In this document: in pieces, positions 1 to 39,293 of the stretch
Numbering within the stretch: position 1 is the first letter of the stretch
Layout: every line of letters starts with the position of its first letter
From: Nitrospirota bacterium
Lineage (GTDB): Bacteria > Nitrospirota > Thermodesulfovibrionia > Thermodesulfovibrionales > JdFR-88
Direction: 5' to 3'
NCBI GenBank assembly: GCA_021789555.1
Contig: JAJYJK010000020.1
Coordinates: 1-39,293, forward strand
DNA: 39,293 nt
Program-made: the position numbers and the translations under genes
Notes under the pieces: model-generated
Seen by the model: the letters and a program-made list of their open reading frames with translations, nothing else
Told to the model about the DNA's origin: nothing
The model's database searches: none

Positions 1-3
1 GCC

Positions 4-17
4 CGTCATGCCCGAGG
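4..17. repeat. fragment of a dispersed palindromic repeat
   Basis: These 14 bases (CGTCATGCCCGAGG) are the exact reverse complement of bases 4136-4149, the right end of the palindromic element at 4069-4149. The window probably opens inside another, inverted copy of that element. Only the edge is visible, so the copy cannot be delimited. Confidence 0.45.
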
Positions 18-28
18 TCAGGCGGGCC

Positions 29-62
29 TTGAAAATCTCAATATTGTAGTGTATTGTAATAC
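29..62 (+). promoter_or_regulatory. promoter and likely autoregulatory operator of the toxin-antitoxin pair
   Basis: TTGAAA (29-34) and TATTGT (52-57) are separated by 17 bases, a sigma-70-like arrangement. TATTGTA occurs twice, at 42-48 and 52-58, exactly 10 bp apart, and the second copy lies in an inverted repeat GTATT-GT-AATAC (51-62). Ribbon-helix-helix antitoxins typically bind short repeats at about one helical turn and repress their own operon, so this is a plausible operator over the -10 box. A strong AGGAGGTG ribosome-binding site follows at 62-69. Confidence 0.5.
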
Positions 63-74
63 AGGAGGTGTTTT

Positions 75-293
75 ATGCGGACCGTTTTGTCAGTCAGCCT
101 GCCGGAGAATATATCGGAGGAGCTCGAGAAATTCGCCAAAAGCACCGGCAGGAACAAAAGCGATATCGTAAAAGAGTCCCTGGGCCTGTTTCTCTGGGAA
201 ATGAAGCTTAAGGCCGTTCGGAAAAAGCTTGCCCCCAAGGCAAAGAGGCTCGGCCTCGTCAGCGAAGAGGACGTCTTTAAGGCTATATCTTGA
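75..293 (+). CDS. ribbon-helix-helix (CopG/VapB-like) antitoxin
   Basis: A 72-residue protein. Residues 4-9 (VLSVSL) form the DNA-contacting beta strand of a ribbon-helix-helix dimer. They are followed by two helices, with the turn STGRNKSD and then IVKESLGLFLWEMK. The C-terminal third is basic and probably wraps the toxin. A strong Shine-Dalgarno sequence lies 6 bases before the ATG. The stop overlaps the TTG start of the PIN-domain gene, the usual antitoxin-toxin coupling. Inferred role: neutralises the PIN ribonuclease and represses the operon. An orphan regulator is possible but less likely given the overlap. Confidence 0.85.
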   Translation: MRTVLSVSLPENISEELEKFAKSTGRNKSDIVKESLGLFLWEMKLKAVRKKLAPKAKRLGLVSEEDVFKAIS

Positions 294-691
294 TTGCCGT
301 CTTCGACACGAATGTCTTTATCGCGGCGATTATCACCGAGGGCGTGTGTTCAAAATTGCTGGGCAGGGCGCGTGCCGGAGAATTTCTGCTGGCTTCCTGC
401 CCGTTTATCGAGTCAGAAATCAGACGCATACTTTCAGGGAAATTCCGCCTCGGCAAGGAAGAAGTGGCCTTATCGATGGCGCTTGTGAATGAAGCGGTCG
501 AAAGGGTCTTTGACCCCGCCTGTAAAGTTGATAATATATGCCGCGACGCGGACGATGATAACATCCTGGCATGCGCCCTCGCGGCAAAGGCCGGCCACCT
601 TGTCACAGGAGACGCGGGTTTGCTGGAAATAAAAAGCTTCCGGGGTGTCAAGATAGCCGCCCCGAGGGATTTTGAACTTTTGTTCGGATAG
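290..691 (+). CDS. PIN-domain toxin of a type II toxin-antitoxin system (COG1569-like)
   Basis: A 133-residue PIN-domain protein, full length for the family. The start is a TTG overlapping the antitoxin stop by 4 bases, implying translational coupling. The first acidic metal ligand is in [11 protein letters not shown] (about residues 4-14). An SEIRRIL segment carries the conserved Glu, and [13 protein letters not shown] plus VTGDAGLL supply the remaining aspartates of the Mg-dependent nuclease centre. PIN toxins of VapC type cleave tRNA or rRNA sites, and this subgroup is annotated as a putative toxin component. The target cannot be told from sequence. All catalytic acids appear intact, so the toxin is probably active. 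Confidence 0.85.
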
Positions 692-713
692 AGGGGGGCG
701 GGGTTTATAAAAC

Positions 714-743
714 TTGCAATGGGCCTTCCGTTTGCCTTAAAAT
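714..743 (+). promoter_or_regulatory. putative sigma-70-type promoter of the rpmE-prfA operon
   Basis: TTGCAA (714-719) and TAAAAT (738-743) are separated by 18 bases. Transcription would begin near 750, just before the AGGAGG at 754-759 that serves rpmE. It is the only good candidate between the toxin gene and rpmE. Confidence 0.45.
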
Positions 744-771
744 ATTATGTAAAAGGAGGAGTTTGCAGGTC

Positions 772-981
772 ATGAAAGAAGGCATCCATCCTAATTATAA
801 AGAGGCAAAGGTCGTCTGCGCCTGCGGGGAGACCTTTACGACCCGCTCCACGGTGTCCGAGATCCGCGTCGATATATGCTCCAAATGCCACCCGTTTTTC
901 ACCGGCAAGCAGAAGATTGTGGACGCTGAGGGCCGCGTGGAGAAATTCAGGAAGAAATACGAGAGGAAGAAGGAAAGTTAG
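772..981 (+). CDS. rpmE: 50S ribosomal protein L31, zinc-binding type
   Basis: A 69-residue protein starting MKEGIHPNY, the signature N-terminus of bacterial L31. ATG 772 is chosen over an upstream in-frame TTG at 763 because AGGAGG (754-759) sits 12 bases before the ATG but only 3 before the TTG. Four cysteines (VVCACGE and [10 protein letters not shown]) make it the zinc-containing C+ form rather than the zinc-free paralogue. L31 bridges the ribosomal subunits near the central protuberance. It leads a run of translation genes (DUF1385, prfA, prmC), a common bacterial order. The C-terminus is strongly basic. Confidence 0.95.
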
Positions 982-1057
982 CCTTTAAAAGGCTTTTGAA
1001 GGGGCTGCCGGGCGGCTTTTGCAAAATAAAACTCTCCGGCGCCCCTTTTTTGCGCTT

Positions 1058-1996
1058 ATGTCCAATAAAGATAAAAAGCAGGCAATCGGGGGGCAGGCCG
1101 TAATCGAGGGGGTCATGTTCAAGTCCCCCAGGGGCTGGGCCGTGGCCGTAAGGGAGCCGGGAGGGGGAATAAGGCTCAAATGCGAGCCGCTGAAGGCCCA
1201 CGCGGGAGAGAAGATCCCCTTCATAAGGGGGGCCATTATCCTGTTTTACACGCTCCTCCTGGGGATAAGGGCCCTCGAATTTTCAGCCCAGGTGGCCACT
1301 GCGGGGGAAGACGAAAAGCCGATATCCGCGCTTCAGATGGGGCTTACGCTTGTCGTCTCGCTTGCCGCGGCGGTCGGGCTGTTTCTTGTGCTGCCGCTAT
1401 ATGTGGCAAAGCTCCTCGGGTTTATTTTCCCGGCGATCGCCGCAAGCGGCCTTTTTTTCAACCTGACGGACGGCCTCGTCCGGGTGGCGCTGTTTCTCCT
1501 GTACATCTGGCTGATAGGGATGTGGAAGGAGATCGGCAGGATTTTCGAGTACCACGGGGCCGAGCACAAGGTGATCCACGCGTATGAGATGGAAAACGGG
1601 CGCATGGATATGGAAAGGATAATGCTCCAGCACCGCGAGCATCCCAGGTGCGGGACGAGCTTTCTGCTCATAGTGCTGGTGCTCTCCATACTGGTATTTT
1701 CCCTGATACCGCACGGCTGGCCCTTTTATTTGAAATTCCTCTCCAGGCTCGTCCTGATACCTTTCCTGGCGGGGCTCTCGTACGAGGTGCTCAAGGTGAG
1801 CGCCAGGTTCCAGAAAAACCCGTTCGTGCGCCTGATGGTGCTGCCGGGGCTTGCGCTCCAGAGGCTCACGACGGGCGAGCCGGATGAATTGCAGATAGAG
1901 GTGTCGTTAAAGGCCTTCGAGGCGGTGACGTCGCTTGCTGAGGAGGCCGTCCCCGCGGCCGGGGGCGCGATGACCTTGAAGGAACAAGTGAAATGA
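1058..1996 (+). CDS. DUF1385 (YqhQ-like) membrane protein
   Basis: A 312-residue protein beginning [18 protein letters not shown]; the [15 protein letters not shown] block is the diagnostic N-terminal motif of DUF1385. A TTG 39 bases upstream would extend it, but the family normally starts only a few residues before IGGQAV. Two hydrophobic pairs are visible (about residues 95-170 and 205-255), separated by a loop with EYHGAEHK and [12 protein letters not shown], whose conserved His/Glu/Cys suggest metal binding. The molecular function of the family is not established. Its last four bases overlap prfA as ATGA, so the two are translationally coupled, as in many genomes. Confidence 0.85.
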
Positions 1997-3096
1997 GACT
2001 GATTGAGAATCTTGAGAACGTAGAAAAAAGATATGAGGGGCTTACAGGGGAGCTTTCGAGCCCCGAAGTGATACAGAACCGGGAGCTATATCAAAGGCTC
2101 TCCCGGCAACAGGCGGAGCTTTATCCCCTGGTTGAGGAGATAAAGAAATACAAGAAGCTCCTGGCCGATATCGAAGAGGCCGAGGGGCTGCTGTCCTCGG
2201 GCGACGAGGAACTCAAAAAGCTCGCAATCGGGGAGCTTGACGAGCTGAAGCAGGAACGGCCCGAGGTCGAAAAGAAACTGACACTCATGCTCATCCCGAA
2301 GGACAGCCGGGACGACAGGGACGTCATCCTCGAGATCAGGGCCGGAACCGGGGGGGAGGAGGCGGCCCTGTTCGCCTCCGCGCTCTTCAGGATGTACTCG
2401 AAATACGCGGAAGTAAAACGCTGGAAGGTGGAGGTCATAGACTCCAACATAACCGGCCTCGGGGGAATAAAGGAGATAACCGCCTCCATCCAGGGCAGGG
2501 GGGCGTTCAGCAGGCTGAAATTCGAAAGCGGCGTCCACCGGGTGCAGCGCGTCCCCACGACCGAGGCCGCGGGGAGGATACATACCTCCGCCGCCACCGT
2601 GGCCGTGCTGCCCGAGGCGGAGGAGGTAGACATCAGGATAGACGAGAAGGACCTCAGGATAGATACGTTCTGCGCCTCCGGCCACGGCGGGCAGAGCGTC
2701 AACACCACCTACTCGGCCGTCAGGATAGTCCACATCCCAAGCGGGCTTGTCGTGAAGTGCCAGGATGAGCGCTCCCAGCTCAAAAACAGGGAGAAGGCCA
2801 TGAAGGTGCTCCGCGCCAGGCTCTACGAAATGGAACAGGAGAAACTGGAGGACGAGCGCGCCAGGCAGCGGAAATCGCAGGTCGGCACCGGCGACCGGAG
2901 CCAGCGCATAAGGACCTATAACTATCCCCAGAACCGCGTGACCGACCACCGCATAGGGCTGACCCTCCACAAGCTGGACCGCTTCCTGGAAGGCGAACTC
3001 GACGAGCTGATAGATGGCCTCATCGCTTACTTCCAGACCGAGAAGCTGAAGGAAATCTCCGCCCTTGAAGAGGCCCCAGACGCTCCGGGCGCTTGA
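1993..3096 (+). CDS. prfA: peptide chain release factor 1
   Basis: A 367-residue class I release factor that reads UAA and UAG stop codons. The catalytic GGQ motif is at residues 232-234 (SGHGGQSVN). The stop-codon-reading PxT tripeptide appears as PTT in [16 protein letters not shown], the RF1 form; RF2 would carry SPF. The N-terminal helical domain and C-terminal basic tail are complete. The ATG overlaps the DUF1385 stop by 4 bases, and the C-terminal codons overlap prmC, whose product methylates the GGQ glutamine. Operon placement therefore matches the biochemistry. Confidence 0.97.
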
Positions 3097-3955
3097 CGCC
3101 CTGAAATATGTAATCGAGACCCTGCGGGGCTTCGGCATCCCCGAGGCCAATTGCCCCCAGGAGGCCCGCGCGATACTCAAAGACGGCCTCGAAATAGACA
3201 CCCTCCGCATGTACAGGGACAACCTTCCGCTGTCGCCCGGACAGCTCCGGAGACTTGGCGAGATACTCGACAGAAGAAAGAAACGCGAGCCCCTCCAGTA
3301 TATCCTGGGCTTCGTCTGGTTCTACGGACTGAAAATCCTCGTCGGCGAGGGGGCGCTCATCCCGAGGCCCGAGACCGAGATACTCGTGGAAGAGACCCTC
3401 AGGCGGGCGGGAAAGGTCCGTCTTGAGGAAAAGGGGAGGCGGATAAAGATACTGGACCTCTGCACCGGCAGCGGCGCGATAGCCCTGGCCCTCGCCAAAA
3501 ACCTGCCGCGCGCGGACATAGTGGCAACCGACATCTCGGCCGGCGCGCTTGGCTGGGCGGAGAAAAACAGGCGGGCCTGCGGCGCGGAAAACGTCCGGTT
3601 CCTCGAAGGCGACCTCTTCGGGCCCGCAGGGGAGGGAAAGGCCGTTTTTGATTTCATCACCGCCAACCCCCCATATATTAAAGAGGAGAAATTGAAATCC
3701 CTCGAACCGGAAGTGGTCTGCTGGGAGCCCCGCATAGCCTTAAGCGGCGGGCGGGACGGCCTGGACCTTACCGGGCGGATAATCCGCGAAGCCCCCGCCC
3801 ACCTTGAACGCGGGGGCTTCCTGCTTGTGGAGACCGCAGGGGGCACGGGGCCCGATGTCTTTGACCGCATGGCCGGTGAGGCCGGGCTCAGGATGGAGGC
3901 CCTTGTGCGCGACCTTGCAGGGTTTGAGCGGGTCTTCATAGCGAAAAAGGCCTGA
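3065..3955 (+). CDS. prmC: release factor glutamine N5-methyltransferase
   Basis: A 296-residue SAM-dependent methyltransferase that modifies the GGQ glutamine of RF1 and RF2. The N-terminal helical domain (about 1-85) is followed by a Rossmann fold with motif [16 protein letters not shown] and the catalytic [10 protein letters not shown] motif, where NPPY is diagnostic of glutamine/adenine N-methylation. The start is a TTG inside the last 32 bases of prfA. It is chosen because the [13 protein letters not shown] helix matches the family N-terminus and no ATG lies nearby. Length agrees with PrmC/HemK proteins. No terminator is seen directly after it. Confidence 0.95.
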
Positions 3956-3969
3956 TAGCCGGGATTTAT

Positions 3970-4041
3970 CTGCCTGCCCTTTCTTTTGGTCGCGCGTTTT
4001 CCCTTCCGGGCCTGCCCGGACGGCTTTGTTATTAATCGTCT
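3970..4041. repeat. dispersed intergenic repeat, copy A
   Basis: This stretch is clearly related to 25449-25513. Shared blocks include CTGCC, CCTTTC, GGTCGCGCG, TTCCGG, GACGGCTTTGTT and TCGTCT in the same order, separated by small indels. Both copies lie just after a gene end in otherwise non-coding sequence. It has no coding potential and probably belongs to a repeat family of this genome. Confidence 0.55.
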
Positions 4042-4068
4042 CAAAATAGTTCTGACATCTTTTATGGC

Positions 4069-4149
4069 CGTCATTCCAGCATGTCTTTAGCGGGAATCCA
4101 GTTATTTTTCAAGTCTCTGGATGCCCGATTAAGGTCCTCGGGCATGACG
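4069..4149. repeat. MITE-like palindromic repeat element
   Basis: An 81-base element bounded by the inverted ends CGTCAT (4069-4074) and ATGACG (4144-4149). Inside are two further inverted pairs: ATCCAG/CTGGAT (4096-4101 and 4117-4122) and ATGCCCGA/TCGGGCAT (4121-4128 and 4138-4145). The wording CGTCATTCC, GGGAATCCAG, GGGCATGACG resembles intergenic palindromic repeats found in many Gram-negative genomes. The rest of the 444-base gap 3956-4399 holds repeat copy A, unremarkable sequence and the atpB promoter. Confidence 0.6.
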
Positions 4150-4327
4150 AATAAAGTACGAAATCCGTTAACACTATTATGGGACCCTTCATAAGGCGTT
4201 TCTCAGGGGGAATGGCAAAGGTGTCAGGATTAAGGTAACAGGCAGATAAGCTGATAAAAGGGCGGGTGTTGGCGCTTAACGGGGGCATGGGTGCGGGGTC
4301 CTATTTGCATTATTTATGAAGCTATTC

Positions 4328-4356
4328 TTGACAAGATTTTCCCTCTTAAGTAAGAT
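4328..4356 (+). promoter_or_regulatory. strong sigma-70-type promoter of atpB-atpE
   Basis: TTGACA (4328-4333, perfect consensus) and TAAGAT (4351-4356) are separated by 17 bases. Predicted transcription start is near 4363, leaving a leader of about 37 bases with AGGAGG at 4381-4386 before the ATG at 4400. This is the best sigma-70 promoter visible in the window, as expected for ATP synthase genes. Confidence 0.75.
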
Positions 4357-4399
4357 AAATCGAATTTTTTCCAAATAAAAAGGAGGCCCAGGAAACCGG

Positions 4400-5083
4400 A
4401 TGGAAGAATCCACCATCATGGATTTGTTCATAAATCCGCACGTCATACCGCCTTTTGTGTCGTTTGCCTTTCTGGCCTCTGCCATCCTCATAGTCCTGGC
4501 CATAGTCATACGGGTGTCGATGTCGCTCGTGCCGAAGGGCGTCCAGAACGTTGTGGAAACGGTGGCGGAGGCGATGCTGAACCTCAGCATGGAGAACATA
4601 GGGCACAAGTGGGGAGAGTTTTTCTTTCCTCTTATAAGCACGCTTTTCCTGTACATACTTTTATGCAACTTCTTCGGCCTGGTGCCGGGATTCTTCTCGC
4701 CCACGGCCAATATAAACATGACGGCCTCGATGGCCGTGCCCGTTTTCATCATCTATCAGTTCCTGGGCTTCAAGGTCCACGGGCTCCACTACATAAAGCA
4801 CTTCCTCGGGCCGATCCGCTCCGTAATGGCCCTTCCGCTCATGATTCTCATGTTCGCCGTTGAGGTGATAAGCCATATGGCAAGGCCGCTCACCCTCTCG
4901 GTGAGGCTTTTCGGCAATATGATAGCAAAGCACATAATACTGCTGGTGCTTGCCATGATGGTGCCGTTGATTGTTCCTATCGCGATACTGGGCCTGGGTG
5001 TTCTGGTCAGTATCGTTCAGGCGTTCGTTTTTACTCTTCTGGCGACGCTCTATATTGCGGGCGCCGTCCAGGAGGCACATTAG
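4400..5083 (+). CDS. atpB: F-type ATP synthase subunit a
   Basis: A 227-residue integral membrane protein with five to six hydrophobic helices. The segment LSVRLFGNMIAKHI carries the essential arginine that faces the c-ring carboxylate, and the PLTLSVRLFGNM and VQAFVFTLLATLYI blocks are typical of subunit a. It forms the two ion half-channels of the Fo motor. AGGAGG lies 13 bases before the ATG, slightly long. atpE follows after 31 bases and then a terminator, so atpB-atpE form their own unit. The b, delta and F1 genes are not in the window; this split layout is known in several bacterial phyla. Confidence 0.96.
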   Translation: MEESTIMDLFINPHVIPPFVSFAFLASAILIVLAIVIRVSMSLVPKGVQNVVETVAEAMLNLSMENIGHKWGEFFFPLISTLFLYILLCNFFGLVPGFFSPTANINMTASMAVPVFIIYQFLGFKVHGLHYIKHFLGPIRSVMALPLMILMFAVEVISHMARPLTLSVRLFGNMIAKHIILLVLAMMVPLIVPIAILGLGVLVSIVQAFVFTLLATLYIAGAVQEAH

Positions 5084-5114
5084 ATATCATTCAGAAAGGA
5101 GGATTTTCAAATTC

Positions 5115-5468
5115 ATGAAGAAACTTTTTTCCGTGCTGCTTCTTGCCGCTGTAATGCTTCTTTTGGTTGCACCGATTGCCTTCGGGGCTGATGCTGCCAC
5201 AGCCGCCTCCCCCGATGCGGGCAAGCTGAGCTACTACGCCATGGCCGTCCTGGGGTGTGCGATAGGCATAGGCCTTGCCGCTCTGGGCACCGGCATCGGC
5301 CAGGGTTTCGGCGTAAGAGGCGCCTGCGAAGGCGTGGCCAGAAACCCCGGCGCTTCGGGCAAGATCACCACGACGCTTATCATCGGCCTGGCCATGATAG
5401 AGTCGCTGGCGATTTACGCCCTCGTCGTGGTCCTCATCGTCTTTTTCGTCAATCCGTTCAAGATTTAA
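5115..5468 (+). CDS. atpE: F-type ATP synthase subunit c with N-terminal leader
   Basis: A 117-residue protein. The c-subunit hairpin occupies about residues 38-115: helix 1 ends in GTGIGQGFGVRGA, the polar loop is ARNPGASGK, and helix 2 carries the ion-binding Glu96 in GLAMIESLAIYAL. Typical c subunits have 75-90 residues. The extra N-terminal 35 residues look like a signal peptide (MKK, a hydrophobic core, then AFGADAATA). ATG 5115 is chosen because AAAGGAGG (5095-5102) precedes it. Gln63, Glu96, Ser97 and Tyr101 match positions that coordinate Na+ in Ilyobacter-type rings, while the adjacent Thr is Leu; ion specificity is therefore undecided. Confidence 0.95.
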   Translation: MKKLFSVLLLAAVMLLLVAPIAFGADAATAASPDAGKLSYYAMAVLGCAIGIGLAALGTGIGQGFGVRGACEGVARNPGASGKITTTLIIGLAMIESLAIYALVVVLIVFFVNPFKI

Positions 5469-5483
5469 GCTCTTAAGAATTTT

Positions 5484-5520
5484 ATTAAAAAAGGGGCCCC
5501 GAAACGGGCCCCTTTTTAAT
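5484..5520 (+). terminator. intrinsic terminator after atpE
   Basis: An A-rich arm ending GGGGCCC, a 6-base loop, then GGGCCCC followed by TTTTTAAT. The GC stem of 7 bp is extended by A-T pairs, and the U run comes directly after the stem, a classical Rho-independent terminator. Its A-rich upstream side could also terminate transcripts from the opposite direction. Confidence 0.85.
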
Positions 5521-5529
5521 TAAAGTATT

Positions 5530-5620
5530 ACCCTCTCCCAACCCTCTCCTGGGGAGCGGGTTTCACTAAAGGTCCTTTTTGAAATCCCCTCCCTGAAAAG
5601 GGAGGGGATTAGGGGAGGGT
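5530..5620. repeat. palindromic C/G-rich intergenic repeat
   Basis: A long imperfect inverted repeat: 5530-5550 pairs with 5600-5620, with wobble pairs and two mismatches. The right arm also forms a perfect inner hairpin CCCCTCCC-TGAAAA-GGGAGGGG (5586-5607). Similar CCCAACCC-CTCCC wording recurs at 25395-25433. It looks like a REP-type element and has no coding potential. Confidence 0.5.
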
Positions 5621-5661
5621 GTTTCTTCGCCTGATTTTTCTTTCTTATGTTATCATTTAAT

Positions 5662-6003
5662 ATGTCAGAGGCATGGTATAACGAGCTTCCCGAATCGGAA
5701 GAAGACAGGCTTTACAGCGAATCCGTAAAACGCATTCAAAGCGCCGTCCTTCAGGGGATGATGTCTTTTGAGAGCGCCTCCGGGCTTATTGACGTGAAGG
5801 ATGAGGCCCTTAGGGCCCAGATCTTGAGTGACGCCCTGAAGGTGCTGCTTGCGCAGCTGCACTTCAAAGACGGCACGCCGCTCGAGGCGCTCGCAAAAAA
5901 ACTGGGCCTCCCGGTGAAACGGCTTGAGGAGGCGAAAAACTCGATGCTCGAAGAGGTAAAGGAAGCCGCGGTGGAACGCTACAGAAAGGAATCCGGGCTG
6001 TGA
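5662..6003 (+). CDS. uncharacterised helical protein
   Basis: A protein of 113 residues (118 if ATG 5647 is used). I do not recognise a family. It is acidic and almost entirely helical by composition. A C-terminal part (LEALAKKLGLPVKRLEEAKN) looks like a helix-turn-helix-type bundle, followed by a charged helix. No cysteine motif, signal peptide or membrane segment is seen. No Shine-Dalgarno precedes either ATG; TATCAT ends 5 bases before ATG 5662, so a leaderless start is possible. Its last 4 bases overlap the GTG of the next gene (GTGA), so the two unknown proteins are made together and may be partners. Confidence 0.6.
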   Translation: MSEAWYNELPESEEDRLYSESVKRIQSAVLQGMMSFESASGLIDVKDEALRAQILSDALKVLLAQLHFKDGTPLEALAKKLGLPVKRLEEAKNSMLEEVKEAAVERYRKESGL

Positions 6004-6365
6004 TTGACATAGGCATCCGCAAGTTGGGAAAAAACAGGGTCTTTAAGGAAAACCTCCGGTTCGACGTGACACCGGAAATCCTCTTCAAGCCTCGGTTCGT
6101 CCACTCGGAAAAGGACAAGGGCCTGATAGACGAGACGCAGGGCTTTTCTTTTTATGTGGAGTACATGGAGGGCCTGCCTAAACCGCTCCTCATGGTGATG
6201 AAGACTTACTGCATGAGGTCAAAGACGATAGCGCAGATAACGGACGCTCCGGAGGACCTCCTCTGGGAGGCGGTCCGCGGTAAAGATATTAAAGATATTT
6301 CGGGTATGTACCCGCTTAACGGGCCGCTTGCGGAGTGGATAAAAGCGCAGTTGGACGCGGAGTAA
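6000..6365 (+). CDS. uncharacterised protein coupled to the preceding gene
   Basis: A 121-residue protein with a GTG start overlapping the upstream stop by 4 bases. I recognise no family. It has mixed alpha/beta character (NLRFDVTPEILFKPRF, QGFSFYVEYMEG, PLLMVMKTYCM) and a single cysteine. The C-terminal third resembles a small helical domain (TIAQITDAPEDLLWEAVRG). It contains no membrane segment and no obvious catalytic motif. The stop lies only 3 bases from the stop of the convergent minus-strand gene at 6369, with no terminator between, so transcripts from both sides probably overlap. Confidence 0.65.
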   Translation: MIDIGIRKLGKNRVFKENLRFDVTPEILFKPRFVHSEKDKGLIDETQGFSFYVEYMEGLPKPLLMVMKTYCMRSKTIAQITDAPEDLLWEAVRGKDIKDISGMYPLNGPLAEWIKAQLDAE

Positions 6366-6368
6366 AGC

Positions 6369-7223
6369 TTACTTTTCTTCCGGTTTTTTGTCTTTTGCCG
6401 CGTTCCTGGCGGCCTTGGCCTGTTTGGCCTGCGCCTCTCTGTCCTTGAGCACCGATTCCCTTACCTTGAGCGTCTGCTCCAGCCCGAGGACGAATTTCAG
6501 GTGCTTGAAACCGAGCTTCATGAGGGCCTCTTCTGAGGACTTTATCTCTTCGACCTCCGCTTCCGGGATATCGAATATCTCCAGGAAACGGCTGCCGAAC
6601 ACGAAACCCCTGAACTTGTCGAGGTCGTAGCTAGACATGAAAAAGAGCATCTTTTTCTTGTCGTCAAGCCCCGGCTGGCCCGGGAGGTTTCTGCGCATGA
6701 GGAGCTGCTTCCATTCGCGGTTCATCCCGTCATAAAGCGTTATCTCCTGGTCGTCCTTCCAGGAATCTATGGTCCACTCGTTTTTCTCCTTGTAGCCCAT
6801 GCAGTGTTTTTCCCTCACGAAGAAATAAAATTCCTCGTGACGGACCTCCCCGCTCTCCGCGCTCTTTTTCAAAGTGCCCTGCCCCACGGGATAGTAGCGG
6901 CAGCTGACGGGCCTGTCCGTGTAGACGGCGCAGCCGTCGGGGACGACGACGAAGGGGCACTTGCGGTCGGCCCCGTCCCCCATCTTCAGGTAGGCGTAAG
7001 GATGTGTAGACTGCTTGTCCACCCGCACGATCGTGTATTTTTCGAGGAATTCCCCGGAGCTTACGCCAAGCCGTCTTTTGAGCCTCAGAATATCATAGGG
7101 GGTGAGCATGATGTCCACATTCGAGCAGCAGTGGGTAAAGCAGGATATCTGCTTATGGCAGAGGAACCTGAACCTGGAGCCGGGTCCCAACTGGCGGGGT
7201 TCGACGGCCTTCATGTTGAACAT
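6369..7223 (-). CDS. YkgJ-family cysteine-cluster protein
   Basis: A 284-residue protein. The cysteine cluster spans about residues 18-115: LCHKQISCFTHCCSN, then CPFVV, DGCAVYTDRPVSCRYYPVG. This arrangement is typical of the YkgJ/UPF0153 family, annotated as putative zinc- or iron-chelating. The start at 7223 is preferred over an ATG 99 bases upstream because AGGAGG lies 5 bases before it and the extension is atypical arginine-rich sequence. The C-terminal tail is a charged, lysine/alanine-rich coil. Function is unknown; members have been linked to metal-dependent oxidoreductase assembly, which is unproven here. It is transcribed divergently from the phosphorylase gene. Confidence 0.8.
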   Translation of the reverse strand: MFNMKAVEPRQLGPGSRFRFLCHKQISCFTHCCSNVDIMLTPYDILRLKRRLGVSSGEFLEKYTIVRVDKQSTHPYAYLKMGDGADRKCPFVVVPDGCAVYTDRPVSCRYYPVGQGTLKKSAESGEVRHEEFYFFVREKHCMGYKEKNEWTIDSWKDDQEITLYDGMNREWKQLLMRRNLPGQPGLDDKKKMLFFMSSYDLDKFRGFVFGSRFLEIFDIPEAEVEEIKSSEEALMKLGFKHLKFVLGLEQTLKVRESVLKDREAQAKQAKAARNAAKDKKPEEK

Positions 7224-7266
7224 TTTTACCTCCTGCCCACCTCTCTTGGAGTTTTTGTCCGCACTT

Positions 7267-7275
7267 ATTCTAACA
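7267..7275 (-). promoter_or_regulatory. extended -10 promoter for the YkgJ-family gene
   Basis: On the minus strand the sequence reads TGT-TAGAAT, an extended -10 element (TGn plus a hexamer with one mismatch to TATAAT). It would start transcription about 37 bases before the ATG, leaving room for the AGGAGG. No convincing -35 is present, as is usual for extended -10 promoters. Confidence 0.4.
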
Positions 7276-7323
7276 TATCCCGCCCCTTCCGGGACTCTAC
7301 AGCGCCGGCGGCCTTTTTTCATC

Positions 7324-7352
7324 TTGTATATATCCCGCGCATATCTTAAAAT
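7324..7352 (+). promoter_or_regulatory. promoter of the phosphorylase gene with a near-leaderless start
   Basis: TTGTAT (7324-7329), a 17-base spacer and TAAAAT (7347-7352) predict transcription from about 7359, only 3 bases before the ATG at 7362. The AAAGGA before the ATG is too close to act as a Shine-Dalgarno sequence, which fits a leaderless or nearly leaderless mRNA. Confidence 0.5.
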
Positions 7353-7361
7353 TTAAAGGAC

Positions 7362-9086
7362 ATGGCGCCTCTGACCTCCCTCGAGGAGTTCCTTAAAGAG
7401 CCCAAAATAGCCTATTTCACGATGGAAATAGGTTTGCTCAACGATATGCACACCTATAGCGGCGGCCTTGGCGTGCTGGCCGGGGACACCGTGCGCTCGG
7501 CGGCCGATCTGAAGGTGCCGCTTCTTGCCGTGACGCTGGTAAGCAAAAAGGGATATTTCGACCAGCAACTGGACCCCGAAGGCAGCCAGAAGGAGAAGCC
7601 GGCAGCCTGGCAGCCGGAACTCTTCATGCAGCCGATGTCCGAAAAGGTATACGTGAACCTCCGGGGCAGGGACGTCGCGGTGAGAAGCTGGCTCTACATA
7701 CAGAGGAGCGTAACGGGCGGTAAGGTGCCGATCCTGTTTCTCGATACGGACCTGTCCGAAAACGACCCTGAAGACAGGGAGCTTACCTCATATCTCTACG
7801 GCGGGGATGAGAGATACAGGCTGATGCAGGAGGCGGTCCTCGGCATCGGGGGCGTTAGAATGCTGAGGAAACTCGGGTTTGAGATAAGGAAATACCATAT
7901 GAATGAGGGCCATGCGAGTTTCCTCACCCTGGAGCTGCTGCTCGAATACAAAAAGGACATCGAGGCGGTCTGGGACGAGGACCTGGTCTGGGACGTGCCG
8001 CGGGTGAAGGACCTCTGCGTATTTACGACCCATACGCCAGAGAAGGCCGGCCACGACGTCTTCCCCTATGACCTCTTCCGGGAAGTACTGGGCGAGATAA
8101 TACCAATTCGCATACTCAGGAAATGGGCCGGCCCGGAAAAGTTAAATATGACGCACCTGGCCCTGAACCTCACGGAATACGTAAACGGGGTGGCGAAGAA
8201 GCACAAGGAGGTCTCCATGCGCATGTTCCCCGGCTACGAGTTCTCATCGATCACAAACGGGGTGCACTCATACACCTGGACGAGCGAGCATATGAAGGCG
8301 GTTTTTGACAAATACCTGCCGGGCTGGGCAAACGAACCCGAGCTCTTCGTGAGGGTCGGGCGCGTGCCGGAGGAGGAACTCTGGGGGGCCCACATGGCTT
8401 CGAAACGCGCCTTGATAGATTACGTGAACCGCGTGACGGGGGCCGGGCTCGGCTATGACCTGCTGACTATAGGGTTTGCCAGGAGGGCCACGGCCTATAA
8501 ACGGGCGGACCTGATATTCAGGGACATGCAACGGCTGGCGCGCATCGGGCAGGGCAAGCTGCAGATTATAATGGCCGGCAAGGCCCATCCGAGGGATTTT
8601 GACGGCAAGGCGCTCATAAAGCGGGTCTTTAGCTGTATAAAGCAGCTGGCCGGCCGGGTAAATATAGTGTATCTGAGTAACTATGACATGGACCTCGCCC
8701 TGAAACTCGTCAGCGGAGTGGACATATGGATGAATACGCCAAGGAGGCCGAGAGAGGCCTCGGGCACCTCCGGGATGAAGGCCGCCCATAACGGCGTGCC
8801 CAATTTCAGCATCCTGGACGGCTGGTGGATAGAGGGGCACATCGAGGGTTACACGGGCTGGGCCATAGGCCCCGCGGTCGCGGACGAAAACGAGCCCCTC
8901 GACTTGAGGGACGCCAAAGACGCGGAGGACCTGTACCGGAAACTCGAAGAGATTATAATCCCCCTGTACTTCAATGACCGGCACATGTGGGTGCGGATGA
9001 TGCAAAACGCGATAGGTAAAAACGCCTATTACTTCAATACCCACCGCATGATGCTCAGGTACGTCACAGAGGCGTATATAAAGTAG
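7362..9086 (+). CDS. glgP: alpha-glucan (glycogen) phosphorylase, short form, GT35
   Basis: A 574-residue phosphorylase that releases glucose-1-phosphate from glycogen-like alpha-1,4-glucans. The N-terminal block AYFTMEIGL and GGLGVLAGD is typical of the compact bacterial/archaeal type. The pyridoxal-phosphate lysine is Lys473 in EASGTSGMKAAHNGV, followed by ILDGWWIEG. It is much shorter than the 800-residue E. coli/mammalian enzymes and lacks an N-terminal DUF3417 domain, a known compact variant rather than a truncation. No other glycogen genes are nearby. The start has no properly spaced Shine-Dalgarno (see the promoter at 7324-7352). Confidence 0.92.
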   Translation: MAPLTSLEEFLKEPKIAYFTMEIGLLNDMHTYSGGLGVLAGDTVRSAADLKVPLLAVTLVSKKGYFDQQLDPEGSQKEKPAAWQPELFMQPMSEKVYVNLRGRDVAVRSWLYIQRSVTGGKVPILFLDTDLSENDPEDRELTSYLYGGDERYRLMQEAVLGIGGVRMLRKLGFEIRKYHMNEGHASFLTLELLLEYKKDIEAVWDEDLVWDVPRVKDLCVFTTHTPEKAGHDVFPYDLFREVLGEIIPIRILRKWAGPEKLNMTHLALNLTEYVNGVAKKHKEVSMRMFPGYEFSSITNGVHSYTWTSEHMKAVFDKYLPGWANEPELFVRVGRVPEEELWGAHMASKRALIDYVNRVTGAGLGYDLLTIGFARRATAYKRADLIFRDMQRLARIGQGKLQIIMAGKAHPRDFDGKALIKRVFSCIKQLAGRVNIVYLSNYDMDLALKLVSGVDIWMNTPRRPREASGTSGMKAAHNGVPNFSILDGWWIEGHIEGYTGWAIGPAVADENEPLDLRDAKDAEDLYRKLEEIIIPLYFNDRHMWVRMMQNAIGKNAYYFNTHRMMLRYVTEAYIK

Positions 9087-9149
9087 GAGGATTTCCCGCC
9101 CACCCGCCCTGTTTGATTTAAATGGGGGCTCCGCCCCGCGTTCCGAGGC

Positions 9150-9199
9150 TTTGCCGAATGAGCTTTTTATTAAAACCCCGCAAGGTCTCATTCGGCAAA
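9150..9199. repeat. 13-bp perfect inverted repeat
   Basis: TTTGCCGAATGAG (9150-9162) and its exact complement CTCATTCGGCAAA (9187-9199) enclose 24 bases. It lies 64 bases after the phosphorylase stop. No T run follows on the plus strand (an A run does), so it is not a standard terminator there. It may be an mRNA 3'-end stabiliser or a small mobile repeat. The rest of the 271-base gap 9087-9357 contains only the hairpin at 9307-9326. Confidence 0.5.
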
Positions 9200-9306
9200 A
9201 AATCCGCTCGCATACCCCCATCCGCTTTCTGCCTCATACGCCGGGTGCCAATATCATCTAATTATAATTAACTCGGGATGTTTATTAGCTGTTTTATCTT
9301 TTTGGG

Positions 9307-9326
9307 TTTGGGGGCGAAGCCCCAAA
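9307..9326. repeat. short GC-rich hairpin
   Basis: TTTGGGG (9307-9313) pairs with CCCCAAA (9320-9326) around GCGAAG. It sits downstream of both the phosphorylase gene (plus) and the FmdB gene (minus). No U run follows on either strand, so termination is doubtful. The flanking CTTTTT and AAAAAG extend the symmetry. Confidence 0.4.
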
Positions 9327-9357
9327 TAAAAAGGTGGGGAGGGTGGGGAAAATTTCT

Positions 9358-9576
9358 TTAGTGGCAGCTTGAGCAGGAAGAGCTGCTGCAGGAGCCGCAC
9401 CCCGAGGACTGTCCGCCCCCGGCGGAGGGCTTGCCCATCCCGCTCATCCCGAAGGTGGAGAGCTTCTTTTTTACCTCCTCGGAGCCGCATTTAGGGCAAT
9501 TCACCCGTGACTGGGAGAAGACCAGTTTTTCGAATTCCTCCGAACATTTGCTGCACTTGTACTCGTAAATCGGCAT
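9358..9576 (-). CDS. FmdB-family zinc-ribbon protein
   Basis: A 72-residue protein beginning MPIYEYKCSKCSEEFEKL, the signature of the FmdB/CxxC_CXXC_SSSS putative regulatory family. The zinc ribbon is C8-x2-C11 with a second pair CPKCG. It is followed by a GMSGMGKPSAGGG linker and a Ser/Cys-rich tail (CGSCSSSSCSSCH). The name derives from a proposed regulator of formamidase/amidase genes, but the function is not established. ATG 9576 is chosen for the canonical MPIYEY start. A promoter is placed so that the A of this ATG is the likely +1 (see 9583-9612), hence no Shine-Dalgarno. Confidence 0.88.
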   Translation of the reverse strand: MPIYEYKCSKCSEEFEKLVFSQSRVNCPKCGSEEVKKKLSTFGMSGMGKPSAGGGQSSGCGSCSSSSCSSCH

Positions 9577-9582
9577 ATTTTT

Positions 9583-9612
9583 ATTATACGTTTTGCGCCG
9601 GAGATTTGGCAA
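9583..9612 (-). promoter_or_regulatory. sigma-70-type promoter giving a leaderless FmdB mRNA
   Basis: On the minus strand TTGCCA (9607-9612) and TATAAT (9583-9588, perfect consensus) are separated by 18 bases. Exactly six bases (AAAAAT) separate the -10 box from the ATG at 9576, which places +1 on the A of the start codon. No Shine-Dalgarno is possible. Confidence 0.65.
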
Positions 9613-9658
9613 TCGACATTGAAATTTAAACCCTTGCCAGAGGTTTTCCCTATAATCG

Positions 9659-9687
9659 TTGTAAAAATTTGCCTGTTATATTAATAT
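9659..9687 (+). promoter_or_regulatory. weak candidate promoter of the PilZ-methyltransferase gene
   Basis: TTGTAA (9659-9664), a 17-base spacer and TAATAT (9682-9687) would start transcription near 9694 with a leader of about 64 bases. The surrounding sequence is AT-rich and offers other partial matches, so this is only a candidate. Confidence 0.3.
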
Positions 9688-9757
9688 TCTGCTAGCCGGG
9701 GAAGTGTTTATTCTTATTTTTTAAAGTATTTTGTTTGAAATTCAAAGGAGGTAAGGG

Positions 9758-11158
9758 ATGGCGAGGCTTGATGCAAGGTGCAAGACGCGGATACCCGTTG
9801 TGATCATAATAAAGGGGGAAGGCCGGGATTTTCAGTCCTTTGCGTCGAACCTGGGTCTGGGGGGGGCGTTCATAAATTCCTCGTTATCGCTGCCTGAAAA
9901 CACGCAAGTCAGGCTCAAGGCGCCCCTGCCGGGCGGGGAATTCGAGGTGGACGGCAAGGTGCTCCGGAGAGAGGAAAACGGGGTGGCGGTGAAATTCCTG
10001 GGTGTCGAGGAAGATGCAAAGGCCGGCCTTTGGGAATATATAAAAGAGAATATGGAGAAAACGGCCTGCCCGTTTTGCGGGGCCGCCCTGCCGGCAGAAA
10101 ACGCCAGGTGTTCAGACTGCGGGATGACGACGGACCTGGCCAGACCGGGGTATCTGGAGAAATATCAAAATGAACAGGTTGCCGCCTGGTGCAGCATGCT
10201 TGATATGGAGACGGAACGTTTCCTGGGCACGATGGATGAGCTTGAGGCTGGACTCCTTAAAGGCAGATATGAGCATGATGTCATTTTAAAGAAGACCCAT
10301 GACGCAATTGAGGAGATATTATCTTTTTGCGCCAAATTCGCGCGCAATGTCCGGGACAGAGAATTAATTATAAAAAAACAAGATGAATTCAACAATAAAA
10401 CTGATTATATACTTTCTAAAAGCTATTTCATGAATCACGCCCGAGTATGGCCTAAGGGCTATCAGGGCGATTACAAGATGCTGGAAGGCATCTATAGAAA
10501 TATTCCCCTTTCGGAAGGGATTGGCTACTATTTGGATTGTTATTTGCTTGCTTTCACTCTTTCAAGGGCATGCAGAGGAAGGCTCGACAAGGCAAAAAGA
10601 ATACTCAAGGGCGAGTTGCTCAGGCAAAAAGGACGGCGAATCCTTGACATCGGGTGCGGCTCAAGCAGGGACCTTTTTGAGATTGCCGAAGATATAAGGG
10701 ACTCGAACGCCGATATTACTTGCATCGATATCGATGATGACGCCCTTCGCTTCTCACTTAATCGCCTGGCATATGCCGGGCTTGGCGATCAGATAAAATT
10801 CCGGAAATATAACGTGGTCCGGATGATAAACCGCGAGAGAAATCTCAGGGAATTCGGGAAACAGGAAATCATTTACAGCGCGGGCGTCTTCAATTACCTG
10901 CCGGATGACATCGTCCCCAATCTGATAGACGCTCTCTATGAATTATTGAACCCGGGCGGCAGGCTGATAATAGCCTTCGAGGATGCCGACCGTTACCGGC
11001 CGCAGAATTGTCACTGGGGCTTAAAATGGGACGCGCTCATACAGCGCACCGAGATCGATTGCCGGGCGCTTTTTGAAGCGGCCGGGTTCCCCGAAGGTGC
11101 GATGAAAATAAAGCGCGATGAAACGGGTGTTATCATGTTCTGCATTCTGGAGAGGTAA
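9758..11158 (+). CDS. PilZ / zinc-ribbon / SAM-methyltransferase fusion protein
   Basis: A 466-residue protein with an unusual domain order. Residues 1-100 resemble a PilZ c-di-GMP-binding domain: RCKTR supplies RxxxR, and NLGLGG stands where (D/N)xSxxG is expected, so the serine is replaced by glycine. About 103-125 is a zinc ribbon (CPFCG, CSDCG). Residues 130-290 are helical and unassigned. Residues 295-466 are a class I methyltransferase (motif I RILDIGCGSSRDL, acidic motif CIDIDDD, LLNPGGRLIIAF). The substrate is unknown. AAAGGAGG precedes the ATG. Its stop and the start of the hybrid kinase share one base (TAATG), so the two are coupled and probably act in one signalling pathway. Confidence 0.75.
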   Translation: MARLDARCKTRIPVVIIIKGEGRDFQSFASNLGLGGAFINSSLSLPENTQVRLKAPLPGGEFEVDGKVLRREENGVAVKFLGVEEDAKAGLWEYIKENMEKTACPFCGAALPAENARCSDCGMTTDLARPGYLEKYQNEQVAAWCSMLDMETERFLGTMDELEAGLLKGRYEHDVILKKTHDAIEEILSFCAKFARNVRDRELIIKKQDEFNNKTDYILSKSYFMNHARVWPKGYQGDYKMLEGIYRNIPLSEGIGYYLDCYLLAFTLSRACRGRLDKAKRILKGELLRQKGRRILDIGCGSSRDLFEIAEDIRDSNADITCIDIDDDALRFSLNRLAYAGLGDQIKFRKYNVVRMINRERNLREFGKQEIIYSAGVFNYLPDDIVPNLIDALYELLNPGGRLIIAFEDADRYRPQNCHWGLKWDALIQRTEIDCRALFEAAGFPEGAMKIKRDETGVIMFCILER

Positions 11159-13332
11159 TGGTCTCACGTCCGCAACCTGCCCCCCAACCTGCTCCCGCCG
11201 AGAAGCAGAATTATATAAATGAGCACACGTTGCTCTTCACCCACTATTGGATAAACGTGATTGCTTTTACCGGCGCTGTTCTTTTTCCTATCTTCACCCT
11301 TGTGGATTATTTCGTTTCACCCAAGGATCTTACGTTTTTCTTCCTTGTCAGGTGTGTAATGGTGATCATTCTTCTTTCACTGTCTTTCATCAACATAGCT
11401 GTAAACCGGGGAAAAATAAAAAAGAGCGTGCTCAATCTTTTGGTCTTTGCAGCGGCTGTTTCATCGGCGGCCGCCATTGAGATAATGATCCTAAGACTGG
11501 GCGGGGATCGCTCGACCTATTACGCGGGCCTTATCCTGGTTGTCATAGGTTCTCTCGTTATACCTTTGGACTTTATCTACTCAATCATTACAGTGGGAAT
11601 GATTTATCTTGTTTATCTACTACCTATACTGCTAATAAAAGGTGGAATAGCTGATTACCCTGCATTCATAAACAATAATACCTTCCTTGTATCAGCTATG
11701 GGAATTGCCCTCATGTGGCGGTTCTTGAGCCAGAAAAATCTTGAAAACATGCTCGGCCTCCAATATGAACTCGATCAGAACAAAAAACAGCTTGAATCCT
11801 ACTCCAACGAACTCGAGCATCTCGTTGAGGCGCGCACGAAGGAGCTGAACAAGTCCGAGCTGATGCTCCGCTCCCTCTTCCAGAACGCCCAGGACGGCAT
11901 CCTGATAATGGATGAAAACGGCAATATCCTGGATGTGAACCGGGCGCTCTGCGACATCCACGGTTTCGACAAAAACACCCTCATAGGCGCCAATATTGTG
12001 CTCCTGGAGGCGCATGAGGGCGACGAGCTTTTCCGCGAGCGCATGGCGCGCCTGCTGAGCGGCGAGTCCCTCCTTTACGAGACCCGCCACTACAGGAAAG
12101 ACGGCAGCAAGGTCAATCTCGAAGTGAGCTCGAAGGTCATCGAAGTCGACGGCCGCCGGCTGATACAGTCCTTCTACCGCGACATCACGGAGAAGAAGAA
12201 GATGCAGGCCCAGCTCGTCCACTCCCAGAAGATGGAATCGATAGGCCAGCTTGCCGGGGGCATCGCCCACGATTTCAACAACATCCTCACATCCATCCTC
12301 GGTTTTACGGAGCTGATCCTCCTCAAGGACGACGTGGACGAATCAGTTGCGGGCAAGGTAAGGACGATAGAGAAGGTATCGAGGCAGGCCGTCCAGATGG
12401 TCTCGAAACTCCTCAGCTTCGCCAGGAGGGGCTATTTCGAGCCCGTCCCCTTCAGCATCGACAAGGCCGTCGAAGACACGCTGGAGATGATGTCCAGGCT
12501 CATCCCAAAGGAGGTAACGGTCCTGAAGGAGCTTGGGACGCCCCTTGCCGTTGTGGAAGGCGACGTCAGCATGATGGAGCAGGTCCTGATGAACCTGATC
12601 ATAAACGCAAGAGACGCCATGCCGAAGGGCGGGACCCTCACCGTGAGGACCTCGGCCGTCGAGCTTGGGCCAAGCGACCTGGAGATCGGCGCCGACGTGC
12701 AGCGGGGCATGTACGTAAACATCCTCGTCGGGGACACCGGCGTGGGGATACCGGAGGGCGATGTCCCGCACCTCTTCGAGCCCTTTTTCACAACCAAAGA
12801 GAAGGGCAAGGGGACGGGCCTGGGGCTTGCCATGGTCTACGGCATCGTGAAGGAGCACAAGGGATACATCACGGTGAAAAGCAGGCCCGGCCGAGGCGCC
12901 GATTTTAACGTCTATATCCCGCTTTGCGTCAAGAAAAACCGTCCGGCAAAAAGCGAAAGGCCGCAGGTCACAGGCGGCGAGACGATACTTGCAATCGATG
13001 ATGAGGTCCCCGTACTGGAGTTCATAAAGGAGACCCTCAGGGACAGTGGTTTCAACGTAATTACGGCTGATGACCCCCTCCACGGGCTTGACCTCTTCAA
13101 GAACAATTCAGGCGGGATCAATCTTGTCATCACCGATATGGCGATGCCCGTCATGGACGGCGGCCAGCTCATAAGGAACATAAAGACCATAAACCCGCGG
13201 GCCAGGATAATCGCCGTGACCGGCTTTAATGAAAACGATGAGGACAATAACATAGACATCCTCCTTAGAAAACCCTTCTCCGGCAGCAAGCTCCTCACGA
13301 CCGTGCGGGAAATCCTCGACCGCCCGGCCTAG
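11158..13332 (+). CDS. membrane hybrid histidine kinase with PAS and receiver domains
   Basis: A 724-residue sensor kinase. About residues 25-195 hold six hydrophobic helices of an unassigned membrane sensor. A coiled coil (200-240) leads to a PAS domain (245-350). HisKA carries the phosphorylated His371 in [17 protein letters not shown]. HATPase_c includes [18 protein letters not shown] and [19 protein letters not shown]-terminal receiver domain has Asp660 in [12 protein letters not shown]. The HDFNN/GLAMVYG type is common in phosphorelay hybrid kinases. No separate response regulator is adjacent. The upstream PilZ-methyltransferase is the likeliest partner. The sensor part is markedly more AT-rich than the catalytic part. 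Confidence 0.93.
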
Positions 13333-13446
13333 ATCAGGCGCTTCGCTCCCCCCTCTGCCGCGCATTATTCCCCCGCCGTTTTCAGGGCCTTCCGTTTTCA
13401 AGACGGGGGCGTTCGCCAAACACTTTTTTTTTTGATAAAGTTTGGT

Positions 13447-14901
13447 ATGGGCATAAAAAGGATCGCATTCATAGAGCCCAATACCCCCGGCAGGCACGTC
13501 TTCAGCAAAATCAGGATACCCCGCCTGGGCGCCCTTCTGCTTGCCACCATAATGAGAAACAGGGGGTATGAGACACGCGTTTTCCTTGAGGACCTGGCCC
13601 CCCCGGACTGGTCCTGGATAGAGAATTCCGATCTGCTTTGCATCTCCGCGATAACCAACACGGCGCAGCGTTCCTACGCGATTGCCGAGAGGTTCAGGAA
13701 ACTGGGAATGCCGGTCATAATGGGCGGGGCGCACCCGTCTTTTTTGCCGGAGGAGGCCCTTCAATACGCCGATTATGTCGTAAGGCAGGAAGGCGACGAG
13801 GGTCTCCCGGAGCTGGTGAGTTTTCTCGACAAGGGCAACCCGCCGCTTGCCGGCATCAGGGGCGTCTCGTACAAAAAAGACGGCCGGGCGGTGCACAACC
13901 CGCAGAGGCCCTTCATATCGGAGCTTCTGAACGTGCCCAGCCCCGATTTCTCGCTTGCCCACGGCTGGCGGCCCGGCGATGTGTATCCCGTATCGAGTTC
14001 GAGGGGATGTCCGTTTCAGTGCCGGTTCTGCTCCGTTATCCAGATGTTCGGAAAGCGTTACCGTTTCCGCTCCGTCGAGGCGACCCTGCACGACCTGAAG
14101 GCGTTAAGCGGCATAAGCGGCACCGTGTTTTTTGTCGACGACAATTTCGCGGCGAACAAGAACCGCACGAAGCAGATACTGCGGGGGATCATCTCGGAAG
14201 GCATCAAGATGCGCTGGTCCGCTCAGGCCAGGGTCGATGTGGCCAAGGACCCGGAGCTGCTGAGACTCCTCGCGGATGCGGGCTGCTCGAAGCTCTTCAT
14301 CGGTTTCGAGTCCATCAACCCAAAGACCCTTGAGCTATACAATAAAAAACAGAACCTGGAAGAGATAAAGAGCTGCATACGGGCGCTCTCGGAGCACGGC
14401 ATAGGCATACACGGCATGTTCGTCCTCGGGGCGGACACGGACGACGTCGAGACGATAAGAAAGACGGCCGGTTTCGCGAGGGTGCTTGGCAGGGGGACGC
14501 TGCAGCTCATGATGCTCACCCCTTATCCCGGCACCCCGATATACGAGCAATTCGAGGAGGAAGGCAGGCTGCTGCATAAAAACTGGCTGAAATACGACGG
14601 GATGAACGCCGTCTACAGGCCGGCCCTGATGGACCCGGAGGAACTGCACGTGGAAACCCTGAGGGGGCTGCGGAAATTTTACTCCTGGGGATATATACTG
14701 GGCCAGGTGGCCGCCCTTGATTTCTATCACGCGGCCCTCGGCCTTTACGGCAAAAACTCGGTGCGGCTTGCCCTCAGGAAGGCGAAAAAATACCTTGAAG
14801 ACGCGATAAGGGGCAATATGGCCGCCCAGTTCCCCTCGAAGGAGCGCAAATTACCGCAGGCGCAGTTGCCGCGCACGCCCCATTCCGTGGCATCGGAATA
14901 A
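13447..14901 (+). CDS. B12-binding-domain radical SAM protein
   Basis: A 484-residue protein. The N-terminal 150 residues form a cobalamin-binding-type Rossmann domain (IAFIEPNTPG, RLGALLLATIMRN, GGAHPSF). The radical SAM core has the cluster motif C188-x3-C192-x2-C195 (RGCPFQCRFC), then VFFVDDNFAAN and KLFIGFESI. The C-terminal 90 residues are helical and end in a basic tail. This architecture covers methyltransferases, Mg-protoporphyrin cyclase and hopanoid enzymes; the reaction cannot be assigned here. ATG 13447 is preferred over TTG 13432 because MGIKRIAFIEPN fits the domain start; no Shine-Dalgarno supports either. A T10 tract lies at 13424-13433, just upstream. Confidence 0.88.
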   Translation: MGIKRIAFIEPNTPGRHVFSKIRIPRLGALLLATIMRNRGYETRVFLEDLAPPDWSWIENSDLLCISAITNTAQRSYAIAERFRKLGMPVIMGGAHPSFLPEEALQYADYVVRQEGDEGLPELVSFLDKGNPPLAGIRGVSYKKDGRAVHNPQRPFISELLNVPSPDFSLAHGWRPGDVYPVSSSRGCPFQCRFCSVIQMFGKRYRFRSVEATLHDLKALSGISGTVFFVDDNFAANKNRTKQILRGIISEGIKMRWSAQARVDVAKDPELLRLLADAGCSKLFIGFESINPKTLELYNKKQNLEEIKSCIRALSEHGIGIHGMFVLGADTDDVETIRKTAGFARVLGRGTLQLMMLTPYPGTPIYEQFEEEGRLLHKNWLKYDGMNAVYRPALMDPEELHVETLRGLRKFYSWGYILGQVAALDFYHAALGLYGKNSVRLALRKAKKYLEDAIRGNMAAQFPSKERKLPQAQLPRTPHSVASE

Positions 14902-14921
14902 GGGATTTTCAAAATGTCCCT

Positions 14922-14959
14922 AAAAAAAAGGGGAGCCCGTTCCGGGCCTCCCCTTTTTT
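14922..14959. terminator. bidirectional intrinsic terminator
   Basis: A run of eight A, then GGGGAGCCCG, a TTC loop, CGGGC-C-TCCCC and six T. The stem is about 10 bp with one bulged C, and the A and T runs lie on opposite sides, so it can end transcription from the radical SAM gene (plus) and from the convergent nine-gene operon (minus). Confidence 0.88.
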
Positions 14960-14973
14960 ATTTTCCAACCCTT

Positions 14974-17427
14974 CTACGCGGGCTCCACTTTCACGGCCAC
15001 CATGGGGGCCTCGCCGTTTGATGGAGGCGAGGTGAGCAGGTTTACCCTGGCGTGGGCGAAATGCGTGGGGACGAAGACCATTCCCTCGGGGACTTCCTCG
15101 GTCACCTTCGCCTTCAGGTAAATGACAGCCCCGTTTTTGCCGCTTATTTTAGCAAATCCCTCATCCACTACTCCGCCGGCCAATGCATCCGCCGGGTTTA
15201 TCTGCAGGTATGCGTCCGAGACGGCGGAGCCCAGGTTTTTGGATATGGTGGTAAGGCTGCCGGAGTGCTGCATGAGGTTGCCGGTGGCAAGCAGCAGCCG
15301 GTAGCCGTCCTCCGCCGTCTCAGTCGTTGCCTGCTCCACGGCGGTCAGGGCGGGCGTGACCGCGGGTTGCTGCGCGGAGAGCACGTTTTTTGCGGCCTCG
15401 GCGGAAACCTCCTCGAAATTATTGGCGCCCATCTCCGCCTGCATGAGCCTTCCAAGGTTTCTGACTATCTTCCAATCCGGCATCGAGATGCCGGTCTCGG
15501 GCAGGCATCTGACGAACCTCTGGGGTCTGCCCGTGAGGCCCACGAACGTGCCTTCCTTCTCGCTCCAGCTTGCGGCGGGCAGCACGACATGGGCGAGGCC
15601 GGCCGTCTCGGTCATCATTATGTCCTGCACGATGAGCAGCTCAAGCCCCTCCAGGGCCTTCACGACCTTTGCCGTATCGGGGAAGGTGACGGCGGGGTTT
15701 TCGCCCATGCTGTAGAGGGCCTTTATCTGCCCGCCTCCGTATAGCATCTGCTGTGCGTCGAGGCCCATGCCGTCCTCTCCAAAGGCCATCTGAAGCCCCA
15801 GGGTGTTTGCGAACTCGGGCGGGAAGCCAAGGGCTTCCGGCCCTCTTCCAAGCATTATTGCAAGGTCCATCAGCGCAAGCGCCGTCCCCTCGCCTTTCGT
15901 GTTCCCGGAGCTTCCGAATGTGGCAAAGAACATCGGGTTTTTGGCGGCGGCAAGCGCGGCCGCTGTCCGCCTTATCTCTTCCGCGGGGACCCCGGTCATG
16001 CGGGCCGCCTCATCGGGACTGTACTTCTTGAGGTTTTCCCGGAGGGCTTCGAACCCGGTTACCTTTTCGGCGTCCCTGTTATGAAGGCCCTTCTCAAGCA
16101 AGGCGCTCATAATTCCGTTTACCAGGGCAACGCCGGTTGCGGGCTTGCTCCTGAGCCAGCTTGAGCTCCATCTGGTGAACTTTGTCTCCTGCGGGCCCGC
16201 CACTATCAGGGCCGCCCCCAAATCCCTGTGGGCGGCCAGCACCTTCAGGCCGTAGACCGGATGGGTGGAGGTGAGATCGGATTCGAGCACAAAAAGGACG
16301 TCGGCCGCAAGCGGGGCATTGAAGTCGAGGGCAAGCCACGGGATGCCGAAGGCCTTTTTTAGCGCGCTTGCCTGTTTATGGTAGCCGAACCTCGCCCTTG
16401 AATCCAGGTTGTTTGAGCCGACGGCGAGGGACATGAACTTCTTGAGCATGTAGTTGTCCTCTACCGAGCAGCGCTCCGAACCCAGGGCGCCCACGCACTT
16501 CGCGCCGTGTTTTGCCTTTAGCTCCGTAAGTTTTGCCGCTATGAACTCCAGGGCCTCCTGCCAGCTCGCCGGTTCCAGCTTGCCAGCTTTTCTTAAAAGC
16601 GGGGTTTCAAGCCTGTGCTCGGACTCTATGAAGTCAAAGCCGAACCGCCCCCTGGGGCAGAGGTCGCCCTCGTTTATTCCGACGCCGTCTTTGCCCCTGG
16701 CGCGCATTATGCGCCCCTCCCGGAGGCTGAGCACCGTAGTGCAGCCCACGGAGCAATACGGGCAAATGTTTTCCTGCTCGTCCATGAACCAGACCCTCGA
16801 GCGGAACCGGTAGGGCTTTGTGCCCAGGGCGCCCACGGGGCAGGAGTCCACGCACTGGCCGCAGAACTCGCAGTCCAGGGTCTCCTCGAAGGCGGGGCTT
16901 ATCTTTGTCTTGAAGCCGCGGCCTATCAGGTTTATCGCCCCGACCCCCTGGTGCTCCTTGCAGACCCTCACGCATTTCCCGCAGAGGATGCAGCGGTTTG
17001 TGTTTCTCTCGATGAGCGGGGCGGCGAGGAATTCGGGCTCGTGCTTGCGCTCGCCCTTGAACCTGCTTTGCGAGGGGCCGTACTTGAACGCCAGGTCCTG
17101 AAGCTCGCACTCCCCGGCCTTGTCGCAGACCGGGCAGTCAAGCGGATGGTGCACAAGCAGCAGCTCAAGGACTGTCCTTCTGGCCTTATCAAGCTTCGGC
17201 GTTTCCGTCTGGACCACCATCCCCTGCTCGGCCGGCGTGGAGCACGAGGCGAGCAATTTCTTTTGCCCCTCGATCTCGACCAGGCAGAGGCGGCAGCCGC
17301 CGTACGGGGTGAGTCTCCTGTCCCAGCAGAGGTGAGGTATGTAAATGCCGTTTGCCTGCGCCGCCTGCAGTATGGTGCTCTTGGGCGGGCACTGGACCTT
17401 CTTTCCGTTTATCGTCAGCTCTATCAT
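14974..17427 (-). CDS. NuoG/FdhF-like iron-sulfur molybdopterin-fold subunit without Mo ligand
   Basis: An 817-residue protein. Residues 1-80 are a [2Fe-2S] ferredoxin domain. The His-Cys3 [4Fe-4S] motif follows (HHPLDCPVCDKAGEC), then two [4Fe-4S] clusters (CILCGKCVRVC, CEFCGQCVDSCP) and the cluster motif CPYCSVGC before a molybdopterin-oxidoreductase fold to about 800. Similarity to E. coli FdhF is clear (KLEPASWQEAL, IVQDIMMTETA). Where FdhF has ARVUHGPS, this protein reads ARFGYHKQA, so no Cys or Sec can bind molybdenum. ATG 17427 overlaps the NuoF stop (ATGA) behind AGGAGTGGAGG. It holds the slot taken by HydA in [FeFe]-hydrogenase operons; no H-cluster motif is present. Inferred role: electron-wiring subunit; terminal substrate unknown. 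Confidence 0.85.
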   Translation of the reverse strand: MIELTINGKKVQCPPKSTILQAAQANGIYIPHLCWDRRLTPYGGCRLCLVEIEGQKKLLASCSTPAEQGMVVQTETPKLDKARRTVLELLLVHHPLDCPVCDKAGECELQDLAFKYGPSQSRFKGERKHEPEFLAAPLIERNTNRCILCGKCVRVCKEHQGVGAINLIGRGFKTKISPAFEETLDCEFCGQCVDSCPVGALGTKPYRFRSRVWFMDEQENICPYCSVGCTTVLSLREGRIMRARGKDGVGINEGDLCPRGRFGFDFIESEHRLETPLLRKAGKLEPASWQEALEFIAAKLTELKAKHGAKCVGALGSERCSVEDNYMLKKFMSLAVGSNNLDSRARFGYHKQASALKKAFGIPWLALDFNAPLAADVLFVLESDLTSTHPVYGLKVLAAHRDLGAALIVAGPQETKFTRWSSSWLRSKPATGVALVNGIMSALLEKGLHNRDAEKVTGFEALRENLKKYSPDEAARMTGVPAEEIRRTAAALAAAKNPMFFATFGSSGNTKGEGTALALMDLAIMLGRGPEALGFPPEFANTLGLQMAFGEDGMGLDAQQMLYGGGQIKALYSMGENPAVTFPDTAKVVKALEGLELLIVQDIMMTETAGLAHVVLPAASWSEKEGTFVGLTGRPQRFVRCLPETGISMPDWKIVRNLGRLMQAEMGANNFEEVSAEAAKNVLSAQQPAVTPALTAVEQATTETAEDGYRLLLATGNLMQHSGSLTTISKNLGSAVSDAYLQINPADALAGGVVDEGFAKISGKNGAVIYLKAKVTEEVPEGMVFVPTHFAHARVNLLTSPPSNGEAPMVAVKVEPA

Positions 17428-19271
17428 ATCGCCTCCACTCCTTTCGCCCTGGCCAGGAGTTCCTGCCTGAGACTGCCGGGGCCGACTTTGAGCGCGCCGA
17501 ACTTGCACGCCTCGTAACAGGAGCGGCATTTAATGCAGAGCTCCTGGTTTATGACATGCGGCTGTTTCTTTTCGCCGGTGACGGCCTTTTGCGGGCAGAC
17601 CCTGGCGCAGGCCCCGCAGCCCTTGCAGGTCTCGGGGTCCACGTAGAAGGTGACAAGCGGCCTGCAGACGCCCGCCTTGCACCAGCCCTCCTTTATGTGG
17701 GACTCGTACTCGTCCCTGAAATATCTTATGGTGGAGAGCACCGGGTTTGGCGCGGTCTGGCCCAGACCGCAAAGAGAGGTGTTTATGATGTCCTGGGCCA
17801 GGTCCTGCAACAGCTCTATATCGCCTTCCATGCCCCGGCCCTCGGTTATGTCCGCGAGCTTGTCGTGCATCACCTTGGTGCCGACCCTGCACGGCGGGCA
17901 CTTGCCGCAGGACTCGTCCGTCGTGAACTCAAGAAAGAATTTAGCCACGCTCACCATGCAGTTGAAATCGTCTATTACGACCATTCCACCTGACCCGACT
18001 ATGGCGCCCGTCTGGACGATGTCCTCGTATGTGACCGGGGTGTCCAGCAGGTGCTCCGGTATGCAGCCGCCCGAGGGGCCGCCCAACTGGACCGCCTTGA
18101 ATTTTCGCCCCTTCTTGATGCCTCCTCCGATGTCGAATATCACTTTTCTAAGCGGTATGCCCATCGGCACCTCGATGAGCCCTATATTGTTGACTGAGCC
18201 GGTGAGGGCGAAGACCTTCGTGCCGGTGGATTTTTCCGTGCCGAGGCTCTTGAACCAGTCCGCGCCGTTTAGGATTATGGACGGGATATTGGCATAGGTC
18301 TCGACGTTGTTGAGGACCGTCGGCTTTTTCCAGAGGCCCTGCACCGCGGGAAACGGCGGCCTCGGTATGGGCATGCCGCGCTTCCCCTCGAGGGAGCGCA
18401 TGAGCGCGGTCTCCTCGCCGCAGACAAACGCCCCCGCGCCCTGGTATATCTCGATGTCCAGAGAGAACCCGGTGCCCAGGATGTTTTCGCCCAGCAGGCC
18501 ATATTCCCTGGCCGCGTCAATTGCCTTCTGGAGCCTCTGCACCGCCAGCGGGTACTCGGCCCTGACGTATATATAGCCCTTGCTCGCGCCGATTGCCCTT
18601 GCGCCTATTATCATGCCCTCCAGCACCACGTGCGGGTCCGCCTCCATGACGCTCCTGTCCATGAAGGCCCCGGGGTCGCCCTCGTCGCCGTTGCAGAGGA
18701 TGTATTTCAGGGGACCGGGCACCCTTGAGCAAAGCTCCCATTTAAGGCCGGTGGGGAAGCCCGCGCCGCCCCTGCCCCTGAGGCCCGAGGCCTTGACCTC
18801 CTTTACAACGTCCGCCGGGGTCATCTCCGTCAGCGCCTTCGCGGCCGCCCGGTATCCGTCCCTGGCGATATATTCCTCTATCTTTTCCGGGTCCACCAGA
18901 CCCTTGTTCCTCAGCGCCCGGAGCACCTGCAGGTTGAAAAACGGGATGTCCTTCATTACGGGCACGATCTGTTTTTTGTCCGGTTCCTTGTACATGAGTT
19001 TCTGGACCGGCCTGCCCTTCAGCAGATGTTCCTCCACTATGAGGGGGACGTCCTCGGGGGTCAGCTTCTCATAGAAGATGCCGTCCGGGTAGACGGTCAT
19101 GATGGGTCCCTCGGCGCAAAAACCGTTGCAGCCGGTGAGTATTATATTTATCTCCTTATCAAGCCCCTTGTTTTTGAGCTCCGCCTCGAGGGCGTGCTTC
19201 ACCTTGAGCCCGCCGCTCGCGATGCAGCCCGTCCCTCCGCATACCATCAGGTTGGCCCTGAATTTATCCAT
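17424..19271 (-). CDS. NuoF/HndC-type NADH-binding flavoprotein
   Basis: A 615-residue flavoprotein of the type found in bifurcating hydrogenases and related soluble dehydrogenases. Residues 1-95 form a thioredoxin-like [2Fe-2S] domain (VCGGTGC, TGCNGFC). The NuoF core contains GLRGRGGAGFPTGLKW for FMN/NADH and ESCGKCPPCRVG for the N3-type [4Fe-4S] cluster. The C-terminus adds two ferredoxin-type clusters (CKGCGACARVCP, CIKCRSCYEAC), absent from complex I NuoF but typical of HydB/HndC. It oxidises or reduces NAD(H) and passes electrons to the neighbouring NuoG-like and ferredoxin subunits. It is complete, with GGAGG upstream, and overlaps the next gene by 4 bases. Confidence 0.93.
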   Translation of the reverse strand: MDKFRANLMVCGGTGCIASGGLKVKHALEAELKNKGLDKEINIILTGCNGFCAEGPIMTVYPDGIFYEKLTPEDVPLIVEEHLLKGRPVQKLMYKEPDKKQIVPVMKDIPFFNLQVLRALRNKGLVDPEKIEEYIARDGYRAAAKALTEMTPADVVKEVKASGLRGRGGAGFPTGLKWELCSRVPGPLKYILCNGDEGDPGAFMDRSVMEADPHVVLEGMIIGARAIGASKGYIYVRAEYPLAVQRLQKAIDAAREYGLLGENILGTGFSLDIEIYQGAGAFVCGEETALMRSLEGKRGMPIPRPPFPAVQGLWKKPTVLNNVETYANIPSIILNGADWFKSLGTEKSTGTKVFALTGSVNNIGLIEVPMGIPLRKVIFDIGGGIKKGRKFKAVQLGGPSGGCIPEHLLDTPVTYEDIVQTGAIVGSGGMVVIDDFNCMVSVAKFFLEFTTDESCGKCPPCRVGTKVMHDKLADITEGRGMEGDIELLQDLAQDIINTSLCGLGQTAPNPVLSTIRYFRDEYESHIKEGWCKAGVCRPLVTFYVDPETCKGCGACARVCPQKAVTGEKKQPHVINQELCIKCRSCYEACKFGALKVGPGSLRQELLARAKGVEAI

Positions 19272-19327
19272 CTTTCAAATTTCCTCCGCTTTTGGAAAAA
19301 TTTCAAAAAGAAATCTCATTTTTTATC

Positions 19328-19711
19328 TCAGTAAGAGGTCTCGCTACCCATCACGAGGGCGTATTCCTCGACAATATTGCCCTGTTGTATGTGCTCCCTG
19401 AATATCCTTTTCATCTTTTCGGCGTTGAGGTAGCAGTATTTGACGGGCGCGGCCCCCAGGAGCTCGACCGTGGCCATCGGCTCCTTGCTGCAGAAACCCG
19501 CGCACCCGGAGGCGGTAACGATCACGTCTTTTACGTCGTTGCTTGCCAGCTCTTCCACAATCGAGTTCATCACGGCGCGGGCGCCGGCCGCGATGCCGCA
19601 GGTCCCCATGTGCACCGTGACCTTGGCCTTGTAGCCGCCCTGCCTGAGATTGAAAGTGGCCGCGTACTGCTCTTTGATCTTCTTGAGGTCGTCTATCGTC
19701 AGTTTTTGCAT
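19328..19711 (-). CDS. thioredoxin-like [2Fe-2S] ferredoxin
   Basis: A 127-residue protein. The cysteine ligands are in HMGTCGIAAGA, ASGCAGFCSKEP and a later cysteine near VKYCYLNAE, the pattern of thioredoxin-fold [2Fe-2S] ferredoxins that accompany HydB/HndC. An excellent AAGGAGGTG lies 8 bases before the ATG. It sits between the receiver-NuoE fusion and the NuoF gene, as the small ferredoxin does in [FeFe]-hydrogenase operons. It probably transfers electrons within the complex or to a soluble partner. Confidence 0.88.
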   Translation of the reverse strand: MQKLTIDDLKKIKEQYAATFNLRQGGYKAKVTVHMGTCGIAAGARAVMNSIVEELASNDVKDVIVTASGCAGFCSKEPMATVELLGAAPVKYCYLNAEKMKRIFREHIQQGNIVEEYALVMGSETSY

Positions 19712-19726
19712 ATCAAAACACCTCCT

Positions 19727-20602
19727 TTATTGGTAATGGGTGAGGATGTCCAGCGCCTTGACGGGATTTACGGAGCCGTGGGTGTCCTTGTCCACCACAA
19801 CGACGGGGGCAAGACCGCAGGCGCCCAGGCACCTGACGCTTTCCAGCGAGAATATCTTGTCGGGCGTCACTTCCCCGATGTCTATCTGGAGTTTTTCCCT
19901 GAGTTTTGCGAGTATCTCCTCGGCGCGTTTCACGTAGCAGGCGGTCCCCAGACATACCCTTACATTGTGTTTGCCCTTGGGCTTCATCGTGAAATAGGAG
20001 TAGAACGAGACGACCCCGTGGACCTCGCTGACGGGCACGTTCAGGCCGCGGGCTATGTGCCTCTGGACGGCCGGGGGCAGAAAACCGACCAGTTCCTGCG
20101 CCTCCTGGAGGACGGGTATGAGCGAGCCCGGCCTGCCCTTGTGCGCCTCTATGATGCCGGTGAGCTTTTCCGCCATCTCGGGGCCGAAATCCACGGCCTC
20201 CGGTTTGCGGGATTTCCTCCGGAACTCGACGGCCTTCTCGGCGGTCTCCGCCAGGAGCGCCGGCGAGAACGGTTTCGGCAGGTAATCGACGATCTTCAGG
20301 GCCAGGGCCTGCTTTATGCTCTCCTGGGACGGATAGCCGGTTATGAGCACCAGGCTGATATCGGGGTCCTTTTCCCGCAGTCTTTTCATGAACTCTATGC
20401 CGTCCATGCCGGGCATCTTGATGTCCGTTATGACGACGTCGAAGGGGGAAGCGTTTTCGCCGGGCATGTTTTCGTCGAGCAGCTCCAGGGCCTTCGCCGC
20501 GGAGGCCGATGTGCTCACCTCAAACCCATCGGGCTTCAATATCCTTTCACAACTCCTGAGGACGATCTCCTCGTCGTCCACAACCAGTATCTTGCCCTTC
20601 AT
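19727..20602 (-). CDS. response-regulator receiver fused to NuoE ([2Fe-2S]) subunit
   Basis: A 291-residue fusion. Residues 1-122 form a CheY-like receiver with ILVVDDEE, phosphoacceptor Asp60 (VVITDIKMPGMDG), the conserved Thr (LVLITGYP) and Lys (YLPKPF). Residues 138-291 are a NuoE/HndA-like 24-kDa subunit: an N-terminal helical part, then ligands CLGTAC and CLGACGLAP, and SFYSYF, which is typical of NuoE. All receiver residues are intact, so phosphorylation is expected. NuoE pairs with NuoF to feed electrons from NADH. The fusion suggests that phosphorylation alters subunit docking or electron flow (inference). AGGAGGGAC precedes the ATG. Reading through 20220-20300 shows one uninterrupted frame, so it is not a two-gene artefact. 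Confidence 0.92.
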   Translation of the reverse strand: MKGKILVVDDEEIVLRSCERILKPDGFEVSTSASAAKALELLDENMPGENASPFDVVITDIKMPGMDGIEFMKRLREKDPDISLVLITGYPSQESIKQALALKIVDYLPKPFSPALLAETAEKAVEFRRKSRKPEAVDFGPEMAEKLTGIIEAHKGRPGSLIPVLQEAQELVGFLPPAVQRHIARGLNVPVSEVHGVVSFYSYFTMKPKGKHNVRVCLGTACYVKRAEEILAKLREKLQIDIGEVTPDKIFSLESVRCLGACGLAPVVVVDKDTHGSVNPVKALDILTHYQ

Positions 20603-20625
20603 CTGTCCCTCCTGTCCAAAGGATT

Positions 20626-20645
20626 TTAAATTAAATTAAATTAAA
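20626..20645. repeat. (TTAAA)4 tandem repeat
   Basis: Four perfect copies of TTAAA lie in the 58-base gap between the GHKL ATPase gene (20661) and the receiver-NuoE gene. Pentamer repeats can vary in copy number by slippage. The position inside an operon suggests a spacer or a weak AT-rich regulatory site; no function can be shown. Confidence 0.5.
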
Positions 20646-20660
20646 ACTGATTCCCCATTA

Positions 20661-21224
20661 TTATTCATTCGCCTTCCACATGGCGGCGGCCCTGCCGCCC
20701 GTGGACTCGTTGATGGAATTTCTTATCGACATGAGCACCTCCGGGAGGTTTACGGGCGCCTCCCCCAGGGCTTCTTTAAGCTCGTCTGTGTCGAAACCGT
20801 AGTAAAAATCCCCTTTCTCGTAGAAAAGGACGTAGCGGATCTCCGGGTGGCCGCATATCAGGGCGAGCATGGTGGAGCCGATGTCGCCCAGGGGTTTCAG
20901 GTCTATGTGGCTCAGCTTGAACGAGGCAAAGAGGGTTGTGCCGGCCCCCGGATTGGACGTAATATTAAAGTGGCCGCCGCAGTCGAGGGCCGCCTGCTTC
21001 AAAAGGGGGATGCCGAGCCCGAATTTCTTTTTCCTGTTCGTCGTGAAAAAGGGGTCTTCCACCCTGTGGAGGATGTCCACGCCGATGCCCGGCCCGTCGT
21101 CTTCCACGCTGATGGAGTACAAGTCCTTCACCGGGTCCTCCACTATCCTTAGCACTATCTTTTTGGCCCCCGCGTTTATCGAGTTTTCAGCGATGTCCAG
21201 TATGTGCAGCGACAAGTCCTTCAT
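20661..21224 (-). CDS. GHKL ATPase (histidine-kinase-like, no HisKA)
   Basis: A 187-residue protein starting MKDLSLHILDIAENSINAGA, where the N box is unusually close to the N-terminus. DDGPGIG and KFGLGIPLLKQAALD give the ATP-binding G boxes. There is no phosphoacceptor histidine domain, so it is a stand-alone ATPase of the kind seen next to bifurcating [FeFe]-hydrogenases. The C-terminal 70 residues are an unassigned alpha/beta extension. It starts 2 bases after the PHP gene stop and is therefore translationally coupled. It could phosphorylate or control the receiver domains in this operon, which otherwise lack an adjacent kinase (inference). Confidence 0.85.
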   Translation of the reverse strand: MKDLSLHILDIAENSINAGAKKIVLRIVEDPVKDLYSISVEDDGPGIGVDILHRVEDPFFTTNRKKKFGLGIPLLKQAALDCGGHFNITSNPGAGTTLFASFKLSHIDLKPLGDIGSTMLALICGHPEIRYVLFYEKGDFYYGFDTDELKEALGEAPVNLPEVLMSIRNSINESTGGRAAAMWKANE

Positions 21225-21226
21225 TT

Positions 21227-21970
21227 TCAGTCGATGACCACAGACCTTCCGCCTTCCGATTTGAGCGCCGAGGCGATCTCTGAAAAGCTCGCCCCGTCCA
21301 GCAGGAACCTCGTCTTTTTTTTCCCCACGTCCTCGAGCCTGTGGGCGTCCGAGGAGCTGACGGCCGCCAGCCCGGCCTCTTCGACACAGGGGGGCACGCC
21401 TTTCCCCCCCGAGACCTCCAGGGCGTCGAACCTGACACCGGGCGGGATGAAGCCAAGCTGGGAGATGACGCTAAAGGATTCACGGTCCACGTGGCTGGCT
21501 ATAGCGAGCCCCCCAAGGGCGTGTATGGCCTCCACCAGGGCGTTTAGAGGCATGCCGGTTGCGCCCGCCAGCAGCCTGCTGTTGAAACCCAGCACCTCCT
21601 CGGCCTCGTTCACCACCACCTGCTCGCCCCAGAAGGCGGGGTCGTTTTCCAGGTCCGCCGGCAGGCTGGCATAGACCTTTTCCTGCATCCCGAGGGCGGC
21701 CTGGAGGCTGTCAAAGAGCGCAAGCACATGCACCTCCTCGGCCGAGGCGACCTCCATCGCGGCCAACAGGGTGATGCCCATTTTGCCTGCCAGGCGAAGG
21801 GCGGGCTCGAGGTTTTCGCAGGAGTTATGGTCCGCTATGGCTATTATGTCCAGCCCCCCCGCCAGCGCCCTTTGTATTATCCTCTTCGGGGTCATGTCCA
21901 GCTCCGCACAGGGGGAAAGACAGCTATGTATATGCAGGTCCGCCGTGAAAAACCTCTTTTTGGTCGCCAT
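21227..21970 (-). CDS. PHP-domain metal-dependent phosphoesterase
   Basis: A protein of about 247 residues. FTADLHIHSCLSP (residues 9-21) and AIADHNSCENL carry the first histidine/aspartate metal ligands of the PHP fold; further ligands follow in ASHVDRES and SSDAHR. The fold binds two or three metals and hydrolyses phosphoesters, from histidinol phosphate to nucleic acids; the substrate here is unknown. PHP genes of this kind recur in trimeric hydrogenase operons without assigned function. ATG 21970 is chosen. An upstream GTG at 22036 would overlap the DRTGG gene but sits on top of its own Shine-Dalgarno and adds low-complexity sequence. Confidence 0.85.
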   Translation of the reverse strand: MATKKRFFTADLHIHSCLSPCAELDMTPKRIIQRALAGGLDIIAIADHNSCENLEPALRLAGKMGITLLAAMEVASAEEVHVLALFDSLQAALGMQEKVYASLPADLENDPAFWGEQVVVNEAEEVLGFNSRLLAGATGMPLNALVEAIHALGGLAIASHVDRESFSVISQLGFIPPGVRFDALEVSGGKGVPPCVEEAGLAAVSSSDAHRLEDVGKKKTRFLLDGASFSEIASALKSEGGRSVVID

Positions 21971-22022
21971 TTGTTTTGCCGCCCCGGGCCGGCCTTCAAG
22001 GGGCCAAAGGCTGCGCCTCCCC

Positions 22023-22376
22023 TCAAGCCTTTCCACCTCCCTTGTCCGTCAGAAACAGGTTATAGACGATCCCCGCGGTCTCACACGTCTGCAGGCCGGT
22101 GCTCAGGATGACGATGCCCTCGGACTCGGCCTTTTCAAGGGTCTCGGGGTCTATGTCCTTGTTGCCGGTCACGATTATCCCGGAGAGGCCCTTGATCGCC
22201 GCCACGGCCGCTATGTTCGGGTGGGTCTGCCTGGTGATCCAGAGGTTGCCCTCCTTGCCGTTTGCCAGTACGTCCGAGAGCATGTCGCTTGCGTAGCAGC
22301 CGGTTATCGGCGTGTCCGTGCATCCCTTGTTTTTGAGGCTCAATTCCAGTTTCCCGATAAGTTCATAAATAGTCAT
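22023..22376 (-). CDS. DRTGG-domain protein
   Basis: A 117-residue stand-alone DRTGG domain: ITGCYASDMLSDVLANGKEGNLWIT, followed by VAAIKGLSGIIVTGN and ESEGIVILST, with alternating beta strands and helices. DRTGG domains occur in some phosphotransacetylases and next to CBS domains, where a regulatory ligand-binding role is suspected. Single-domain copies accompany bifurcating hydrogenase operons. It overlaps the upstream ATPase gene by 4 bases (ATGA). It is probably a sensor of metabolite or nucleotide status for the complex; the ligand is unknown. Confidence 0.85.
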   Translation of the reverse strand: MTIYELIGKLELSLKNKGCTDTPITGCYASDMLSDVLANGKEGNLWITRQTHPNIAAVAAIKGLSGIIVTGNKDIDPETLEKAESEGIVILSTGLQTCETAGIVYNLFLTDKGGGKA

Positions 22377-22813
22377 TTTTGCCCATCCGCCCTCAGATTG
22401 ATGATGATTTCAAGTGTTGTCCCCTCTCCTGGCACAGAGTCTATTTGCAATGCGTCGGCGTTCTTTTTTATGTTGGGAAGACCCATGCCGCTGCCCCAGC
22501 CAAACTCCCTCGCCCAGTCCGGCGCGGTCGTATAGCCTTCCTTCATTGCGAGCCCTATGTCCTCTATGCCCGGCCCCATATCGGTCACCGTGATTTTGAT
22601 CTCATCGCCCTCGATCCTGTAATTCAGGCTTCCCGCCACGGCGTGAATGATCACGTTTATCTCGGCCTCGAAGGCGCAGATGGCGGCGCGCCTGATGGTC
22701 TCGCCCGGCACCCCCATCTCCGCCAGCTCGGAGCGCAGACACTTCGAGCCGACCCCGGCATCCGAGAAATCTCCGCCTTTGAGCGGGAAGTAGTCGCTTT
22801 TTCCGGCCCCCAT
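22373..22813 (-). CDS. anti-sigma-factor-type GHKL ATPase (RsbW-like)
   Basis: A 146-residue single-domain ATPase. FEAEINVIIHA is the N box, TDMGPGIED the G1 box, and FGWGSGMGLPNIKKNAD the G2 region. The short length and the lack of a HisKA domain match RsbW/SpoIIAB-like serine kinases or anti-sigma factors rather than sensor kinases. A partner sigma factor or STAS-domain antagonist is not visible here. It follows the receiver-GcvH gene by 27 bases and overlaps the DRTGG gene by 4. In hydrogenase operons a similar gene is often first. Confidence 0.87.
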   Translation of the reverse strand: MGAGKSDYFPLKGGDFSDAGVGSKCLRSELAEMGVPGETIRRAAICAFEAEINVIIHAVAGSLNYRIEGDEIKITVTDMGPGIEDIGLAMKEGYTTAPDWAREFGWGSGMGLPNIKKNADALQIDSVPGEGTTLEIIINLRADGQK

Positions 22814-22840
22814 GTTTTTAAATTAGACCCCCTTTAAAAC

Positions 22841-23602
22841 CTAAGCGGCCTGGGGCGCTATGCGAAGCAGCCATACCAGCCAGTTTTCAGACAGGCACTC
22901 GGAGACGAAGCTCGCGAGGGTCTCGTTCACCCTGTCGTTTTTCTGCCTTATGGCGCCGCTCATGGGCGCCATAAGCTCTATTATCTTGCCCTCCCCAAGC
23001 AGTATCCTGGCAAAGGGCTCCCCGGAGGTTATCACAGGCTGCTCTATCATATCTATATACAGGAGGTGGCCGCCCAGGTACCACTGCCTGACGTCGAAAC
23101 CTATCTCCCAGCCGCCCATCACCGGCCTCGCCCATGCTCCGTCCTTGTAATAGATGGCCCGGTCATCGAGTTCGGAGGCGGGGGTTATGTACTGCTTGAA
23201 CTGGTCTATGAAGGCCTTCCTCAGTATCCAGCCCCTCTTGTCGAAGACTTTCGCGGCGATGTTGCGCATGAACTCCGGAGTGAAGGGTTTTTCCAGGAAC
23301 TCGAAGGCCCCGAGCCTTATGGCTTCCTTGGCGTCCTCGAGCGTGGGATAGCCGGTAATCATGACGACGTCCGTCCGGGGCTGTATCACCCTTGCCTGCC
23401 CTAATACCTCTATCCCGCCTATGTCGGGCAACCTGATGTCGGATATAAGGAGGTCAAACTCCTCCGAGGAGAGCCTCTTCAAGGCGTCCGCCCCCCTTGT
23501 GACGGCGCCTACGGCATAGCCCTCGGCCCCCAATATCCGTTTGCAGCTCAGGCCGATGACGGGGTCGTCATCCACAACCAGTATCTTTTTCCTCTCCGCC
23601 AT
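22841..23602 (-). CDS. response-regulator receiver fused to a GcvH-like domain
   Basis: A 253-residue protein, first in the nine-gene operon. Residues 1-122 are a receiver with ILVVDDDP, Asp55 (LLISDIRLPD), MITGYP and FLEKPF. A helical linker leads to a C-terminal domain (about 160-250) resembling glycine-cleavage H protein: GGWEIGFDVRQWYLGG, GEPFARILLGEGKIIELMAPMSGAI and ENWLVWLLRI parallel the H-protein order. In H protein the lipoyl lysine lies 8 residues before the Pro of APVSG; here Gly holds that place and Lys is one residue later, so lipoylation is uncertain. AAGGAGGT lies 5 bases before ATG 23602. The GcvH assignment is by eye from motif order. Confidence 0.8.
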   Translation of the reverse strand: MAERKKILVVDDDPVIGLSCKRILGAEGYAVGAVTRGADALKRLSSEEFDLLISDIRLPDIGGIEVLGQARVIQPRTDVVMITGYPTLEDAKEAIRLGAFEFLEKPFTPEFMRNIAAKVFDKRGWILRKAFIDQFKQYITPASELDDRAIYYKDGAWARPVMGGWEIGFDVRQWYLGGHLLYIDMIEQPVITSGEPFARILLGEGKIIELMAPMSGAIRQKNDRVNETLASFVSECLSENWLVWLLRIAPQAA

Positions 23603-23636
23603 ACGCACCTCCTTCTTGGAAAGCAACTTATGATAA

Positions 23637-23652
23637 AGCAATATCCATGCCA
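23637..23652 (-). promoter_or_regulatory. sigma-54 promoter of the nine-gene redox/signalling operon
   Basis: On the minus strand the sequence TGGCATGGATATTGCT matches the -24/-12 consensus TGGCAY-N5-TTGCW, with GG and GC separated by exactly 10 bases. Predicted transcription starts near 23627, leaving about 25 bases with the Shine-Dalgarno before ATG 23602. The geometry is ideal. No NifA-type TGT-N10-ACA site was found upstream, so the activator is another enhancer-binding protein. Confidence 0.75.
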
Positions 23653-23776
23653 TGCTCTAACTACTTATTATAAAAGAAATCGTGGCTGAAAAGGGGTGTA
23701 TGAAAACAGGTGTAATGTGTGAGAGTTTTTTATACAGGGGGAAGTGAAGTTTTAAGCGTCGATTTTTTTTACGATT

Positions 23777-23810
23777 TTACGGATTATTTTTACAGTTCTT
23801 ACGGATTATT
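23777..23810. promoter_or_regulatory. 12-bp direct repeat between divergent sigma-54 promoters
   Basis: TTACGGATTATT occurs at 23777-23788 and again at 23799-23810, 22 bp (about two helical turns) apart. The second copy also starts an inverted repeat ACGGA-N8-TCCGT (23801-23818). It lies 73-106 bases upstream of the rightward start and 150-183 upstream of the leftward one, distances usual for enhancer-binding-protein sites. The rest of the 332-base gap 23603-23934 is AT-rich and non-coding. Confidence 0.55.
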
Positions 23811-23856
23811 CACTCCGTTCTAATTATTTTTTCTTTATTTTCAAATAGTTTAACTT

Positions 23857-23872
23857 TGGTATGTTTATTGCT
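23857..23872 (+). promoter_or_regulatory. sigma-54 promoter of the PEP-CTERM gene
   Basis: TGGTATGTTTATTGCT matches the sigma-54 consensus with GG (23858-23859) and GC (23870-23871) 10 bases apart. Transcription would start near 23883, giving a leader of about 52 bases with AGGAGGTG at 23919-23926. Sigma-54 control of PEP-CTERM genes is known in organisms with the PrsK/PrsR two-component pair. Confidence 0.7.
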
Positions 23873-23877
23873 CCAAT

Positions 23878-23910
23878 TTTGTCTACAAACGAGAATTTGT
23901 CTGCAAGCGA
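23878..23910 (+). repeat. 15-base imperfect direct repeat in the PEP-CTERM leader
   Basis: TTTGTCTACAAACGA (23878-23892) and TTTGTCTGCAAGCGA (23896-23910) are 13/15 identical with an 18-base offset. They lie at and just after the predicted transcription start, so most of the repeat would be in the 5' untranslated RNA or under the polymerase. A repressor site or an RNA element is possible. Confidence 0.45.
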
Positions 23911-23934
23911 AAAAAGAGAGGAGGTGAAAAAGAA

Positions 23935-24759
23935 ATGAGAAAGACTTTTATTATTCTGCTTGCGTGCCTGGTCAGCATCGTACTGGCTGCGCCGGTCTTT
24001 GCAAACCCGATTTCGCCAGGGTTCAATTCAAACACGCTGCCTGCCAATGACGACGGCTCTACTGGCGCTGTAAGCACGGGGTTCAATTTCAACTTCTTCG
24101 GCACCACGTACACCGATCTCTACGTCAACAATAACGGCAACGTCACCTTCGGCGGATCCATGTGGACGTACACACCCTTCGGCCTGACCACGAACACGGC
24201 AATCCCGATTATCGCGCCGTTTTTTGCGGACGTGGACACCCGCGGCGCCGGCAGCGGCATTGTCAGCTACGGCACGGGCACCTACGGCGGCCATAACGCC
24301 TTTGGCGTGAACTGGCCGAACGTGGGCTATTACTCCGAGGAGACGGACAAGCTCGACAACTTCCAGGTGCTGCTGGTGGACCGCTCCGACATAGGCGCCG
24401 GTGACGCGGACATCTATTTCAATTACGGCTCGATGCAGTGGGAGACCGGTGACTATAGCGGCGGCACTGACGGACTTGGCGGGCAGTCGGCGCATGTCGG
24501 CTACAGCGCGGGCACCGGAGTGGCAGGGTCCTTTTTCGAGCTTCCCGGTTCTGGTGTCAACGGCGCCTTTATCGATGGCGGGCCGGACGCGCTTGACACG
24601 GGGACAAACGACGGGACCCCGGGGCAGTATCTCTTTAATGTCCGCAATGGCTCAGTGACGCCGGTTTCCGTTCCCGAGCCGTCCACTTTGCTGATGCTCG
24701 GTTTCGGCCTGGCCGGACTGACTGTCGTGAGATTCATGAAAAAAAGAGGGACTGCGTAA
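23935..24759 (+). CDS. secreted nidogen-like-domain protein with PEP-CTERM sorting signal
   Basis: A 274-residue exported protein. A Sec signal peptide occupies about residues 1-23 (MRKTFIILL core, cleavage after PVFA). Residues 35-200 resemble a nidogen extracellular (NIDO) domain: NFNFFGTTYTDLYVNNNGN, IIAPFFADVDTRG, NAFGVNWPNVGYY and DNFQVLLVDRSD. The C-terminus is a classic PEP-CTERM signal: VPEPSTLLML, a hydrophobic helix and a basic end (RFMKKRG). Exosortase would remove the tail and anchor or release the protein at the surface, often with exopolysaccharide. No exosortase gene lies in the window. It has its own sigma-54 promoter and a good Shine-Dalgarno, and is followed by a large stem-loop. 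Confidence 0.92.
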   Translation: MRKTFIILLACLVSIVLAAPVFANPISPGFNSNTLPANDDGSTGAVSTGFNFNFFGTTYTDLYVNNNGNVTFGGSMWTYTPFGLTTNTAIPIIAPFFADVDTRGAGSGIVSYGTGTYGGHNAFGVNWPNVGYYSEETDKLDNFQVLLVDRSDIGAGDADIYFNYGSMQWETGDYSGGTDGLGGQSAHVGYSAGTGVAGSFFELPGSGVNGAFIDGGPDALDTGTNDGTPGQYLFNVRNGSVTPVSVPEPSTLLMLGFGLAGLTVVRFMKKRGTA

Positions 24760-24796
24760 ATAAAAAAATAAAAAAAATATGTAGCAGGGTCTATAA

Positions 24797-24869
24797 GGAG
24801 CTGAACTGAGGGGGACCAGTCCAGAGAGGACCAGTCCCCCAGGGATAAATCCCCCCGCGTTTCAGCTCC
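24797..24869 (+). terminator. large two-part stem-loop after the PEP-CTERM gene
   Basis: Outer arms GGAGCTGAA (24797-24805) and TTCAGCTCC (24861-24869) pair perfectly. Inside, GGGGGAC (24810-24816) pairs with GTCCCCC (24834-24840). T-rich sequence follows (GTTATTTTGGTTATTTTG), so it may work as a terminator, although the U run is interrupted. It lies 37 bases after the stop. Confidence 0.45.
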
Positions 24870-24930
24870 CGTTATTTTGGTTATTTTGCCATCTCGAATC
24901 GTCCGCCCCGCTTGCCCATGCCCGGAATCA

Positions 24931-25389
24931 ATGTTTTATACTTGGATGATGTCCGGTATAAAAATGAAAATGGATGCGGGAAAAAAATCGCGGGAAGCCC
25001 TGGCCCGAGGGCTGGCCCTCCAGATGGCGGAGTCCTTCAGAAAGTTGACCCCCTTTATAGAAAGGCACACGGGCATGGTCTGTCCGCATTGCCCAAAAAT
25101 CTGCTGCGCGAACAAACACGGCACGCCGGAGGAAGATGATTTCATCTTCTACCGTGCGCTTGGCATGGCGGCGAAACCCGCTGACGGGGCCCCCGATGAG
25201 GTCTGCAGCCTGCTTGGAAGCAGGGGCTGCGAGCTTCCCAGATGGCAGAGGCCCTTCCGGTGCACCTGGTATTTCTGCCTCCCGCTCCTTGAATCCATGC
25301 GCGGCGACAGCGGCCGCGAATACCGGGCCTTCGTCGCCGGGCTGGCCCGCCTGGTAGAGTTAAGAAACAGGCTTATCACGTTAAAATAG
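24931..25389 (+). CDS. uncharacterised cysteine-rich protein
   Basis: A soluble protein of up to 152 residues with nine or so cysteines. Candidate metal sites are CPHCPKICC (about residues 50-58), then VCSLLGSRGCELP and a C-terminal FRCTWYFC. The spacing (CxxC, CC, CxxxxxxxC, CxxxxC) and the sequence RPFRCTWYFC recall YkgJ-like cysteine-cluster proteins, but the match is loose. The start is uncertain: ATGs at 24931, 24946, 24949, 24964 and 24970 are in frame and none has a Shine-Dalgarno; TATAAA at 24957-24962 would make ATG 24970 nearly leaderless. There is no signal peptide. It stands alone between the PEP-CTERM gene and a repeat-filled gap. Confidence 0.65.
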   Translation: MFYTWMMSGIKMKMDAGKKSREALARGLALQMAESFRKLTPFIERHTGMVCPHCPKICCANKHGTPEEDDFIFYRALGMAAKPADGAPDEVCSLLGSRGCELPRWQRPFRCTWYFCLPLLESMRGDSGREYRAFVAGLARLVELRNRLITLK

Positions 25390-25394
25390 GCAAG

Positions 25395-25433
25395 GCCCCT
25401 CATCCCAACCCCCTCCCACTGGGAGAGGGAGGA
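25395..25433. repeat. C/G-rich hairpin repeat
   Basis: A pyrimidine-rich arm (CCCCTCATCCCAACC, CCCTCCC) faces a purine-rich arm (GGGAGAGGGAGG) around CACT. It resembles the element at 5530-5620 in wording and structure. It lies 6 bases after the cysteine-rich gene and could fold as an RNA hairpin there. Confidence 0.4.
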
Positions 25434-25448
25434 GTCCCGCCCAATAAT

Positions 25449-25513
25449 CTGCCCTGTCCTTTCGTTCGGTCGCGCGGTTCCGGCCGTGTACAGACGGCTT
25501 TGTTTAGTCGTCT
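25449..25513. repeat. dispersed intergenic repeat, copy B
   Basis: Related to 3970-4041 through ordered shared blocks (CTGCC, CCTTTC, GGTCGCGCG, TTCCGG, GACGGCTTTGTT, TCGTCT). The remaining part of the 361-base gap 25390-25750 contains no convincing gene; an ORF across 25500-25739 has no recognisable protein features. Confidence 0.55.
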
Positions 25514-25682
25514 TCAGGGCGAAGGGCAAAGGTCGGTAGGATTCCACACTGTGAATCCGTCCGCTTTCTCCCTCTCTCAAGGACAAGCAGATAATTGGCC
25601 CGGGTCGTTTGCCGTCGCGGGGGCACGGAGGCAGCCCCATACCTTAAGGGCGGATGGGTGGGTTTATTTAAATAACCCCGGT

Positions 25683-25712
25683 TTTACATTTGATTTTATT
25701 TTGTGCTATGTT
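25683..25712 (+). promoter_or_regulatory. putative promoter of argG
   Basis: TTTACA (25683-25688) and TATGTT (25707-25712) are separated by 18 bases in an AT-rich stretch. Transcription would start near 25719, about 32 bases before the ATG. No arginine-repressor box was recognised. Confidence 0.4.
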
Positions 25713-25750
25713 TTTACTTGTCTTAAGACCGGATATTGACGGAGTGTGCG

Positions 25751-26989
25751 ATGAAGATAGTGCTTGCCTATTCCGGGGGACTCGATACCTCGGTGGCGAT
25801 AAGGTGGCTTAAGGAGGCATACAAGGCGGAGGTCATCGCCTTTTGCGCCGACCTGGGGCAGGGCGAGGAGCTTGGCGGCCTCAGGGCGAAGGCGAAGAAG
25901 GCGGGGGCCTCGAAGCTCTACATAGAAGACCTCAGGGAAGAGTTCGTGCGGGAATACGTTTACCCCATGCTCAGGGCAAACGCGGTGTATGAGGGGGCCT
26001 ACCTGCTTGGCACTTCCATAGCGCGGCCGCTCATAGCCAAAAAGCTCATCGAGATAGCCGGCAAAGAGAGGGCCGAATGCGTCGCCCATGGCGCAACGGG
26101 CAAGGGCAATGACCAGGTCCGCTTCGAGCTTGCCAGCTATGCCCTGAAGCCGGACATAAAGATAATCGCCCCGTGGCGGCAGTGGCCTTTTAAATCCCGC
26201 CGCTCCTTAATCGAATACGCCTCGATGCACGGCATGCCGGTTACGGCGACGAAGGAAAAACCGTACAGCACGGACAGAAACATCTTCCATATAAGCTATG
26301 AGGGGGGCATTCTCGAAGACCCGTGGGCCGCGCCGCCCCCTGATATGTACACCCTCGCGCTGCCGCCGGAGAAGGCAAAGGACAGGCCCGAATACATCGA
26401 GGTCGAATACGAAAACGGCAATGCGGCCGGGCTCGATGGGAAGCGGCTCTCGCCGCTTGAGATGATGGTTTCGCTCAACCGCATTGGCGGCAGAAACGGC
26501 ATAGGACGGGTCGACCTGGTCGAAAACCGCTACGTGGGCATGAAATCAAGGGGGGTTTACGAGACCCCGGGGGGCACGGTGCTCCATGCCGCGCACAGGG
26601 CGGTGGAGTCCATTACCATGGACAGGGAGGCGCTCCACATGAGAGACGCCCTCATACCGAAATACGCCCAGCTCGTCTATAACGGTTTCTGGTTCTCGCC
26701 TGAACGAAAACTCCTCCAGAAACTCATGGATGAATGCCAGCAGGACGTGACCGGCACGGCCAGACTGAAACTCTACAAGGGCGGCTGCCTCGTCGTGGGG
26801 CGAAAATCCCCGAAGAGCCTCTATAACCCGGAGCTTGCCACCTTCGAGGAAGAGGCGATTTACGATCAGAAGGACGCCGAGGGGTTTATCAAGTTAAACG
26901 CCCTGAGGTTGAGGGTCGGGAGGCTCGCCCGGGACAAAGGGGAAAAAGCTAAAATAGCGGGAAAACCAAGACGCAAAATCAGCTTCTGA
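25751..26989 (+). CDS. argG: argininosuccinate synthase
   Basis: A 412-residue enzyme that joins citrulline and aspartate with ATP in arginine biosynthesis. The PP-loop AYSGGLDTS is at residues 5-13. [13 protein letters not shown], the substrate-binding [15 protein letters not shown] and the C-terminal [15 protein letters not shown] are typical of ArgG. ATG 25751 is chosen because GGAG lies 6 bases upstream and [14 protein letters not shown] is the family start; an in-frame TTG at 25736 is ignored. No argF or argH is adjacent in the window. The protein is complete, and dprA follows after 42 bases without a terminator. Confidence 0.97.
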
Positions 26990-27031
26990 AAAGGCCCTGT
27001 TTGCCTGAGCGCTCGATTTGCAAGTATAAAT

Positions 27032-28162
27032 ATGGAAGACGAAAAAAGATGCCTGGCCGCTCTCGCCTCTATCCCTGACATAGGGCCGCTCACCATAAAG
27101 AAACTGCTTGTCGCCTTCGAAAGCGCGCAGGCGGTGTTCGGGGCGGCTGCGGCCGAGCTTGCCGCAACCGGCGTCGGACCCAAACGGGTGAATGCCATCC
27201 TCCGGTTTTCCGACTGGCAGGGGGTCCGGCGGATGCTCGAACGCGCCGAAGCCGCGGGCATGGAGGTCATCACCATTGGCGGCCGCGGCTACCCCCCAAC
27301 GCTCGCGCTCATACCCGATTGTCCGCCGGTGCTCTACGTGAAAGGGGAGATCAGGAAAGACGACAAGTACGCCCTGGGCATAGTAGGCACTAGAAAGCCC
27401 ACCTATTACGGGCTTGCCCAAGCCGAAAACCTTGCGGCGGGGCTTGCAAAAAAGGGGTTTACGGTGGTCAGCGGGCTGGCAAGGGGGATTGACAGCGCGG
27501 CCCACAGGGGGGCATTGAAGGCGGGGGGCAGGAGCATTGCCGTCATGGGCTCGGGCCTCGACGTGCCTTATCCGCCCGAAAATGCGGTCCTGATGCAGAA
27601 GCTGGCCGCAGGCGGCGCGGTCATAACCGAGTTCCCGCCGGGCACCGCGCCCAACAAGGAGAATTTCCCCAGGCGAAACAGGATAATAAGCGCCCTTTCC
27701 CTGGGCATACTGGTGGTCGAGGCGGGCAAGGGCAGCGGCTCGCTCATCACGGCCGAATGCGCCCTGGAGCAGGGCAAGGAGGTGTTCTCGATACCGGGGA
27801 ACATCAGCTCCGCGGTCTCACTGGGGACAAATGAGCTTATAAAAAGGGGGGCAAGGGTCGTCACGGGCATCGACGACATCATCGAGGAGCTTGCCCCGGT
27901 GCTGAAGGGGTTTATCGCCGAGGGGAAATTGCAAACGTCCTGCTCCCCGGCGAAACCGTTAGGAAACCCCCTTTCATCAAATGAAAAACTCTCTCCGGAT
28001 GAAAGACTCGTCATGGGGGCGCTGGGCCCCGAGCCGAGGCATATAGACGAGGTGGCGAGGGAGATCGGCTTTGACGCCCCGCGTATAATGGGGGTGCTTT
28101 TGTCGCTTGAACTGAAGGGCGTCATACGGCAGAGCGCTGGAAAAAAATTTTTCATCTGCTAA
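27032..28162 (+). CDS. dprA: DNA processing protein DprA (Smf)
   Basis: A 376-residue protein. A short N-terminal helix-hairpin-helix/SAM-like part (about 1-65) precedes the Rossmann core with GIVGTRKPTYYG, VSGLARGIDSAAHRGAL, VMGSGLDVPYPPEN and FPRRNRIISALS. The C-terminal winged-helix domain (about 305-376) is present, with HIDEVAREIGFDAPRIMGVL. DprA loads RecA on incoming single-stranded DNA during transformation. It is next to topA in many bacteria, as here. No Shine-Dalgarno is evident before ATG 27032, so translation may depend on read-through from argG. Confidence 0.96.
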   Translation: MEDEKRCLAALASIPDIGPLTIKKLLVAFESAQAVFGAAAAELAATGVGPKRVNAILRFSDWQGVRRMLERAEAAGMEVITIGGRGYPPTLALIPDCPPVLYVKGEIRKDDKYALGIVGTRKPTYYGLAQAENLAAGLAKKGFTVVSGLARGIDSAAHRGALKAGGRSIAVMGSGLDVPYPPENAVLMQKLAAGGAVITEFPPGTAPNKENFPRRNRIISALSLGILVVEAGKGSGSLITAECALEQGKEVFSIPGNISSAVSLGTNELIKRGARVVTGIDDIIEELAPVLKGFIAEGKLQTSCSPAKPLGNPLSSNEKLSPDERLVMGALGPEPRHIDEVAREIGFDAPRIMGVLLSLELKGVIRQSAGKKFFIC

Positions 28163-28203
28163 AATGCGTTGAAGGGATTTAAAACGCCCGGGGTTTGGTT
28201 AAA

Positions 28204-28224
28204 AAATCCGTGCTTCACGGATTT
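28204..28224 (+). repeat. hairpin in the topA leader
   Basis: AAATCCGTG (28204-28212), loop CTT, CACGGATTT (28216-28224): a perfect 9-bp stem 44 bases upstream of the topA start. No U run follows directly, so it is more likely an RNA structure or a protein site than a terminator. Confidence 0.45.
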
Positions 28225-28268
28225 CATCTTCAATTTACGGTCTTCATCGACGGACTGAGGAAGCGGAC

Positions 28269-30584
28269 ATGAGTTTTTTAGTGATAGTGGAGTCGCCCGC
28301 CAAGGCGCGCACTCTAAGCAAGATACTGGGGAAGGATTTTACGGTCAAGGCATCGATCGGGCATATTAAAGATTTGCCGGCAAAAGAGCTTGGGGTGGAC
28401 AAGGAGCACGGCTTCGAGCCCAAATACGTCATCATACCCGGCAAGGAGAAGGTCGTCCGGGAGCTTAAGGCCGCCTCCAAAAAGGCCGAAAAGGTCTTCC
28501 TCGCCCCGGACCCGGACCGCGAGGGCGAGGCCATCGCCTACCATATAGCCGCCGAGATAGGCGGACGGAAAAATGACGGGGGCGTTCTTTACCGGGTGAG
28601 CTTCCATGAGATAACGGAGAAGGCGGTAAAGGAGGCGATGGAACACCCTGGCCGCGTGGACCTCCGGATGGTCGATGCCCAGCAGGCAAGAAGGGTCTTA
28701 GACAGGCTCGTGGGCTATGAACTCTCCCCCCTTCTGTGGAGGAAGGTAAGGAGGGGGCTCAGCGCGGGCAGGGTCCAATCGGTCGCGGTGAGGCTTGTGG
28801 TGGAACGGGAGCGCGAGATAGAGGGTTTCAGACAAGACGAGTACTGGTCAATCGAGGCGATGTTCGAGAGTGCCTCGCACAAGGGCCCCTTTGCGGCGAG
28901 GCTCCACACCCTGGACGGCAACCAGGTGATCGAGCGCAGCGCGAAAGGGGAAGATAATAAATTCCTCCTCAAAAACGAAGAGGACGCCAGGGCGGCGATG
29001 GAGGCGGTGAGGGGCGGAGGCTATGTGCTTGCCGGGGTCGAGAAGAAACTCCGCCGGCGCTCGCCCTCGCCCCCCTTCATAACGAGCACCATGCAGCAGG
29101 AGGCGTTCCAGAAGTTCCAGTTCACAGCCAAGAAGACAATGCTCCTTGCCCAGCAGCTCTACGAGGGCATAGAGCTCGGGGAGGAGGGCGCCGTGGGCCT
29201 TATCACGTACATGAGGACGGACTCGGTCAACGTGGCCCAGGAGGCCCAGCGATGGGCCAGAAGTCTTATCTCCACGAAATTCGGCAAGCAGTACCTGCCG
29301 GAAAAACCGCCAAAGTACAAGAGCAAGGCCAGCGCACAGGAGGCCCATGAGGCCATAAGGCCGACATATACGGATAAGTCCCCGGAGGCCGTGAAACCCT
29401 ATCTTTCGAGGGACCAGTACAGGCTCTACAACCTCGTCTGGAACCGCTTCCTCGCCAGCCAGATGGCCTCCGCCCAACTGGAGCAGACGACCTTTACGAT
29501 TGAAAATAAAAATGAAGCTGAAAATGCCGCCGTCGGCGCGCCCCCGAAGGCGGTCTTCAGGGCCGCCGGGACGGTCGTGAGGTTTGACGGCTTTCTCGTC
29601 TTGTACAGGGAAGAAAGCGCCGGCCCCGAGGAAGCGGCCCTGCTTCCCCCGCTGGAGGAGAAAGAGGCCCTGGAGCTGCTGGAGCTGAAGCCGGCCCAGC
29701 ACTTCACGCAGCCGCCGCCCAGGTACACGGAGGCAAGCCTTGTGCGGGCGCTCGAGGAGAAGGCAATCGGCAGGCCGAGCACATACGCCGCCATCCTCTC
29801 GACCATCCAGGACAGGAAATACGTCGCCAAGGAGACCGGGAAATTCAAGCCCACCGATCTTGGGATGCTCGTAAACGACCTGCTGGTGGAAAAGTTCCCG
29901 GAGCTGATGGACGTGGGTTTCACCGCCCGGATGGAAGACGAGCTTGACCAGATAGAGCAGGGCAACATGCAGTGGCCGGACGTGATAAAGGATTTTTATA
30001 AACCCTTCAGTCATGACCTCGAGGCGGCCCTGAAGACGCCGGGCAAGGTGCGCCCCGAGGACGTCATGACGGATATGAAGTGTGAGATGTGCGGCCTGCC
30101 GATGGTGAAGCGCTGGGGCAGGCACGGCTGGTTTCTCGCGTGCAGCGGATATCCCGAATGCCGCTATACCAGTCCGCTCGACGAGGCGACGGGGGAGAGG
30201 GCGGCCGTGGAGCCGACCAATGAGGTATGCAAGCTCTGCGGCGCGCCGATGGTGCTCAGGGCGGGCAGGTTCGGCAAGTTCCTCGCCTGTTCCAGGTATC
30301 CGGAATGCAAGTCCACCAGGCCCCTGCCGCTCGGGGTGAAGTGCCCGCTTGACGGGGGCGACATAGTGGAGCGCCGCTCCAGGAAAGGCAAGCTCTTCTA
30401 CAGCTGCGGCAATTACCCGGAATGCAATTTCATCTCCTGGTACCGGCCGGTCAACCGGACGTGCCCGGAATGCCAAAACCCCTATCTGCTTGAGAAGAAG
30501 ACGAAGGACGCGGTCGTCGTCTTCTGCCCGCAGAAGAGTTGCAGTTACAAGGAAGAAAGCAGGGAGGAGGCGGCGGGAGAATAG
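28269..30584 (+). CDS. topA: DNA topoisomerase I, type IA
   Basis: A 771-residue enzyme that relaxes negatively supercoiled DNA. The Toprim domain is at the N-terminus (VIVESPAKA, DPDREGEAIA). The active-site Tyr314 lies in GLITYMRTDSV, and RPSTYAAILSTIQDR is typical of the family. The C-terminus carries four zinc ribbons: three of the CxxC...SGYPEC/NYPEC kind (from about residue 603) and a last one, CPECQNP...CPQKSC. Length and order match bacterial TopA. A GAGGAAG lies about 9 bases before the ATG. An Asn/Ala-rich linker near 29505-29535 is a slightly unusual insertion. Confidence 0.97.
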   Translation: MSFLVIVESPAKARTLSKILGKDFTVKASIGHIKDLPAKELGVDKEHGFEPKYVIIPGKEKVVRELKAASKKAEKVFLAPDPDREGEAIAYHIAAEIGGRKNDGGVLYRVSFHEITEKAVKEAMEHPGRVDLRMVDAQQARRVLDRLVGYELSPLLWRKVRRGLSAGRVQSVAVRLVVEREREIEGFRQDEYWSIEAMFESASHKGPFAARLHTLDGNQVIERSAKGEDNKFLLKNEEDARAAMEAVRGGGYVLAGVEKKLRRRSPSPPFITSTMQQEAFQKFQFTAKKTMLLAQQLYEGIELGEEGAVGLITYMRTDSVNVAQEAQRWARSLISTKFGKQYLPEKPPKYKSKASAQEAHEAIRPTYTDKSPEAVKPYLSRDQYRLYNLVWNRFLASQMASAQLEQTTFTIENKNEAENAAVGAPPKAVFRAAGTVVRFDGFLVLYREESAGPEEAALLPPLEEKEALELLELKPAQHFTQPPPRYTEASLVRALEEKAIGRPSTYAAILSTIQDRKYVAKETGKFKPTDLGMLVNDLLVEKFPELMDVGFTARMEDELDQIEQGNMQWPDVIKDFYKPFSHDLEAALKTPGKVRPEDVMTDMKCEMCGLPMVKRWGRHGWFLACSGYPECRYTSPLDEATGERAAVEPTNEVCKLCGAPMVLRAGRFGKFLACSRYPECKSTRPLPLGVKCPLDGGDIVERRSRKGKLFYSCGNYPECNFISWYRPVNRTCPECQNPYLLEKKTKDAVVVFCPQKSCSYKEESREEAAGE

Positions 30585-30605
30585 ATTTTTTACCTGCTGA
30601 CCTCA

Positions 30606-31181
30606 ATGATAATTGGCATCGGCGGCTCGGCAAGCGGCTCCGGCAAAACAACAATGGCCGAGGAGTTGCTAAAAGCCCTCCGAAGGAGGGCTGAAGGGGA
30701 TTTTGGCGTCATAAAATTCACGAAGACCGAAATCTACACCTCTGTTGTGACCGACGACGATACGCTGTTCGAGGAGGGCAAAGACACCGCGAGGATGCTA
30801 AAGGCCGGCGCCCGGGGCGCCGTGTGGGTGCGGAGCCCGGGGGGCGGGGAGCTGTCGGAGGCCCTGGGGGTGGCCCTCCAAAACCTCTTCGGGGGGCGTC
30901 AGCCGCTCCGGGGCGTCATAGTCGAGGGAAACAGCGCCATTGAGCTTTTAAAACCCGATATTGTAATATTTATGGGTGGCCCTTGTTTTAAAAGCGGGGC
31001 GGAGGGGGTCCTGCGCTTGGCCGATGTGGTTTACAGGCCCCAGGGGGCACATGATATCCCCGAGGCCCCGGATGCGGCCAGGAAAAATGCGTTCTTCTGC
31101 GGCGATATCAGGGCGTGTGTCGGAGCGGTCCTGAAACTTATTGATGAAAGAGAGGGCAAGGGATCATCATTATCATCCTGA
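30606..31181 (+). CDS. P-loop NTPase, MobB-like, function unknown
   Basis: A 191-residue protein beginning MIIGIGGSASGSGKTTMAE, a perfect Walker A motif at residues 8-16. A downstream segment GVIVEGNSAIELLKPDIVIFM contains the acidic and hydrophobic strand expected of Walker B in the MobB/cobyric-acid-type G3E-like fold. KFTKTEIYTSVVTDDDTLFEEGKDT may bind the substrate. The overall plan resembles MobB (molybdopterin-guanine dinucleotide biosynthesis adaptor), but the match is not firm. It starts 21 bases after topA and ends before a small terminator. No molybdenum-cofactor genes are adjacent. Confidence 0.65.
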   Translation: MIIGIGGSASGSGKTTMAEELLKALRRRAEGDFGVIKFTKTEIYTSVVTDDDTLFEEGKDTARMLKAGARGAVWVRSPGGGELSEALGVALQNLFGGRQPLRGVIVEGNSAIELLKPDIVIFMGGPCFKSGAEGVLRLADVVYRPQGAHDIPEAPDAARKNAFFCGDIRACVGAVLKLIDEREGKGSSLSS

Positions 31182-31190
31182 CGCGGGTTT

Positions 31191-31216
31191 CTTTAAAAGA
31201 ACGCCGGGCGTTTTTT
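31191..31216 (+). terminator. small intrinsic terminator
   Basis: AAAAGAACGC, loop CGG, then GCGTTTTTTG: a short stem (5 strong pairs plus a G-U and A-U pairs) merging into a run of six T. It lies about 10 bases after the P-loop gene and just before the CcsA-like gene. Confidence 0.5.
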
Positions 31217-31229
31217 GTGATCTGATTTG

Positions 31230-32045
31230 ATGGGTGCCATTACATTCGATATAAGCCTGGCGTTTTACTTCTGCGCGATGCTTTTTGCCCTCCTGGACCT
31301 CTTCAAGGGCGCAAAGATGCTGCCAAAGCTGATGCTGCTGTCCGCGCTGCTGGGCTTTGGCTTCCATACCATTTATATCTTTTACTCCGGTTTTTCCTCC
31401 GGGTATGTCCCCATTGTAAACCCGCATGAGGCGACTTCCTTTTTCGCGTGGTGCATTTTTTTACTTTTTTTCGTGCTCGAATACCGCTACAAACTGGGGC
31501 TGCTGGGCTCTTTCATAACGCCGCTGGCGTTTGCGCTCATGTTCGTCTCCTTCATATTGCCGGCGGAGATGAAGCCGCTGCCGCCGATACTGCGGAGCCA
31601 GTGGCTCGGGATCCACGCGGTGTTCGCCTTCCTCGCCAACGCGGCCTTCGCGATGGCCGCCGGCGTGGGCGTGATGTACCTGGTGCAGGAGCACTACGTG
31701 AAGAGCAAAAATCTTGGCGGGCTCTTCTCCAGGCTCCCCTCGCTCCACGTGCTTGACGAGATCAACTACCGTCTCATCACGATCGGGTTCCCGTTGTTCA
31801 CGGTCGCTATAATAAGCGGCTCGATCTGGGCCGACAACGCCTGGGGCAGCTACATAAGCTGGGAGCCGCGGCAGGTCTGGTCCATAATCTCCTGGCTCAT
31901 ATTCGGCATCGTCCTGCACGCCAGGCTCCTTGCCGGCTGGCGCGGCAGGCGCGCCGCCGTCCTGTCCATCCTGGGCTTCCTGACGATCATAGGGGCCTTC
32001 GCGGGACTGGCCCTCTTGCACAAGGGGCAGCACGTCTTTCTATGA
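31230..32045 (+). CDS. CcsA/HemX-like cytochrome c assembly membrane protein
   Basis: A 271-residue membrane protein with about eight hydrophobic helices. The motif WGSYISWEPRQVW, a variant of the WGxxWxWDPxxxW haem-handling signature of CcsA/CcmC proteins, lies in the C-terminal part. Conserved histidines (GFHTIYIFY, GIHAVFAF, VLHARLL) could be haem ligands. It sits directly upstream of hemA, as HemX/YpjD-type proteins do in many bacteria, where they influence glutamyl-tRNA reductase level or cytochrome c maturation; which role applies here is open. ATG 31230 is preferred to the adjacent TTG 31227. Confidence 0.82.
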   Translation: MGAITFDISLAFYFCAMLFALLDLFKGAKMLPKLMLLSALLGFGFHTIYIFYSGFSSGYVPIVNPHEATSFFAWCIFLLFFVLEYRYKLGLLGSFITPLAFALMFVSFILPAEMKPLPPILRSQWLGIHAVFAFLANAAFAMAAGVGVMYLVQEHYVKSKNLGGLFSRLPSLHVLDEINYRLITIGFPLFTVAIISGSIWADNAWGSYISWEPRQVWSIISWLIFGIVLHARLLAGWRGRRAAVLSILGFLTIIGAFAGLALLHKGQHVFL

Positions 32046-32061
32046 GAGCCCCCGCCTTTAT

Positions 32062-33333
32062 ATGAGAGTGCTTGTCGCGGGGTTAAACCATAAGAGTGCG
32101 GACGTGGAAGTCCGGGAAAAGCTCGCCTTTTCCGGGGAGAAGCTGGAGCCGGGGCTGAGGGCCCTGCTGGCGCTGCCCCTGGTGAAAGAGGCCGTGATAA
32201 TCTCCACCTGCAACCGGGTGGAGATATACATGGGCATTGAAGGGGGCGTCGAAGGTGGCGAGGGTGCAATCCGCCAGGTAAAGCAGTTCATAAGCTCCTT
32301 CCACCAGATCCCCTCCGGGCTGCTGGAGAAGGCCCTGTATTTCTACACGGACACGGCGGCCGTCAGGCATATCTTCCGTGTCACCTCGAGCCTCGACTCC
32401 ATGGTCGTCGGCGAGCCCCAGATACTGGGGCAGGTGAAGGACTCCTTCCAGTTCGCCCTCGGCAAAAAGGCCACGGGCGTGCTCATGAACAAGCTCATGA
32501 AGAAGGCCATCTCGGTCGCCAAGAAGGTGCGCACCGAGACAAAGGTGGCGGAAAACGCCGTCTCCATAAGTTTTGCCGCCGTGGAGCTTGCAAAGAAGAT
32601 ATTCAACGACCTGGCCGGCAAGCGCGTCCTGCTGCTTGGCGCGGGCGAGATGGCGGAGCTGGCCGCGCGCTACCTGATGACAAACGGCGTCAGCGAGATC
32701 GTCGTGGCAAACAGGACGTTCGAGAGGGGCTGCGAACTGGCCCGGAACTTTAACGGCAGGGCCGTGACCTTCGGGCTTTTCAAGCAGGAGATGGTGCATT
32801 CGGACATCGTCCTTTGCTCGACCGGCGCGCCCAGCTACGTGGTATTGAAGCAGGACGTCCATGACATCATGAAGGAGCGCAAACAAAGGCCCGTCTTCCT
32901 CATCGACATATCGGTCCCCAGGAACATAGACCCCAAGGTAAACGGACTGGAAAACGTCTATCTCTATGATGTGGACGACCTCCAGGGGGTCGTGGACAGC
33001 AACCGAAACGAGCGGGAAAAGGAGGCCGGCAAGGCCGAGGAGATAATCGCCGGCGAAGTGGAGGTCTTCGAGCGCTGGATGGCCGGCCTCGAAAGCGTCC
33101 CCACCATAGTGGCCTTCAGGCAGAAGGCCCTTCAGATAGGCGAGGGCGAGCTTGAAAAGCTCTTCAACCGAAACTCCTTCGACGAGGGGCAGCAGAAGGC
33201 CATCAGGCATATGGCCTCTTCGATTGTAAACAAGCTTATCCACCCCCCGACGGCCGCGCTCAAGGAAGACGCCGAGGACCGGGACATCCTTATCGCGCTT
33301 CTCAGAAAACTCTACGATCTAGGCGGAGACTGA
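32062..33333 (+). CDS. hemA: glutamyl-tRNA reductase
   Basis: A 423-residue NADPH-dependent reductase, the first enzyme of the C5 haem pathway. The catalytic cysteine is in ISTCNRVEIY near residue 51. VVGEPQILGQVKDSF is the diagnostic family block, the NADPH-binding site is LLLGAGEMAEL, and FLIDISVPRNIDP is typical. The C-terminal dimerisation helices are complete. hemC follows after a single base, so the two are translated together. The haem genes together with the CcsA-like gene suggest an operon serving cytochrome production. Confidence 0.97.
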   Translation: MRVLVAGLNHKSADVEVREKLAFSGEKLEPGLRALLALPLVKEAVIISTCNRVEIYMGIEGGVEGGEGAIRQVKQFISSFHQIPSGLLEKALYFYTDTAAVRHIFRVTSSLDSMVVGEPQILGQVKDSFQFALGKKATGVLMNKLMKKAISVAKKVRTETKVAENAVSISFAAVELAKKIFNDLAGKRVLLLGAGEMAELAARYLMTNGVSEIVVANRTFERGCELARNFNGRAVTFGLFKQEMVHSDIVLCSTGAPSYVVLKQDVHDIMKERKQRPVFLIDISVPRNIDPKVNGLENVYLYDVDDLQGVVDSNRNEREKEAGKAEEIIAGEVEVFERWMAGLESVPTIVAFRQKALQIGEGELEKLFNRNSFDEGQQKAIRHMASSIVNKLIHPPTAALKEDAEDRDILIALLRKLYDLGGD

Positions 33334-33334
33334 A

Positions 33335-34300
33335 GTGAAAAAGAAAAAACTGGTTATAGGGACACGCGGGAGTCTTCTGGCCCTCTGGCAGGCCCGGTGG
33401 GTGCAGGCGGAGCTGCTGAAACTCGACCCCACGCTCGATGTGGAACTGAACATTATAAAGACGACGGGGGACAAGATGCTGGACGTCCCGCTTGCCAAGG
33501 TGGGCGGCAAGGGGCTTTTCGTAAAGGAGATAGAAGAGGCCCTCATCGCCGGCCGGGCGGACATCGCCGTGCACAGCATGAAGGACGTCCCGACGGAGCT
33601 GCCCTGCGAGCTGCACCTGGCCGCCATCTGCAGGCGGGAAAACCCAGGGGACGCCCTTGTCTCAAAAAACGGGACGCGTTTCGAGGGCCTGCCCAGGGGC
33701 GCACATCTGGGGACAAGCAGTCTTCGACGCGCCTGCCAGCTCCTGAGGGCAAGGCCGGATTTGAAGGTGAGCAGCCTCAGGGGAAACCTGGACACCAGGT
33801 TGAGGAAGCTCGATCAGGGCGACTACGACGCCGTCGTCCTTGCGGTGGCCGGAATGAAGCGGCTTGGGTTCGAGGGCAGGATAACGGAGATCATCCCGCC
33901 TGAAATCATGCTGCCGGCCATAGGGCAGGGGGCCGTCGGCATAGAGTGCAGGCGCGACGATCCATTAATAAACAGGCTGGTGGGCTGCCTTGACCACGAG
34001 GAGACCTCCGTGGCCGTGAGCGCGGAGAGGGCATTTCTGCTGAGGCTGGAGGGCGGCTGCCAGGTGCCCATCGCCGCATATGCGAGGCTGGTTGAAGGCG
34101 GCGGGCTCCGAATTGACGGCCTGGTCGGAGACCCTTCAGGCAGCGAGGTGGTCCGCGACGGCATCGACGGCAGCCCCGCGGAAGCCCAGGGCATGGGCAT
34201 AAGGCTTGCCGAGATGCTCATAAGCCGGGGGGCCGGCCGGATACTCGCCCGCGTCTACGGCAGAGCTATCCCTTCCGTGGAAGGGGACGTCTCCACATAG
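33335..34300 (+). CDS. hemC: porphobilinogen deaminase (hydroxymethylbilane synthase)
   Basis: A 321-residue enzyme with a GTG start. It polymerises four porphobilinogens into hydroxymethylbilane. IGTRGSLLALWQA is the N-terminal signature. The active-site region contains HSMKDVPTELP, and LRLEGGCQVPIAAYA carries the cysteine that holds the dipyrromethane cofactor. Length is normal. Its TAG stop shares a base with the GTG start proposed for nadD (TAGTG). The order CcsA-hemA-hemC is as in many bacteria; hemD is not in the window. Confidence 0.97.
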   Translation: MKKKKLVIGTRGSLLALWQARWVQAELLKLDPTLDVELNIIKTTGDKMLDVPLAKVGGKGLFVKEIEEALIAGRADIAVHSMKDVPTELPCELHLAAICRRENPGDALVSKNGTRFEGLPRGAHLGTSSLRRACQLLRARPDLKVSSLRGNLDTRLRKLDQGDYDAVVLAVAGMKRLGFEGRITEIIPPEIMLPAIGQGAVGIECRRDDPLINRLVGCLDHEETSVAVSAERAFLLRLEGGCQVPIAAYARLVEGGGLRIDGLVGDPSGSEVVRDGIDGSPAEAQGMGIRLAEMLISRGAGRILARVYGRAIPSVEGDVST

Positions 34301-35214
34301 TGAGGGGAAAACCCGGGCAAAAACAAAAAATCACCGGAGGCCCCCAGGTCGGCACCGGCCGTCCCCGCGGCGGCCGTATCAGTCTTGACCGCATCAGACC
34401 CGCCGGAGTGGATGGCACAGGGGGGGGCATCACAAGGGGGGGGATAGGGGTGCTGGGCGGCACGTTCAATCCCGTGCATATGGCCCACCTGAGGGCGGCC
34501 GAAGAGATAAGGGAGATACTGGGGCTGGAAAAGGTCATCTTCGTGCCTGCCGGGAACCCGCCCCTGAAGGAAAGCTCCGGGCTGGCGCCCGCCGACAAAC
34601 GGCTGAAGATGGTGAAGCTCGCCATCAGGGGCAACCCCGGCTTCGAGGTCTCGGACCTTGAGGTCTCGGGCCCTGGGGTCCCGGGCACTGGTGTCCCGGG
34701 CCTGAAACGCCGCGGGGGTGCGCGTTGTTCAAGGCCCGCCGGTTATCCGGGGGAAACGCCCTCTTATACCGTCAATACACTTGAGAGGCTCGGGGAGCAA
34801 TACGGCAGCGACCGGCTCTTTTTCATCACCGGCCTTGATGCCTTTGAAAACCTCCATCTCTGGTGGCGGCCCGAACGGCTGATAGAGCTTGCGGATTTCG
34901 TGGTGATGTCGAGGCCGGGACACGATTTTACCAGCCTGGCGGGTTCACCTTTCATAGCGAAAAAGAGGGGGGCGAAAAAAAAGGGATTCACTTTCCGGGG
35001 GCCGGGGGAAAAAGGGGGGACCGCGAGACTCGAGCTTGCAAGCGGACGGGCCCTCTACCTGGTGAAGATAACGGACATGGACATCTCGGCCAAGGGCATC
35101 AGGGAGCTCCTTGCGGCCGGCAGGAGTGTGAGATACCTGTTGCCAGAACCGGTCCTATCTTTTATAATTTCTAACAAATTGAAATTTCAGACGGGCAAAT
35201 TGAAATCTAATTGA
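34300..35214 (+). CDS. nadD: nicotinate-nucleotide adenylyltransferase with unusual insertions
   Basis: Makes deamido-NAD from nicotinate mononucleotide. GVLGGTFNPVHMAHL (about residues 50-64) is the nucleotidyltransferase signature. VPAGNPPLKE, ITGLDAFENLHLW and DISAKGIRELLAAGRSVRYLLPE complete the family pattern. As drawn it has 304 residues, about 90 more than usual, because of a 48-residue Gly/Pro/Arg-rich N-terminus and a GPGVPGTGVPGLKRRGG insertion near residue 127. The GTG at 34300 overlaps the hemC stop. The true start could instead be GTG 34450, preceded by a G-rich Shine-Dalgarno-like run, which removes the odd N-terminus. rsfS follows, a common pairing. Confidence 0.88.
   Translation: MRGKPGQKQKITGGPQVGTGRPRGGRISLDRIRPAGVDGTGGGITRGGIGVLGGTFNPVHMAHLRAAEEIREILGLEKVIFVPAGNPPLKESSGLAPADKRLKMVKLAIRGNPGFEVSDLEVSGPGVPGTGVPGLKRRGGARCSRPAGYPGETPSYTVNTLERLGEQYGSDRLFFITGLDAFENLHLWWRPERLIELADFVVMSRPGHDFTSLAGSPFIAKKRGAKKKGFTFRGPGEKGGTARLELASGRALYLVKITDMDISAKGIRELLAAGRSVRYLLPEPVLSFIISNKLKFQTGKLKSN
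34420..34443 (+). repeat. two G8 homopolymer tracts at the nadD start
   Basis: Eight consecutive G at 34420-34427 and eight more at 34436-34443, separated by CATCACAA. They lie just before the GTG at 34450 and inside the longer reading frame. Such tracts are prone to slippage in replication and in sequencing. Confidence 0.7.
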
Positions 35215-35224
35215 AATCTAAAAG

Positions 35225-35599
35225 GTGAACTTGCCAAAGACAGGAGAAATACCTTCCATAGAAAGCAGGGGGAAAGCCCTTCTCATAGCCGGGCTGGCCG
35301 CGGATAAAAAGGCCGACGGCGTGGTCATCCTCCAGATGGAGGGACTCACCTCTTTTACCGATTACTTCGTAATCTGCTCCGGGGAGAGCACGACACAGGT
35401 AAGGACGATCGCCGAACACATAAAAGAGGGCCTCGGCGCAAGGGGGCTCAAACCGATAGGCGTGGAGGGGCTTTCAAACCGGATGTGGGTCCTCATCGAC
35501 TGCGGGGATGTCATTGTCCATGTCTTCGAGGCGGACACCAGGGCCTTTTACGAGCTTGAAAAACTCTGGCTGGACGCGCCGCGCCTTAACTGGCCGTAA
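35225..35599 (+). CDS. rsfS: ribosomal silencing factor RsfS
   Basis: A 124-residue protein of the RsfS/Iojap family, which binds ribosomal protein L14 and blocks subunit joining in starvation. DKKADGVVILQMEGLTSFTDYFVICSG and NRMWVLIDCGDVIVHVF are the diagnostic blocks. GTG 35225 starts the longest frame; TTG 35231 is a possible alternative because AAAAGG lies 5-6 bases before it. It follows nadD by 10 bases, a widely conserved pair. A hairpin without a U run lies after the stop. Confidence 0.93.
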   Translation: MNLPKTGEIPSIESRGKALLIAGLAADKKADGVVILQMEGLTSFTDYFVICSGESTTQVRTIAEHIKEGLGARGLKPIGVEGLSNRMWVLIDCGDVIVHVFEADTRAFYELEKLWLDAPRLNWP

Positions 35600-35709
35600 G
35601 CCGCGGCCCGCTTTCGGCGGGCGGGATTAAAGAAGGGTTTATAAAAGGCACGATAAAGAAGTATATTAAAGGCATCGGCCAGGCGGGTAAAAGGCGTTAC
35701 GCTTAGCAC

Positions 35710-37017
35710 ATGAACAAGATAGCCATTTCCATATTGATAGTCTTTTTCGTCATGGTGGCGTTTTTTTCAATCCACAACTACGACGCCACCACTGTCGATG
35801 TGCCGTTTTCCGGGACCTATCAGGTCCCGAAGATCGGCCTGGTCCTCTTCTCCGTGATGTCCGGGGCGCTTCTGATGCTCATCATGGTGGCGCTCAGGGA
35901 CACGAAGCGTTTCATAAACAACTACAGGAACGTCAAGATGCAGAAGAAGGAGGAGAGACTCCAGGGGCTCTACTCAAGGGCGATAAACTCCATCCTGGCC
36001 AATAACAGGGAGGAGGCCAGGGAGATACTGGAGATCGTTTTGCGCGAAGACCCCGAGCATACCGACGCCCTTTTGAGGATGGGCGACATATGCTCTTTTC
36101 TCCGGCAGCACGAAAAGGCGGCCGAGTACTACAAACGCGCCCTGAACAGCTCGGCCGGCAAGAACATGGAGGCGCTCCTGCGCCTCGAGGAGCAGATGGA
36201 GGCCCTTTCCCGGTGGGACAGCGCGATAACCTATGCCGAGCGGATACTGGAGCTGGACCCCGACAACCTCTCGGCGCTTGAGAGCAAGCGCTCGATACTG
36301 GAGAAGCTGGAGCGCTGGGCCGACCTCATAGAGGTGCAAAAATCGATTCTCAAGCTGGAGCATTTGCCGGACCGCGGGGCCGAGGAGGCGAGGCAGTCTG
36401 GCTACAGGTACGAATATGCCAGGCAGTCGCTTGAGGCAAACGAGCTTGAGCGCGCCGGCAAGCTCTTCCGCCAGGTGCTGAAGTATGAAAAGGATTTCAT
36501 ACCGGCCTATCTCGGCGCGGCCGAGGTCCTCCTGGGCAACACGGAGGCCGATGAGGCGATTGAATTTCTGGAACGGGGATATGCCCAGACCCGCTCCGCG
36601 ATCCTGCTGGTGAGGCTCGAGGACATGCTTATAAACCTGGGCGAGCCGGACCGGATCATCAAACTCTATCAGGGCGCGCTCGACCGCAACCCCAACGACC
36701 CCGTGCTGAAATTCCTCCTGGGCAAGCTCTACCACCGCCTGGAAATGATAGACGACGCCCTGGAGACGCTGAGGGGCTTCGAGTCCGCCGAGAATTTCCC
36801 GTCCGTATACGGTCTTTTGGGGGAGCTTTACATGCGCAGGGAGCGCTACGAGAAGTCCGCCCGCTCGTTCAAAAAGGCGGTCGACATGCAGCCCTCGAAA
36901 CTGTTTTACTGCTGCTCGGCATGCGGCCACCTCTCGGCCGAATGGGCCGGCAGGTGCCCCGGCTGCAGCAAATGGAACTCTTATGCCTTCAACCTCTATG
37001 GAAGAAACAAGCTTTAA
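35710..37017 (+). CDS. LapA-LapB fusion: membrane anchor, TPR repeats and rubredoxin-like tail
   Basis: A 435-residue protein. Residues 1-75 form a LapA-like double membrane segment (IAISILIVFFVMVAFF, a periplasmic-side loop, LVLFSVMSGALLMLIMVAL), then a short basic coil. Residues 90-400 hold about eight TPR repeats (for example ILEIVLREDPEHTDALLRMG). A C-terminal metal-binding domain has CCSACGHLSAEW and CPGCSKW, a CxxC pair set as in E. coli LapB (YciM). In E. coli, separate LapA and LapB act at the inner membrane, LapB steering FtsH to LpxC and so setting lipopolysaccharide level. Here they appear as one polypeptide. The 3' end overlaps the HARP gene by 35 bases. Confidence 0.85.
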   Translation: MNKIAISILIVFFVMVAFFSIHNYDATTVDVPFSGTYQVPKIGLVLFSVMSGALLMLIMVALRDTKRFINNYRNVKMQKKEERLQGLYSRAINSILANNREEAREILEIVLREDPEHTDALLRMGDICSFLRQHEKAAEYYKRALNSSAGKNMEALLRLEEQMEALSRWDSAITYAERILELDPDNLSALESKRSILEKLERWADLIEVQKSILKLEHLPDRGAEEARQSGYRYEYARQSLEANELERAGKLFRQVLKYEKDFIPAYLGAAEVLLGNTEADEAIEFLERGYAQTRSAILLVRLEDMLINLGEPDRIIKLYQGALDRNPNDPVLKFLLGKLYHRLEMIDDALETLRGFESAENFPSVYGLLGELYMRRERYEKSARSFKKAVDMQPSKLFYCCSACGHLSAEWAGRCPGCSKWNSYAFNLYGRNKL

Positions 37018-37645
37018 AAAGGGCGCGGTAGTCCTCGACACCAGCCTCTTCGTGAACCCCGATGTAAGGCGCAGCTTCGGGCCCAATCCCACGGCGGCCC
37101 TCGAGGGGTTTCTCTTCATGGCGGCCCAGGCGCCGGTCTTCGAGTTCTATATGCCGCCGTCCATCTGGAGCGAACTGAAGAATTTCGTAGAGCCCCAGAA
37201 AATCCCCGGGGAGCTCTTCGTCTACCTGCACCAGAAATCCCCGAAGAGATACGAGCTGACCACCCCCGCGTCCCTCCTCTACGAGCTTGTCGAGGAGATC
37301 CGGGACCGCGTCAACCGCGGGCTCAGGGTGGCGGAGCGCGCCGCCAGAAACCCGGAGGGCAGGGCGACCGACGAGGTGATCCAGGACCTCAGGCGCAAGT
37401 ACCGCGAGGCCCTGCGCGAAGGCATCATAGACAGCAAGGAGGACGTCGACCTGATCCTGCTTGCCAGGGAGCTTGACGCCCTCCTGGTGACCGCGGACCA
37501 GGGGATAATAAAATGGGCCGACAAGCTCGGCATCAGATGGCTGGCGCCGGAAAAATTCAAGGAGTACATGACGGGCCTGATAAAAAAGGTCAAATACCTC
37601 TCCGCCGTCCCCGAAACCGGGGAGGACCCCACCAGCTCCACATAA
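36983..37645 (+). CDS. HARP-type RNA-free ribonuclease P (PIN domain)
   Basis: A 220-residue PIN-domain protein of the family once called RNA ligase partner/UPF0278, now known as homologues of Aquifex RNase P (Aq_880), which remove tRNA 5' leaders without RNA. VVLDTSLFVNPDVR gives the first Asp. EFYMPPSIWSELKNFV, SPKRYELTTPAS and REGIIDSKEDVDLILLARELDALLVTADQG contain the other conserved acids. A helical arm (about residues 95-150) inserted in the PIN fold is characteristic. ATG 36983 overlaps the LapB end by 35 bases; ATG 36998 is equally possible. Whether it is the only RNase P here cannot be judged from the window. Confidence 0.88.
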   Translation: MPSTSMEETSFKKGAVVLDTSLFVNPDVRRSFGPNPTAALEGFLFMAAQAPVFEFYMPPSIWSELKNFVEPQKIPGELFVYLHQKSPKRYELTTPASLLYELVEEIRDRVNRGLRVAERAARNPEGRATDEVIQDLRRKYREALREGIIDSKEDVDLILLARELDALLVTADQGIIKWADKLGIRWLAPEKFKEYMTGLIKKVKYLSAVPETGEDPTSST

Positions 37646-37646
37646 A

Positions 37647-37662
37647 TGTGAACCTGTCGACA
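37647..37662 (+). promoter_or_regulatory. NifA-type upstream activator sequence
   Basis: TGT-N10-ACA (TGTGAACCTGTCGACA) is a perfect match to the NifA enhancer consensus. It lies 194 bases upstream of the sigma-54 element at 37856, within the usual range for looping activation. It is the only such match in the gap 37646-37912. Confidence 0.7.
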
Positions 37663-37855
37663 TAAACCGGGGTTTTCAAATGCGCCCCGGCATCGGATTC
37701 AAACCCTTCCAAATGGGCAGCGAGTATATTCCCCGCGTCTAAAGACCTGCCGCAGATATGGCTTTAAACCGCCGAATATAATGAAAATACCGCTTGCATT
37801 GGCCCCCCCCGCGGTCTTTGGCCGCAGGGGAGACCGGACCATCCCCTTGGCCATT

Positions 37856-37871
37856 TGGCACGGCTATTGCT
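37856..37871 (+). promoter_or_regulatory. sigma-54 promoter of nifB
   Basis: TGGCACGGCTATTGCT is an exact match to TGGCAC-N5-TTGCT with the GG-N10-GC spacing. Predicted transcription start is near 37882, about 31 bases before the nifB ATG. The promoter lies inside a longer reading frame that begins at 37781, so that upstream start is not used. Confidence 0.85.
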
Positions 37872-37912
37872 TTCTATTTTTTTCAAAGGCAATTTTGGCC
37901 GGCAGAAACCAT

Positions 37913-38794
37913 ATGGAAGAAATATTAGGCAAGCGGATATCCGACAGGCATCCGTGCTTTTCCGAAAAGGCGCACAGGAAATACGGAAAGCTCCATCTGC
38001 CTGTTGCCCCCGGATGCAACCTGCAGTGCAATTACTGCATCCGTAAATTCGATTGCGTCAACGAGACCCGTCCGGGCGTGACAAGCGTGGTGCTAAATCC
38101 GTTTGAGGCCATGGAGCGGGTGCGCGCCGTCATGGAAAGAAACGACTCGATAAGCGTCATCGGCATAGCGGGCCCCGGAGACCCGCTCGCAAACGACGCC
38201 ACCTTCGAGACCCTCAGGGCCATCCATCGAGAGTTCCCGGAGATTATTTTATGCCTGTCCACGAACGGGTTTTTACTTCCGGAGCGCCTTGGCGAGGTTT
38301 TGGACTCGGGGGTCGAAAGCCTCACAGTCACGATAAATGCGCTCGCCGCAGAGACGGCCGAAAAGATATATTCCTCCGTCTTCCATCCGGGCGAAAGGCT
38401 TTCGGGGAGGGCCGCGGCCGAGGCGCTCCTTCATAACCAGTGGGAAGGGCTTTCAAAGGCCATTGAATCCGGGCTGGTCGTCAAGGTCAATTCCATACTC
38501 ATCCCGGGCATAAACGAGGGGGATATCCCGCTCATCGCCCTCCGCGCGGGCCGTATGGGGGCCGGGATAATGAACGTCATGCCGCTCATACCGCAGGCCA
38601 GGTTCAAAGATATTCCGCGGCCTTCCTGCGCGATGCTTGAGAAGATGCGCGCGGTGTGCAGGGCTTACATCCCGCAGATGACCCATTGCAAGCAGTGCCG
38701 GGCCGATGCGTTCGGCCTCCTGGGGGAGGACAGGGACATGGAACTGGAGCTGCTGCATTTCAGGATCGGGGAGGACTATTGTGAGAACGTATGA
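37913..38794 (+). CDS. nifB: nitrogenase cofactor biosynthesis protein NifB, short form
   Basis: A 293-residue radical SAM enzyme that builds NifB-co, the [8Fe-9S-C] precursor of the nitrogenase cofactor. HPCFSEKAHRKYGKLHLPVA and C35-x3-C39-x2-C42 (PGCNLQCNYC) are diagnostic; IRKFDCVNETRPGV, AGPGDPLAN, CLSTNGF and HCKQCRADAFGLLGED complete the pattern. It lacks the C-terminal NifX-like domain of longer proteobacterial NifB, as short forms in archaea and some bacteria do. ATG 37913 is chosen because the sigma-54 start (about 37882) lies inside the longer reading frame. Its end overlaps the HesA-like gene by 14 bases. Confidence 0.96.
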   Translation: MEEILGKRISDRHPCFSEKAHRKYGKLHLPVAPGCNLQCNYCIRKFDCVNETRPGVTSVVLNPFEAMERVRAVMERNDSISVIGIAGPGDPLANDATFETLRAIHREFPEIILCLSTNGFLLPERLGEVLDSGVESLTVTINALAAETAEKIYSSVFHPGERLSGRAAAEALLHNQWEGLSKAIESGLVVKVNSILIPGINEGDIPLIALRAGRMGAGIMNVMPLIPQARFKDIPRPSCAMLEKMRAVCRAYIPQMTHCKQCRADAFGLLGEDRDMELELLHFRIGEDYCENV

Positions 38795-39293
38795 GGCAGT
38801 CCCCTCGCCTGTGGAGATGGAGAGATACCGAAGGCAATTGATGCTTGCGGGGTTTACCCCCGAGCGCCAGAGAAAACTGAGGGGCTCGACCGCCCTTGTG
38901 GCGGGCGTGGGCGGGCTTGGCGGCACCGCCGCCCTTTATCTGGCCGTCGCCGGTATCGGAAGGATTATCATGGTCCACTCCGGCAGACTCACCCTTTCCA
39001 ACATGAACCGGCAGGTGCTGATGCGGGATTCCCGGATTGGCGAGAGCAGGGTCCTGCAGGCAAGAAATACGATAGAAGAGATCAATCCCGACGTGGAAAT
39101 GGAGATCCACGACGAGCGGCTGTCCCAACCCCTGGCCGACGCCCTCCTGAAAGACGCGGACATCGCGCTCTCCACACGTCCCAATTTCCACGAGCGCCGG
39201 GTATTGAACGAATGCTGCATAAAAAGTAAAACCCCGATGGTCGAGGCGGCGATGAACGCGATGGAGGGCTATATCTTCACGGTCATTCCCGGT
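38781..39293 (+). CDS. hesA: HesA/MoeB/ThiF-family E1-like adenylyltransferase (3' end cut by window)
   Basis: The first 171 codons are visible. The start is GTG 38781, with GGGGAGGA about 5 bases upstream, overlapping nifB by 14 bases. VAGVGGLGGTAALYLAVAGIG is the nucleotide-binding glycine-rich loop of the E1/MoeB/ThiF fold, and SNMNRQVLM is the NLNRQ-type motif with the catalytic arginine. Where most members have an acidic DxD before that motif, this protein reads VHSGRLTLSN. HesA genes are common in nif clusters and are thought to help with sulfur or molybdenum supply to the cofactor. A nif cluster probably continues past the window. Confidence 0.82.
   Translation, partial: MRTYEAVPSPVEMERYRRQLMLAGFTPERQRKLRGSTALVAGVGGLGGTAALYLAVAGIGRIIMVHSGRLTLSNMNRQVLMRDSRIGESRVLQARNTIEEINPDVEMEIHDERLSQPLADALLKDADIALSTRPNFHERRVLNECCIKSKTPMVEAAMNAMEGYIFTVIPG

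What the first reader, a model, noticed from the sequence alone, without database searches (positions are those of the whole stretch)
19727..20602. Receiver domain fused to the NuoE [2Fe-2S] subunit
Seen: one uninterrupted frame with a complete CheY-like receiver (Asp60, Thr, Lys) followed by a complete NuoE with its four cysteine ligands. Inference: phosphorylation may directly gate an electron-input subunit, a form of post-translational control of a dehydrogenase that I do not know to be characterised.
Basis: partly seen in the sequence, partly recalled or inferred. Interest (0 to 1): 0.75.

Follow-up and report, generated by a model that had tools for sequence, protein, structure and literature searches.

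The report
Signal switch fused to electron-bifurcation subunit
In uncultured Nitrospirota bacteria, a subunit that passes electrons inside an energy-conserving enzyme carries a built-in signalling switch of the kind that sensor kinases turn on by phosphorylation, so these cells may adjust the enzyme directly rather than only through gene expression.

Summary
One uninterrupted 291-aa frame joins a complete receiver (D9, D10, D60, T88, K110) to a complete NuoE/BfuC (C217, C222, C258, C262). All nine residues are invariant in 80 homologues. The fusion is full length in 29 of 41 relatives (plus one contig-edge fragment) and in dozens of independent assemblies, all in one class (Thermodesulfovibrionia), so it is no assembly artefact.

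It is not a complex I subunit. It is the only BfuC next to an electron-bifurcating (Bfu-type) BfuB that keeps the B2 cluster ligands. BfuA is NuoG/FDH-like but lacks the formate-site Cys/His.

A likely kinase emerges: a conserved membrane histidine kinase, with CxxCH/CX4CH motifs in most homologues, beside a lone receiver and an NtrC-type regulator (contig C45 here; adjacent to the fusion in many relatives). The receivers of RR-BfuC, of an RR-GcvH protein and of those two regulators group together. The kinase occurs wherever the fusion does. A sigma-54 promoter precedes the operon here and in 26 of 63 relatives (0.75% background).

Best reading: a kinase-controlled bifurcating enzyme, regulated transcriptionally and probably by phosphorylating BfuC. 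Gating itself is inferred. No published description found in the open library.

The parts
19727..20602 (-). RR-BfuC: receiver (aa 1-120, alpha5 to 132), flexible linker 133-140, NuoE/BfuC [2Fe-2S] domain (aa 141-291)
   Evidence: Pfam both domains; invariant D9 D10 D60 T88 K110 and C217 C222 C258 C262 in 80 homologues; AlphaFold2 model pLDDT 83.7, pTM 0.63, residues 133-138 under 50
20243..20602 (-). receiver domain, residues 1-120
   Evidence: Response_reg 1.9e-26
19730..20158 (-). NuoE/BfuC domain, residues 149-291
   Evidence: 2Fe-2S_thioredx 1.1e-47; best PDB relatives 7t2r_C, 8a6t_C, 7q4v_C, all BfuC/HydC
19328..19711 (-). 127-aa thioredoxin-like [2Fe-2S]-type small subunit
   Evidence: weak 2Fe-2S_thioredx hit 0.0017; conserved gene position in relatives
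17424..19271 (-). BfuB (HydB type): FMN domain and B1-B5 cluster motifs
   Evidence: 7t2r_B 8.7e-258 over residues 4-594; C438, H525, C531, C536 and T476 match the A. mobile B2 ligand positions
14974..17529 (-). BfuA, NuoG/FDH-alpha-like, formate-site Cys-His replaced by Gly-Tyr (frame overlaps the end of BfuB; alignable homology begins near residue 29-36)
   Evidence: NCBIfam NuoG 472 bits against cut-off 470; FDH alignment; same site in relatives
20661..21224 (-). stand-alone HATPase_c protein without HisKA (compare A. woodii HydE)
21227..22036 (-). PHP-domain protein
22023..22376 (-). DRTGG-domain protein
22373..22813 (-). RsbW/SpoIIAB-like ATPase
22841..23602 (-). RRX: second receiver protein, with a C-terminal GcvH-like domain without a conserved lipoyl lysine (ORF opens at 23653; likely true start 23602)
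   Evidence: Response_reg 4.4e-26; C-terminal profile hits only glycine-cleavage H proteins, best 1.1e-6; Shine-Dalgarno aaggagg before ATG at 23602
23637..23652 (-). sigma-54 -24/-12 promoter-like site TGGCATGGATATTGCT
   Evidence: same motif before RRX in 26 of 63 relatives against 0.75% background

Best explanation
The gene encodes the BfuC (HydC/NuoE) subunit of a Bfu-family, predicted electron-bifurcating NADH/ferredoxin oxidoreductase, with a working phospho-receiver fused to its N-terminus. The complex is RR-BfuC + small thioredoxin-like protein + BfuB + NuoG-like BfuA. Proposed mechanism: (1) A membrane histidine kinase with c-haem-type motifs in its extracytoplasmic part senses redox or electron-acceptor state. 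(2) It phosphorylates a family of sister receivers. (3) The NtrC-type one switches on the sigma-54 promoter of this operon. (4) The receiver on BfuC (and the RR-GcvH protein) is phosphorylated at D60. (5) Its alpha4-beta5 face then changes partner, shifting the mobile [2Fe-2S] domain of BfuC or its docking to BfuB, and so raises or lowers bifurcation. Shown by sequence: the fusion, the intact phospho-site, subunit identity, receiver kinship, kinase co-occurrence and the promoter motif. Inferred: the signal, the phosphotransfer and the effect on electron flow.
For: Fusion with invariant phospho-site and cluster ligands in 80 homologues; the receiver is about as conserved as the NuoE half (mean pairwise identity 0.62 vs 0.67), with the beta4-alpha4-beta5 face well conserved and the linker free. 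BfuB carries the ligands that define bifurcating BfuB (criterion in PMC9304861). Each other BfuB of this genome has its own NuoE nearby, so RR-BfuC is the BfuC of this enzyme. Genomes without the fusion also lack this BfuB subfamily: their best BfuB is 59% identical or less. A candidate kinase with lone receiver and NtrC-type regulator lies on contig C45; in relatives the same kinase lies in or next to the cluster. The four receiver types form one group against 42 other receivers of the genome (support 85/93) and RR-BfuC is sister to RR-GcvH (87/92). All 30 fusion-bearing genomes have the kinase; the 8 without it lack the fusion (Fisher 1.7e-6, phylogeny not corrected). Sigma-54 promoter motif. 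The BfuC C-terminal domain moves during the catalytic cycle in the NiFe-Bfu structure (PMC9304861).
Against: No biochemistry. The relative placement of receiver and NuoE domains is not fixed in the model (pTM 0.63) and no model with BfuB could be made. The kinase pairing rests on kinship and neighbourhood; the receiver group is supported but below the strict threshold (85/93), and in this genome the kinase is unlinked. The kinase of this organism keeps only the CX4CH motif, so a haem sensor is uncertain. The third substrate of the enzyme is unknown because BfuA lacks the formate-site residues.
Confidence: 0.55

Rival explanations
1. The receiver is a tether or assembly switch, not a catalytic gate: phosphorylation controls docking of the complex to the RR-GcvH protein, the kinase, complex I or the membrane, and so controls where or with what the enzyme works.
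For: Sister receivers on RR-BfuC and RR-GcvH; the RRX gene sits close upstream of RR-BfuC in most loci; complex I genes lie beside the cluster in many genomes; flexible linker.
Against: BfuC is the subunit reported to move during bifurcation, an efficient place for a gate; no direct evidence either way.
Confidence: 0.25
2. Signal flows the other way: the [2Fe-2S] redox state or enzyme turnover changes the receiver's phosphorylation, so the enzyme reports NADH/ferredoxin status to the kinase and to the NtrC-type regulator (or acts as a phosphate sink).
For: Several sister receivers appear to share one kinase, an arrangement that allows competition for phosphate.
Against: A lone receiver of the same group already exists and would serve as a sink; nothing direct supports signalling out of the enzyme.
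Confidence: 0.1
3. The receiver no longer signals and is only a structural or dimerisation domain.
For: Nothing direct; such receivers exist in general (own knowledge).
Against: All five phosphorylation residues invariant in 80 homologues down to about 48% identity; conservation of the switching face.
Confidence: 0.07
4. Assembly or gene-calling artefact joining two neighbouring genes.
For: The window comes from a 108-contig assembly.
Against: Same fusion in dozens of genomes, including single-contig ones, with no stop codons.
Confidence: 0.01

Closest known systems
Bfu (HydABC-type) electron-bifurcating enzymes, Schut et al. 2022 (PMC9304861)
   Same: BfuB with the cluster ligand positions including the B2 His/Cys set; BfuC NuoE-type; BfuA with NuoG-like FeS region
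   Different: BfuC carries an N-terminal receiver; BfuA ends in a NuoG/FDH-like domain without Cys/His, so the third substrate is unclear; the words response regulator, histidine kinase and fusion do not occur in that paper's main text
Acetobacterium woodii HydABC with HydE (PMC3315566)
   Same: a histidine-kinase-type ATPase encoded with the bifurcating enzyme; HydE is described as not part of the active enzyme and perhaps involved in assembly or signalling
   Different: HydC is described with one [2Fe-2S] site and no receiver; the enzyme is an [FeFe]-hydrogenase
Response regulators with enzymatic output, such as CheB (own knowledge)
   Same: receiver controls a non-DNA-binding partner domain
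   Different: the output domain is an iron-sulfur electron-transfer subunit of a multisubunit redox enzyme
Complex I NuoEFG module
   Same: homologous E, F and G subunits; NuoG-like BfuA also lacks a formate active site
   Different: BfuB has N-terminal [2Fe-2S] and C-terminal 2x[4Fe-4S] domains and the B2 ligands; this genome has separate complex I type loci with their own NuoE/F/G

Membership tests
CheY-like receiver / response regulator | acid pair, phospho-accepting Asp, Thr/Ser and Lys | tested here: met
   D9, D10, D60, T88, K110 invariant in 80
CheY-like receiver / response regulator | is phosphorylated by a histidine kinase | not testable with these tools
   candidate kinase found by kinship and co-occurrence only
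BfuC / NuoE | thioredoxin-like [2Fe-2S] domain with four Cys after a helical N-terminal domain | tested here: met
Bfu electron-bifurcating family | BfuB with B2 ligands (His plus Cys) and C-terminal ferredoxin-like clusters absent from non-bifurcating homologues | tested here: met
   C438, H525, C531, C536 (T476 as in most members), two C-terminal 4Fe-4S motifs starting at 549 and 579, N-terminal CGGTGC and CNGFC (criterion)
Bfu electron-bifurcating family | actual bifurcation of electrons between NAD and ferredoxin | not testable with these tools
   needs purified enzyme
NAD-dependent formate dehydrogenase | Cys/Sec followed by His at the Mo/W site of the alpha subunit | tested here: not met
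   Gly-Tyr at that site; Gly constant, second residue Tyr, rarely Phe/His, in the 59 aligned homologues
[FeFe]-hydrogenase | H-cluster domain in BfuA | tested here: not met
   only the N-terminal FeS part matches hydrogenase models; no H-cluster domain
Complex I (Nuo) | encoded with membrane and Q-module subunits NuoA-D, H-N | tested here: not met
   none in the window operon; complex I type loci on C64 and C40 have their own NuoE/F/G. Complex I genes neighbour the cluster in some relatives, so a physical link is not excluded
Glycine cleavage H protein (for the RRX C-terminus) | lipoylated lysine | tested here: not met
   GcvH-like profile match but no conserved lysine at the site

The most novel reading that the evidence does not exclude
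A two-component system controls flavin-based electron bifurcation directly: a haem-type sensor kinase phosphorylates a receiver built into the mobile iron-sulfur subunit (BfuC) and sets whether NADH and ferredoxin are coupled, while a sister regulator sets expression of the same operon.
Probability: 0.35. Interest if true: 0.85.

Novelty: new variant of a known kind. Interest (0 to 1): 0.62.

Why it matters
Bifurcating enzymes set the energy budget of many anaerobes, and how cells adjust them quickly is largely unknown. A phospho-receiver fused to the subunit thought to act as the bifurcation gate would be a rare case of two-component control of a core redox enzyme itself, and it offers a handle (D60) to test the proposed conformational gate. 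It would also help to link the unexplained ATPase, PHP and DRTGG genes beside such enzymes to signalling.

Tried and rejected
Artefact or frameshift: rejected. Plain complex I NuoE: rejected, because the partner is a Bfu-type BfuB and complex I type loci elsewhere have their own NuoE/F/G. Formate dehydrogenase: rejected by loss of active-site Cys/His. Operon ATPases as canonical kinases: no HisKA/DHp domain. The hybrid kinase at 11158-13332 as partner: considered less likely, as its own receiver falls outside the group; its kinase core was not tested further. Fusion outside the phylum: not fully tested. The 84,980-species scan returned 80 of 288 loci, nearly all titled Nitrospirota-type (a few titled only as uncultured bacterium or Bacterium BMS3, one as Deferribacteres), and other phyla could not be centred in the genome search. 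Plasmids hold only unfused NuoE matches. Literature searches found no description, but only open-access text is held. Foldseek of RRX listed only receiver matches; the profile search resolved its C-terminus. No structure of RR-BfuC together with BfuB could be predicted with the tool. A coevolution test was not run.

Full report
OBSERVATION. The frame at 19727-20602 lies on the minus strand and reads 291 aa without interruption. Pfam finds a near-complete Response_reg (5-120) and a near-complete 2Fe-2S_thioredx (149-290). Residues D9, D10, D60, T88, K110 and C217, C222, C258, C262 are present and invariant in an alignment of 80 homologues. In 41 relatives a strong match occurs in 30, without stops; 29 are full length and one is cut by a contig edge. 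In a phylum-wide sample it occurs in 64 of 246 genomes, all in the same class. A scan of one genome per species returned 80 best loci, nearly all titled Nitrospirae/Nitrospirota/Thermodesulfovibrionia, including single-contig genomes. It is therefore a genuine, lineage-conserved fusion. The class name Thermodesulfovibrionia is inferred from those titles.

DOMAINS. AlphaFold2 gives a confident receiver and NuoE fold (pLDDT 83.7). Residues 133-138 are under 50 and pTM is 0.63, so the two halves are not fixed to each other in the model. Foldseek places the second half with BfuC/HydC, FdsG and NuoE chains. By sequence the closest solved relatives are BfuC of the bifurcating NiFe hydrogenase (7t2r) and HydC of T. 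kivui and A. woodii. Mean pairwise identity is 0.62 for the receiver and 0.67 for the NuoE part. The beta4-alpha4 loop, alpha4 and beta5 are far more conserved than alpha2, alpha5 or the linker. The phospho-switching face is thus under constraint.

THE ENZYME. The next genes encode a 127-aa thioredoxin-like protein, a 615-aa BfuB and an 851-aa BfuA frame. BfuB aligns end to end with 7t2r_B and keeps C438, H525, C531, C536, with T476 as in most Bfu proteins, plus the N-terminal [2Fe-2S] motifs and two C-terminal [4Fe-4S] motifs. These ligands mark the bifurcating family according to Schut et al. (PMC9304861). BfuA matches NuoG just above NCBI's cut-off and also FDH alpha subunits. Where FDH has Cys-His the window has Gly-Tyr; the Gly is constant and the next residue is Tyr (rarely Phe or His) in 59 homologues, so formate dehydrogenase of the known kind is excluded and the third substrate remains open. 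The genome has four further BfuB genes and two NuoF genes beside complex I type subunits, with separate NuoE copies near them, so RR-BfuC is the only BfuC of this operon. Ten genomes lacking the fusion also lack this BfuB subfamily (best 59%): the receiver looks like a fixed part of this enzyme, not an occasional add-on.

THE SIGNALLING SYSTEM. Upstream lie a stand-alone HATPase, a PHP protein, a DRTGG protein, an RsbW-like ATPase and a second receiver protein, RRX. The C-terminal domain of RRX is GcvH-like: a profile hits only H proteins, best 1.1e-6, without a conserved lipoyl lysine. Neither ATPase has a phospho-accepting domain. A HATPase gene is also part of the A. woodii hydrogenase operon, where HydE is described as not part of the active enzyme and possibly concerned with assembly or signalling (PMC3315566). 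Comparing 57 related loci revealed a further conserved set: a roughly 530-aa membrane histidine kinase, a lone receiver and an NtrC-type regulator, often upstream of RRX and RR-BfuC and beside complex I genes. Most kinase homologues carry CxxCH and CX4CH motifs in the extracytoplasmic part; one shows a faint, sub-threshold similarity to the Mcp40H-20 sensor. The window's genome has this three-gene set on contig C45; its kinase keeps the CX4CH motif only. In a tree of receivers of this genome, the four receiver types group together (85/93) and RR-BfuC is sister to RRX (87/92). In the 41 genomes the kinase is present in all 30 with the fusion, and the 8 genomes without it lack the fusion (relatedness not corrected for).

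TRANSCRIPTION. A sigma-54 type site (TGGCATGGATATTGCT) lies at 23652-23637 on the minus strand, directly before the likely true start of RRX at 23602, which has a strong ribosome site. The same motif stands within 200 bases upstream of RRX in 26 of 63 relatives and before none of the other genes of the cluster, against 0.75% for random stretches. This fits control by the NtrC-type sister regulator.

HOW IT MOST LIKELY WORKS. [quoted passage not shown] In T. maritima HydABC the HydC cluster is thought to have an important role in bifurcation (PMC9499530). A receiver on the N-terminus of BfuC is well placed to bias this movement. I therefore propose kinase control at two levels: sigma-54 transcription, and direct phosphorylation of RR-BfuC (with RR-GcvH as partner or competitor). 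The second level is inference.

LIMITS. No phosphorylation, no activity and no complex structure could be tested. Fusions in other phyla are not excluded, and subscription literature and domain databases were not searched.

Noticed in passing
window 22841-23653 (-): Second response regulator with a GcvH-like C-terminal domain lacking the lipoyl lysine; the longest ORF start is probably wrong, the true start being 23602, because the first codons overlap the sigma-54 type site.
   Followed up: yes
L138 9555-13221 (contig C45 of the same genome): Membrane histidine kinase, lone receiver and NtrC-type regulator; most homologues of the kinase have CxxCH and CX4CH motifs.
   Followed up: yes
window 20661-22813 (-): HATPase, PHP, DRTGG and RsbW-like genes travel as a set near this enzyme in many relatives; their job is unknown.
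   Followed up: partly
L106 10001-11143: In this single-chromosome genome RR-NuoE is followed only by a fragment of the small subunit; no BfuB/BfuA lies next to it.
   Followed up: no
L090 and L094: Two BfuB-BfuA pairs in tandem behind one RR-NuoE, with two unidentified genes between RRX and RR-NuoE.
   Followed up: no
G000 contig C99 76624-78831: FDH-alpha-like gene with one in-frame TGA, a likely selenocysteine formate dehydrogenase.
   Followed up: no
window 23935-24759 (+): Putative secreted protein with a PEP-CTERM-like C-terminus, divergent from the operon.
   Followed up: no
window 9758-13332 (+): PilZ-methyltransferase protein followed by a hybrid histidine kinase with PAS and receiver domains.
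   Followed up: no
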